The translations under genes and the position numbers were made by a program. The notes under the pieces were generated by a model. It worked only from the letters and a program-made list of their open reading frames with translations. It was not told the origin of the DNA and searched no databases. A stretch of 44,480 bases of DNA from an uncultured Lachnospiraceae bacterium. GTDB lineage: Bacteria > Bacillota > Clostridia > Lachnospirales > Lachnospiraceae. Below are positions 1-44,480 of the stretch, in pieces (position 1 is the first letter of the stretch; each line of letters opens with the position of its first letter). The stretch covers positions 1 through 44,480 of the forward strand of contig CANQCY010000016.1 of the NCBI GenBank assembly GCA_947591245.1, in the 5' to 3' direction.

Positions 1-1002
1 GAGGGAAGCTCGGACTCGCGGTGGTGGTCTGTCATTCTGAGCAAAATAACGGCAGCGCCCCTGTGCATTCTCGCCGGTTTTTCGCTCGGCACTACCGGGC
101 CCTCCATAGAAATCGGCGCCATGGCGGGAAAGGGAATCGGAACCGCTATGGGTAATTTGTCAAACAAAGATAAGGCGGGCGGCAAACCCGGGGAGAACAA
201 ACTGGCGGCATATGCTTACGCAGGATCCGCCGCCGGACTTTCCGCCCTGTTCAACGCCCCTCTGGGCGGCATGTGGTTTGCCTGTGAAAAATTACATAAT
301 ACGAAGGAATTGCCGGGCATAGTTACATTGATATCCGCCTTTACCGCCACCCTTGTGAGCGTGATCGTCTTTGGGGCCGCTCCTACTGTGAGCTGCCATC
401 TTCCCCTCGCCGACTGGAAACTGTACGCGGGTTCCGCCATTCTCGGCATATTCATGGGATCTCTCGGTTACCTGTACTCCCGGTCTCTTTCGTTTGCCAC
501 GAAAAAGCTCAGCGATGGAAAAATACCGGAACTGCCATTATGGATTGCCGCTTTTTTGATCGCCGGCGCGGTCGGATATTTTATACCGGAAATCACAGGC
601 GGCGGGCTCAATATGCTGGCTATCATATCTGACGGCAGCGCCCTGTTTGGCGCACTGGTTTTCCTCCTCTTAGGCAAATGCCTGTTTTCCGTATTTTCTT
701 CCGGTTCAGGGCTGCCGGGCGGAACCGTATTTCCACTGCTCACAGTGAGCGCATGTATGGGACAGCTCTTTGGCATGTCCGCGGACTGGCTGTTTCCTTC
801 CCTTGGCATTAACCCCGCTATATTTATTCTTCCCGCGATGGCAGGCTTTTTCACCTCCGTGATCGGCGCCCCCATTACAGGCATGTTCTTTCTATGCGAA
901 TTTTCCGGAGATTACAAAAATTTACCCCCGCTCATCCTCGTATGCGCGATTTCGCACCTCATTGCAAAACGTCTTGACGCGAATTTTACCAAAAAAGCAT
1001 GA
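1..1002 (+). CDS. ClC-family chloride channel/transporter, 5' end cut by window edge
   Basis: The reading frame is open from base 1, so the true start lies outside the window. The visible ~333 residues cover the second part of a ClC protein: a GTTGPSIEIG stretch aligning with the family's GREGP anion-selectivity loop, FNAPLGGMWF, the GGTVFP loop (GxFxP) and a C-terminal APITGMFFLCEFSGDYKNL region that keeps the pore tyrosine. Multiple hydrophobic helices are visible. By motif alignment to E. coli CLC-ec1, the external gating glutamate (E148) position is threonine, and the internal proton glutamate (E203) position is lysine (FACEKL against FIIEEM). Loss of both is known for channel-like rather than H+/Cl- exchanging members; that this protein is a channel is inference. 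No cytoplasmic CBS domain follows. The next gene starts about 100 bp downstream on the same strand. Confidence 0.9.
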   Translation, partial: EGSSDSRWWSVILSKITAAPLCILAGFSLGTTGPSIEIGAMAGKGIGTAMGNLSNKDKAGGKPGENKLAAYAYAGSAAGLSALFNAPLGGMWFACEKLHNTKELPGIVTLISAFTATLVSVIVFGAAPTVSCHLPLADWKLYAGSAILGIFMGSLGYLYSRSLSFATKKLSDGKIPELPLWIAAFLIAGAVGYFIPEITGGGLNMLAIISDGSALFGALVFLLLGKCLFSVFSSGSGLPGGTVFPLLTVSACMGQLFGMSADWLFPSLGINPAIFILPAMAGFFTSVIGAPITGMFFLCEFSGDYKNLPPLILVCAISHLIAKRLDANFTKKA

Positions 1003-1104
1003 CTAAAATACACGCTCCTGCATATCATGTAAATATCAGGGGATCAATGTCCAAACGCCCTTTGCACTTGAACCCCGGCATCATAATATATGACAGGAGC
1101 CGCC

Positions 1105-1905
1105 ATGAATCAGAACAAAATTTATTCCTACCCGGAAATGGAAAAGCAATTGAAGAATTGGAAAAATCAGTATTCCTCTGATGTTTTTCGAGTAGAATCG
1201 CTTGGGTTCACATACGCAAAAAGAAACATATATGCGTGCCATCTGGGAGCCGCAAGCGCTCCGCATCAATTTGCCGTCACCGCTTCCATCCACGGCAGGG
1301 AATACATCAATACTACTCTCCTCTTACGCATGATCGAATACTATCTCGAGCATCCGCAGGACGACGTGCAAATTTCCTTTATTCCAATGGCAAACCCGGA
1401 CGGCGTCGCGATTTCCATGACAACGGACGCAAAGCGCTGGAAAGAAAACGGAAAAGGCGTTGACTTAAACCGTAATTTCCCCAGCGGCTTCGGACTCTCA
1501 CCCGATATCAGAAAAAGAAATCCGGGCCTTGCCCCGGCCGATCAGGCAGAGACGCAGCACTTAATGAAATTCGTAAATTCGATGACAAACCCGCTCGGAA
1601 TTATCCACTACCACTCCCGAGGAAATTTGATTTATTATGACTATCATGTCACGGGACAGCTGAGAACACAGATTGAAAAAATGGCGCAGAGCGCCCGCAA
1701 CACAACCGGATACCGGCTTGCGTCCGGCACAAAGGACACCGAGCCCGCCGGAGGATTCGGAGACTGGTGCGTATACGAAAAGAAAATCCCCTCCATCACC
1801 ATCGAGACGGGTTTTCTCAAAACGCCCGTCCCAAAATGGCAGTTAAACAGCATATGCGGCAAAAATTTATTTCTGCTTCGTAATCTTTTTGCCAGTATCC
1901 TGTAA
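1105..1905 (+). CDS. M14-family zinc carboxypeptidase, probably murein-peptide specific
   Basis: This is a 266-residue protein with the M14 metallopeptidase layout: zinc ligands H63 and E66 in HGRE, substrate-binding NRN (122-124) in DLNRNFP, a third zinc ligand in HYHSRG (about H170), and the catalytic glutamate E234 in ETGF. Bacterial members of this size often cleave gamma-D-glutamyl-diamino acid bonds in peptidoglycan peptides; that specificity is inference. No signal peptide is visible, so it may act on recycled or cytoplasmic peptides. The ATG at 1105 is preferred over one 15 bp upstream because AGGAG (1095-1099) sits 5 nt before it. The 3' end overlaps the end of the convergent arylsulfotransferase gene by 39 bp. 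Confidence 0.87.
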   Translation: MNQNKIYSYPEMEKQLKNWKNQYSSDVFRVESLGFTYAKRNIYACHLGAASAPHQFAVTASIHGREYINTTLLLRMIEYYLEHPQDDVQISFIPMANPDGVAISMTTDAKRWKENGKGVDLNRNFPSGFGLSPDIRKRNPGLAPADQAETQHLMKFVNSMTNPLGIIHYHSRGNLIYYDYHVTGQLRTQIEKMAQSARNTTGYRLASGTKDTEPAGGFGDWCVYEKKIPSITIETGFLKTPVPKWQLNSICGKNLFLLRNLFASIL

Positions 1906-3843
1906 TTCATCGCCAAGCTGAATATACAGTTCATAGGTATCAGCCGGAAGGGTATCAAGCCATATGGCGGCGCTGTATTCTTCCGCCGCCATGTCCGGCA
2001 CGGTTTGGCATGTATTTGTAAGTTCTGCACGCCAAACGCTCTCCTTTCCCTGCAGATAGATGCGGCTGACCGCATGATCCCGTCCTGAAATATATAGGAT
2101 ATCCTCCTGAATCTCATAGCGCGCAGCAGCTTCCGCCGGCGCCCCTGCCGCCCGGAAATCGATGTGTTCTGCCTCTTCATCGGTCAGCATCTCCGGTCGT
2201 TTCAAATCCCCGACAACATAATCGCTGTTTTTCAAAAGCGCCTTTGACAGGAATCCAACATCTGAACAAAAGCGGTACGCATGATAAAAAGCCGCCCCCG
2301 CTTCATATTCGCCGACTATTTCTTCTGAATCAAAATCATACTCCCATATCACCGACTTCCCTTTGCGCTCTGGCGCCCCGGCATATCCCGACACAGCGTA
2401 GAGGCGCCGCCTTTCCGGATCAAATGCCGCATGCAAGCATTCAGCGTCGTCGGGACACGGAAATTTTTTGCAGAACCTCACCGTTTTTTCTTTCTCGTTG
2501 ATTTGATACAAATTGATCGAACTCTTCGTATTCCGATCAGAAAAATCCCCCTTGCGCTGTTCGTCCCTGCGATTGCCACACACCATAATATAGCGGGCAT
2601 CTGCGTCTGAATTTTCCTTCATTCTGACCGGTGCCACAAAACTCTGACCGTAAAACCACGGCACGTCCCCTGTCGGTTCCAGCAGATTCTCCCCTTCCGG
2701 AGTACCCCTCCAGAGCTTCGGATCCGCAAGCATCCATTTGATCCTCCCCGTCTGCCAGTCTATATCCGCGACCGAATGAAGCCGTCCCATTGAAACAATC
2801 ACATCATCTCGTTCCCCATCATAAAAAAGCGAATTGATATCCGCCCGGTTTTCCGCATCCTGATTTATGCCGTCAAACAATTTTCCGACTCTGAGCGTTC
2901 GGACACTCTCCCCGCTCTGACGGTCAATCTCCAGAATCATATCGCCGCAACGCCCATCAAGACTGCTTGCCGCCATGATAAGGCTGCCTTCCCGCGCCTT
3001 CTCGCACGCCGCATGATGCGCGCCGTTCCTGACCAGATACGTCCGCCCCGCTCGCCCCAGATAATCCATATCATACATTTGTACGGAATACGGCTCATCG
3101 CAGGACGGCGTGCAAATCGTTTCTTCCATAAAAAGAAACCGTCCTTGAGAGAGCGGAAAAATGCCGTATCGATTCGGTTTTTTTGCCAGATAATACCTTA
3201 TATTTCCTTCCCTGTCAAACATAAATGGCGGGACGTCCCTGCCTCCCGCGGCTAATACATAAGGAAACTCCGGCGACGTACTCGCTTTTTTCACTCGCAC
3301 CACGTCCTGAAGCTCTTCCGGAAGCGGCTCCGTCTCAACCGCAAAGGAACGCCTGTCGCACGACTCGCCATTTTCATCCAAAAGCTCTATAACGATCTGC
3401 GTATCCCTTCCCGGGTACAGCCCCAGAAGCGGGATGCGGTGGCGCTTTGCAGCGGGATATTCAAACACAAATCCGGTATCCTCCGTATCTCCCTCAACTG
3501 CCGCCCTCACGCGATAATCCATCATCGTCGTGAAAAGAACAAGCGCCGTCAGCGGAGCCTCTCCATATGGATCCGTTACTGCAAGCATATTATTAAACGT
3601 GTATTTATCGCTCCTGAGCTGCAGCTCCAAAAACCAGTCTTTTTCCTGTGAAATCCGGGAATACATCTTTTTCTCGGAAATATTCGTCTTAATACAGTCC
3701 GCCTGCGGGCGTTTAAATACATTCTCATATTCAGCAGCGCCCTTTTCCACCCATTCCTTCGAGCGGATTGTGACCGTTCCGCCATTGTCATGGCAGATCT
3801 GCTTTTTCTCATATTTCTGAAATAACCCAAATAGCTTACTCAT
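1867..3843 (-). CDS. Arylsulfotransferase (ASST)-like protein
   Basis: This is a 658-residue protein. The middle and C-terminal part (about 200-560) resembles the arylsulfate sulfotransferase propeller: an N-terminal beta-rich domain, then DREGNIRYYL, a long repeat region with NGAHHAACEK and DINSLFYDGERDDVIVSM, and SVADIDWQTGRIKWML, which is typical of the family's blade repeats. ASST enzymes move sulfate between phenolic compounds by way of an active-site histidine; which histidine serves here was not established. Characterised members are exported, but this one starts MSKLFGLFQKYEKK with no signal peptide, so location and substrate are uncertain. GCAGGAGAACGT precedes the ATG. A strong promoter lies at 3906-3934. 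The gene converges on and overlaps the M14 peptidase gene. Confidence 0.7.
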   Translation of the reverse strand: MSKLFGLFQKYEKKQICHDNGGTVTIRSKEWVEKGAAEYENVFKRPQADCIKTNISEKKMYSRISQEKDWFLELQLRSDKYTFNNMLAVTDPYGEAPLTALVLFTTMMDYRVRAAVEGDTEDTGFVFEYPAAKRHRIPLLGLYPGRDTQIVIELLDENGESCDRRSFAVETEPLPEELQDVVRVKKASTSPEFPYVLAAGGRDVPPFMFDREGNIRYYLAKKPNRYGIFPLSQGRFLFMEETICTPSCDEPYSVQMYDMDYLGRAGRTYLVRNGAHHAACEKAREGSLIMAASSLDGRCGDMILEIDRQSGESVRTLRVGKLFDGINQDAENRADINSLFYDGERDDVIVSMGRLHSVADIDWQTGRIKWMLADPKLWRGTPEGENLLEPTGDVPWFYGQSFVAPVRMKENSDADARYIMVCGNRRDEQRKGDFSDRNTKSSINLYQINEKEKTVRFCKKFPCPDDAECLHAAFDPERRRLYAVSGYAGAPERKGKSVIWEYDFDSEEIVGEYEAGAAFYHAYRFCSDVGFLSKALLKNSDYVVGDLKRPEMLTDEEAEHIDFRAAGAPAEAAARYEIQEDILYISGRDHAVSRIYLQGKESVWRAELTNTCQTVPDMAAEEYSAAIWLDTLPADTYELYIQLGDELQDTGKKITKQK

Positions 3844-3905
3844 ACGTTCTCCTGCAAATCACAACATAAATCCGGCAGAACCCTTTCTCTCTTTTACTAC
3901 TGCTT

Positions 3906-3934
3906 ATTTTACAAAATTATGGCTTTTCTGTCAA
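3906..3934 (-). promoter_or_regulatory. Sigma-A promoter of the arylsulfotransferase-like gene
   Basis: On the minus strand, a perfect TTGACA (-35, 3929-3934) is separated by 17 bp from TAAAAT (-10, 3906-3911). The -35 box is formed by codons just before the stop of the preceding membrane-protein gene, so the two genes are not simply one operon. Confidence 0.7.
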
Positions 3935-4540
3935 ATCATACACCTTTCCCGTCGATTTTTCATGATAAAAAACGGCGCGTTCTCCGTCGCTCATGATCAC
4001 TTGCCCCTCATACTCCATATTTGACATATTGAAATAGATCCAGACCTTACTCACCGGATATTCCTCGCTATTATATTTTTGTGCATAACTGTTCATAGAG
4101 CGGCGTGCCGCAAACGGATACAGCGGATTCCGAAACACTGCCGCGCCCGCGCCAAACGTCAGAACAGCGCCCAGCGCGCAACAGGCGATTCCCGCCACCC
4201 GGGACTTATTTCCATTGATCAGCACCCGGATGAGAAACCCTCCTGCGATCCCCAGCATCAAAAAGAGGATCGGTACCGGAAGCAGCATAAGCGATTCAGC
4301 GAGAGCATCCGCACCAGACTCCATAAATTGGTATATAACCGACATGACGGCAACCGCCCCCAGTACGATAAAGCTGTATTTTCTAAGCCAAACTGCCGCC
4401 AGACAGCCGATGATAGGCACAACAACCATCACCTGCGGAAGGTCATAATTCGCATGCAGCTGTATATATTCCCACACGCCTGCCACTGTAAATATTATAA
4501 TCCCCAAACCTGCCCGTATTATTTCTGAACGTTCTTTCAC
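3917..4540 (-). CDS. Small polytopic membrane protein of unknown function
   Basis: I do not recognise the family. The predicted 207-residue protein has four to five hydrophobic segments in its first ~150 residues, then a soluble tail of ~60 residues (from about NPLYPFAARR) that ends with a compact beta-like region containing YEGQVIMSDGERAVFYH. The GTG at 4540 is preferred as start because GGAGG (4546-4550) lies 5 nt upstream. The ATG at 4552 would place that GGAGG inside the coding region and leaves only a weak GCGGA before it. A promoter at 4610-4638 lies between this gene and spmB. The product is probably a membrane sensor or accessory protein, but no role can be assigned. Confidence 0.7.
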   Translation of the reverse strand: MKERSEIIRAGLGIIIFTVAGVWEYIQLHANYDLPQVMVVVPIIGCLAAVWLRKYSFIVLGAVAVMSVIYQFMESGADALAESLMLLPVPILFLMLGIAGGFLIRVLINGNKSRVAGIACCALGAVLTFGAGAAVFRNPLYPFAARRSMNSYAQKYNSEEYPVSKVWIYFNMSNMEYEGQVIMSDGERAVFYHEKSTGKVYDLTEKP

Positions 4541-4609
4541 TGCTTCCTCCATTTCCGCACTGTTTTTTGTGCATATGCGCATATACGATAAAATATTCGT
4601 CTTTATACT

Positions 4610-4638
4610 ATAATACAGGATATTGTTTAGGTTTACAA
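4610..4638 (-). promoter_or_regulatory. Putative sigma-A promoter of the small membrane-protein gene
   Basis: On the minus strand, TTGTAA (4633-4638) is followed after 17 bp by TATTAT (4610-4615). It lies just downstream of the spmB stop, in an AT-rich spacer. Confidence 0.5.
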
Positions 4639-4661
4639 TATTTTGTTTTTTATATATTGCC

Positions 4662-5177
4662 TTACGCCAGCCACACCGACGCAATGACGCCGGCCAGCGT
4701 CGCCAGCAGCGCGCCCGCCAGCGTATACCTCGTTTTCGTCACCTTCGCAGTCATAAAGTACACGCTCATTGTATAGAAAATCGTCTCCGAACAGCTCATG
4801 AGCACGGACGCCAGAGTACCCAGGTCGCTGTCTGCGCCAAACTGCTTGTATATATCGAGCAGGAGGCTCGTAGCCGCGGATGAGGAAAACATTTTCACAG
4901 TGACAAGCGGTACCAGCTCCGAGGGAAATCCGAGCACGGACGTCACCGGAGAAAGCATTGCCGCCAGATAATCCAGACTGCCTGACTGGCGGAGCACGCC
5001 GATTGCGATCATCAAGCCAACCAACGTAGGAAGAATCTTATATACCGTCTTAAAGCCGTCCACTGCCCCTTCGATAAACGCATCAAAAATGTCAACCCTG
5101 CTTAACAGCCCGTAACCCGCTACCAATAAAAGAATAAACGGAATCATGCTGTCCGAAAGATAATATAAAAATCTCAC
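4662..5177 (-). CDS. spmB: Spore maturation protein B
   Basis: This is a 171-residue polytopic membrane protein of the nucleoside-recognition (Gate) domain type. Recognisable stretches are FILLLVAGYGLLSRVDIFDA, the ILPTLVGLMIAIGVLRQSG core and TVKMFSSSAATSLLLDIYKQ. In Bacillus, SpmA and SpmB are needed for spore core dehydration and heat resistance. The gene starts inside the end of spmA (ATGA overlap, 5174-5177), which indicates translational coupling and a shared transcript from the sigma-E-type promoter before spmA. Length is normal for the family. Confidence 0.95.
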   Translation of the reverse strand: MRFLYYLSDSMIPFILLLVAGYGLLSRVDIFDAFIEGAVDGFKTVYKILPTLVGLMIAIGVLRQSGSLDYLAAMLSPVTSVLGFPSELVPLVTVKMFSSSAATSLLLDIYKQFGADSDLGTLASVLMSCSETIFYTMSVYFMTAKVTKTRYTLAGALLATLAGVIASVWLA

Positions 5178-5818
5178 GCTTCGCCGCCTCCCATTCCCGA
5201 ATTGTGCGTTTTATCCAAACCGGTACCGCCTTTCTCTTTGCGCCGGCTCAATTTTCTCGCCGCCACGGCAAACAGAACGCCCGCCGCCGTGGATATAAGC
5301 GTGGCAACCATACCCATACCGATAATGGACGTAGGCGATACTGAACCGTACTGGCTGCGGTAGGCTATAATATTTACCGGAATCAACTGCAGCGAAGAAA
5401 TGTTAATGATCAGAAACGTACACATATCCGCACTGGCTACATTCCCGCCGCGGTTCAGTTCCTTCATCTGCTCCATCGCTTTCAACCCGTAAGGCGTCGC
5501 CGCCCAGCCGAGCCCCAGCACATTTGCAATTATATTTGCCGCAATGTACTCGTTTGCGATATGGCCGGCAGGAATATCCGGAAACAAAAAACGAAGGGCC
5601 GGCCTCAGCGCTCTTGTCATCGCGTCGATCAGACCAGCCTTTTTTGCAATATTCATAATACCCGTCCACATGGACATCACGCCGAGCATGGCAATACAAA
5701 GCGTCACCGCTTCCTTTGATGAATCAATGGCAGCCGTTCCGACTTCTCCGGTTCTGCCGGTAAATGCTGCTACAATGATGCCCGCAAGCAGCATAATTCC
5801 CCATAATTTATTGAGCAT
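5174..5818 (-). CDS. spmA: Spore maturation protein A
   Basis: This is a 214-residue membrane protein, partner of SpmB and also of the nucleoside-recognition domain type. Characteristic regions are MLNKLWGIMLLAGIIVAAFTG, the MLGVMSMWTGIMNIAKKAGL helix and the IANEYIAANIIANVLGLGWA/TPYGLKAMEQM core. It acts in the mother cell in spore dehydration. It overlaps spmB by four bases. Upstream is a near-perfect mother-cell sigma-E promoter (5845-5873), as expected from the known sigma-E dependence of the Bacillus operon. No good ribosome-binding site precedes the ATG; an AAGGGA lies about 14 nt upstream. Confidence 0.95.
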   Translation of the reverse strand: MLNKLWGIMLLAGIIVAAFTGRTGEVGTAAIDSSKEAVTLCIAMLGVMSMWTGIMNIAKKAGLIDAMTRALRPALRFLFPDIPAGHIANEYIAANIIANVLGLGWAATPYGLKAMEQMKELNRGGNVASADMCTFLIINISSLQLIPVNIIAYRSQYGSVSPTSIIGMGMVATLISTAAGVLFAVAARKLSRRKEKGGTGLDKTHNSGMGGGEA

Positions 5819-5844
5819 ATTTGTTCACGTTCCCTTTTTGTTCC

Positions 5845-5873
5845 AGTGTATGACAAACACGGAACGAATATGC
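5845..5873 (-). promoter_or_regulatory. Sigma-E-type (mother cell) promoter of spmA-spmB
   Basis: On the minus strand, GCATATT (5867-5873) is separated by exactly 14 bp from CATACACT (5845-5852). Both fit the Bacillus sigma-E consensus (KMATATT-N14-CATACAHT) without a mismatch. The predicted start is about 20 nt before the spmA ATG. Confidence 0.75.
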
Positions 5874-5907
5874 CCATTGCCTCAAGCAAAAAATACTGCC
5901 CGTTTGT

Positions 5908-7389
5908 CTAATTGTGGATAAATACCGCCTCCCGGTATTTCACCATGTTATAAATCTTCTCTGCATCATCCGGGGCAAGATTCAGGCAGCCGTGGGATCC
6001 CTTCGTCTGATACAGCGTCTTTGTCCACCGGCTCCATGGCTGCCATGTGGCGGGATGAAAACCCGTTCCGCTCCATGTAATACGAACCCAGTGTTTGACA
6101 TGCGTTCGGTAATCCTCTCCCGTCATCGTATATTCCGGACGATGTTCCTTTATGTAGAAGGCGCCTACTGCCGTCTCGCGCCCCTCAACCGGAAGCCCGC
6201 TGATGCACCGACAGGAAAAAGCAACCTTGCCTTTGCGGAATACGTATACCTTTTGTTCCTTCAGCGAGACTTCCGTATAATTTTTTTCGTCCCAGTCATT
6301 TTTTCCCAAGTCCCTCTCAAACCCGGTATTGAGATAGTTGGCTTTCCGTTTGATTAAAATATCCTTTTTGTTTTCCTTACCCGGATCATTTATATACCGG
6401 GCGATCGCCTCCGGTTCTATTTTTTGTTTCAGCGAATCCTTCACCTGTTTCAGCGTTTTTTCATAATCCATCTGCCAGCCAAAATCACCGCCATTTATCT
6501 GAACGTCTTTTCCCGTGTGGGATTTAATCGTCCTTGTCTTGCCAACGGTTTTATATTTTTTACAGAAATTAACCGTCCACTCTTCTATTTTCTTATTATT
6601 ATAAACAATTTTTCCGTCTTTATATTGAATCCATTTTGCAATGTCGTTCGGGGTAAGCTCTTCTGTAACGCCCCCGTCCATATCCCATCTGACAAAACGG
6701 ATCGCCGCATTGTTGCAGAGGTCGATCTGTATGCTTAATTCACTGTCATCCGAGGTAACCTCCGGCGCTTCATATACATCGGGATAAACCTCTTCCTGCG
6801 TGAGATCGATCTCCATCCGCCCCTGCCGAAGCGCCAGATCGACTGCCGACATGAGAACCGGAATCCGAATCTGGTTTCCCTCATTTTCCTTGACGCAGAT
6901 ATACCGGCTCTTTGCCTCATCAAATTTCGCATATGCCGCCACCGGAGGCTCGACCTCAAAATCCGCGCCTCCCTGAATCAGCTTGCACTGGTTTATGATA
7001 TTTTCCAGTTTTTTTGAATCATAGGCCACGTCGTATTCCACCGAAAGCTCCCGCTGCCCGCCAAACGGAAACAGCATGCCCTCGTGCTGTTCCTGAAACG
7101 CCTTTTCCCAATTTTCCCCCATATGAATATTGTAATCAATGTCTGTCCCCAGTATCGTGACCTTCTGATCGCCACGGGATCGGATCGTCAGGATATACTG
7201 CTCGCACATGCCTGAAATCCTGCTTGCCGATTCCTCCATCGTCTGCCCGGACACATTTACTCCATTTATGATCGTTCCCGGATACCAGCGATCAGAGTAA
7301 TACGCGTTTCCCCAAAAAATAATGCCGAAAAGACCTAACGCTGCAAGCAGCAGCAATATTCCTGCAAGTATACAGAATGTCTTTTTCAT
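5908..7389 (-). CDS. L,D-transpeptidase (YkuD) with peptidoglycan-binding domain
   Basis: This 493-residue protein has an N-terminal membrane anchor (about 5-27), then a long extracellular part with a putative peptidoglycan-binding domain containing GTIINGVNVSGQTMEE, and a C-terminal YkuD catalytic domain. The active site GSHGCLNL carries the nucleophilic cysteine at about residue 468 and its histidine two residues before it; a conserved SGTGFHPATW stretch lies upstream. Such enzymes form 3-3 peptide cross-links in the wall. It is the third gene in a minus-strand run after the adenylation and transglutaminase-like genes, 46 bp from the latter. spmA follows but has its own promoter. Confidence 0.9.
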   Translation of the reverse strand: MKKTFCILAGILLLLAALGLFGIIFWGNAYYSDRWYPGTIINGVNVSGQTMEESASRISGMCEQYILTIRSRGDQKVTILGTDIDYNIHMGENWEKAFQEQHEGMLFPFGGQRELSVEYDVAYDSKKLENIINQCKLIQGGADFEVEPPVAAYAKFDEAKSRYICVKENEGNQIRIPVLMSAVDLALRQGRMEIDLTQEEVYPDVYEAPEVTSDDSELSIQIDLCNNAAIRFVRWDMDGGVTEELTPNDIAKWIQYKDGKIVYNNKKIEEWTVNFCKKYKTVGKTRTIKSHTGKDVQINGGDFGWQMDYEKTLKQVKDSLKQKIEPEAIARYINDPGKENKKDILIKRKANYLNTGFERDLGKNDWDEKNYTEVSLKEQKVYVFRKGKVAFSCRCISGLPVEGRETAVGAFYIKEHRPEYTMTGEDYRTHVKHWVRITWSGTGFHPATWQPWSRWTKTLYQTKGSHGCLNLAPDDAEKIYNMVKYREAVFIHN

Positions 7390-7435
7390 AACGCTTCACA
7401 TCCCCTTTTACCTATCAACCGTTTTACACAGGAAG

Positions 7436-8866
7436 TCAACTGATTCGTTTTTTAGCGCGTTTTGGATAAAGGCTGTTATTAAAGCGGAACGTATATCCGC
7501 TGGAATAAGCCCAAAGCTGGCTGTCCGTCCACAAGCAGAAGTTCTCTTTCCGCGTTCTGGGCGTCGTATCAAAATGATACCATCCGCCGGCCACATAAAC
7601 AAGATTCCAGAAATGCCTGCGTCCGCCCGGCGTCGGATATCTGTTAATCATCACATTTGGTATCCCCGCCCTTGTGAGAAGCAGGCGGGACATGGCGTAA
7701 TATGTATAACAGTCTCCTGACTGATACCGAAGTCCCTGCGTCGCAGAATCCCGCCAGCTTCTATGGGCGGAATTGTTTACATACGAACTGTGGCGGCGGA
7801 TATAAGCGTAAATCGCCCTCGCTTTTTTGACGTCCGACCAACCTTTGCGCGTTATGGAGCTCAGCGCCTGGTCTGCTACCGATTCCGGCGTTCCCGGAAC
7901 GATCACCTGCACCTTCGCCCACGAAACAGACTTATTGCCGGCTTTGTCTGATGCATGGAAATACAGGCGATACATGCCCGTCTTCTTCCAGTTGACCTTA
8001 CTGTCATCTACCGTCACCTTCACCCGCCCGTCACGGTCATCCGCCGCCGACACGCCTTTCCCTAAATTATATGTATTCCTTCGATCCGAATAATAAACCC
8101 TGTATGCATCATTATGCCCCGTTACGCTTCCGTTCTTCAGAAGTCCTTTTATTTGGGGAGGCCGGGTATCTTTCGTTCCCCACCCGAAAGAGTACGTCCC
8201 TTTCGCCGCATCATAAACCTGCAGCGCATCGCCCGCATACAGGCTGACCTTCTTTAATTGCATTTCAGAAATTCTATTCTGTCCGGAGAAATCTTTCCCG
8301 TCTGCCATCTTCATTACTTTTGATTTTCCGGGCGCAATATTCTGCGCCGTCAAAGTGACCGTTTCCTGCACAGATGCGCTTTCAATGCCCAGGGTATCTA
8401 CGGCCGCCTTTCTCTGCGCCTCTTCCTTTACTAAATATTGGCATTCGATGCGCTTAATCGTCCCTTTTTGGGAATTATTATGTACCCATATGGAATTCGG
8501 CTCATTCCCTTTGAACGACGCTTCCGATACTGTGACCGGCAGCGTACGGGGATTCCTCGGATTGTCCCTGACCGTTATAGTAAAATATTTTGCCGTATAA
8601 CCGCTTTTCGATACCTGTATTTTGCATTTCCCTCTCTTTTTCCCCGTAATCCTTCCAGCTGAATCCACGCTTGCCGCTGATGTATTCGTACTCTTATACG
8701 CCGCGCCGGAAACGCCCTTAATCTGAATCTGCCTGCCAACCAGTACCGTGCGGGAAGATATCCGCGCGCTGAGTTCCTTCGCCTCCACGGCCGTACTGCC
8801 TGCCGCTATTGCCGCTGCCAAAACGAAAAACAGCACGATCCCGCTCATTATCCGCCGTCCATTCAT
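7436..8866 (-). CDS. Secreted transglutaminase-like protein with bacterial Ig-like domain
   Basis: This 476-residue protein has a signal peptide (hydrophobic 8-22, AAAIAAGSTAVEA). A Big_2-like domain follows (about 30-100, VGRQIQIKGVSGAAYKSTN... GRITGKKRGKCKI), then another Ig-like domain, and a C-terminal transglutaminase-like fold with a visible Cys-His-Asp triad: C386 in SGDCYTYY, H418 in RRHFWNLV and D433 in YHFDTTP. It may cleave or cross-link peptides outside the cell; substrate unknown. AGGAGG lies 8 nt before the ATG and overlaps the stop of the upstream adenylation gene (15 bp gap), so the two genes are probably coupled. Confidence 0.88.
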   Translation of the reverse strand: MNGRRIMSGIVLFFVLAAAIAAGSTAVEAKELSARISSRTVLVGRQIQIKGVSGAAYKSTNTSAASVDSAGRITGKKRGKCKIQVSKSGYTAKYFTITVRDNPRNPRTLPVTVSEASFKGNEPNSIWVHNNSQKGTIKRIECQYLVKEEAQRKAAVDTLGIESASVQETVTLTAQNIAPGKSKVMKMADGKDFSGQNRISEMQLKKVSLYAGDALQVYDAAKGTYSFGWGTKDTRPPQIKGLLKNGSVTGHNDAYRVYYSDRRNTYNLGKGVSAADDRDGRVKVTVDDSKVNWKKTGMYRLYFHASDKAGNKSVSWAKVQVIVPGTPESVADQALSSITRKGWSDVKKARAIYAYIRRHSSYVNNSAHRSWRDSATQGLRYQSGDCYTYYAMSRLLLTRAGIPNVMINRYPTPGGRRHFWNLVYVAGGWYHFDTTPRTRKENFCLWTDSQLWAYSSGYTFRFNNSLYPKRAKKRIS

Positions 8867-8881
8867 CCTTGCTTCCTCCTA

Positions 8882-10444
8882 TCAATCCATCTGCTGCCTA
8901 TTCTCTTTCTTCCTGTTTCTTTTCTTCGCCACATTCTCCATATACATTCTCTGCAGTTCCATACGATCCATTTTCCCGCTGACCGTGAGAGGCATCTTGT
9001 CAAGCGGCACAACCGCATTCGGAAGCATGTAGCGCGGAAGCCTTTCCTTTAGCTTCCCGACAAGCGCTCCCTTTTCAATATCGCCCACATAATAAATAAC
9101 AAGCTTCTCTCTTTCCTTCACATAAATACAGCAGCCGGCGTTCACATTGTCAATCGCGTTTAATTCTGCGTCGATCTCGCCCAGCTCAATCCGGTGTCCC
9201 ATATGCTTAATCTGATGGTCTCTCCTGCCCGCGAACACCAAATCACCCTGATCATTCCGGCGCGCCATGTCGCCCGTGTGATAGATCGGATCAAAATAAT
9301 AAGGATTCGCCGGATTTTGGGTAAATACCTCCCCAGCCCTTTCCAGCGCGCCAAAATAACCAAGCGTGACGCCGCTCCCGCGAATGCACATCTCTCCCGT
9401 CTCGCCTTCCGGCACTTCATTTCCCTGCCCGTCTAGCAGCAAAATCTCCGTGTTTGCGAATGCCTTCCCGATCGGAATGGCCTCGTTCTCTTCAAACAAA
9501 CGGTCTGCGCAATAATATGTACTGACGCCAGTCGCCTCAGTCGGTCCGTATAAATTATAAAACCTCGCCTCCGGAAGTTCCCGCTTCCATATATTAAACT
9601 GTTTCGCCGGGAATACTTCCCCGCAAAATGTCACCAGCTTCAGATATTCCGGTTTCACGACGTCAAACGTACCAAAGGCGGAAACCATTGTAAGGGCGGA
9701 TGCCACCCAGTTGATTGCATTGATGCGGCGTTCGTTTAGATATTCCACCAGCTTAACCGGAAACAAAAACAGTTCGATCGGCGTAATCCATGTTGTCGCT
9801 CCGCATTTTAACGTGGCAAATATCTCTTTCATGCTCGCGTCCCAGAACAGCGGCGTCTGGTTGGCGAAAACGAACGACTCGTCAAACCCGAGCGCTTCGG
9901 ACAACTGTTCAATATAATTAATAATACCTCGGTGATGTCCGACGACGCCTTTCGGAACGCCGGTGGAACCGGATGTATAAAATATATACACCGGGTCGAG
10001 GTCTATGGTTTTGCGGCGGATGTCCGCCAAAACCGCCTCATCTGTTTCCGTCTTTTGGCATTGCTCATAAAGAATCACGGTTCCGCCAAAATTCAGCCGT
10101 TTGGCGTCCTCCGCTGTTTTAGCGTCGCAAATCATATATTCCGCCTGCGTATTCTGCAAAATCAGTTCGATTCGCCGCCTCGGCATCTCCGCATCGATCG
10201 GGGCATAACAACAGCCGCTGTAAACTGCGCCGAAAAAGGCTGCTACCAGATCCGGCGTACGTTCCATATATACGATCACCGGCTTGCGAAACAGCCCCCT
10301 CGCCGCCAGATATGTTCCCGTCCTCTTTGCCCTCTCTCCAAAATCCCGGAAAGAAAGCTGCTGAACGTCATCGGCAAATGCAATTTTATCCGGAACACGC
10401 TCCATCGATTCCTCCAAATATTCCAGCACATTCCTTTTCATCAT
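8882..10444 (-). CDS. Stand-alone amino-acid adenylation protein (DltA-like A domain)
   Basis: This 520-residue ANL-superfamily enzyme activates a carboxylate, probably an amino acid, as an adenylate. The core motifs are present in order: FYTSGSTGVPKGVVGHHRGI (A3), WDASMKEIFATL (A4), NLYGPTEATGVSTYY (A5), YHTGDMARR (A7), HRIELGEIDAEL (A8) and PLTVSGKMDR with the catalytic lysine (A10). The FCGEVFPAK stretch is like DltA (D-alanine activation). No dltB, dltC, dltD or carrier-protein gene is nearby, so DltA itself is not assigned. The ATG at 10444 (or the adjacent one at 10441) follows GAAGGG; a longer frame upstream crosses the leader hairpin and promoter and is rejected. Confidence 0.88.
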   Translation of the reverse strand: MMKRNVLEYLEESMERVPDKIAFADDVQQLSFRDFGERAKRTGTYLAARGLFRKPVIVYMERTPDLVAAFFGAVYSGCCYAPIDAEMPRRRIELILQNTQAEYMICDAKTAEDAKRLNFGGTVILYEQCQKTETDEAVLADIRRKTIDLDPVYIFYTSGSTGVPKGVVGHHRGIINYIEQLSEALGFDESFVFANQTPLFWDASMKEIFATLKCGATTWITPIELFLFPVKLVEYLNERRINAINWVASALTMVSAFGTFDVVKPEYLKLVTFCGEVFPAKQFNIWKRELPEARFYNLYGPTEATGVSTYYCADRLFEENEAIPIGKAFANTEILLLDGQGNEVPEGETGEMCIRGSGVTLGYFGALERAGEVFTQNPANPYYFDPIYHTGDMARRNDQGDLVFAGRRDHQIKHMGHRIELGEIDAELNAIDNVNAGCCIYVKEREKLVIYYVGDIEKGALVGKLKERLPRYMLPNAVVPLDKMPLTVSGKMDRMELQRMYMENVAKKRNRKKENRQQMD

Positions 10445-10480
10445 AATCCCTTCTCGTATAATATCTTTTTCCCGCTTAGC

Positions 10481-10549
10481 GTTACTATTCACAGCCGCTC
10501 CGCATGAGCAAAACCAGCCGTTGTTTCTCATACGGCTGCGAATAGTAAC
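10481..10549. repeat. Long imperfect inverted repeat in the leader of the adenylation gene
   Basis: GTTACTATTCACAGCCG (10481-10497) is the inverted complement of CGGCTGCGAATAGTAAC (10533-10549) with a single mismatch. A further ATGAGnAA pairing lies inward, after a bulge. The element sits between the promoter and the start codon, so it should be transcribed as a hairpin at the 5' end of the mRNA. There is no T-run, so it is not a simple terminator. It may be a small palindromic repeat element. Confidence 0.75.
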
Positions 10550-10578
10550 AGTGTAGCATAATTACCGCCCTTTTGCAA
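10550..10578 (-). promoter_or_regulatory. Sigma-A promoter of the adenylation gene
   Basis: On the minus strand, TTGCAA (10573-10578) and TACACT (10550-10555) are separated by 17 bp, with an extended -10 TG one base before TACACT. Transcription would begin inside the outer arm of the adjacent inverted repeat. Confidence 0.55.
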
Positions 10579-10583
10579 GCATT

Positions 10584-11033
10584 TTAGAACTCTCCGTTAA
10601 AAATTGGAACCCCGAAAAACACGATGCTCTTATCCTCATTTTCATTATAAGATATCGCAATGTTCATATTAATCGTCCTGCCATTTACCCTTTTAATCTG
10701 ATCGATTCCGCTTGTGAATCCATACGCCACATAATATCCGTCCTCTGCATACTCGTACAGGCGGCTTCCGCCTTCATAACCAAATATATCATCCGTAATT
10801 TTTCTCTTTTCTTCGACTGAAAGCCTGCCCGGTATTTCTCCACGGATCCAGCCGCCCTCGCGGTTAATATCCTGAATCCGGACGCTGCCCTCCGACACTG
10901 CCAGCTGGTTTCTGGCAAATGCCTGCGTCACATCGCTGCGGCCCACCATAACCTTTGTCACCGCGATCTGGGCAAATACTGCAATCCAAAGCGTACAGGC
11001 TACATATATCATAATCTTTACTTTCCTTCTCAC
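10584..11033 (-). CDS. YwmB-like exported protein (tentative)
   Basis: This is a ~149-residue protein with one N-terminal hydrophobic segment (MIYVACTLWIAVFAQIAV) acting as anchor or signal. A soluble domain of ~110 residues follows, including RKITDDIFGYEGGSRLYEY and a C-terminal INMNIAISYN...FFGVPIFNGEF. The size, single segment and C-terminal pattern suggest the YwmB family, whose function is unknown, but the resemblance is from memory and weak. The GTG at 11033 is preferred because GAGGTGA lies about 5 nt before it; the GTG at 11042 has no such site. The gene follows the malQ terminator and precedes the adenylation promoter, so it may be monocistronic. Confidence 0.6.
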   Translation of the reverse strand: MRRKVKIMIYVACTLWIAVFAQIAVTKVMVGRSDVTQAFARNQLAVSEGSVRIQDINREGGWIRGEIPGRLSVEEKRKITDDIFGYEGGSRLYEYAEDGYYVAYGFTSGIDQIKRVNGRTINMNIAISYNENEDKSIVFFGVPIFNGEF

Positions 11034-11048
11034 TCTGCTCACCTCACT

Positions 11049-11092
11049 AAAAAAGTTCCATTTTGCTGATATTATTCACAAAACGGAACTTC
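11049..11092 (-). terminator. Rho-independent terminator after malQ
   Basis: On the minus strand, the stem GTTCCGTTTTG / CAAAATGGAAC (arms 11079-11089 and 11055-11065, one G-T pair) is followed by six T (11049-11054). It ends the pth-mfd-lipoprotein-malQ transcript. Confidence 0.85.
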
Positions 11093-11131
11093 CTTATACA
11101 TTTTTTGTGCGTGAGCGCGCAATCTTGCGTT

Positions 11132-12643
11132 CTAATTCCTCAGACGCCCATACAATTTTGTCATATTATAAATTTTTTTGCACAAATCATCTGAAAACGC
11201 CCCTTCCCGCATGCGCCATTTCCAGTTTGCCCCCATCGTGGACGGCGTATTAAGCCTCGCCGATTTTGAAAGGCAAAGATAATCCTGCGCCGGAATGATA
11301 CAGAGCTCCGCCACGCTCCTCTGCGCCATGGAGATCAGCTGCCACGTCAACTGTTTTGCGGAGAGGAACCGCACGGGAACATTCAAATAGCGGAGCGCCA
11401 CATCCTTATCCTCCCTTGGCATCTCATTCCACCAGCTATACGTCGTCTGGTTGTCATGCGTCCCCGTATATACAACGCAGTTCGGCGAGTAATTATGGGG
11501 CATATAATCGCTTTCCTCCCGCGAATCAAAGGCAAACTGCAGCACCTTCATCCCCGGATATCCGGTATCTTTCAGAAGTTTCCGGACACTGTCCGTCAGA
11601 AAACCCAGATCCTCCGCAATGATGTTTTTTTCGCCAAGCTTTTCCTTCATTACCTCAAACAGGCGTATCCCCGGACCTTTTTCCCATTTTCCCCCCACTG
11701 CGTCGGGATCCCCGTATGGAATCGAGTAATATTCGTCAAAACCGCGGAAATGGTCGATTCGCACCACATCATACCAGCGGAAGCAATTTTCAAGCCGCTT
11801 GATCCACCAGTCAAACCCGGTTTCCTCATGGCGCCTCCAGTCGTACAGGGGATTTCCCCAGAGCTGCCCCGTTTCGGAAAAAGCGTCCGGCGGACACCCC
11901 GCCACCGCCGCCGGCTCCCAATCATCCGTGAACTGAAACAGCTCCGGATGCGACCATGTATCCGCACTGTCCAGCGCCACATAGATCGGAATGTCCCCGA
12001 TGATCTGTACGCCCTTTTTATTGGCATATTCTTTCAGCTTATTCCACTGCCGGCTGAATTCAAACTGCAGAAACATATAAAAATATACGTCGTCCGAGTA
12101 CTGTTCCTTATAAGCGGCCACCGCCTCCGGCTTTCTCCGCTTTATGCCATCCTCCCATTCCAAAAAGCTCTGTCCCGCCTTGCTATCCTTGATCGCCATA
12201 AAAAGGGCGTAATCCGGCAGCCAGTCCTCATTTTCAGCCGCATATTTTTTAAATTCCTCACCCTCCCGGATCCCGCTGCTCTCATATGCCCTGCGCAAAA
12301 TCTGAAACCGCGTCTTATAAAGCTTCTCATAATTAACCCGATTCAATTCCGAATGCGGCGTATGCCCGCACAATGCCTCATACTCCTCTAAATCGCCTTT
12401 CGTGAGATATCCCTCTTCCCTCAATCCGCTTAAAGAAATAAAGTACGGATTCCCGGCAAATGTCGAAAAAGACTGGTACGGGGAATCGCCATATCCGGTC
12501 GGCCCCATTGGCAAAATTTGCCAAAAACTCTGTCCCGCCTTTGCCAGCGTATCCACAAAATCATAAGCGCACCGGTCAAATGCCCCAATGCCAAATTCGG
12601 ATGGCAGGCTTGCTATCGGAAGCAGTATTCCACTCGCTCTCAT
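11132..12643 (-). CDS. malQ: 4-alpha-glucanotransferase (amylomaltase)
   Basis: This 503-residue GH77 enzyme transfers alpha-1,4-glucan segments in maltodextrin and glycogen metabolism in the cytoplasm. Family signatures are MRASGILLPIASLPSEFGIG at the N-terminus, WQILPMGPTGYGDSPYQSFS, the nucleophile region VVRIDHFRGFDEYY, the acid/base region IIAEDLGFLT and GTHDNQTTYSWW. Length is typical. GAGGAGG lies 6 nt before the ATG. It starts 12 bp after the stop of the upstream lipoprotein gene, so it is read with the pth-mfd-lipoprotein transcript, an unusual partner set. glgC/glgD and a GH13 amylase elsewhere in the window probably belong to the same glucan metabolism. Confidence 0.96.
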   Translation of the reverse strand: MRASGILLPIASLPSEFGIGAFDRCAYDFVDTLAKAGQSFWQILPMGPTGYGDSPYQSFSTFAGNPYFISLSGLREEGYLTKGDLEEYEALCGHTPHSELNRVNYEKLYKTRFQILRRAYESSGIREGEEFKKYAAENEDWLPDYALFMAIKDSKAGQSFLEWEDGIKRRKPEAVAAYKEQYSDDVYFYMFLQFEFSRQWNKLKEYANKKGVQIIGDIPIYVALDSADTWSHPELFQFTDDWEPAAVAGCPPDAFSETGQLWGNPLYDWRRHEETGFDWWIKRLENCFRWYDVVRIDHFRGFDEYYSIPYGDPDAVGGKWEKGPGIRLFEVMKEKLGEKNIIAEDLGFLTDSVRKLLKDTGYPGMKVLQFAFDSREESDYMPHNYSPNCVVYTGTHDNQTTYSWWNEMPREDKDVALRYLNVPVRFLSAKQLTWQLISMAQRSVAELCIIPAQDYLCLSKSARLNTPSTMGANWKWRMREGAFSDDLCKKIYNMTKLYGRLRN

Positions 12644-12655
12644 AGTGTTCCTCCT

Positions 12656-13642
12656 CTAATTCGCTAACAGCGATTTACTCACCTTTACTTCGTACTTTTC
12701 CGCCCAATTTTCATACGCCGCCTGAAACGTCATATTCTGCTGCCCGGCGATATACTGCTCCCGGTAAGCTTTGTTCAGTCCTTTTGTATTATTTTTAAGA
12801 CAGTACATCAGATAAAAACCATCCTGCTCGCTAACCACTTCGCTCAATGTGTATTTCTTCATCGCAAGCGCAGCGCCAGCCAGATTTTGGCGGGAGTCCA
12901 GTTTTCCTATGATTTCCTCTGACGGCGCCTTACCTGTCTTGTCCTTTACATACGAATAAAAATTGCCCTTATAGTTTCCGAATTCCGTTTTCAGCGCCTC
13001 AATCTGCATTTGCACTTCCGTCCGGTTGCTATCGTCTGCCGGATAGAAAACAAGCAGTACCTTTGCCGCCTGCATCGAAGCTTCGTCCACATTCGCCTCC
13101 ACATTTCCGGTCACGACGTCATACATTTTTCGCGCCACTTCATTTTCCTCAAAAATCTGATGTATGCCCGCAGCTGTAATTCCGTTTTCCTCCTGGATTT
13201 CCGGAGAAATCGTGGCAAAGTACTGATCCGCCTTGTAATCGACGTCCTCCTTCTCATCGACGCCAAGGCCGATCCCCTGCCCGGCCGCCTCTTTATTCAT
13301 CACTTTGATCTGAATGATCAGCCGGAGAATGTCCTCGATTGCGGACTGCCCGATCGTTGTCGTCCCCAGATTATAATTCCACACATCCGCCGACATAAGA
13401 TCCTCATACTGGTTCTTCAAAAACCAGCTGTATATGCGGTATTCATCATACGAAACTTTTGTATTCCCCACGCCGACCACCGTGGAATCCCCCTGAAGCT
13501 CGCCGTTATTCACCTTCGCCGCCCGTTCCGCCTTCGGAACTTCTTTCTGCACCGGCTCTTCTTCCGAACATCCGGCTGTTCCGATCACCATCGCGCCAAT
13601 TAATATGCCGCCAATCATCCTTTTTAATTTATTATGCTTCAT
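12656..13642 (-). CDS. Lipoprotein with foldase-like (SurA/PrsA N-domain) features
   Basis: This 328-residue protein has a lipoprotein signal peptide with lipobox IGTAGC (cysteine about residue 25), then an acidic linker and a helical domain beginning VVGVGNTKVSYDEYRIYSWFL, like the N-terminal chaperone domain of SurA/PrsA-type proteins. No clear parvulin catalytic core is visible, so isomerase activity is doubtful. It probably helps exported proteins fold outside the membrane. AAAGGAGG precedes the ATG and lies within the 3' end of mfd; the two genes overlap by 11 bp. A prsA-like gene after mfd is common in Clostridia, which supports the call. Confidence 0.72.
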   Translation of the reverse strand: MKHNKLKRMIGGILIGAMVIGTAGCSEEEPVQKEVPKAERAAKVNNGELQGDSTVVGVGNTKVSYDEYRIYSWFLKNQYEDLMSADVWNYNLGTTTIGQSAIEDILRLIIQIKVMNKEAAGQGIGLGVDEKEDVDYKADQYFATISPEIQEENGITAAGIHQIFEENEVARKMYDVVTGNVEANVDEASMQAAKVLLVFYPADDSNRTEVQMQIEALKTEFGNYKGNFYSYVKDKTGKAPSEEIIGKLDSRQNLAGAALAMKKYTLSEVVSEQDGFYLMYCLKNNTKGLNKAYREQYIAGQQNMTFQAAYENWAEKYEVKVSKSLLAN

Positions 13643-16600
13643 CTTTTCCTCCTTTGGACGTTTTAATCCTGCTTATGTCGTCGATTACGTAATCCAGCTG
13701 GGACAACAGCCCCTCCCCTTCTTTCGCTGTATATACAAAATAAGGAACCTTATCCGGCACAAATCGCAGCCGCCTTCCATACATCCGTATCAGATCGGGG
13801 ATTTTCTCTGGCAAAACCTGCGCCCGCTCATACATCTGAATGCGGATTCCATTCGGTTTCTCCGCAATTGAAGTAATATACGCGTCGTGCGCTTTCGCCT
13901 TCAAAAGCGCAATATCCAAAAGGTTGCAGACGCTCTGGGGCGGTTCGCCAAACCGGTCAACCAGCTCGTCAATCATGTCGTCTTTTTCTGCCATCGTATC
14001 AATCTCGGCAATACGTTTATAAAAATCCAGTTTCTGAAATTCATTTGGAATATACGATGAAGGAATAAATCCGTCGATTTTGAGTTCTATGCCGGTCTCA
14101 AACTCGTCGCTTTCCACCTTTTCCCCTTTTAACTGCTTCACCGCTTCATTAAGCATCTTGCAGTAAAGGTCATATCCGACTGCCTCCATATGCCCATGCT
14201 GTTTGGCGCCAAGCAGATTTCCCGCACCGCGAATTTCAAGATCCCTCATAGAGATTTTAAACCCTGAACCGAGTTCTGTAAACTCTTTTATTGCGGCAAG
14301 ACGTTTTTCCGCCACTTCTTTTAACATTTTATCCCGCCTGTACATCAGAAACGCGTAAGCCGTCCGATTGGAACGCCCGACGCGCCCCCGAAGCTGGTAA
14401 AGCTGGGAAAGGCCGAGTTGATCCGCCCCGTCGATAATGATCGTATTTACATTCGGAATGTCAATTCCCGTTTCCACGATCGTAGTAGAAACAAGCACGT
14501 CAATGTCGCCATTGACAAAAGAAAACATCGTATTTTCCAGTTCCCTTTCGTTCATCTGCCCATGTGCGTATGAAACAACCGCTTCCGGTACAAGCTTTGC
14601 GATCTCCCCCGCTACCAAATCCATATTGGCGACCCGATTGTACACATAATAAATCTGACCGCCGCGCCCGATCTCGCGCAATATGGCTTCCCTCACTATT
14701 TCGTCATTTTTCTCCATGACAAATGTCTGTATGGGCATACGGTCCACCGGCGGTTCCTCCAATACGCTCATATCCCGGATCCCGACCAGGCTCATATGAA
14801 GCGTCCGCGGTATGGGGGTAGCCGTCAGCGTCAAAACATCAATATCATTTTTGAGCTGCTTTAGCTTTTCTTTGTGTTTCACCCCGAACCGCTGCTCCTC
14901 ATCCACGACAAGAAGCCCGAGATTTTTATATGAAATGTCCTTTCCCAGCAGCCGGTGCGTGCCGATGACGATATCCACGCTGCCTTTCCTGAGCTTTTCT
15001 ATCGTTTCCCTCTGTTCTTTCGCCGTGCGAAGTCTTGAGAGCATCCCCACTTCGATACTAAATTCCCTCATTCGCTGCACAAAGGTATTGTAGTGCTGTC
15101 CGGCAAGAATCGTCGTGGGTACAAGCACAGCCACCTGCTTGCCATCCATTACTGCTTTAAATGCCGCCCGCAGGGCGATCTCGGTCTTCCCATACCCGAC
15201 ATCGCCGCAGATGAGGCGATCCATGATTTTCACGCTTTCCATATCCCTCTTCGTCTCTTCGATCGCCCTCAGCTGATCCTCCGTCTCTTCGTATGGAAAC
15301 AGTTCTTCAAACTCATTTTGCCAGACAGTATCTTTTTCAAACGCATGCCCCTGGCGCGCCTGACGCTTTGCATACAGGGCGACCAGCTCTTCCGCGATTT
15401 CCTTGACCGCGCCCTTCACTCTGGATTTTGTCTTTTTCCACTCCGGCGAATTAAGTTTGTTCAGCTTCGGCGCCTTCTGCGCATCTGATCCCGCGTACTT
15501 TTGCAGCAAATCAAGCGAAGTCGCCGGAATATACAAATTGCTTCCTCCGGCATACGCCACCTTCAGGTAATCCTTGGTCACCTGATCCACTTCTATCTTT
15601 TTGATTCCCTCATAAATTCCCAATCCGTGGTTTTCGTGCACAACATAATCGCCGATTTTTAAATCATTAAAACTGTGTATCGCCATGCCCTCATATTTTT
15701 TCTGCCTTCTCTTCTTCTGTTTCTTCACGCCGCCGAAAATATCCCCTTCCGTGAGCACGACAAAACGGATATTGGGATACTCAAAACCCTTTCTCAGATT
15801 TCCTTTGGAAATCATGACCTCCCCCGGCAGAAGCTCGCGGTCAAGATCCCCGCTGTAAAACGCCATGATGTCATAGTCCTGAAGATCTTTGCACAGCCTC
15901 TCTCCCCTTGTCTTCGACCCGGTCAGCACAAGCACGCGGTATCCGCTCTTTTTCAACCGCTGTATGTCCTTCGCCAAAAGAGGAAAATTATTGTTGTAAG
16001 ATGGCGCAGACTGTACCTGAAAATTAAACTTGCGCTTGACCGGAAGCTCCTTCACCGCCATATCCAGCGTTGTCAGGAATACAAGCGGCAGCGCTCCCAA
16101 TTTCTTCAAAACGGCCGGAAGCGAAAAAATAACCTCCATCTGCTTCGGCAGAATATATCCTTTTTCCAGACGGCTCACCATGCTCTCGCGAAACTCAAAT
16201 TCCACTGCCTCGCCCTTTTCTATGCACCGCCCGGGTTCATCCATAAAGACGCATATGTCTTCCTCCGCCAAATAGTCAAAAAACGAATAGACCTTATCCG
16301 TAAAGTAGCTGACATAGCTCTCTAAATTCACCAGTCCGTGATAGACCTGATACGTCTCCCGAAAATTTTCGACGTTCTGCGCCAGCCGCGCCGCTTCCTC
16401 TGCTTTGCCCTCTTCCCTGAATCTTCGGACGCATCTTTTCATTTCCTGATCCATCCGGTGCAGTCCCGCAGCAATCTGATCGTCATTCAAAAAAATTTCT
16501 GTGGCCGGATAAATGCCGACCTCGCTCACCGCCTCCACAGAACGCTGGCTTTCCACATCAATACGGCGGATATTATCCACCTCGTCCCCCCACAATTCTA

Positions 16601-17186
16601 TGCGGAACGGGCACTCCTCTGTCAACGGGAAAATATCAATAATGCCGCCGCGGATGGAAAATTCTCCCTCCCGCTCCACCTGTCCGGTATTTTCATAACC
16701 GATATAGGCAAATTTACTGCGAAGTTCGTCCAAATCCACGATCTGCCCTTCTTTGAGGTAAATGCTATGCTTCTTATACTCATCAAACGGAAGGCAATAA
16801 TCCATCCCTCCGTCAATCGTCGTCACAATCGTCACCGGCTCCTTCTCAACCAGCTTTTTTATCACCTTCATGCGCTCCATGACGATCGCCTTCCCATGGA
16901 CGTCCGCACTGTAAAAAATCAAATCCCTGGCGGGATAATACATGACCGTATCCCCCCCGCCGTATAGCTTCAAATCCTCCGCCAGCTCTTTCGCCCGCAG
17001 TTCATTGTGGGTGACGACGAGCCGGCTCCGGTAATCCATGCCCGCGCCGCAAATCATATGGCTTTTCTGGGTATCCATACAGCCGATCACATTTATCGGA
17101 AACTCGCCGTTTTTCATCGTTTTCTTCAGTTGTTCAAATTCCTCAAGCTCTGTAAGGAGCGCAAACAACGTATTCAAGCTTTCCAA
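13632..17186 (-). CDS. mfd: Transcription-repair coupling factor
   Basis: This 1184-residue protein is of normal length for Mfd, the SF2 DNA translocase that removes RNA polymerase stalled at lesions and recruits UvrA. From the N-terminus: a UvrB-homology region (IVTTIDGGMDY, SIRGGIIDIFPL), the RNA-polymerase-interacting region with GDYVVHENHGLGIYEGI, then the helicase core with Walker A GDVGYGKTEIA, DEEQ box VVDEEQRFGVKHKE, TATPIPRT, and STTIVETGIDIPNVNT/QLRGRVGRS. The C-terminal domain follows. The start is a TTG (17184-17186) preceded by AAAGGGG. It lies between pth and the lipoprotein gene, in the usual pth-mfd order. Confidence 0.97.
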   Translation of the reverse strand: MESLNTLFALLTELEEFEQLKKTMKNGEFPINVIGCMDTQKSHMICGAGMDYRSRLVVTHNELRAKELAEDLKLYGGGDTVMYYPARDLIFYSADVHGKAIVMERMKVIKKLVEKEPVTIVTTIDGGMDYCLPFDEYKKHSIYLKEGQIVDLDELRSKFAYIGYENTGQVEREGEFSIRGGIIDIFPLTEECPFRIELWGDEVDNIRRIDVESQRSVEAVSEVGIYPATEIFLNDDQIAAGLHRMDQEMKRCVRRFREEGKAEEAARLAQNVENFRETYQVYHGLVNLESYVSYFTDKVYSFFDYLAEEDICVFMDEPGRCIEKGEAVEFEFRESMVSRLEKGYILPKQMEVIFSLPAVLKKLGALPLVFLTTLDMAVKELPVKRKFNFQVQSAPSYNNNFPLLAKDIQRLKKSGYRVLVLTGSKTRGERLCKDLQDYDIMAFYSGDLDRELLPGEVMISKGNLRKGFEYPNIRFVVLTEGDIFGGVKKQKKRRQKKYEGMAIHSFNDLKIGDYVVHENHGLGIYEGIKKIEVDQVTKDYLKVAYAGGSNLYIPATSLDLLQKYAGSDAQKAPKLNKLNSPEWKKTKSRVKGAVKEIAEELVALYAKRQARQGHAFEKDTVWQNEFEELFPYEETEDQLRAIEETKRDMESVKIMDRLICGDVGYGKTEIALRAAFKAVMDGKQVAVLVPTTILAGQHYNTFVQRMREFSIEVGMLSRLRTAKEQRETIEKLRKGSVDIVIGTHRLLGKDISYKNLGLLVVDEEQRFGVKHKEKLKQLKNDIDVLTLTATPIPRTLHMSLVGIRDMSVLEEPPVDRMPIQTFVMEKNDEIVREAILREIGRGGQIYYVYNRVANMDLVAGEIAKLVPEAVVSYAHGQMNERELENTMFSFVNGDIDVLVSTTIVETGIDIPNVNTIIIDGADQLGLSQLYQLRGRVGRSNRTAYAFLMYRRDKMLKEVAEKRLAAIKEFTELGSGFKISMRDLEIRGAGNLLGAKQHGHMEAVGYDLYCKMLNEAVKQLKGEKVESDEFETGIELKIDGFIPSSYIPNEFQKLDFYKRIAEIDTMAEKDDMIDELVDRFGEPPQSVCNLLDIALLKAKAHDAYITSIAEKPNGIRIQMYERAQVLPEKIPDLIRMYGRRLRFVPDKVPYFVYTAKEGEGLLSQLDYVIDDISRIKTSKGGKDEA

Positions 17187-17255
17187 ATCCCCTTTCCGAA
17201 AACTCCCAATGCTGCAAAAACTTCTTAGGAACCGTCATGACCGTTCCACCGTTCC

Positions 17256-17825
17256 TCACTTTCGTTTTGCATTATATCGGTTCATCGCCGCATCCACGCC
17301 ATCCGCAACAATCGTTTCGACCGCCTCCGCCGCCAGATCCAGCGCCTCCCCGATTATTTTCTCATCCCCCTTGGAAAACCTGCCGAGAACGTGCCGAACC
17401 AAATCCCCGCCTTCCGGTTTTGCCCCGACGCCCACTTTTACCCGCGGAAATTCATCGGTTCCCAAATGCGCGATAATATTTTTGATCCCATTATGCCCTC
17501 CGGCGCTCCCCTTGGCGCGAACCCGCAGCTGCCCCACCTCCATGGAAACGTCGTCATACGCCACAATAATATCTTCGCACTCCACCTTATAATAATCCGC
17601 CAGGCTCCGCACGCTCTCGCCGCTTAAATTCATAAATGTCTGCGGCTGCGCAATAATCACCTTCTCGCTTCCGATCATTCCTTTGCCGCAAACCGCCTTG
17701 TGCTCCCTGCTCCCCAGCGGTATATTATATTTATCCGAAATCCTCGTCACCACCCCGAAGCCGATATTATGCCTCGTTCCCGCATAATCCCTTCCCGGAT
17801 TTCCCAATCCTACAATCAGTTTCAT
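17256..17825 (-). CDS. pth: Peptidyl-tRNA hydrolase
   Basis: This 189-residue cytoplasmic enzyme releases peptides from prematurely dissociated peptidyl-tRNA. Signatures are MKLIVGLGNPGRDYAGTRHN with the catalytic histidine, PQTFMNLSGESV, and the conserved DDVSMEVGQLRVRAKGSAGGHNG region, followed by VKVGVGAKP. The second of two adjacent ATGs (17825) is chosen because GGAGG ends 5 nt upstream; the first would have only 2 nt. mfd follows on the same strand. A plausible sigma-A promoter lies upstream at 17877-17905. Confidence 0.96.
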   Translation of the reverse strand: MKLIVGLGNPGRDYAGTRHNIGFGVVTRISDKYNIPLGSREHKAVCGKGMIGSEKVIIAQPQTFMNLSGESVRSLADYYKVECEDIIVAYDDVSMEVGQLRVRAKGSAGGHNGIKNIIAHLGTDEFPRVKVGVGAKPEGGDLVRHVLGRFSKGDEKIIGEALDLAAEAVETIVADGVDAAMNRYNAKRK

Positions 17826-17876
17826 CATTACCTCCACGTCTATGTTCCTGCCGTCTGCTCACGGCTGCTGCTTTCT

Positions 17877-17905
17877 ATTTTAACAAAAAAAAATGGGAAT
17901 CACAA
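17877..17905 (-). promoter_or_regulatory. Putative sigma-A promoter of the pth-mfd transcript
   Basis: On the minus strand, TTGTGA (17900-17905) is followed after 17 bp, mostly a T tract, by TAAAAT (17877-17882). It lies just downstream of the spoVG terminator. Confidence 0.55.
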
Positions 17906-17945
17906 GAAAAAATAAGAAATAAGTAAACAGAGTGAAATGAATTCA

Positions 17946-17979
17946 ATAAAAATCCCGACCACGTTCACCACGCAGTCGG
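17946..17979 (-). terminator. Terminator after spoVG
   Basis: On the minus strand, CCGAC(TGCGT) pairs with (ACGTG)GTCGG, a 10-bp stem with two wobble pairs (17955-17979), followed by a T-rich tail (17946-17953). It closes the glgC-glgD-spoVG transcript. Confidence 0.75.
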
Positions 17980-17998
17980 AACTTAATTTGAAACATTT

Positions 17999-18274
17999 TT
18001 AATTTTCATCCGGTAACTCATCTAGTGCCTCTTTAAAACGCTCCACTATTGCATTCTGAAGTAAGTTCCTCATTTCCCCATTAATCGGATGGGCAATATC
18101 CCGATACTCATTGCCCGGAGTCTTCTTACTCGGCATCGCAATAAACAAACCTTTTTCTCCCTCGATGACTTTGATATCGTGCACGACAAATGCATTGTCA
18201 AATGTCACTGACGCTACCGCTTTCATCTTGGACTCGTTACTTACAACTCGAATGCGAATATCTGTAATTTGCAT
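17999..18274 (-). CDS. spoVG: Septation/sporulation regulator SpoVG
   Basis: This 91-residue protein matches SpoVG closely: [11 protein letters not shown] start, [33 protein letters not shown] and [13 protein letters not shown]. SpoVG is a small nucleic-acid-binding regulator that affects septation, sporulation and envelope or virulence genes in Firmicutes. AAGGAGG lies 9 nt before the ATG. It follows glgD by only 23 bp with no terminator between, so it is probably co-transcribed with the glycogen genes, an unusual setting. A terminator follows. Confidence 0.97.
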
Positions 18275-18297
18275 CCTAATTATCCTCCTTACTATTT

Positions 18298-19419
18298 TTA
18301 CAGTACGTAACGCGCATTCTTTTCCAACACTACTCTGATTTTATCCGGTTCCCCAACATAATTGGAGTTTGCTCGAATAGTATCATGGCTTTCCACGATG
18401 CAATTTTCAATGTAGGTATTATCGCCAATATACACATCATTCAAAATGATGGAATTACGAATGGTACAGTTGTTACCTACGTATACTTCTTTAAACAAAA
18501 TGGAATCGCTCACCTCACCATTGATGATGCAACCGCTGGAAATCAAACTGTTCTTTACTTTTGAGCCCGCATTATATTTTGCCGGCGGCAAATCCTCAAT
18601 TTTTGACGCAACCGCTGGATACTGGTTAAAAAAGTAATCCCTCGTCTCACGGTTCAGGAAATCCATATTCGTTTTAAAATAAGAATCTACCGTTGTAATA
18701 TTGCTCCAGTATGAATCCATCTGGTAAGCATAAATTTTTTTCAGCCCGCGATACCGGATAAAGATATCTTTTACCAAATCAAATCCACCTTCATTGCCGG
18801 CCCGCTCAATAAGATCAATAAGCTGTCTTCGTCTTATCACATAGATGCCTGTGGACACCGTCGTCTTTGATGTAACTATTGGTTTCTCTTCAAATTCTGT
18901 AACCCGTCCCGTCTCATCTACAGAAACCACACCAAATCTGCTTGGGTCATCTTTCTCCCCGAGATCCTTCGTCACAATGGTAATATCTGCATTCTTCTCC
19001 AAATGATACTCCAGAACTTTGTGCAGATCCAGTTTATACACGCAATCTCCTGATGCAATTACCACATAGGGCTCATGGCTCGATTTCAGAAAATCTATAT
19101 TCTGCGCAATGGCGTCCGCCGTTCCGCGGTACCAATAACTGTTATCCTGCGTCTGAGTGGGAGTAAATACAAATAGTCCGCCTTGTTTTCTGCCAAAGTC
19201 CCACCATTTGGAAGAATTCAAATGCTGGGTCAATGATTTGGAATTAAACTGCGTGAAAACAGCAACCTTGCTAATGTGAGAGTTAGACATACTGCTAAGC
19301 GCAAAATCAATGCTGCGGTAACCCCCTGCAATCGGTAACGCAGACGTTGCCCTCTTCGTCGTAAGGTCTGTCATTCGTTTGCTGCTTCCTCCAGCTAAAA
19401 TAATACCTATCGCCCTCAT
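18298..19419 (-). CDS. glgD: Glucose-1-phosphate adenylyltransferase, GlgD subunit
   Basis: This 373-residue nucleotidyltransferase is homologous to GlgC. GlgD forms a complex with GlgC that makes ADP-glucose for glycogen; in Firmicutes GlgD has little activity alone and stimulates GlgC (known of the family). The N-terminus [20 protein letters not shown] shows a diverged nucleotide loop; [14 protein letters not shown] and [12 protein letters not shown] follow. A left-handed beta-helix repeat region is at the C-terminus ([20 protein letters not shown]). It overlaps glgC by four bases (ATGA, 19416-19419). AGGTGA lies 6 nt before the ATG. Confidence 0.95.
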
Positions 19420-20693
19420 AAAATGTCACCTGCCTTTATCAAAGTTCCGCCGCTTTCCAGTGTATTATTCGGATAATCCTCCTTTGTCGTAACCCCTGAT
19501 ATGGCAGTATTTTTTCCGATTGTTACTCCATCCGGAATAACCGTATTGTCGCCGACCGTAACAAGATTAAATGCATATACGTCCGGTTTCACCTGATTCA
19601 CAACGCCTTCTTCGCCTGCCCCCAATACGCAGTCAGCGCCGATCACAGTGTCCTCCGCAACTATCGTCTTGTCCAAAATCGTATTTTTTCCTATTCGTGT
19701 AGAATTCATAATAATTGAATCCCTTATCACGGCTCCCTCTTCAATCACCACATTGGAACCGATCACAGAATTGTAAACCTCTCCATACACCTCGCATCCG
19801 TCTCCCATAATTGCCTTATCAACCACGGATAAATTGGATATATACTGCGGTCTGAGCCACTCGTTCTTCGTGTAAATCTTCCAAAATTCCTCATAAAGAT
19901 TAAACACCGGAATCAGATCGATCAGCTCCATATTGGATTCCCAATAGGACCCCAATGTTCCTACGTCTTTCCAATAGCCATTAAACTCATAAGCGAAAAT
20001 TCGATCCCCCCGCTCATGGCAATATGGAATAATGTGTTTTCCAAAGTCGCATCCAGGCTGGTCTCTCAAAGTGATAAGCGCTTCTTTCAGAACCGGCCAC
20101 GAGAAAATGTATATGCCCATCGATGCAAGATTGCTCCTCGGCTGCTCCGGTTTTTCCTGAAACTCTAAAATCCTGCCACTGTCATCCGTAATGCATACCC
20201 CAAAACGACTGGCTTCTTCAATCGGTACCGGTATAGTTGCCAGCGTCACATCAGCATTGTTTGACTTATGAAAGTCCAGCATAACCTGATAATCCATCTT
20301 GTAAATATGATCTCCACCAAGTATGAGGACGTAGTCCGGATTGAACTGATCCATATACTTCAAGTTCTGATAAATCGCATTCGCCGTACCGGTATACCAC
20401 TCGCTGCTGGTGCTTTTTTCATACGGCGGGAGAACCGAAATTCCTCCGACATTCCTGTCAAGATCCCATGGAATGCCAATACCGATATGAGTATTCAGCT
20501 TCAGCGGCTGGTACTGCGTCAAAACCCCGACGGTATCTACGCCCGAATTGATGCAATTACTCAACGGAAAATCAATGATACGATACTTTCCCCCAAAAGC
20601 AACAGCAGGCTTCGCTACGTTCGCTGTCAGGACGCCTAGACGGGACCCCTGTCCTCCAGCCAACAACATAGCTATCATTTCTTTTTTGATCAT
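19416..20693 (-). CDS. glgC: Glucose-1-phosphate adenylyltransferase, GlgC subunit
   Basis: This 425-residue catalytic subunit makes ADP-glucose from ATP and glucose-1-phosphate, the committed step of glycogen synthesis. The motifs are intact: [60 protein letters not shown] and the FQEKPEQP region. A C-terminal left-handed beta-helix follows with [25 protein letters not shown] lies ~7 nt before the ATG. It heads the glgC-glgD-spoVG run. An extended -10 promoter at 20765-20793 and a leader hairpin at 20719-20744 lie upstream. Confidence 0.97.
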
Positions 20694-20718
20694 TTGATCA
20701 CCCCTGTTGTAATTAGTA

Positions 20719-20744
20719 CCCGTCAGAGATGTGGGCTCTGCGGG
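20719..20744 (-). promoter_or_regulatory. Stem-loop in the glgC 5' leader
   Basis: CCCG-T-CAGAG (20719-20728) pairs with CTCTG-CGGG (20736-20744), 9 bp with one bulged base and a 7-nt loop. There is no T-run, so it is not a terminator. It lies between the promoter and the ribosome-binding site and may affect mRNA stability or translation. Confidence 0.55.
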
Positions 20745-20764
20745 CCGATTAAACTATATAAATG

Positions 20765-20793
20765 ATTATATCATACTTCTAAAAAAAACACAA
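20765..20793 (-). promoter_or_regulatory. Extended -10 promoter of glgC-glgD-spoVG
   Basis: On the minus strand, TGATATAAT includes a perfect TATAAT (20765-20770) and an extended TG. A weak -35 TTGTGT (20788-20793) lies 17 bp upstream. The predicted leader is about 60-65 nt. Confidence 0.6.
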
Positions 20794-20919
20794 ACAATTT
20801 ATATAATTATTTTTGATTTTTTTTTGCTTTTTTGTCTATATTGCACAAAACAAACTTCCCATTGCAATACAAAAATAGAATTCGCCTTTTTTCGTTGCTA
20901 TTCGCGGTAACTTTTTTTC

Positions 20920-20948
20920 TTGAAAATATCATATAATAAGTGTATACT
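20920..20948 (+). promoter_or_regulatory. Sigma-A promoter of murC
   Basis: TTGAAA (20920-20925) and TATACT (20943-20948) are separated by exactly 17 bp, each one mismatch from consensus. The leader is about 90 nt. Confidence 0.8.
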
Positions 20949-21043
20949 AAAACCAACTATTCCGCAAGCCTGCATACGCATGACGTCTTCAGGCAAAAAC
21001 AGGCTTTTATTTAAAAAGCGAAAAGAAAGGATGGCGCCACGGC

Positions 21044-22426
21044 ATGTACGAAATTGATTTCAGCGTCCCAAGAACCGTATACTTTATAGGTATTGGAGGC
21101 ATCGGAATGAGCGGCTTCGCCCAGCTTTTCCGGGAACTCGGATTTACCGTCACCGGTTCGGACCGCACAAAGTCGAAAATCACCGCTCATCTCGAAGAGC
21201 TTGGAATAAAAATAGTATATGAACATAAGGAAGAAAATATTACATCCGACATTGATTTTCTTGTTTACACCGCTGCCATATCTCCCGAAAATCCAGAATT
21301 TGTGAGGGCAAAAGCGCTTGGCATCCCTATGATGGACCGTGCCGAAATGGTCGGACAGGTGATGAAAAACTATTCTACTGCCATCGCTGTCGCAGGCACG
21401 CACGGCAAAACCTCGACTACTTCCATCGCTTCCCTCATCATGCTGGAAGCAGGCATGGATCCGACGATTTCCGTCGGCGGAATGCTTCCGGCGATCGGCG
21501 GTAATGTGCGAATCGGAAAATCTCCCAATTTTTTAATTGAAGCATGCGAATATACAAACAGTTTTCTGAAATTTTTTCCGACAATCGGCATTATCCTAAA
21601 TATAGAAGAGGATCATCTGGACTTCTTTAAAGACCTCGGCGAAATCCGTCAGAGCTTCCACCGGTTCGCGCAAAAAATACCGGCAGACGGAACGCTTATT
21701 ATCAATGCCGACATAGAAAATTATGAAGAAATCACCGCCGGGCTTCCGTGCCGCATCCTGACATATTCCATCAGCGACAACAGCGCGGATTTTTCTGCCT
21801 GCGGCGTCTCATATGACGAATTTGGCTGCGGCAGTTTCACGCTGATAGAATCAGGGCGGGAAACCGACCGTTTTCAGCTCAGCGTCGTCGGAAAACACAA
21901 TATATCGAACACGCTCGCCTGCCTTGCGCTGGCATCGCTGTTTCAGATTCCGGCGGGCACGGTGCAGAGCGCCCTGTCAAAATATAAAGGAACGGAACGC
22001 CGTTTTGAGAAAAAAGGCGAGTGCAACGGAGCGGTAATCATTGACGACTACGCCCACCATCCCACGGAGATCAGGGCAACTCTTACCTCGGCCCAAAACT
22101 ACCCGCACAAGACATTATGGGTGGCATTCCAGCCGCACACGTACTCGCGCACAAAGAGCCTGCTGCCGGATTTTGCAGCGTCTCTCGCCCTCGCCGACAA
22201 AGTCGTGCTCGCTGACATTTATGCGGCGCGGGAAGACGACCCCGGCGACATATCGTCGAAAGATATTGCCGATCTCCTTGCAAAAAATGGAAAAGAAGTC
22301 CACTATTTGGGCGATTTTGAGACGATAGAAAAATTTCTTGAAAAAAATTTAACCCCTGGTGATTTGTTGATAACTATGGGAGCGGGAAACATTGTAGAAG
22401 TTGGAGAATCACTTGTAAATCACTGA
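21044..22426 (+). CDS. murC: UDP-N-acetylmuramate--L-alanine ligase
   Basis: This 460-residue cytoplasmic Mur ligase adds the first L-alanine of the peptidoglycan stem peptide. Signatures are VYFIGIGGIGMSGFAQL (nucleotide-binding N-domain), the ATP-binding loop GTHGKTSTTS (118-127), LNIEEDHLDFF, YKGTERRFEKKGECNG, IIDDYAHHPTEIRATL and AFQPHTYSRTKSL. Length is normal. The ATG lacks a close ribosome-binding site; AAAGGA lies ~13 nt upstream and no better in-frame start was seen. It has its own strong promoter. The dnaD-dnaC-prs run follows after the DnaA-box region. Confidence 0.97.
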   Translation: MYEIDFSVPRTVYFIGIGGIGMSGFAQLFRELGFTVTGSDRTKSKITAHLEELGIKIVYEHKEENITSDIDFLVYTAAISPENPEFVRAKALGIPMMDRAEMVGQVMKNYSTAIAVAGTHGKTSTTSIASLIMLEAGMDPTISVGGMLPAIGGNVRIGKSPNFLIEACEYTNSFLKFFPTIGIILNIEEDHLDFFKDLGEIRQSFHRFAQKIPADGTLIINADIENYEEITAGLPCRILTYSISDNSADFSACGVSYDEFGCGSFTLIESGRETDRFQLSVVGKHNISNTLACLALASLFQIPAGTVQSALSKYKGTERRFEKKGECNGAVIIDDYAHHPTEIRATLTSAQNYPHKTLWVAFQPHTYSRTKSLLPDFAASLALADKVVLADIYAAREDDPGDISSKDIADLLAKNGKEVHYLGDFETIEKFLEKNLTPGDLLITMGAGNIVEVGESLVNH

Positions 22427-22427
22427 G

Positions 22428-22485
22428 TTATCCACATTATCCACAGCCTTATCAACAATGAGTAGAAAAGACAGGCTGTGGATAG
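22428..22485. promoter_or_regulatory. DnaA-box cluster 1
   Basis: Two perfect consensus boxes TTATCCACA abut in tandem (22428-22436, 22437-22445). A TTATCAACA follows (22449-22457), then a CTATCCACA on the minus strand (22477-22485). The cluster begins one base after the murC stop. Confidence 0.82.
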
Positions 22486-22601
22486 TTTTTTACAATCCAA
22501 AATATGTTAATAACTTATTTTTCCTGACACATTGAAACAAGTGACAGTTTTACGGACTTTATTTGATTTTTTTCTACATCGATAGTGCGCGTAATTACAG
22601 G

Positions 22602-22628
22602 TTATCCACATTATCCACAGTTTCCACA
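22602..22628 (+). promoter_or_regulatory. DnaA-box cluster 2
   Basis: Two perfect tandem TTATCCACA boxes (22602-22610, 22611-22619) are followed in the same 9-bp phase by a degenerate GTTTCCACA (22620-22628). The 20-mer GTTATCCACATTATCCACAG occurs identically at 22427 and 22601. The cluster ends ~38 bp before the putative dnaD promoter. Confidence 0.82.
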
Positions 22629-22665
22629 CCCCGTTTTCTACTGAAAACGTACAATTATTTAGCTA

Positions 22666-22694
22666 TTTACAGAAATGAAAATTTGAGTTATGCT
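22666..22694 (+). promoter_or_regulatory. Putative sigma-A promoter of dnaD-dnaC
   Basis: TTTACA (22666-22671) and TATGCT (22689-22694) are separated by 17 bp. It is immediately downstream of DnaA-box cluster 2. Confidence 0.5.
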
Positions 22695-22762
22695 TTATGG
22701 AACAGGAATGAATTTTTTCGACTTGCAAAGGTCAAATGTTTTTATGGAGGAAGAATACTGCC

Positions 22763-23851
22763 ATGGGGTTTTCATTGACAAATCAATTTTCACAAAATAT
22801 AACGCAGGTTCCGAATATTTTTATCGATACATATATGCCGCAGGCAAACGGAAGCTTCGTCAAAGTCTACCTCTATCTGCTTAGGCAGCTGTCCGACGCT
22901 TCTTCGGCGCTCACGATTGAAAACATGGCCGATATGCTTTCAAATACGGAAGCGGACATTATACGCGCCCTGCGGTACTGGGAAAAACAAAATGTTCTTT
23001 CTATTACAGAGGCGGGCGGAAAAATCGTTAACATTGCATTTCTTCCACTCTCTTCTGATAATAATGCCGAAGAAACCCGATTGCCTGAATCACAGCCGGA
23101 AACGGCGGTTTTGCCTTCTTCTCCGGCTCCGGCGGCTCCGCCGCAGGCAAGCCCGCCCGTGCAGCATGCCCTTCCCGAGCGGCACACGTATTCCCCTCTG
23201 CAGGCAGAAGCGCTCAAAAAAGACTCCGAAATTGAGTCCTGCCTCAGCATGGTGGAAGCCATGCTCGGAACCACCTTGGGAGACGCCCATATGCAGCTGA
23301 TTTTATATCTGATGTCAGATCTGGGATTTTCCCTCGATCTGGTCATAACGCTATATGAGACCGCATTGTCCCGCGGAAAAAGCAGGCCGCGCTACATAGA
23401 AACAATCGCACTGGACTGGGCAAAAAAAGGCATCCGCACTACCCGCGAGGCGGAAGCGGAAGCTTCCTCCTTCAACGGCACATACAAAACCGTTTCCAAA
23501 GCCTTAGGAATCAAGCGCGCCCTCGCACCCGCCGAGCAAGCGATTATCGACAAATGGCAGTCGTATCATTTTTCAAATGAGATTTTGGAAGAGGCATGCG
23601 CCAGAACCGTGCTTCAGTCCGGCGACACAAACTTAAATTACACGGCTAAAATTCTTGCCGACTGGCACAAAAAGGGCGTGACCACCCTTCAGGACATTGC
23701 GGACTGCGACAAGTCTTATTACCGGATCAAAAACACATCGGCAAATAAAAGCGCAACCGGAAAACGGAGCAAAAACAGCTTCCAAAATTTCCCGCAGAGA
23801 CAATATTCCAAAGACGAATACGCCAATTTAGAAAAACAGCTTCTTCATTAA
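22763..23851 (+). CDS. DnaD-like primosome protein with two DnaB_2 domains
   Basis: This ~362-residue protein has an N-terminal winged-helix-like region (VKVYLYLLRQLSD, TENMADML...), a proline-rich linker (about 120-150) and two copies of the DnaD C-terminal (DnaB_2) domain, each ending in the family pattern: YIETIALDWAKKGIRT and YTAKILADWHKKGVTT. In Firmicutes, DnaD-type proteins remodel DNA and help load the replicative helicase. The ATG at 22763 is used; GGAGGAAG lies upstream with a longish ~12-nt gap, and an ATG at 22736 would place that site inside the gene. A helicase-loader gene follows 19 bp on. Confidence 0.9.
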   Translation: MGFSLTNQFSQNITQVPNIFIDTYMPQANGSFVKVYLYLLRQLSDASSALTIENMADMLSNTEADIIRALRYWEKQNVLSITEAGGKIVNIAFLPLSSDNNAEETRLPESQPETAVLPSSPAPAAPPQASPPVQHALPERHTYSPLQAEALKKDSEIESCLSMVEAMLGTTLGDAHMQLILYLMSDLGFSLDLVITLYETALSRGKSRPRYIETIALDWAKKGIRTTREAEAEASSFNGTYKTVSKALGIKRALAPAEQAIIDKWQSYHFSNEILEEACARTVLQSGDTNLNYTAKILADWHKKGVTTLQDIADCDKSYYRIKNTSANKSATGKRSKNSFQNFPQRQYSKDEYANLEKQLLH

Positions 23852-23870
23852 AACCGAAACGGAGAAATTT

Positions 23871-24872
23871 ATGCAGTTATTAAATGAACAATATAACTTC
23901 TTATATGCTGAATATAACGAAACACAGACGAAGAACAACCGGCTCCTTCTGGAACGGCAGAAGGAGATCCGATCAACCCTTCCGGAAATAGGCGAACTAG
24001 ACCGGACGATTGCCGATCTCTCTGTCAGCTTGGTAAAAACGGCGTTTGACGGCATGAATGCAGATGTTGAAAAATTGAAAAAAGAGATTGCCGCCATTTC
24101 CCGAAAAAAGGAGTCGATACTCGTTCAGAACGGATACCCCGCCGATTATTTACAGCCGGTCTACCGATGTGCGGACTGCCGCGATACCGGATATATCGGG
24201 AATGAAAAATGCCATTGTTTTAAAACAAAAATTGTAGAATATTTGTATGAACAGTCAAACATTCAGGATATGCTTGAAACTGAAAATTTTACTTTTTTTT
24301 CAGAAGACTGCTACCCCGATGATTATATTGAGGAAACGACAGGGCTTACGCCGAGGGAAAACATACAAAAAATCCACCGTGCTGCTCTGTATTTCAGCGA
24401 AAATTTTGACAGAACCGGCGATAACCTGTTGCTTTACGGGAATACCGGCGTCGGCAAAACTTTTTTGACGCACTGCATCGCCAAGCGGGCGCTTGACCGT
24501 TGCCATACGGTCGTATACTTGACTTCTCCCGGACTATTTGATATTTTAGAGAAGAATAAATTTGATAAGGACATAAGCTCCATTGAGAAGAGCGCCGCTG
24601 TTTCTTATATTCTGAACTGCGACCTTCTCATTATTGACGATCTGGGGACAGAGCTGTGCAACAGCTTCACGGTTTCGCAGCTGCACCAAGTCATTGATAT
24701 GCGCCTCGTTCATCGCAAATCAACAATTATTTCTACCAATTTATCTTTCGATGACTTGCGCGAGCAATACAGCGAACGCATTTTTTCGAGAATTACAAGC
24801 AGCTATTCGCTGTTAAAACTGACCGGCGACGATATCCGATTAAAGAAAGCGATCGCCGCCAGACATTCCTGA
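23871..24872 (+). CDS. DnaC/DnaI-like helicase loader (AAA+)
   Basis: This 333-residue ATPase is of the IstB/DnaC type that loads the replicative DNA helicase. An N-terminal coiled-coil-like region (1-95) is followed by a zinc motif with C100, C103, C114 and C116 (RCADCRDTGYIGNEKCHC), as in DnaI. The AAA+ domain has Walker A GNTGVGKT (190-197), Walker B LLIIDDLGTE (D256-D257), sensor ISTNLS and an arginine-finger-like ERIFSRI. GGAG lies 6 nt before the ATG. It is paired with the dnaD-like gene 19 bp upstream, which supports a primosome role. Confidence 0.92.
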   Translation: MQLLNEQYNFLYAEYNETQTKNNRLLLERQKEIRSTLPEIGELDRTIADLSVSLVKTAFDGMNADVEKLKKEIAAISRKKESILVQNGYPADYLQPVYRCADCRDTGYIGNEKCHCFKTKIVEYLYEQSNIQDMLETENFTFFSEDCYPDDYIEETTGLTPRENIQKIHRAALYFSENFDRTGDNLLLYGNTGVGKTFLTHCIAKRALDRCHTVVYLTSPGLFDILEKNKFDKDISSIEKSAAVSYILNCDLLIIDDLGTELCNSFTVSQLHQVIDMRLVHRKSTIISTNLSFDDLREQYSERIFSRITSSYSLLKLTGDDIRLKKAIAARHS

Positions 24873-24944
24873 GCAATATGATTCCGGGGTCAAAAGGTCA
24901 CATGCTTTGTACCTATAATAATACATTTAATGGAGGAGACAGTA

Positions 24945-26111
24945 ATGAGCCAAAACAATTTTGCAGACATCATCCCATATGGAGACTTGGGGATACTCGC
25001 ACTGGAAAGCAGCCATGAAATCGGAAAAAAAGTAGACGCCTATATCTCTTCGTGGCGGACGGAAAGCGAAAACGATGCGGAATCCATCCATTTCAGCAGC
25101 TACAAAAAAGATTCCTATCTTTTAGACGCCGTTTGCCCCCGTTTCGGTTCCGGGGAGGCAAAGGGCATCCTGAACGAATCCGTGCGCGGCAAAGATTTGT
25201 ACATCCTTGTAGACGTATGCAACTATAGCCTCACATACACGGTTTGCGGCCAGCTTAACCACATGTCGCCTGATGATCATTTCCAGGATCTGAAACGCAT
25301 GATCGCCGCTGTCAGCGGAAAGGCGAGGCGAATCACTGTCATCATGCCGTATTTATACGAGGGACGCCAGCACAAACGCAATTTCCGCGAATCAATGGAC
25401 TGCGCGCTGGCGCTTCAGGAGCTGACCAATATGGGCGTTGACAGCATCATCACATTTGACGCGCATGACCCCCGCGTACAAAATGCAATTCCGCTGAATA
25501 CATTTGAAACCATCCGCCCTACATACCAGTTTATTAAAGCGATACTGAAAAACGTGCCGGATATTAAAATAAACCCCAAAAATATGATGGTTATCAGCCC
25601 GGATGAAGGCGCTACGGACCGCGCTATCTATTTTGCGGGCGTCGCCGGAGTAGATATGGGCATGTTCTATAAACGCAGGGATTATACAAAAATCATTGAA
25701 GGCAGAAACCCGATCGTAGCGCATGAGTTCCTCGGATCGGATGTAGAAGGAAAAGACGTTGTCGTCGTTGACGACCTGATTTCCTCCGGCGAAAGCATGA
25801 TTGACGTCGCGACAGAGTTGAAGAGAAGAAAAGCAAACCGCATTTTTCTGGCTTCCACATTCGGGCTCTTCACAAACGGGCTTGAGAAATTTGACAAGGC
25901 GTTTGCCAGCGGCCTCATCTACCGCGTTATGACAACAAACCTCGTTTATCAAACGGACGAGCTGCTGTCAAAGGAATATTACATCAATGTTGATATGAGT
26001 AAATATATCGCGCTGCTGATCAATACATTGAACCACGATTATTCCATCGCAGGCCTTCTTGATCCGTCGGAGCGCATCCGAAAAATATTAGAAAAATACG
26101 AACAGATTTAA
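24945..26111 (+). CDS. prs: Ribose-phosphate pyrophosphokinase, long clostridial form
   Basis: This 388-residue protein makes PRPP from ribose-5-phosphate and ATP for nucleotide, histidine and tryptophan synthesis. It keeps DAHDPRVQNAI (the DxHxxQ motif), a YKRRDYTKI flexible-loop region and the PRPP loop VVVVDDLISSGESMIDVATEL. It is longer than the usual ~315-residue class I enzymes, with diverged early sequence, a form I associate with Lachnospiraceae. The ATG at 24945 is chosen because GGAGGAG lies 6 nt upstream, which an ATG 15 bp earlier would include. The bidirectional terminator at 26160-26197 follows. Confidence 0.9.
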   Translation: MSQNNFADIIPYGDLGILALESSHEIGKKVDAYISSWRTESENDAESIHFSSYKKDSYLLDAVCPRFGSGEAKGILNESVRGKDLYILVDVCNYSLTYTVCGQLNHMSPDDHFQDLKRMIAAVSGKARRITVIMPYLYEGRQHKRNFRESMDCALALQELTNMGVDSIITFDAHDPRVQNAIPLNTFETIRPTYQFIKAILKNVPDIKINPKNMMVISPDEGATDRAIYFAGVAGVDMGMFYKRRDYTKIIEGRNPIVAHEFLGSDVEGKDVVVVDDLISSGESMIDVATELKRRKANRIFLASTFGLFTNGLEKFDKAFASGLIYRVMTTNLVYQTDELLSKEYYINVDMSKYIALLINTLNHDYSIAGLLDPSERIRKILEKYEQI

Positions 26112-26159
26112 CAGGCGTTTTCTTCTGATCAGATTGCGCCCATGCCGGAAGCCTCTTCA

Positions 26160-26197
26160 AAAATACGGCTCAGCCCTCTATGGCTGAGCCGTATTTT
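26160..26197. terminator. Perfect bidirectional terminator between prs and the PBP gene
   Basis: AAAATACGGCTCAGCC (26160-26175) and GGCTGAGCCGTATTTT (26182-26197) form a perfect 16-bp stem with A/T ends on both sides. It serves prs on plus. On minus it overlaps the last codons and the stop of the PBP gene (26178-26180, in the loop). Confidence 0.92.
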
Positions 26198-28547
26198 CTC
26201 CTGCACCATCATCATCGCTCTGGAAGCTCGTATCGTCCTGACTGAAATCCGTATCGTCATTCGACGTACTAGTCGAATCATCCGGACTGCCGCCGGCCGA
26301 AGCGCCTCCTCCGGCGCCCTGCCCTGAATCCGCCTGCGGCGGCGAAGTCGGCGGCGGAACCTGATCCGGCTGCTCCGGCTCCGGTACTGCCGGCGCTTTT
26401 GTGGCGGCTGGTTTTTTCGTCTGTTTCGGCCGTTTCGTCTTCTCCGGCTCATCTGCGGAATTATCCTCCAGCTCCTCATTCACTTCATCCTGAGGGGAAT
26501 AATCATGATGAGGGCTGGAGTCCTGCGAATACGATTTATAATCCTCCGATTCTTCAAAGTCAAACGGCTTCACTTCCAGCCCGTCATGGATTGCATTCAT
26601 AAATGTTTTCCACGTCCTGCCAGGATAACTTGAACCGGCCAAATCCGATACTGACGTAGGGCTGTCGCATCCAATCCAGACAGCAGTCGTGTAATACGGC
26701 GTAAATCCGCAGAACCAGCCATCCTTCTTATCATTTGTCGTACCCGTTTTCCCTGCGGCGGTCATCCCGTTATCAAGTCCCAGTCCGACTCCGGTGCCTC
26801 TCGTCAGAACGCCTTTGAGGATATCCGTCATCATGTTCGCCGCCTTGGAATCGTAAATATTCTTTTCCTTCACCTCATTTTTCACAATGGTATTTCCTTC
26901 CGCGTCCAGAATTTTCACAATACATGTCGGCTCGCGGTATTTTCCGTTATTTTCGATCGTTGCGTAGGCAGAAGCCATTTCCAGCGGGCTGCATCCGTAC
27001 GTGAGTCCGCCAAGGGAGGCCGCGTTATAATAATCGTCGCGTACAATCTTGCTGAAATTCATATCCAGCAGATACTGCAGCCCTACCTCCGGCGTAAGCT
27101 CATCAAAAAGCTGCCACGCAATTGTATTTTTCGATTGCTCCACAGCATACCTCAATGAAATGTAGCCGGAATATTTGCCGTTGGCATTTGACGGCCCGCC
27201 CTCAAACTTATGGTCGTTCACTGTCGTATCAGGCGTATAATCCCGCTCCAGAGAAGGGGTGTAAACAAGCACCGGTTTAATGCTGCTCCCCGGCTGACGG
27301 AACGACTGAAATGCGCGGTTTAACGTATACCCGTTTGTTTTCTGGCTTCGCCCTCCGACGATTGCTACCACTCTTCCGTTCTTATTATTGATGCAAACTG
27401 CCGCACCCTGCATTTTGTATATTCCAGTTTTGCTTTTTTCGGTAAAACCGGCGAGATTCGTATTGACCGCATCCTGAAGTTCTTTTTGCTTTTTCAAATC
27501 AATAGATGTGTAAATACGATACCCGCTGTTGATCAGCTGCTTCTGCGCCGCGGCATATGCATCGTTATATTCCGAGTTGTAATCATCCTGCTCTTTATCC
27601 GAATCAAAATTGTTTTTAAATTTAAAACCGTTTAACTCCATAATCTTTCTTGTAGCACAATAGGCAATGAATGTCTGAATATAATTCCGCTTAACCGGTT
27701 CCGGCACATTCAGCTCAATTTTCTCCGCCACCGCAGCATCATACTCGGACTGTGTAATTACCTTATCGTTTAACATCTGTTCCAAAATACGATCGCGCCT
27801 CTCCAGCGTATTTTTCTTGTTTTTCAGCGGATCATAGCGCGTCGGGCTGTTCGGAATCGCACACAAAAAGCATAGCTGGGAAAGGGACAAATCTTTGCAG
27901 CTTGAGCTGAAATATCCCTTTGCCGCCGCCTCGATCCCATAGTAGCCGTTGGAAAAATTAATATTATTCAGATAAAATTCCAAAATCTGATCTTTGTTAT
28001 ATTTCTTTTCCAGCTCCAGCGCTATGAATATTTCCTTGATCTTCCTCTCATAAGTCTTTTCCATGGACAAAAAGATATTTCTGGCGAGCTGCTGAGTGAT
28101 CGTACTCGCTCCCTGGCTGATCTCTCCTTTGTTTTGTATCTGCACCCAGACCGCGCGCACAATACCGCCGGCGTCAATGCCATTGTGGTCATAAAATCTC
28201 TTGTCCTCCGTGACAATAAACGCATCCTTTACATATTTAGGTATTTCGTCAATCGACATATAGTAAGAATCCTTATCGCCCTTCAGGACCGCCAGCTGCT
28301 TTCCCTTTGAATTATAGGCGATCGTCGTCTCAGAGCCGCGGAATGTAGCGGCGCTGGAAGTTTTTACGAGCTTAATCGCCTCGTCCTGCATTCTGAAAAT
28401 ATCGCGCCCGTATCTCACATAAAAGACGATGCCCACCGTGAGGACCGTAACAAGGAACAACAGTATAAATACTTTAAATGCAAGCCAAAACTTGGGATGC
28501 TTTTTTACTCTTTTCTGTTTTTTATTTTTTCCCTTATTTCCTGCCAT
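26178..28547 (-). CDS. Bifunctional class A penicillin-binding protein
   Basis: This 789-residue protein has a basic N-terminus, one membrane anchor (about 22-44), a GT51 glycosyltransferase domain (EDKRFYDHNGID with catalytic E114; GASTITQQLARN; KIKEIFIALELE) and a transpeptidase domain: SxxK at S421-K424 (GSSIKP), SxN at S472-N474 and KTG at 600-602. It polymerises and cross-links peptidoglycan outside the membrane. A ~130-residue low-complexity tail rich in P, E, D, S, G and Q ends the protein. Its last codons lie in the terminator stem. The promoter overlaps the preceding glycosyltransferase gene. Confidence 0.95.
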   Translation of the reverse strand: MAGNKGKNKKQKRVKKHPKFWLAFKVFILLFLVTVLTVGIVFYVRYGRDIFRMQDEAIKLVKTSSAATFRGSETTIAYNSKGKQLAVLKGDKDSYYMSIDEIPKYVKDAFIVTEDKRFYDHNGIDAGGIVRAVWVQIQNKGEISQGASTITQQLARNIFLSMEKTYERKIKEIFIALELEKKYNKDQILEFYLNNINFSNGYYGIEAAAKGYFSSSCKDLSLSQLCFLCAIPNSPTRYDPLKNKKNTLERRDRILEQMLNDKVITQSEYDAAVAEKIELNVPEPVKRNYIQTFIAYCATRKIMELNGFKFKNNFDSDKEQDDYNSEYNDAYAAAQKQLINSGYRIYTSIDLKKQKELQDAVNTNLAGFTEKSKTGIYKMQGAAVCINNKNGRVVAIVGGRSQKTNGYTLNRAFQSFRQPGSSIKPVLVYTPSLERDYTPDTTVNDHKFEGGPSNANGKYSGYISLRYAVEQSKNTIAWQLFDELTPEVGLQYLLDMNFSKIVRDDYYNAASLGGLTYGCSPLEMASAYATIENNGKYREPTCIVKILDAEGNTIVKNEVKEKNIYDSKAANMMTDILKGVLTRGTGVGLGLDNGMTAAGKTGTTNDKKDGWFCGFTPYYTTAVWIGCDSPTSVSDLAGSSYPGRTWKTFMNAIHDGLEVKPFDFEESEDYKSYSQDSSPHHDYSPQDEVNEELEDNSADEPEKTKRPKQTKKPAATKAPAVPEPEQPDQVPPPTSPPQADSGQGAGGGASAGGSPDDSTSTSNDDTDFSQDDTSFQSDDDGAGENTAQP

Positions 28548-28632
28548 ACTGATCTCCCGACCTTTCTATATTTAGAAGCATACTCGATATTACATCAGGA
28601 TTAACGTCCTTTTGATCCCGATATAATACTTT

Positions 28633-28661
28633 ATTTTAACACATTTTACTGTATCTTGCAA
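28633..28661 (-). promoter_or_regulatory. Extended -10 promoter of the PBP gene
   Basis: On the minus strand, TTGCAA (28656-28661) and TAAAAT (28633-28638) are separated by 17 bp, with an extended TG before the -10. The -35 lies in the last codons of the upstream glycosyltransferase gene. Confidence 0.6.
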
Positions 28662-29833
28662 AGAATTTCTGAATGCAGGAAACGCGCGCGGTCCGCCCAC
28701 GTATGTCCTTTCGCCGCCCGGGCATAGCCGCTCTCCGCTATCGACTCCCATTTTTCCCTATCATTCAATAGCTCTGTTATTTTTTCAGGCAATTCGCCGA
28801 GTTTCGCCAAATCGTACTTAATATAATCTTTACCATCCCGCAATATTTCATCCATGTATTTCGAGCCGTCGCTCAAACATACCGCCCCATTCAGCATCGA
28901 GTTAAACACCCGGTCATGCGCCCCGTCTTTAAACCACGGCATCACATTCAGTGAAATTTTGCTCCGGCTGATCTGCTGAAGGCATCCGAGAGAATCCAGT
29001 ACGCTCCCGTTTATGATATTTTCAGGATGCGCGCATTTCAAGCTATCCCATCCCGATCCGAAACAATAAATTTTGTGTCCGCCGTCCGCAATCGCTTTTA
29101 CCGCCTCTGCGCGAAAATAATGGCGTACGTACAGGTCAATAAAAATCATATTGGGCATCGCGTCTTTGATTCCCTTTTCACTGACGTCCTCAACGTCCCG
29201 ATTCAGATGCTCAATAATCACTTCATCCATTGACCTCCACGGATGTTCGATCAGATCATTGATTATGCTGTAATAAAACTCTGCGTATTCCGAACCGTGG
29301 CGGGTAATCGCGGGTTCAAATATGGACGGCGGATTATAGTTGCCCGCAAACACGACGTCGTACGGGCGATCCTCCCAGCCGGGCAGCGTCTTTTTGCTCC
29401 AGAGGCTTGTCCCACCCAAAGGCATAAACGGCCCCCTCTTTATTTCCGGGAAAAAATGTTTTAAATATTTTTCATGCTCCCGGTCAATGGATATCTGGGT
29501 ATAATTTTTCGGCAGATATGGGACGAACTTATGGTAATAAAACGGATGATCAACCACGATATTTATAAACACGACCTCCCTCGCATCGAAAAAAGACACC
29601 CCTTCCGAGTCAATAAAATAGTCCTCCCCGCAGCAGCCGTCGTAATTGAAACTGATCGCCGCCGTCACTCCGGGCTCGCAGAACCCGATCAGATCGCTCA
29701 TACTCCGGTACTCCTTGCACTGGTCAAAATAAAACACCTCATAACCGAGCAGCTCAAATGTCTTCCCCATCTGTTCGGAAAAGAACCACAGCGTTTCAAT
29801 CCCTTTTGTAAATAATATAATTTTCTTTATCAT
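28646..29833 (-). CDS. CgeB-like glycosyltransferase
   Basis: This 395-residue cytoplasmic protein has the look of a GT-B glycosyltransferase with a C-terminal CgeB-type domain: YDVVFAGNYNPPS, HKIYCFGSGWDSL, SKISLNVMPWFKDGAHDRVFNSMLNGAVCLSDGS (from about residue 290) and a typical KITELLNDREKWESIA helix. Members modify spore surfaces or flagellins. Here the divergent neighbour has a motility-type promoter, which favours flagellin as target, but this is inference. GGGAGG lies 6-7 nt before the ATG. Confidence 0.75.
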   Translation of the reverse strand: MIKKIILFTKGIETLWFFSEQMGKTFELLGYEVFYFDQCKEYRSMSDLIGFCEPGVTAAISFNYDGCCGEDYFIDSEGVSFFDAREVVFINIVVDHPFYYHKFVPYLPKNYTQISIDREHEKYLKHFFPEIKRGPFMPLGGTSLWSKKTLPGWEDRPYDVVFAGNYNPPSIFEPAITRHGSEYAEFYYSIINDLIEHPWRSMDEVIIEHLNRDVEDVSEKGIKDAMPNMIFIDLYVRHYFRAEAVKAIADGGHKIYCFGSGWDSLKCAHPENIINGSVLDSLGCLQQISRSKISLNVMPWFKDGAHDRVFNSMLNGAVCLSDGSKYMDEILRDGKDYIKYDLAKLGELPEKITELLNDREKWESIAESGYARAAKGHTWADRARFLHSEILCKIQ

Positions 29834-29885
29834 CGCGCACCTCCCGCTACCACTATGTTACCTCTATTTTTTTATAATAACAAGG

Positions 29886-29912
29886 TTAAGTTTTCGCTTT
29901 TAGCTCCGATAT
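29886..29912 (+). promoter_or_regulatory. Sigma-D/sigma-28-type (motility) promoter
   Basis: TTAAGTTT (29886-29893), 11 bp, then TCCGATAT (29905-29912). This fits the flagellar sigma consensus TAAAGTTT-N11-GCCGATAA with three mismatches and exact spacing. The predicted start is ~70 nt before the 207-residue gene. Confidence 0.65.
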
Positions 29913-29988
29913 ATATAACAGGAATCTATTTACATCTGCTATCGGTGTATAAACCGTACCAGAACAAATCAGACCAAGGAGGGAAAAA

Positions 29989-30612
29989 ATGAGTGTTTAT
30001 GGAGTTTCAAGTTCACAGACTGCCTCTTATAACAGCGTTTCGGACACAACTGTGAAAAAAGACGCTAAAAAACAGCCGGAAGCAGCTTCTTCTGAACAGG
30101 ACAAAGGCGTTGTATATGAACCGTCTAAAGCTACGGAGAGCAAAAAAGACAGTTCAGTTAAGGATTATTCCAGTATTATAAAACAGATGAAGGGCGAGCT
30201 GAATACGAAAAACCAGCAGCTCCAGAATCTGGTTGACCAGCTTTTAAGCAAACAGGCCAATAAATATACATCATTTTCACAGTTGTTTAACGACGTGAAA
30301 AACGGGAAAATAAGCGTTGATCCTTCAGTCGTTGCCCAGGCTCAGAAAGATATTGCCGACGACGGTTATTGGGGCGTTGAACAGACAAGCGAGAGAATGT
30401 TTTCCATGGCAAAGGCTTTGAGCGGCGGCGACCCTGCACAGGCAGACAAAATGATTGCTGCGATCAAAAAAGGATTTGACCAGGCTGCAAAGGCATGGGG
30501 CGGCGAGCTTCCTGATATTTGCCAGAAAACAGTTGACGCCGCTACGAAGAAGCTGGAGGACTGGCGCAAGAGCCTCTCTGCATCTTCGGATGAAGCTGCT
30601 TCTGAAGAGTAA
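29989..30612 (+). CDS. Small soluble protein, probably motility-regulon, function unknown
   Basis: This 207-residue protein has no membrane segment or signal peptide. The first ~60 residues are low-complexity (S, T, K, E). A helical stretch follows (VKDYSSIIKQMKGELNTKNQ), then a conserved-looking domain with QKDIADDGYWGVEQTSERMF and ALSGGDPAQADKMIAAIKKG...AWGGELPDI. I recall similar unnamed proteins in other Clostridia but know no function. A strong AAGGAGG precedes the ATG. A sigma-28-type promoter upstream suggests expression with flagellar genes. A strong terminator follows, so it is monocistronic. Confidence 0.85.
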   Translation: MSVYGVSSSQTASYNSVSDTTVKKDAKKQPEAASSEQDKGVVYEPSKATESKKDSSVKDYSSIIKQMKGELNTKNQQLQNLVDQLLSKQANKYTSFSQLFNDVKNGKISVDPSVVAQAQKDIADDGYWGVEQTSERMFSMAKALSGGDPAQADKMIAAIKKGFDQAAKAWGGELPDICQKTVDAATKKLEDWRKSLSASSDEAASEE

Positions 30613-30646
30613 GCGGGTTTTAAGTACATTAGCTTTACAGGGAAAA

Positions 30647-30688
30647 TCAAAAAAGGGACGGCATATTTTCCGCCAGTCCCTTTTTTGA
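30647..30688 (+). terminator. Terminator after the 207-residue gene (bidirectional)
   Basis: TCAAAAAAGGGAC (30647-30659) pairs with GTCCCTTTTTTGA (30676-30688), with an inner GGC/GCC. A/T runs on both sides allow use on either strand. Confidence 0.9.
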
Positions 30689-30690
30689 TT

Positions 30691-30740
30691 TAAGGCGCCA
30701 GGGGCAAAAGGACAAAACAGCTTTTTACCCCGGCGCCTTA
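30691..30740 (-). terminator. Second hairpin, 3' of the GH13 gene
   Basis: TAAGGCGCC...GGGG pairs with CCCC-GGCGCCTTA (about 30691-30710 and 30721-30740), with a bulge and a long A-rich loop. It follows the GH13 stop on the minus strand; the T-run is weak here and the next hairpin (30647-30688) may complete termination. Confidence 0.6.
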
Positions 30741-30749
30741 TTTATTGCG

Positions 30750-32831
30750 CTAGTACGAGCGCTCCACTGATTTTACTATAATCGCTGAATCCGGCGGCAT
30801 ATTTATCGTCACGCATCCATTTTCGACCTCATACACATGTGCGCTCAAGCTGTACCCGGAATGGTCGCAGTAGAGCATCGAAGCCATAAACTGCCCGTCC
30901 TCCATCTCCAGCCGCCACACCGGAACGACTACTTCGCGCTGTCTGCCTCCCGCCTGTACCAGCGTAAAAACTTTATCGTGATCATCAAATCTGCCGAATC
31001 CAACCACATTCTCTTCGCAGATGAGGTATATCAGACACCCCGTCTTTAACGCCTCATAATCTTTATGGATCCGTATCGCCTCTTTATGAAAACGAAGCAA
31101 CTCCAAATCCTCCCGCCCCCATGAATATGTCCTCCGGCTGTCCGGATCCGTCCAGCCGCAGACGCCCGCCTCATCGCCGTAATATAGCGTAGGCGCTCCC
31201 GACCATGTCATCTGCATCATGACCGCCGCCATCATAGTCTCTTTTTTCACGCCTACGTTCGCCATTTCCGGCCCGGCAGACGCCGTCCGCCCGACGCGGC
31301 CGTTCGTTCTCGTGTAAAAACGGGAGTGGTCATGATTTGACAGCTCATTCATTGCCGCCAGCCAGGACTGCATAGTAAATTTTGCCGAATACTCAACCAT
31401 TCTCGCAAAAAACATCCCGCTGTTCCCCCGGAGATCCGGCCGGCTGACATCACTGTGTTTATCCACTCCTGTCAAAAACCAGCTCACCGGCTCCATAAAG
31501 GCGTCGTAATTCATTATCGTATCCCATTCTCCCCCTGAAAGCCACGGCCCCGGATCGCCGTAGTGCTCCGCCAGAATAATGGCGTCTTGATTTGCCTCCT
31601 TCACATTCTTGCGGAACTCCCGCCAGAATTTATGGTTGAATTCCTGGGAAAAACCGAGATCCGCAGCTACATCCAGACGCCATCCGTCCACATTATACGG
31701 CGGGGAAACCCATTTTTTCGCAATCCTCATAATATACGCCATTAATTTTTCCGATTCCTCATAATTCAGTTTCGGAAGCGTATCGTGCCCCCACCAGCCA
31801 TTGTAATGTCCATTATACGGCCACTCGCCGCCATCCAAAAATTTGAAAAACGTGTGGTACGGACTGTCCTCCGCCACATATGCTCCCGGAGAATACGATG
31901 AATCCTTTTCATAAATCCTCTCTCTATCCATCCATTTATTAAAGGAGCCGCAGTGGTTAAACACGCCGTCGAGGATGACCTTCATCCCCCGGGCATGTAC
32001 TTTTTCCATAAAATCGGCAAAAAAGCCATTGGACGCTTCAAGATTTTCCCGGTTCACGACCCGCTTAATATACTTTGTTGCATGGGCATTATCATTATCG
32101 CCCTCCGCCAGAACTTCACCCCCGTCGTTTTTAATAACCGTAAAATGAGGGTCTATATAATCATAATCCTGCGTATCATATTTATGATTCGACGGCGACA
32201 CAAAGATCGGGTTCAGGTAAATCACTTCCACGCCCAGCTCCTGCAGATAATCCAGCTTGTCAAGAACGCCCTGAAGATCGCCGCCGTAAAATTCACGGAC
32301 TCCCATCGTGGCGGGATATTTATTCCAGTCTTTCACTTCCTTGACGTGTTCGCCAATATATGAATATTCGCTGTCCACCACATTATTTCTTTTATTTCCG
32401 TTATAAAAACGATCCACATAAATCTGATAAATAACCGCACCCTTAGCCCAGTCCGGCGTCTTATAGCCCGGAAAAATGCAGTAGGCGTAATGCGGCAGCG
32501 GCTCATCCACATCACCCTGCCGGTTGAAATATACTTTCTGATTCCCTTTCTGAATCAAAAAATAGTAACTAAAGCACTCCGTTCCTAGATGAATTTTCAC
32601 GCCGTAATAATCAAATCTTCCGTCTGAGGTCTGTTTGTCCATCGGAATTTTCTCTGCGCCTGTCACGAGATAAACAAAATCCGCATTGTTTTTCCCTACA
32701 CGACACCGGATCATAACATCCTCGTTTACATCCGGTTCCATCGGAGAGACAAAATTTTCTGTCCCAGAGCTGAAAATCGCTAATCTGTCTATCCGCTCGG
32801 TATTTTTTCCCATTTCTCCTCTTTGTTCCAT
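30750..32831 (-). CDS. GH13 alpha-amylase/neopullulanase-type glucan hydrolase
   Basis: This is a 693-residue protein. The first ~125 residues look like an N-terminal starch-binding domain (CBM34-like: GRFDYYGVKIHLGTECFSYY). A (beta/alpha)8 barrel follows with the GH13 regions VILDGVFNHCG, the nucleophile in VDGWRLDVAADL, the acid/base in IILAEHYGD and the transition-state aspartate in ELSNHDHSRF; a C-terminal beta domain ends it. There is no signal peptide, so it probably acts on intracellular maltodextrin or glycogen. The ATG at 32831 has GGAG 7 nt upstream; an ATG 18 bp further in, after GAGGAG, is also possible. Its leader carries a long hairpin. Confidence 0.92.
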   Translation of the reverse strand: MEQRGEMGKNTERIDRLAIFSSGTENFVSPMEPDVNEDVMIRCRVGKNNADFVYLVTGAEKIPMDKQTSDGRFDYYGVKIHLGTECFSYYFLIQKGNQKVYFNRQGDVDEPLPHYAYCIFPGYKTPDWAKGAVIYQIYVDRFYNGNKRNNVVDSEYSYIGEHVKEVKDWNKYPATMGVREFYGGDLQGVLDKLDYLQELGVEVIYLNPIFVSPSNHKYDTQDYDYIDPHFTVIKNDGGEVLAEGDNDNAHATKYIKRVVNRENLEASNGFFADFMEKVHARGMKVILDGVFNHCGSFNKWMDRERIYEKDSSYSPGAYVAEDSPYHTFFKFLDGGEWPYNGHYNGWWGHDTLPKLNYEESEKLMAYIMRIAKKWVSPPYNVDGWRLDVAADLGFSQEFNHKFWREFRKNVKEANQDAIILAEHYGDPGPWLSGGEWDTIMNYDAFMEPVSWFLTGVDKHSDVSRPDLRGNSGMFFARMVEYSAKFTMQSWLAAMNELSNHDHSRFYTRTNGRVGRTASAGPEMANVGVKKETMMAAVMMQMTWSGAPTLYYGDEAGVCGWTDPDSRRTYSWGREDLELLRFHKEAIRIHKDYEALKTGCLIYLICEENVVGFGRFDDHDKVFTLVQAGGRQREVVVPVWRLEMEDGQFMASMLYCDHSGYSLSAHVYEVENGCVTINMPPDSAIIVKSVERSY

Positions 32832-32862
32832 TTGTTTGCTCCAATCATTCTTTTTTGGCTTA

Positions 32863-32900
32863 GGAACCGTGCGGAAATAAATTGATTCCGTAACGGCTCC
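32863..32900 (-). promoter_or_regulatory. Hairpin in the GH13 leader
   Basis: GGAACCGTGCGGAAAT pairs imperfectly with ATTCCGTAACGGCTCC (stem ~14 bp with a small bulge, 5-nt loop). It has no T-run. It lies between the upstream terminator and the start codon of the GH13 gene. Confidence 0.5.
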
Positions 32901-32945
32901 CTATCTGCCCCTCCGTTTAATCTTATAAACCATCTATAAGAAGTC

Positions 32946-32975
32946 AAAAGGACAGCCTCACGTTGCTGTCCTTTT
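32946..32975. terminator. Terminator downstream of ftsH
   Basis: AAAAGGACAGC (32946-32956) and GCTGTCCTTTT (32965-32975) form a perfect 11-bp stem. It lies ~180 bp beyond the ftsH stop and ends the spoIIE-tilS-hpt-ftsH transcript; the ends are A/T on both sides but the T-run is short. Confidence 0.75.
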
Positions 32976-33155
32976 GGGAGAAGGTATTTTTGTTACTTAT
33001 GGGGTGTAGCAAAAACTATATAATGTATTGGGGTTTACGGTAAGAGTATACCATCTTATGGCAAAACAGTGTGCACAAACATTAAAAAATTTCCGCAAAT
33101 TATTTGTGAGTATTGCCCAATACCCGTCTCCGCATGTAAGAAACTGCACAAATAT

Positions 33156-34985
33156 TTATGCTTTTTCCAGCCAACCGTTGTCATTATGCTCAAACAGCTT
33201 TTCAAACTCTTCTCGCGTGATCCTCTCCTTCTCTATCAAAAGCTCTGCCAGGCGATCCAGAATCTGACGATTTTCTTTCAATATGCTCGTCGCTCTTTCA
33301 TGGCATTTATCAATAATGCTTTTTACTTCCTGATCAATCACCTGCGAAGTAGACTCGCTGAAATTTTTCGTATGGGCAATATCCCTTCCGATAAATACCT
33401 CGTCGTCCGAAGTGTCATAATTAATCATTCCGAGTTTCTCGGAAAAGCCGTACTTCGTTACCATATCCCGCGCCGTTTCCGTGGCTACCCGGATATCCTG
33501 CACTGCGCCGGTCGTCACATCATCAAAAGCCAGCTTCTCCGCAATCCTGCCGCCGAGACATACCGTGATATCCTGCAGCATTTTCCCTTTTGTCAGATGC
33601 ATCTCGTCTTTTTCCGGCAGGGGCATCGTGTACCCCGCCGCGCCCTGTCCGGTAGGAATAATGGATACGGTATAAACAGGTCCGACGTCCGGCAGAAGAT
33701 GGAACAGAATTGCATGGCCCGCCTCGTGGTAAGCCGTGATTTTCTTATCCCGGTCAGAGATGATTTTACTCCTCTTCTCCGCCCCGATTCCGACTTTAAT
33801 GAACGATTTCTTGATATCCTCCTCCGCGATAAATGCGCGATTATCCCGCGCTGCCGCGATCGCCGCTTCATTAAGGAGATTTTCAAGATCCGCCCCGGCA
33901 AATCCCGCTGTCGTCCTCGCTACATCCTCCAAATTTACATCGTCCGAGAGCGGCTTATCTTTTGCGTGTACCTTGAGGATATCCTCCCTGCCCCTCACAT
34001 CCGGTTTGCCCACCGTGATTCTCCGGTCAAAACGACCCGGACGGAGAATTGCCGGATCGAGTATATCCACGCGGTTTGTCGCCGCCATTACGATAATGCC
34101 CTCATTAACGCCGAAACCGTCCATTTCAACAAGCATCTGATTGAGCGTCTGCTCCCTCTCGTCATGACCGCCGCCGAGCCCGCTTCCGCGCCGTCTCGCC
34201 ACCGCATCGATCTCGTCAATAAATACAATACAGGGCGCGTTCTTTTTCGCCTCTGCAAACAGATCCCTCACGCGGGATGCTCCGACGCCGACAAACATTT
34301 CCACAAAATCAGAACCGGAAATGCTGAAAAACGGAACGCCCGCCTCACCCGCTACCGCTTTCGCCAGAAGCGTCTTGCCGGTTCCCGGAGGCCCGACCAT
34401 AATGACGCCTTTCGGTATCCTCGCCCCGAGCTTCGTATATTTCACCGGATGCGCCAGAAAGTCCACGATCTCCTCCAGCTGTTCCTTTTCTTCCACAAGG
34501 CCCGCCACGTCGGCAAATGTTTTGACCTTGTCATCCGGCATGGTCAGGCTTGCGCGGCTTTTTCCGAAATTCATCATTTTTCCGCCGCCGCCCGCATTCG
34601 TCGACATCATGCTGAACAATACCAAAATAAGTATAAACCCGATCACATATGGGAGCAGCTGCAGATACCACGGCGTCCTCGCCACATCGCTGACTTTCAC
34701 CTGCGTATAATTATTTTCCTCTAAATATTCCAATATATCGTTGACGTCCGGCACATACAGGCTTTTTGTTTCCTTTGTATACTTCACCCGCAGTTCGCCG
34801 GTCGGCACCTCGGCGTTCTGTAATATTTCAACGCTTTTTACCATGCCCGCCGACAAATCTTCCTTAAACTGAGAAATCGAATAATTTGCCCTTGTCGCAT
34901 TCATAAAAAGGTCGCTCGATATATATGCGCCGATAATGAGCAAAAGCATTACCACAAAAAATCCATACCCTTTAAAATTCTTCAT
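33156..34985 (-). CDS. ftsH: ATP-dependent zinc metalloprotease FtsH
   Basis: This 609-residue membrane-anchored AAA+ protease degrades misfolded membrane proteins and specific regulators. Two transmembrane helices (about 5-24 and 108-127) flank a short external domain. The AAA domain has Walker A GPPGTGKT (198-205), Walker B IVFIDEID (253-260), the pore motif [11 protein letters not shown] and the second region of homology [21 protein letters not shown]. The zinc site HEAGH is at 420-424. Length is normal. It overlaps hpt by four bases (ATGA, 34982-34985). In Bacillus, FtsH is also needed for sporulation, and the gene order matches. Confidence 0.97.
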
Positions 34986-35518
34986 GATCTATCCTCCTCA
35001 AACAGCAGCTCTCCAATATAGGGCAGGTTTCTATACTTTTGCGCATAATCAAGCCCGAAACCAACCAGAAATTTATCCGGCACCTCAAATCCCACATAGT
35101 CCGCAGCCACTTCGACCGCACGCCTCTCCGGCTTATTGAGCAATGCGCAGAGCTTCAGGCTTGCCGGATTCCGTTTTGCCAGCATGTTCAGCAAAAAGGT
35201 GAGCGTCCGCCCCGTATCAATGATATCCTCCACAACGATAACATGCTTGCCCTTTACATCCAGATCCGCATCGCTATTGATCGTCACCGCACCTGAACTG
35301 GTAAGTCCGTCCCCATAGCTTGACACGCTCATAAATCCGATCCTCACCGGCACCGTAATCCGCTTGGAAAGCTCACAGGTAAAAAATGCGCCCCCTTTCA
35401 GAATACCGAGCAGGCAGATCTCCCTGCCCTCATACTCCTTATTGATCTGATCGGCAATCTCTTTTACCCTTGCCAAGATTTCTTCCTCTTCAATCAATAC
35501 TTTTATTTCTTCGCTCAT
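34982..35518 (-). CDS. hpt: Hypoxanthine phosphoribosyltransferase
   Basis: This 178-residue purine-salvage enzyme joins hypoxanthine or guanine with PRPP. Signatures are ILKGGAFFTCELSKRI, FMSVSSYGDGLTSSG and the PRPP loop VIVVEDIIDTGRT (93-105), then VGFEVPDKFLVGFGLDYAQKYRNLPYIG. The ATG at 35518 is used: GGAGG lies 6-7 nt upstream, and a TTG 15 bp earlier is rejected. It lies between tilS and ftsH, the classic Firmicute order, and overlaps ftsH by four bases. Confidence 0.96.
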   Translation of the reverse strand: MSEEIKVLIEEEEILARVKEIADQINKEYEGREICLLGILKGGAFFTCELSKRITVPVRIGFMSVSSYGDGLTSSGAVTINSDADLDVKGKHVIVVEDIIDTGRTLTFLLNMLAKRNPASLKLCALLNKPERRAVEVAADYVGFEVPDKFLVGFGLDYAQKYRNLPYIGELLFEEDRS

Positions 35519-35549
35519 TTTTTTCCTCCGCAAATAAATCGTTTTTGAC

Positions 35550-36941
35550 TCAGTTCAGCGCCGCCACAACGACCAGAACCCGTTTTGTCTCCTCAGTTAC
35601 TTTATATGCATTACTGATTCGTCCCGGAACCGCCCACATCACATGATTGCCGTCGGCAAGGACAATTTCTTTTTTCCTCTCGCTCGCCGGTATTTTTTCA
35701 TCAATATAATATCGCGAAAGCTTTTTTTTGTTTCCGCTGGCGTCCATAATAAAGTAATCCCCCGCCATTGGGTTTCTAAAACACATGCCATTTTTAATTT
35801 TATCATAATCAAACCATTTCGTATAGTCCTTTTGTGGAATTTCTTTCAAGAGATTTTCCCTCGGTATGACATCCATGCATACAAGCATTCTCTCGCGGCG
35901 TATCTCGATCACTTCCTCAAACGGCGGCACGCATTTTCTGCAGTACAAAGGGCCGCCGTCCTGCATCTGATTTTTAAACCGCACGCAGCCGTACTGCTTT
36001 TCTGCGCAGATAAACCCGGGAAGCATGACCTTTTTCCCGGCTTCTTTGCCTGACAGACCGATAATCATCCTATAATGCGACTCGTTTATATCTTTGACGG
36101 ACTCCCGAAAGTTTTTGAGGAGCAGCCGGATCACTTCCACCTTGATCACGATATCCAGCTGGTCAAATTCTTCGCAGTTATAATAATATTCCCCCCGATC
36201 CGCATGTACGATCCTCATATAAATTTTCTTTGCCTGCCTATCAATATATGCGTACTGGAGCGATATTTTGTGCGCCGCTTCCGCCACATGAATCTTCGCC
36301 TTATTATTTATTTCCTTTTCCACATATGGAAATACCCTCAGCCGGACTTTATTTCTGGAGTACGTTTCATCCATATTGCTGCTATCCGTACAAAAATCCA
36401 AGTTGTTTTGCTTTATATAGTCGTCTATCTCGCTGCTCTGCGCAAAAAGAATCGGGCGGATCAGATACTCCCGTTTCGGGAATATGCCGGAGATTCCCCT
36501 CGGCCCGCTTCCCCGGAACAGCTGGAACAGCACCGTTTCCGCCACATCGTCCTGATGATGGGCGACCGCTATTTTATTATATCCTCTTTCCATGCACACG
36601 CTCTGCATGATACGGTAACGGACATTCCGGCCCGCCTCTTCCTCTGACATTTTCATCTCGTCCGCTACCGCGCGGACGTCTACGCGCTCACTATAAAACG
36701 GAAGCCCTCTCTCCGCCGCCAGCGCTTTTACAAACGCCTCGTCTCTGTCCGCCTCTTCTCCCCGCAGGCCATGATTTACGTGCAGCACGAGAAGCGACAG
36801 ATCAAACTCCTCCCGGCATTTATCCAGAACATCCAGCAGGCAGACGGAATCTTTTCCGCCGGAAACCCCGACGATGATCCGGTCCCCTTTATTAAATAGC
36901 TTATTTTTCTCATTATACTTTAGTACTTTTTCCTTAAACAT
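35550..36941 (-). CDS. tilS: tRNA(Ile)-lysidine synthetase
   Basis: This ~463-residue enzyme modifies C34 of the AUA-reading tRNA-Ile to lysidine. The PP-loop ATPase motif SGGKDS (27-32) is followed by VLHVNHGLRGEEADRDE, AVAHHQDDVAETVLFQLFRG, LIRPIL and DSSNMDETYSRNKVRLRV, all typical of TilS. A C-terminal substrate-binding domain includes KIPASERKKEIVLADGNHVMWAVPGRIS. The ATG at 36941 has AAAGG ~8 nt upstream; an ATG at 36959 is possible but its site is too close. hpt follows after ~30 bp. Confidence 0.95.
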   Translation of the reverse strand: MFKEKVLKYNEKNKLFNKGDRIIVGVSGGKDSVCLLDVLDKCREEFDLSLLVLHVNHGLRGEEADRDEAFVKALAAERGLPFYSERVDVRAVADEMKMSEEEAGRNVRYRIMQSVCMERGYNKIAVAHHQDDVAETVLFQLFRGSGPRGISGIFPKREYLIRPILFAQSSEIDDYIKQNNLDFCTDSSNMDETYSRNKVRLRVFPYVEKEINNKAKIHVAEAAHKISLQYAYIDRQAKKIYMRIVHADRGEYYYNCEEFDQLDIVIKVEVIRLLLKNFRESVKDINESHYRMIIGLSGKEAGKKVMLPGFICAEKQYGCVRFKNQMQDGGPLYCRKCVPPFEEVIEIRRERMLVCMDVIPRENLLKEIPQKDYTKWFDYDKIKNGMCFRNPMAGDYFIMDASGNKKKLSRYYIDEKIPASERKKEIVLADGNHVMWAVPGRISNAYKVTEETKRVLVVVAALN

Positions 36942-36998
36942 CTTATCAACCTTTCCCATTCACCTTTTAAACATGTGAAATAGAAAAATCTTTCCGGT

Positions 36999-39305
36999 TT
37001 ATTTTTCCCACAGCCCCGCCACAAGCACGCTCATATCATCCGACGCTTCCCTTGCATTGCGCGAAAGCGCCTGCATCAGGATTTTGTTTGCGACGTCTGA
37101 CGGATTGCTCGTATTTATATTCTGCAAAATATTTTCGATATAAAATTCCTTATTTTCGCCCGGGAACGCATCCACGATACCGTCCGATACCATTATGACC
37201 ATATCTCCGTCCGAAAGCTCTGTCACCGTCGATTCCGGCTCCGCCTCCATCTGAATGCCCACCGGAAGCGTCCGGGAAAAAATCGTCTCCACCCTGTCCT
37301 TTCTCATGATAAAAGTGGCGGCGGCGCCGTTTTTTACTATTTCACAATTTCCACTATAAAGGTCTATCGCCGTCATGTCAAGAGTTGTAAATTTTTTTCC
37401 TTCATAAGACATTACAAAAAGAGTATTCATGAGGCGTATCGCCGATTCCTTCCGAAAGCCCGCCTCGATCAGCCCCTCCAGCACCTCTACCAGATTTTCG
37501 CTGTCCCGGCATGCCCTTGACCCGCTTCCCATGCCGTCAGACAGCATCATAATCAGTTCGCCGGTCGAAAGCTCCAGAAAAGAAAAATTATCACCCGACA
37601 CCGTTTCCCCGCTCTTTGCCACACGCGCCAGCCCGGTAAGCGCTTTATAGTTTGTATCCTGCACAAAAGCAACTGCCTCATACTCTTTTGGTATGACGTT
37701 TTTTACGTATCTTCCCGCCGTCATGCGCATCTCAACCGCATGCTCCAATGCGGCCGAGACATCTTTTTTCGTGATACACGCGTTTCCTCTCGCCTTTGCG
37801 ACAAAGCATATTTCCATATTTCCCCTGCAGTCTGTTTTAAAAGAAAGATTTTTTACATGGATGCCAAGGGAACGAAGCGCAAAAAGCGCTTTCTTTTTCA
37901 TCTCCACCGGCACCTCCGCCGTCTCGTTTAATTCCACCGTAAACGCTTTCAGCGCGTCGGCGATTTCCAGCATCTGATTCGCCATCGCCGCCCTGCTCTC
38001 CGCCATTTTATTGCGCCAGCTTAAATTCATTCTGGCAACCGCCATTCGCTCGTTAATCTTTTCTATATATTCATCCAGCCTCAGGCATCGGTTGCAAAAC
38101 CTCTCGCTAATCGCATCCGTCTCTACTATTCCCTGTTCGCTTGCCGCCGCAAGAATATTTCTTATATTTTCATACGTCTCCTTATAATTTGTCTCCCAGC
38201 AGTAATGGCAGTTCACGCATTCGCGGCACACCTTGCCCGACAGCTCGTCAAAAATTTCCTCCATCTCATCCATCGAAATCTGCCGTTCCTTTTCCGTAAA
38301 ATCGCTGAACGACTTAGCCAGACGCTTAAACGCCAGCGAAAAGCCGTCGAGTTTATAATTCGCCAGCGTTCTCAAATCCTCCTTTGCAAACGGATTTTCC
38401 TGGTCCTTCATGAGATCGGTTTCAATCGTCCGGATCACGCTTCCGGGTATCGAAAGAAAGATAATGGCTGCGGATACCATACCGCGCAGCTCCACTATGC
38501 CGAGCGCCTCATTCCGTATTACATACGCCATAATAACGCCCATGATAAGAAATGCCGCCGTACTCATAATTCTGCCGATTTCACGGAAAATGCCGACTCC
38601 GATGCCAAGCAGGCAGTACACTCCGACCAAAACCATGCCGCTCCCGGACGCCACTGCCAGAATGCCTCCCGCCGCACCCGCCATCGCTCCCGGCGCGGCC
38701 CCATACCGGTAGCCGATAAACAGTACAAGCAAATAACTGAACGTCTCCGCGATCGACAAAACCCCGTCAAAGATCCGCGGCATGCCGTACACCGCCAGAG
38801 ACAGCAAAGCAATCATGCTGATCATCTCTTCATTGCCAAGTATCTTTTCCCAGTCCTCATACAGAAGAAAGCGAACGCCCCACTGGAATACATTGGCGAG
38901 CGCAATGATGCAGAGGCTCTCCAACAGGCTCATCCACACTAACTGCAGCGTATTTGCCGCCACGGCGCTAGTCGCCACCCCCAATATAAAGTTAAGGATG
39001 GCGCTCACGCACGCAACGGAAATTACGTCCGCCTCCCTTCCGTCCACTTTCTTCATAATATACTGCACAAATCCCGCCAGCCCTATTATCACAATATACT
39101 GAATAAAACTCACTCCCCTTGCCTGAGTGAGCACGCCCGCCAAAACCGAAAACAAAACGAGCGTCCGGCCGCCCGGATAGACGCCTGACGCACATATATA
39201 TGCAACCGCAAAGGGATTCATGGAGAACAGCCATACCCTTCCCAGCAAGAATCCGATCACCACCTGTAAAATCCATCGTTTTTTTGATACCGCACCTTGA
39301 ATCAT
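36999..39305 (-). CDS. spoIIE: Stage II sporulation protein E (PP2C phosphatase)
   Basis: This ~768-residue protein has an N-terminal domain with about ten membrane helices (residues ~10-290), a cysteine-containing central region (CRECVNCHYCWE) and a C-terminal PP2C phosphatase domain (DGMGSGSRACRDS, TTLDMTAIDLYSG, VSDGIVDAFPG, SDDMSVLVAGLWEK). SpoIIE dephosphorylates SpoIIAA to release sigma-F in the forespore and binds FtsZ at the polar septum. The ATG at 39305 follows AGAGGGAGACG; the next in-frame ATG up (39338) has no site, and the frame further up crosses the promoter. A Spo0A-type promoter lies at 39369-39433. Confidence 0.96.
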   Translation of the reverse strand: MIQGAVSKKRWILQVVIGFLLGRVWLFSMNPFAVAYICASGVYPGGRTLVLFSVLAGVLTQARGVSFIQYIVIIGLAGFVQYIMKKVDGREADVISVACVSAILNFILGVATSAVAANTLQLVWMSLLESLCIIALANVFQWGVRFLLYEDWEKILGNEEMISMIALLSLAVYGMPRIFDGVLSIAETFSYLLVLFIGYRYGAAPGAMAGAAGGILAVASGSGMVLVGVYCLLGIGVGIFREIGRIMSTAAFLIMGVIMAYVIRNEALGIVELRGMVSAAIIFLSIPGSVIRTIETDLMKDQENPFAKEDLRTLANYKLDGFSLAFKRLAKSFSDFTEKERQISMDEMEEIFDELSGKVCRECVNCHYCWETNYKETYENIRNILAAASEQGIVETDAISERFCNRCLRLDEYIEKINERMAVARMNLSWRNKMAESRAAMANQMLEIADALKAFTVELNETAEVPVEMKKKALFALRSLGIHVKNLSFKTDCRGNMEICFVAKARGNACITKKDVSAALEHAVEMRMTAGRYVKNVIPKEYEAVAFVQDTNYKALTGLARVAKSGETVSGDNFSFLELSTGELIMMLSDGMGSGSRACRDSENLVEVLEGLIEAGFRKESAIRLMNTLFVMSYEGKKFTTLDMTAIDLYSGNCEIVKNGAAATFIMRKDRVETIFSRTLPVGIQMEAEPESTVTELSDGDMVIMVSDGIVDAFPGENKEFYIENILQNINTSNPSDVANKILMQALSRNAREASDDMSVLVAGLWEK

Positions 39306-39368
39306 CGTCTCCCTCTTTCCGCAAAATCTGCCAGACATATTTACTGCTATAATAGTTCCTAAAACATA

Positions 39369-39433
39369 AGTATAGACAATGCGGATATCAAATTTTGTCA
39401 AAAAAAGAATCGCGCCCAAAAAACTTTTCGACA
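39369..39433 (-). promoter_or_regulatory. Spo0A-dependent-type promoter of spoIIE
   Basis: On the minus strand, a perfect TTGACA (39396-39401) and TATACT (39369-39374) are separated by 21 bp, too long for unaided sigma-A. A perfect 0A box TGTCGAA (39427-39433) lies 25 bp upstream of the -35, and TGACAAA (one mismatch) overlaps the -35 (39394-39400). The Bacillus spoIIE and spoIIG promoters share this layout. Confidence 0.8.
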
Positions 39434-39439
39434 CGATTC

Positions 39440-39733
39440 TCACTTCGCTTTAAAAATTATTTCATCATCATATACAAGGCCGAACTTTCTGCGCGCCATG
39501 TACTCGACATACTCATCCGTCTGCATATACGCCTGCTTTTCCTGTATCGACTGCCGCTCCTTCTCCAAGTCGGCTCTCTTTGCCTCCAGCTCCTGCTTCT
39601 GCTTCTGCATTTCCTGGCATTCCGCCTTCAGGGAAAAACTCTGGGCAAAAAGCGTTGCACAGAAAAGCAGTACCACCGTCATCACCAGATACAGTCCGGT
39701 GCGGTTTCTTCGCCTTCCTTTTTTTACATGCAT
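39440..39733 (-). CDS. divIC: Septum formation initiator DivIC
   Basis: This 97-residue bitopic division protein has a basic cytoplasmic N-terminus (MHVKKGRRRNRTG), one membrane helix (about 14-31) and an extracytoplasmic coiled coil (about 36-75, rich in Q, E, K) ending in YVEYMARRKFGLVYDDEIIF, the typical DivIC/FtsL-type end. It helps stabilise the divisome with FtsL and DivIB. It has its own strong promoter overlapping the yabQ stop and a ~90-nt leader. spoIIE follows on the same strand behind its own promoter. Confidence 0.93.
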   Translation of the reverse strand: MHVKKGRRRNRTGLYLVMTVVLLFCATLFAQSFSLKAECQEMQKQKQELEAKRADLEKERQSIQEKQAYMQTDEYVEYMARRKFGLVYDDEIIFKAK

Positions 39734-39823
39734 ATACTTTTTTCCTTTCTATTATTCTCGCGTTTGCAATGAGCCAAGCGCGCATACGCGTACAGCTGTA
39801 AGTTGCTATTGTGTGTAACTTAT

Positions 39824-39852
39824 ATTATAAAACGTTTTCCAATTTTTATCAA
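39824..39852 (-). promoter_or_regulatory. Sigma-A promoter of divIC
   Basis: On the minus strand, TTGATA (39847-39852) and a perfect TATAAT (39824-39829) are separated by 17 bp. The -35 box contains the TGA stop of yabQ, so divIC is expressed in vegetative growth independently of the sporulation genes before it. Confidence 0.78.
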
Positions 39853-40259
39853 GCCTTTTTTTCCTCTTTTTTCATGTTTTCTTGTTTTTGCTTTTGTTTT
39901 GCGCGCACCTTTTTAACAAGCATTGCGGCCGGACGGGTGATCAGATGCCATACTTTCCGAACTGCTTTTACGATCAGGTCGGAAATCCGCGTTCCCACCG
40001 TTTTTCGGTATAATAAGGCTCCTGCGCCAAAGGCAAATACAAAAAAGCTTCGGATCGTTCCATTATTACACAAAAAAATCATCTGAAAAACGCATACTCC
40101 GCTTATGGCAAAAAAAAGCACATCCGCAACCAACTTACCGAATACCCCCGGACGGAAAAGCTCCCGAAAAACATTGACTGCCTCATAGGCAAGCATAACG
40201 AAAACGCCGCTCAAAAAGGACCCTAGCAAAAATACAAGCTGATTTTTTATTTCTTCCAT
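39849..40259 (-). CDS. yabQ: Spore cortex biosynthesis protein YabQ
   Basis: This 136-residue protein has three to four membrane helices (about 8-28, 43-64, 68-86) and a long basic, lysine- and glutamine-rich tail. It matches YabQ in size, helix layout and position after yabP. In Bacillus it is needed for spore cortex formation in the outer forespore membrane. The stop of yabP and the start of yabQ are adjacent (40259/40260), so they are translated together. The sigma-E-type promoter before yabP probably drives both. Confidence 0.88.
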   Translation of the reverse strand: MEEIKNQLVFLLGSFLSGVFVMLAYEAVNVFRELFRPGVFGKLVADVLFFAISGVCVFQMIFLCNNGTIRSFFVFAFGAGALLYRKTVGTRISDLIVKAVRKVWHLITRPAAMLVKKVRAKQKQKQENMKKEEKKA

Positions 40260-40583
40260 CTATTTAAACAGCTTTCCGAAAAATGATCCGCCATTTCCCG
40301 CTGAATGCGAATCCGTATATTTCAGCTCGCATATTTTTCCTTCGAGATCGACTTCCCCTTTTTCAAGCGTCAGTCTTTTTACATGCAGCTCATTACCGCG
40401 AAATATAAGCGTCCCCCTCGTTGTTTCCAGAAGAATTTCATTGCTGTCAAATGAAACCACCTCTTTCACTCCCGTCACGGAAGCCCGCCCGCGGTCGTAC
40501 ATGCTCACATCATGCCTGCCGCCCGCGCCTTGTTCCCTTTCGTCCGGATAATGGTTCAGTCTGCTTCTTTGGAACTCCTGCAA
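40260..40583 (-). CDS. yabP: Sporulation protein YabP
   Basis: This ~107-residue protein of the YabP/YqfC family has the recognisable core RASVTGVKEVVSFDSNEILLETTRG and a C-terminal GKLFK. YabP is a mother-cell protein needed for cortex formation. The start is uncertain. A TTG at 40583 is preferred because AGGTGG (40590-40595) lies 6 nt upstream and the sigma-E-type promoter would start transcription near 40608. The ATG at 40598 would have almost no leader, and an ATG at 40502 has no site. yabQ follows without a gap. Confidence 0.85.
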   Translation of the reverse strand: MQEFQRSRLNHYPDEREQGAGGRHDVSMYDRGRASVTGVKEVVSFDSNEILLETTRGTLIFRGNELHVKRLTLEKGEVDLEGKICELKYTDSHSAGNGGSFFGKLFK

Positions 40584-40614
40584 AATGTGCCACCTCATAA
40601 TAACCAGTTATTCC

Positions 40615-40643
40615 AGTATATGCCGCGGGGAAACATATTATTC
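40615..40643 (-). promoter_or_regulatory. Sigma-E-type promoter of yabP-yabQ
   Basis: On the minus strand, GAATAAT (40637-40643) and CATATACT (40615-40622) are separated by 14 bp. Each box is one mismatch from the sigma-E consensus. Confidence 0.6.
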
Positions 40644-40670
40644 CCGCTCCGCGCCGAAACAGGCGCCGCG

Positions 40671-40910
40671 TCAAATATAACGATAAAGCTCCTTCGCTTC
40701 TTCTTTATTGTATGTTTCGTCCACCCCGAGCACCTCCACCTTCGTATTTTTGTTTCCGAATTGAATTTCAATCACATCTCCGGGTTTTACATTCAGAGAC
40801 GCCTTCGCCGTCTTGCCGTTCACAAGAATCCTCCCCGCATCGCACGCCTCGTTCGCAACCGGCCTCCTCTTTATCAGCCGGGAAACCTTCAAATATTTAT
40901 CCAGCCTCAT
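40671..40910 (-). CDS. rqcP: S4-domain RNA-binding protein RqcP
   Basis: This 79-residue protein is almost entirely one S4 domain: MRLDKYLKVSRLIKRRPVAN, ACDAGRILVNGKTAKASLNV, KPGDVIEI. In Bacillus, RqcP (YabO) works with RqcH on stalled 50S subunits to add alanine tails in ribosome quality control. The ATG at 40910 is chosen because GGGAGG lies 7 nt upstream; the upstream ATG at 40964 lies within the hup terminator. It sits between hup and yabP, the usual location. Confidence 0.93.
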   Translation of the reverse strand: MRLDKYLKVSRLIKRRPVANEACDAGRILVNGKTAKASLNVKPGDVIEIQFGNKNTKVEVLGVDETYNKEEAKELYRYI

Positions 40911-40940
40911 CTCCATGCCTCCCATTCTTTTCTTTTTAAG

Positions 40941-40982
40941 AAAAAAAACGCCGATTCCAAGCACTCAGAATCGACGCCTTAT
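40941..40982 (-). terminator. Terminator after hup
   Basis: On the minus strand, GGCGTCGATTC pairs with GAATCGGCG through wobbles (hairpin about 40949-40979), followed by eight T (40941-40948). It separates hup from rqcP. Confidence 0.9.
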
Positions 40983-40996
40983 TTTTCATACTATAA

Positions 40997-41272
40997 TTAT
41001 GCGTTCACGGCATCCTTCAAAGCCTTTCCAGCCTTGAATTTCGGCGCCTTAGAAGCGGGAATGCTCATCTTTTCCTTCGTGAGCGGGTTAATTCCTTCCC
41101 TGGCCGCTCTCTGAGTAACTTCAAAAGAACCAAAGCCAACCAGCTGAATCTTCTCGCCCTTCTTTAATTCATCTGTAACAACATCAACAAATGCTTTCAG
41201 CGCTTTTTCCGCATCCTTTTTGGACAAATCTGCCTGATCAGCCATTGCTGCTACTAATTCTGACTTATTCAT
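40997..41272 (-). CDS. hup: HU-family DNA-binding protein
   Basis: This 91-residue nucleoid protein has the HU fold sequence MNKSELVAAMADQADLSKKDAEKALKAF..., IQLVGFGSFEV and the DNA-binding arm RAAREGINPLTKEKMSIPAS, ending FKAGKALKDAVN. It bends and compacts DNA as a dimer. GGAGG lies 9 nt before the ATG. It is transcribed alone from a strong promoter (41347-41375) with a tandem repeat in its leader, and has its own terminator. It lies directly downstream of the interrupted spoVT. Confidence 0.97.
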   Translation of the reverse strand: MNKSELVAAMADQADLSKKDAEKALKAFVDVVTDELKKGEKIQLVGFGSFEVTQRAAREGINPLTKEKMSIPASKAPKFKAGKALKDAVNA

Positions 41273-41311
41273 GGATTATATCCTCCTCGTATTTTTTACT
41301 TGAATATTTTC

Positions 41312-41338
41312 GTAAACCTACAATACCTGTAAACCTAC
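41312..41338. repeat. Tandem 10-bp direct repeat in the hup leader
   Basis: GTAAACCTAC occurs twice (41312-41321 and 41329-41338) with a 17-bp period and AATACCT between. It lies just downstream of the hup -10 box, around the predicted transcription start. Confidence 0.8.
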
Positions 41339-41346
41339 TAAATATA

Positions 41347-41375
41347 TTTATACCTTGTTTCCAGTATTTTGTCAA
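41347..41375 (-). promoter_or_regulatory. Strong sigma-A promoter of hup
   Basis: On the minus strand, a perfect TTGACA (41370-41375) and TATAAA (41347-41352) are separated by 17 bp. The leader of ~70 nt contains the direct repeat. Confidence 0.8.
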
Positions 41376-41443
41376 GTTTTTTTCCTGATATTAGCAAATA
41401 TACGGGAATGTTTACACAATGTTCACGATTTATTTTCATTTTA

Positions 41444-41899
41444 TTAACTTTCCATCTGGCGACCCAGGAAATTAGCCCCGCAAAGCGCCATTTTTTCCTC
41501 AAATTCGCCAAACGGTTTCTTTTTATCGCGGGATAAAAGAATAACTGCTCCGATCGCGTCCCCTTCGGATACAATCGAACCGATCGCCTCATTCGCCTCG
41601 CCTTCGCCGTCTTCTACAACCTTACAGCGGGTGCCTTTCGCCTCTGTGGATAAAATATTGGCGCGGTCGTCGATGCACTGTTTCAGTTCCCTGTGTATGC
41701 CTTTACCCGAATAACTTTTCTTATCCGGGCCCGCCGCTGCCACGATCTGGTCGCGATCTGCCACGCAAACCGTACACTTCGCCACATTTGCCACAGATTC
41801 CACATATTCTTTTGCCAGAACGCCAAGCTCCCCGATTGGGGAATATTTCTTCAAAATCACACCGCCCTCATGATTGGTGAAAATCTCCAATGGGTCGCC
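41444..41899 (-). pseudogene. spoVT: 3' part of spoVT, interrupted by the element
   Basis: The last 151 codons match SpoVT from its residue ~31 on: GDPLEIFTNHEGGVILKKYS, PIGELGVLAKEYVESV, then the GAF domain ending VILLSRDKKKPFGEFEEKMA and NFLGRQMES. The missing ~30 residues would hold the start of the AbrB-like DNA-binding hairpin (in Bacillus MKATGIVRRIDDLGRVVIP...). Position next to hup agrees with the normal clostridial spoVT locus. The remaining part is undamaged, so the gene could be restored by precise excision if the 5' part survives beyond the window. SpoVT is a sigma-G-dependent forespore regulator of spore germination and resistance genes. Confidence 0.88.
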
Positions 41900-43720
41900 A
41901 CTACTGATAACATTGACAGTAAAGAGGCGTTCCGGCTGATTGCGAGTTTTCAGCCGAACCTTTGTAGTGTTTGGGGCTTCTTCATCCGCTATGGAAAGCG
42001 AAGATGTATGCCCTCTGTCTTTTAATATAACTTTACTGTCTTTGTTAAAATTTGCAGCCGGATCTCCTTCTGCTGCCCTTGACACGTTCAGCAATGCGTC
42101 TATATCGGCTTTCAGTTTGACATCTATATGATCTTCATAGACAACGATCCTGTCTATCAAAAGCTGTAGATCCACCTTATCCAAGCTGGGCTTCTCCAAA
42201 ATATCATTAAAGACATCTATAACTGTTCTTGCCAGTCTGTTGATCCGAATAATGTCATTACGCTTATCGGAAGTAAGATTGATCTGATTTTGAAGCCCGC
42301 TGATTTTGATTGTGGCTTCATCCTCTAATTCGGCATAGGTTTCCTCGACAATCTCTATTTGACTTAAAGCCGCCGCATTCTCTGCCGCTTTTGCCTCCAG
42401 AGCAGCTATTTCCTTTATTTTTCGTTTCTTGATTGCCTTTAGTTCTTCTTTCGCATCATGCAGATGTCTTTCCAGAATGGACAGCGTATTTTCATTTTCT
42501 TGTATCTCTGTCGATTCGTTCTTAATGGACATCTCCAACTGCTTAATCATATCATCCGAGTTGTCCCTGACCTTGCGGATATACTGCTTTAAGATAGCAT
42601 CCAGCAGATCAACACGGGTATGATGTGAACTGCATCCTTTTGTGCCTCTCTTATGGTATGTGCCACAGGTATAGGCAGGAGCAAGATCACCCCGGCTCAT
42701 GGAAAACATCGGCGAGCCGCAATCGCCGCAAAACAGGAAGCCGGAATACATATTGTCATATTTCTTCACTCCCCGGTAATTATTGGCAGACCTCTTTGCC
42801 AATAAGTCCTGCGTCAGAATCCATGTACGGTTATCTATGATCGGTTCGTGATGATTTTCAAATACGAAGTTTTCTTCTTCCGCAACCTTAACATCCGTAC
42901 CATTGATTTTTTTGCGCTTATACTTGTGCTGCCGCAAAGTCCCGATGTAAAAATCATTATTCAAAATACCCTGCACAGTCACAATGCTCCATGCGGTATA
43001 TGTCTTTTTCCTTTTGTATTCATCTCCCCTTGCTTCCACACGCTGTTTTTCTTTCATGCGGGGCGTCGGGATATTCTTCTCTGTCAGATAGTTGGCAATC
43101 TTTTTATATCCCCATCCTTCATTATATAAGGAAAAGATCTGACGCACAACCTCCGCTTCGTCCGGCTCCACAGCAATCTCCTGTTTTTTCATATTGGTAA
43201 TGATATACCCATACGGAACCACATTAATCCATTTGCCTTCTTCCTGACGTCTGCGGATGACATTCCGCACCTTTTTACTGGCATCTGTTACCGGCATCTC
43301 ATTGATCAGAAACCGGAACTGTATCGCCATCCAATCGTCAAAGGTTGGGTAGTCAATGGAGTCGCCTATGCTGATGATACGCACTCCGGCATCACGCAAG
43401 TCCTCCAATTCTACAAGACCTTTGCTGTTTCTTCTGGAAAAACGGCTGAAGTCTTTGACAATGAGTATTTTGACTTCTCCGCCAAGCAGCCGTTTTCTCA
43501 GCTTTTGATAATCTTCCCGCTGTTCAAACGTATAGCCCGAACGATCTCTGTCAACATAAAAGCTCAACCTGCATTTCGGGAATTTTTTTCTCACAAATTC
43601 CTGAATAATGCTTTTCTGATTTTCAATGGAAGTGTTGTCTTTGTCTAACTCCTCATCAACAGAGATCCGACAGTATCCGCTGATTTCTTCCTGCAGGAAA
43701 GCGTCTGTCTGTTTCTCCAT
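41444..43720 (-). CDS. Large serine recombinase fused in frame to the C-terminal part of SpoVT
   Basis: This is one uninterrupted 758-codon frame. Residues 13-150 are a resolvase-type catalytic domain (GYCRISVDEE with nucleophile about S20; VKDFSRFSRRNSKG), 150-300 a Recombinase domain (VVPYGYII, IFSLYNEGWGYKKIANYL), then a zinc ribbon (C331, C334, C352, C363), a long coiled coil (about 385-500) and a VDLQLLIDRIVVYEDHID end. A ~60-residue tail leads to residue 608, where SpoVT sequence begins (GDPLEIFTNHE) and continues to the end with its GAF domain. AAGGAGG lies 5 nt before the ATG. The recombinase presumably integrates and excises the element. The fused state is seen directly; whether the protein is active in this form is not known. 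Confidence 0.93.
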   Translation of the reverse strand: MEKQTDAFLQEEISGYCRISVDEELDKDNTSIENQKSIIQEFVRKKFPKCRLSFYVDRDRSGYTFEQREDYQKLRKRLLGGEVKILIVKDFSRFSRRNSKGLVELEDLRDAGVRIISIGDSIDYPTFDDWMAIQFRFLINEMPVTDASKKVRNVIRRRQEEGKWINVVPYGYIITNMKKQEIAVEPDEAEVVRQIFSLYNEGWGYKKIANYLTEKNIPTPRMKEKQRVEARGDEYKRKKTYTAWSIVTVQGILNNDFYIGTLRQHKYKRKKINGTDVKVAEEENFVFENHHEPIIDNRTWILTQDLLAKRSANNYRGVKKYDNMYSGFLFCGDCGSPMFSMSRGDLAPAYTCGTYHKRGTKGCSSHHTRVDLLDAILKQYIRKVRDNSDDMIKQLEMSIKNESTEIQENENTLSILERHLHDAKEELKAIKKRKIKEIAALEAKAAENAAALSQIEIVEETYAELEDEATIKISGLQNQINLTSDKRNDIIRINRLARTVIDVFNDILEKPSLDKVDLQLLIDRIVVYEDHIDVKLKADIDALLNVSRAAEGDPAANFNKDSKVILKDRGHTSSLSIADEEAPNTTKVRLKTRNQPERLFTVNVISSGDPLEIFTNHEGGVILKKYSPIGELGVLAKEYVESVANVAKCTVCVADRDQIVAAAGPDKKSYSGKGIHRELKQCIDDRANILSTEAKGTRCKVVEDGEGEANEAIGSIVSEGDAIGAVILLSRDKKKPFGEFEEKMALCGANFLGRQMES
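41895..41910 (-). other. Inferred attachment-site junction (attL or attR) in spoVT
   Basis: SpoVT similarity begins at the glycine codon at 41897-41899 and recombinase-specific sequence precedes it (VNVISS). The crossover core must therefore lie near the GGCGACCC run at 41892-41899 or a few bases to either side. The exact core needs the second junction, which is outside the window. Confidence 0.6.
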
Positions 43721-43805
43721 TCCGTCCTCCTTTTTATTTTGGTTGATTTTTCATATTTACAGATAACATTGTAACTCATTTATAGCAGAATTGCAAGGTC
43801 CTTTT

Positions 43806-44024
43806 TCACTTTTTCAATGCAAGATTTCTGTTATGACTTAGCAATGCTCCTGTAAGCTCCACAAGACTTTCCTTTCCAGACTCATATATTACAAATCGGT
43901 ATTTTTTATCTCTAAATTTCCGGATGATAGGAAGAAGCTCATTCCTAATCCGGTCATCTTCTTTTTCCTGATTGGTAAGCCATACTCCTGCGAACTTAAA
44001 TTCATCGTTGATCTCTATATTCAT
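43806..44024 (-). CDS. Small element protein upstream of the recombinase
   Basis: This 72-residue soluble protein (MNIEINDEFKFAGVWLTNQE start; RFVIYESGKESLVELTGALL; basic end NRNLALKK) has a mixed alpha/beta look. I recall similar unnamed proteins just before serine recombinases in integrative elements. A recombination directionality factor or regulator is possible but not shown. GGAGG lies ~6 nt before the ATG at 44024; an ATG 30 bp earlier precedes that site and is rejected. The recombinase gene starts 85 bp downstream with its own site, so the two are probably co-transcribed from the promoter at 44077-44105. Confidence 0.75.
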   Translation of the reverse strand: MNIEINDEFKFAGVWLTNQEKEDDRIRNELLPIIRKFRDKKYRFVIYESGKESLVELTGALLSHNRNLALKK

Positions 44025-44076
44025 TGCATCCCTCCTTCTTTCAATTTTTCCCACCGTCAGGAAATATATTCCATTT

Positions 44077-44105
44077 TCTATAAATCAAAACACGTTTATT
44101 CACAA
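44077..44105 (-). promoter_or_regulatory. Putative promoter of the small gene and recombinase
   Basis: On the minus strand, TTGTGA (44100-44105) and TATAGA (44077-44082) are separated by 17 bp. Both boxes are moderate. An inverted repeat flanks and overlaps it. Confidence 0.5.
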
Positions 44106-44123
44106 CAAATGCGCTTTGATTTA
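44081..44123. repeat. Inverted repeat around the element promoter
   Basis: TAAATCAAA (44081-44089) and TTTGATTTA (44115-44123) are perfect 9-bp inverted arms separated by 25 bp. One arm overlaps the -10 box and the other lies upstream of the -35, a layout suited to a repressor or to recombination/excision control. Confidence 0.65.
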
Positions 44124-44181
44124 CGGAAACCCTCCGACTTCGCATTTGCAGCTTTTTCAAAAAATCCATACGGTCGGCAGC

Positions 44182-44441
44182 TCAGTAAACTGCCCTCATC
44201 GGTCTTGCACCGTCATTCAATTTTGACCGGATCGCTCCGGAAGTATCATTATCAAAGATATGCCTCACAGCCTCATGCACTGCTGCACTTTTCGCCAGAC
44301 ATTCATCGCTCCCCGCCTTAGCTTCAATATCAACAAACAATATTCCCTCGCATCCACTTCCACATGATTATGGAAGCAGGCGGCTCTTGGCGTGTCCGCA
44401 TAGCGGCTCCGCATATCCCACACGTCCCGTATGTCTTTCAT
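44182..44441 (-). pseudogene. Frameshifted small gene of the element
   Basis: From the ATG at 44439-44441 the frame reads MKDIRDVWDMRSRYADTPRA... to VEVDAREY. After a one-base gap the neighbouring frame continues smoothly as FVDIEAKAGSDECLAKSAAV...SGAIRSKLNDGARPMRAVY and stop at 44182-44184. A single missing T near 44338-44340 would join them (REY-LFVD), giving ~86 residues. I recognise no named family. It is either a recent frameshift or a sequence error. Confidence 0.65.
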
Positions 44442-44480
44442 ATTCTGTTGTCAAGGTACACCTCCAGCTCACGCTGGCAG
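44438..44480 (-). CDS. C-terminal end of an element gene, cut by the right window edge
   Basis: Only 13 codons are visible (CQRELEVYLDNRI, stop TGA at 44438-44440). The TGA overlaps the ATG of the next gene (ATGA), which supports a real, translationally coupled gene. Nothing can be said about its function. Confidence 0.5.
   Translation of the reverse strand, partial: CQRELEVYLDNRI

Follow-up and report, generated by a model that had tools for sequence, protein, structure and literature searches.

Mobile elements that split the sporulation gene spoVT and may be excised in the forespore

The window analysed here is the whole of a 44,480-nt contig (C16) from an uncultured Lachnospiraceae bacterium, and its right edge is the end of the contig. 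Close to this edge the gene of a large serine recombinase (LSR) runs into spoVT. This raises the question of whether a mobile element is excised during sporulation to rebuild the gene, as an earlier note on this DNA had proposed from the known skin element, and if so in which cell. G, C and L numbers are our handles for genomes, contigs and loci.

The fused frame and its host locus

The features of the window are collected in Table 1. The earlier note had the LSR frame entering spoVT at about codon 31, and this was borne out by the fused open reading frame. In its product the Pfam domains Resolvase (15-164), Recombinase (186-310), Zn_ribbon_recom (325-382) and SpoVT_C (631-757) were found, and the SpoVT model TIGR02851 matches over positions 27-180. 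The catalytic domain of LSRs begins with YxRxS; here it begins with YCRIS, and with the Resolvase, Recombinase and zinc-ribbon domains all present the protein has the domain set of an LSR. The LSR frame is open. The split SpoVT is 86-89% identical in amino acids to that of five intact congeners. Of the neighbouring genes, profile matches confirmed SpoIIE, YabP, YabQ, an S4 protein and HU beside the fused frame.

Table 1. Positions of the annotated features in the window
Feature	Position	Strand	Basis or remark
spoIIE, host sporulation gene	36999..39443	-	TIGR02865 above cut-off
yabQ, host sporulation gene	39849..40259	-	TIGR02893 above cut-off
yabP, host sporulation gene	40260..40598	-	TIGR02892 above cut-off
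hup, host flank	40997..41272	-	PF00216
LSR-SpoVT fused frame, 758 aa	41444-43720	-	open throughout
spoVT 3' part, Gly31 to stop, GAF half, in frame with LSR	41444..41899	-	Pfam SpoVT_C
Inferred crossover zone GGCGA (GGAGA in the 5' half on C48)	41895..41899	-	limits set by G046 and G810
Putative attP arm, LSR side, CTGTCAATGTTATCAGTAGT, also the final LSR codons; pairs with C48 arm	41900..41919	-	dyad
LSR (integrase) portion of fused frame	41900..43720	-	ORF and Pfam domains
Sigma-A-like promoter before LSR, TTGCAA-17-TACAAT	43768..43796	-	9/12 matches
Small ORF, 72 aa, candidate recombination directionality factor	43806..44024	-	HMM match 4.4e-34
Rest of element DNA, to contig end	44025..44480	-	

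The first 30 or so codons of spoVT had been predicted to lie beyond the right edge. They were found on a separate contig of the same genome (residues 1-34, G000:C48:8536-8637(+)), 65 nt from the end of C48; the gene is interrupted, as claimed. By synteny, the ends of C16 and C48 both fit the trxB-spoVT-hup locus of close relatives. That locus is unbroken in congeners, where hup adjoins intact spoVT in 13 of 14 loci. A second full spoVT, which would have counted against the proposal, was not found among matches at E<=10 in the 85%-complete genome; the sole further match is an AbrB-like frame of 112 aa on C5. Judged from its sequence, the window includes the right-hand terminus of a mobile element that has integrated at about codon 31 of spoVT. 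An assembly artefact was ruled out, as other genomes hold both halves on a single contig; in the single-contig genome G340 they lie 33.9 kb apart.

Predicted attachment sites and spread of the family

The two spoVT halves have the sequence GACCCATT in common. The core previously placed at 41892-41905 was about right, with the crossover now put within GGNGA; of the two genomes that set its limits, the MAG G810 contains both states of the locus. When the arms on C16 and C48 are joined, the putative attP of this element forms a dyad with 19/22 matching positions, and none of 300 shuffles was as good. Joining the outer flanks gave an open spoVT in each of the 11 paired genomes; the attP obtained from the inner arms scored 15-19/22 as a dyad, compared with 7-10/22 at the spoVT site. 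In all 11 the attP is more symmetric than the attB, as expected for an LSR. Eight listed loci are left out of this count because the search pattern did not capture them.

The predicted attP falls inside the LSR gene, at its 3' end, and the attB inside spoVT, so that integration swaps gene ends. The LSR gene loses its short tail, which is joined in frame to the spoVT 5' half, and in turn acquires the SpoVT GAF half, again in frame. If exactly reversed, the reaction would restore spoVT, and in the joined sequences the rebuilding of the gene suggested by the earlier note indeed restores the frame. Attachment sites that restore the frame, together with a site-specific recombinase of its own, are properties that the element shares with sporulation gene-intervening elements.

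Of the 80 top-ranked LSR relatives from named genomes, 76 carry an in-frame SpoVT fusion at the same codon (72 full-length and 4 cut by a contig end), and this recurrence excludes chance; one locus (L153) has a frameshift at the junction. The hosts are gut and rumen bacteria, and within the order 15 of the 392 genomes sampled are carriers. Isolates with the element include Anaerotruncus massiliensis AT3, Butyricicoccus pullicaecorum DSM 23266, Pseudoflavonifractor MSJ-30 and Ruminococcus bicirculans 80/3. Where both halves were found on one contig, their order and strand are compatible with excision in 22 of 24 pairs (4/4 in one survey, 18/20 in another), the exceptions being G808 and G815. 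The survey with 4/4 leaves out G303, whose match is truncated (63-180), and G338, where the frame is interrupted within a gene that is otherwise unsplit. The analysis covers genomes with a match at 1e-25 and, among sub-cut-off matches stronger than about 1e-62, those listed. IMG/VR yielded 27 loci, of which only three are close (L177-L179), and all three run into SpoVT.

LSR divergence is strongly discordant with that of the host gene spoVT, which indicates that the elements move between species. A vertically inherited, domesticated element is ruled out by this discordance, and the comparison with skin did not hold in that respect: the element belongs to a family that transfers between species.

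Upstream regions of the recombinase and the small gene

The small ORF usually lies upstream of the LSR gene in the family. It is single-copy in its own genome and gave no match in Pfam, NCBIfam or PHROG. Its protein was found in 10 of 15 carriers and 1 of 377 other genomes (Fisher 1.6e-15); it is missing from the remaining five carriers at 1e-6. In the one non-carrier (G217) it is encoded on a contig of 5.8 kb, on which neither an LSR of the spoVT family nor an end repeat indicating a circle was seen. The only viral-contig match shares its contig with L177. From its position and co-occurrence we infer that the small protein is a candidate recombination directionality factor (RDF).

Two promoter tests were used. 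One was based on consensus motifs, and the other on a matrix learned from the upstream regions of intact spoVT genes. Before the LSR gene the consensus motifs gave sigma-A boxes in 21 of 63 family loci, against 10% in shuffles; only sigma-A was clearly enriched, and sporulation sigma motifs were not. The window's own LSR upstream region has three such sites against 1.9 in shuffles, which is weak alone and gains from the family-wide enrichment. Before the small ORF the sigma-F consensus was found in 48/52, partly due to the ribosome-binding site; after trimming of 25 nt it was found in 33/53, against 37% expected.

The forespore-type matrix, a test devised after a first look at the data, was positive before 34 of 48 small ORFs, compared with 8/59 LSR genes, 22/316 long ORFs and 11/123 short ORFs. 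None of 200 column-permuted matrices equalled this result, and base composition makes up part of the signal (mean effect 0.59 for permuted matrices against 1.47). In raw score the LSR upstream regions exceeded controls (p=0.012) but not their own shuffles (p=0.18). Across the family, LSR upstream regions look vegetative and small-ORF upstream regions forespore-type. The small ORF of the window has a low promoter score, 5.6 in the zone and 8.3 at 46 nt. The spoVT of the same genome has kept a forespore-type promoter. The proposal of excision in the forespore gains from the family, where the LSR-linked small ORF has a forespore-type upstream region, while the signal is weak in the window itself.

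Possible excision in the forespore and its alternatives

The spore-type promoter before the small ORF in many of these elements suggests that excision may take place in the very cell destined to form the spore. We favour this mechanism and consider it somewhat more probable than not: a vegetatively made LSR would hold the element in place, and a forespore-made small protein would drive its exit and restore spoVT. In vegetative cells the LSR would be made from the sigma-A-like promoter and the element kept integrated. During sporulation the small protein, with a sigma-F/G-type promoter in most members, would act as directionality factor, and the element would be excised in the forespore as spoVT switches on. 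Excision in the forespore would affect the germ line, unlike that of skin or SPbeta, and a step of reintegration or loss would then be needed. Once the factor has disappeared after germination, the circle may be put back by the LSR; failing this, the element would be lost from the descendants of the spore and would persist by transfer. A more demanding form is rather unlikely, in which programmed germ-line excision is under host forespore sigma factors, the spore contains intact spoVT and the circle, and LSR produced in vegetative growth returns the circle to its site during outgrowth. The LSR would then be changed each time, with its short tail in the circle and the SpoVT GAF half when integrated, so that the integrating and excising enzymes differ.

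The discordance noted above would suit an ordinary mobile, often mobilizable, family for which a highly conserved stretch of spoVT serves as attB, without programmed excision. Its carriers would form spores poorly, or none, until the element is lost, and the family would persist by transfer. This is a serious alternative, though we hold it to be less probable than forespore excision. G046 resembles a rescue: its intact spoVT follows a remnant that lacks the LSR and bears a further copy of the spoVT 5' end. Additional 5' halves (G813, G819, G831, G829, G807), a relaxase in L074 and Mob_Pre in L133 (two elements; our own is incomplete) and the LSR upstream regions without enriched sporulation motifs point the same way, as does the damaged 5' half in G187 (two substitutions, tail frame broken). 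No virion genes were noticed in five listed elements, which were partly searched. A forespore-type promoter before a small gene linked to carriers would not be expected of such a family, and the retention of SpoIVA in 26 of the 27 carriers tested also counts against it. The G187 damage would also fit asporogenous carriers, for which the target spoVT would be dispensable and in decay, and non-sporing is the usual description of the Ruminococcus hosts. This is very unlikely, as the SpoIVA-positive carriers include R. bicirculans and two R. flavefaciens strains, the window holds SpoIIE, YabP and YabQ, and its spoVT 5' half has no amino acid change against G024 and G004 over 29 codons despite dS of about 1 and 1.5. 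Least probable of all is a chimera selected as such, with the GAF half governing direction or activity of the integrated LSR: the recurrent in-frame fusion would agree with it, but a fixed attachment site already sets the frame and no selection is needed.

Forespore excision can be compared with known systems. Skin(Cd) lies in sigK of Clostridioides difficile, with LSR CD1231 and RDF CD1234 (PMC5025042). As in the spoVT elements, the LSR adjoins the 3' part of the split gene and has sigma-A-type expression, and a separate small gene is present; the skin RDF is made in sporulation only, to which the forespore-type upstream region of the spoVT-family gene corresponds. The skin target and RDF belong to the mother cell, whereas in C. 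difficile spoVT is under sigma-F/G control, its mutant yielding no heat-resistant spores, and the candidate RDF upstream region is forespore-type. The spoVT-element LSR is, moreover, fused in frame to its target in a family that spreads between species. SPbeta likewise divides a sporulation gene, spsM of Bacillus subtilis, which excision rebuilds, but it is an active phage excised in the mother cell only, so that the spore keeps it (PMC4191935). The non-phage gin of Bacillus cereus ATCC10987, an element with serine recombinase, splits the sporulation regulator gene gerE; GerE acts in the mother cell, gin has three recombinases and 28.6 kb, and no cross-species family is shown in that study (PMC5595907). 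In Clostridium botulinum yin lies inside a clostridial sporulation gene too, but a different one, yabG, and is called prophage-like (PMC10747680). LSR clades tied to one conserved gene are known as site-specific clusters; spoVT is absent from the targets in the main text of that paper (PMC10083194). No spoVT-targeting element was found in the open-licence literature searched, in agreement with the earlier view of spoVT as an undescribed target. What skin, SPbeta and gin share, a sporulation gene split in an order and orientation that excision can rejoin, was found here. A mother-cell target, true of the examples described in PMC4191935, characterizes the cases known so far and is not part of the definition; spoVT lacks it.

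In the developmental rearrangements described in the papers cited here, it is a gene with a mother-cell role that is interrupted, and the element stays in the genome of the spore. A widespread family in a forespore regulator breaks this rule, and raises the testable question of how an element persists in hosts whose spores need the occupied gene. For a single conserved codon the family also provides numerous LSR/attP/attB sets, several of them from cultured gut anaerobes, together with a candidate directionality factor.

Split spoVT locus and its attachment sites

The open reading frame in which the large serine recombinase (LSR) is fused to SpoVT gave a match to TIGR02851 covering model positions 27-180 in a profile search. 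The window and contig C16 (44,480 bp) are one and the same, so that the sequence stops within the element. The earlier note had expected the first part of spoVT at the far end of the element, and this part is indeed present in the same genome (G000, 85% complete) on another contig, C48. Uninterrupted spoVT, which the note proposed to look for in relatives, was likewise found in the congeners G001, G004, G021 and G025, where the intact gene stands between a trxB-like gene on one side and hup followed by an S4 gene on the other. Our genome has the trxB-like gene next to the 5' half (C48), with hup and the S4 gene next to the 3' half (C16). Because these flanking genes match the congener order, the ends of C48 and C16 flank a single interrupted locus. 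Among the congener loci with intact spoVT, hup is adjacent in 13 of 14 and the trxB-like gene in 4 of 14, with a flank length varying among loci. Compared with SpoVT of G001, G004, G021, G024 and G025, the split protein has 86-89% identity.

Coordinates of the features discussed in the text
Feature	Contig or locus	Position	Strand	Remarks
LSR-SpoVT fused ORF, 758 aa	C16 (window)	41444-43720	minus	LSR domains and SpoVT C-terminal domain
Small ORF, 72 aa	C16 (window)	43806-44024	minus	candidate recombination directionality factor (RDF)
Inverted repeat AAATCAAA ... TTTGATTT	C16 (window)	44040-44150		upstream of the small ORF, found by eye; also at loci L097, L099, L100, in the clade of this element
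SpoVT residues 1-34, with ribosome-binding site	C48	8536-8637		65 nt from contig end
1148-aa ORF	L035 (C48)	3919-7365		upstream of the trxB-like gene; putative PglX-type methyltransferase
Tandem pair of SpoVT-like genes	G067:C21	135832-137055		both full length

When the outer flanks are joined, all 11 genomes with paired halves give EIRRTLRIREGDPLEI(F/Y)T in an open frame; this set takes in G187, whose tail frame is broken. Joining the inner arms results in a near-palindromic site with 15-19 of 22 symmetric positions in all 11 genomes, equalled by at most 2 of 300 shuffles; the spoVT site itself has a symmetry of 7-10 of 22 in the same genomes. The motif GGNGA, where the third base varies in some cases, is common to both spoVT halves. 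One 5' half in G046 diverges from intact spoVT directly after GGCGA and one 3' half in G810 is identical to it starting at GGTGA, which would place the crossover within GGNGA, with GA as the simplest choice.

The LSR frame has no stop ahead of the site, and the left arm of attP, the site of the element inside the 3' end of the LSR gene, supplies the final residues of this frame (VNVIS-). Furthermore, the spoVT 5' half reads on in frame for 23-35 codons into the element DNA in complete unbroken tails, e.g. SQIILSEYERFGFAMLRLEERWLGR and LQTTWTPFEKYCFSMLDLEKRIGISAT. A stop within 18 codons was found in 1 of 10 distinct tails in the spoVT frame versus 8 and 5 in the two remaining frames, and the mean BLOSUM score was 0.41 versus 0.22 and -0.23, which is only a modest excess over one of them. 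If the tail following the spoVT 5' half is the LSR C terminus in the circular form, as we infer, integration would exchange 3' ends between int and spoVT. As the site fixes the frame, the in-frame LSR-SpoVT fusion alone is no proof of function.

Occurrence of the fusion and movement between species

Of the 392 genomes in the order sample, 265 had a SpoVT match at 1e-25; 24 genomes of the sample with weak best scores were re-examined together with G000 and G044. The fusion was present in 15 genomes of this sample; that of G142 is truncated where its contig ends. Among 391 genomes sampled from the class, 6 had a match at 1e-150 across LSR and SpoVT and 1 had the LSR part only, a threshold which could miss distant fusions such as the G044 type (LSR 39% identical). 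Additionally, when named genomes were searched using the LSR part alone, 464 relatives were obtained, and the best 80 of these 464 were analysed: 72 were fused full length to SpoVT, 4 were fused and cut by a contig end, one (L153) reached SpoVT after a frameshift and one (L155) ended at the junction. The LSRs at L112 and L125 are sited outside spoVT, and both genomes have a full-length spoVT. Hosts of the fusion include Eisenbergiella sp., Ruminococcus bicirculans 80/3, three R. flavefaciens strains, Anaerotruncus massiliensis, Butyricicoccus pullicaecorum, Pseudoflavonifractor sp. and Candidatus Borkfalkia.

Full-length SpoVT was not found in 47 of 50 genomes from the best-80 LSR set, and in 40 of these 47 the SpoVT match was, by our reading, limited to the N terminus (1 to 32-42). 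Halves on one contig are about 7 to 78 kb apart and have the expected order and strand in 22 of 24 pairs. The exceptions, with swapped order (G808; L210/L211) or opposite strands (G815; L218/L219), suggest later rearrangement. SpoIVA was found in 26 of 27 genomes carrying the fusion, G270 being the miss. In G344 (L094/L095) something other than this family, without LSR fusion, interrupts spoVT at the same codon; next to the 3' half there are a single 314-aa serine-recombinase-like ORF and a large ORF of lipase/fibre-like type.

The LSRs of G000 and G177 are 84% identical versus 47% for the SpoVT parts, and those of G111 and G171 are 76% versus 96%. In the close pairs L117/L118 and L161/L162, the LSR DNA is 98.8-99.6% identical and spoVT 82-85%. 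Since the identities disagree, the elements are passed from one species to another and have repeatedly entered a single codon. Contents differ among the five elements compared, in which selected proteins were searched: DUF4143 ATPases (L149), an MmeI-like enzyme with a RepA_N protein and a relaxase (L074), a Mob_Pre protein (L133), DUF5058 proteins (L073) and a solute-binding protein (L113).

Some of the structures suggest that insertion into spoVT may be costly. In G046 (L039, L013, L233, L234) spoVT is intact, while a different contig holds a structure without LSR that starts with a duplicate of the spoVT 5' end (identical over 137 bp, unrelated DNA upstream), followed by an LSR-like tail and a DUF4143-like ATPase. 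This looks like a remnant left after spoVT was rebuilt, and it is likely to be adjacent to the intact gene, because the contigs overlap by 77 nt. In G810 (Lachnospiraceae SIG298; L100, L204) the fused contig stops 99 nt into spoVT. The same MAG also has an intact spoVT with these 99 nt unchanged, so that occupied and empty sites are found together, via strain variation, mis-binning or excision. The 5' half is damaged in G187, and more than one 5' half is found in G813 (L206), G819 (L207), G831 (L208), G829 (L212, L214) and G807 (L209). A ParA-like gene follows each copy in G813, and some variants have RIRMG(D/A)P in place of RIREGDP.

Small ORF and upstream sequences

Of 89 loci that have at least 700 nt, 75 encode a small protein of about 60-117 aa no more than 3 kb upstream of the LSR; several genomes are present twice among the loci, under G (genome) and L (locus) names. 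The small ORF ends less than 300 nt from the LSR part in 44 of 58 measured loci. At 1e-6 the protein was found in 11 of 392 order genomes, i.e. 10 of the 15 carriers and G217 (Fisher 1.6e-15). Searches of Pfam and NCBIfam gave no match; against PHROG, one of two members gave a single 13-residue match (E 0.0098).

A two-box matrix of forespore type was learned from the upstream sequences of 26 intact spoVT genes (GCATAA, 16-17 nt, AATACTAA). The -10 box was required to lie 15-40 nt ahead of the start codon, with a score of at least 7. This score was reached by 34 of 48 small-ORF upstreams and 8 of 59 LSR upstreams; among the control ORFs, 22 of 316 long ones and 11 of 123 short ones reached it. 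Among 200 column-permuted matrices, none distinguished small ORFs from controls as clearly as the learned matrix did, although their mean effect was 0.59 versus 1.47. Sigma-A-type boxes were found in 21 of 63 LSR upstreams versus 10% in shuffles. The small ORF of the window has a weak forespore-type signal, 5.6 in the zone and 8.3 at 46 nt; a score of 7 was reached by 5 of 8 small ORFs of its own clade and 43 of 56 others (not dereplicated). The spoVT 5' half on C48 retains a strong match of 16.6. Sigma-F and sigma-G promoters of C. difficile are described as alike and similar to those of B. subtilis.

Comparison with known elements

Among the titles and abstracts returned by searches of open-licence PMC texts, none described a spoVT-intervening element. 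Where open-licence texts have spoVT alongside prophage and integrase, the passages checked use it as an AbrB-family name. The main text of an LSR survey (PMC10083194) does not contain spoVT, which its supplementary tables could still name as a target.

The skin element of C. difficile expresses its LSR from a sigma-A promoter, and production of its RDF is restricted to the mother cell (PMC5025042). By analogy, the spoVT element family appears to have the same layout; its switch, however, would be of a forespore type according to the upstream sequences. Such a switch fits the target, because spoVT of C. difficile is under sigma-F/G control and required for heat-resistant spores (PMC3789822). 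As reported by Abe and co-workers, mother-cell restriction keeps SPbeta in the spore genome (PMC4191935), whereas forespore excision would not keep the spoVT element there. Following such excision, either the circle would reinsert after germination, or the spore lineage would lose the element, which would then persist by transfer. The turnover data fit both.
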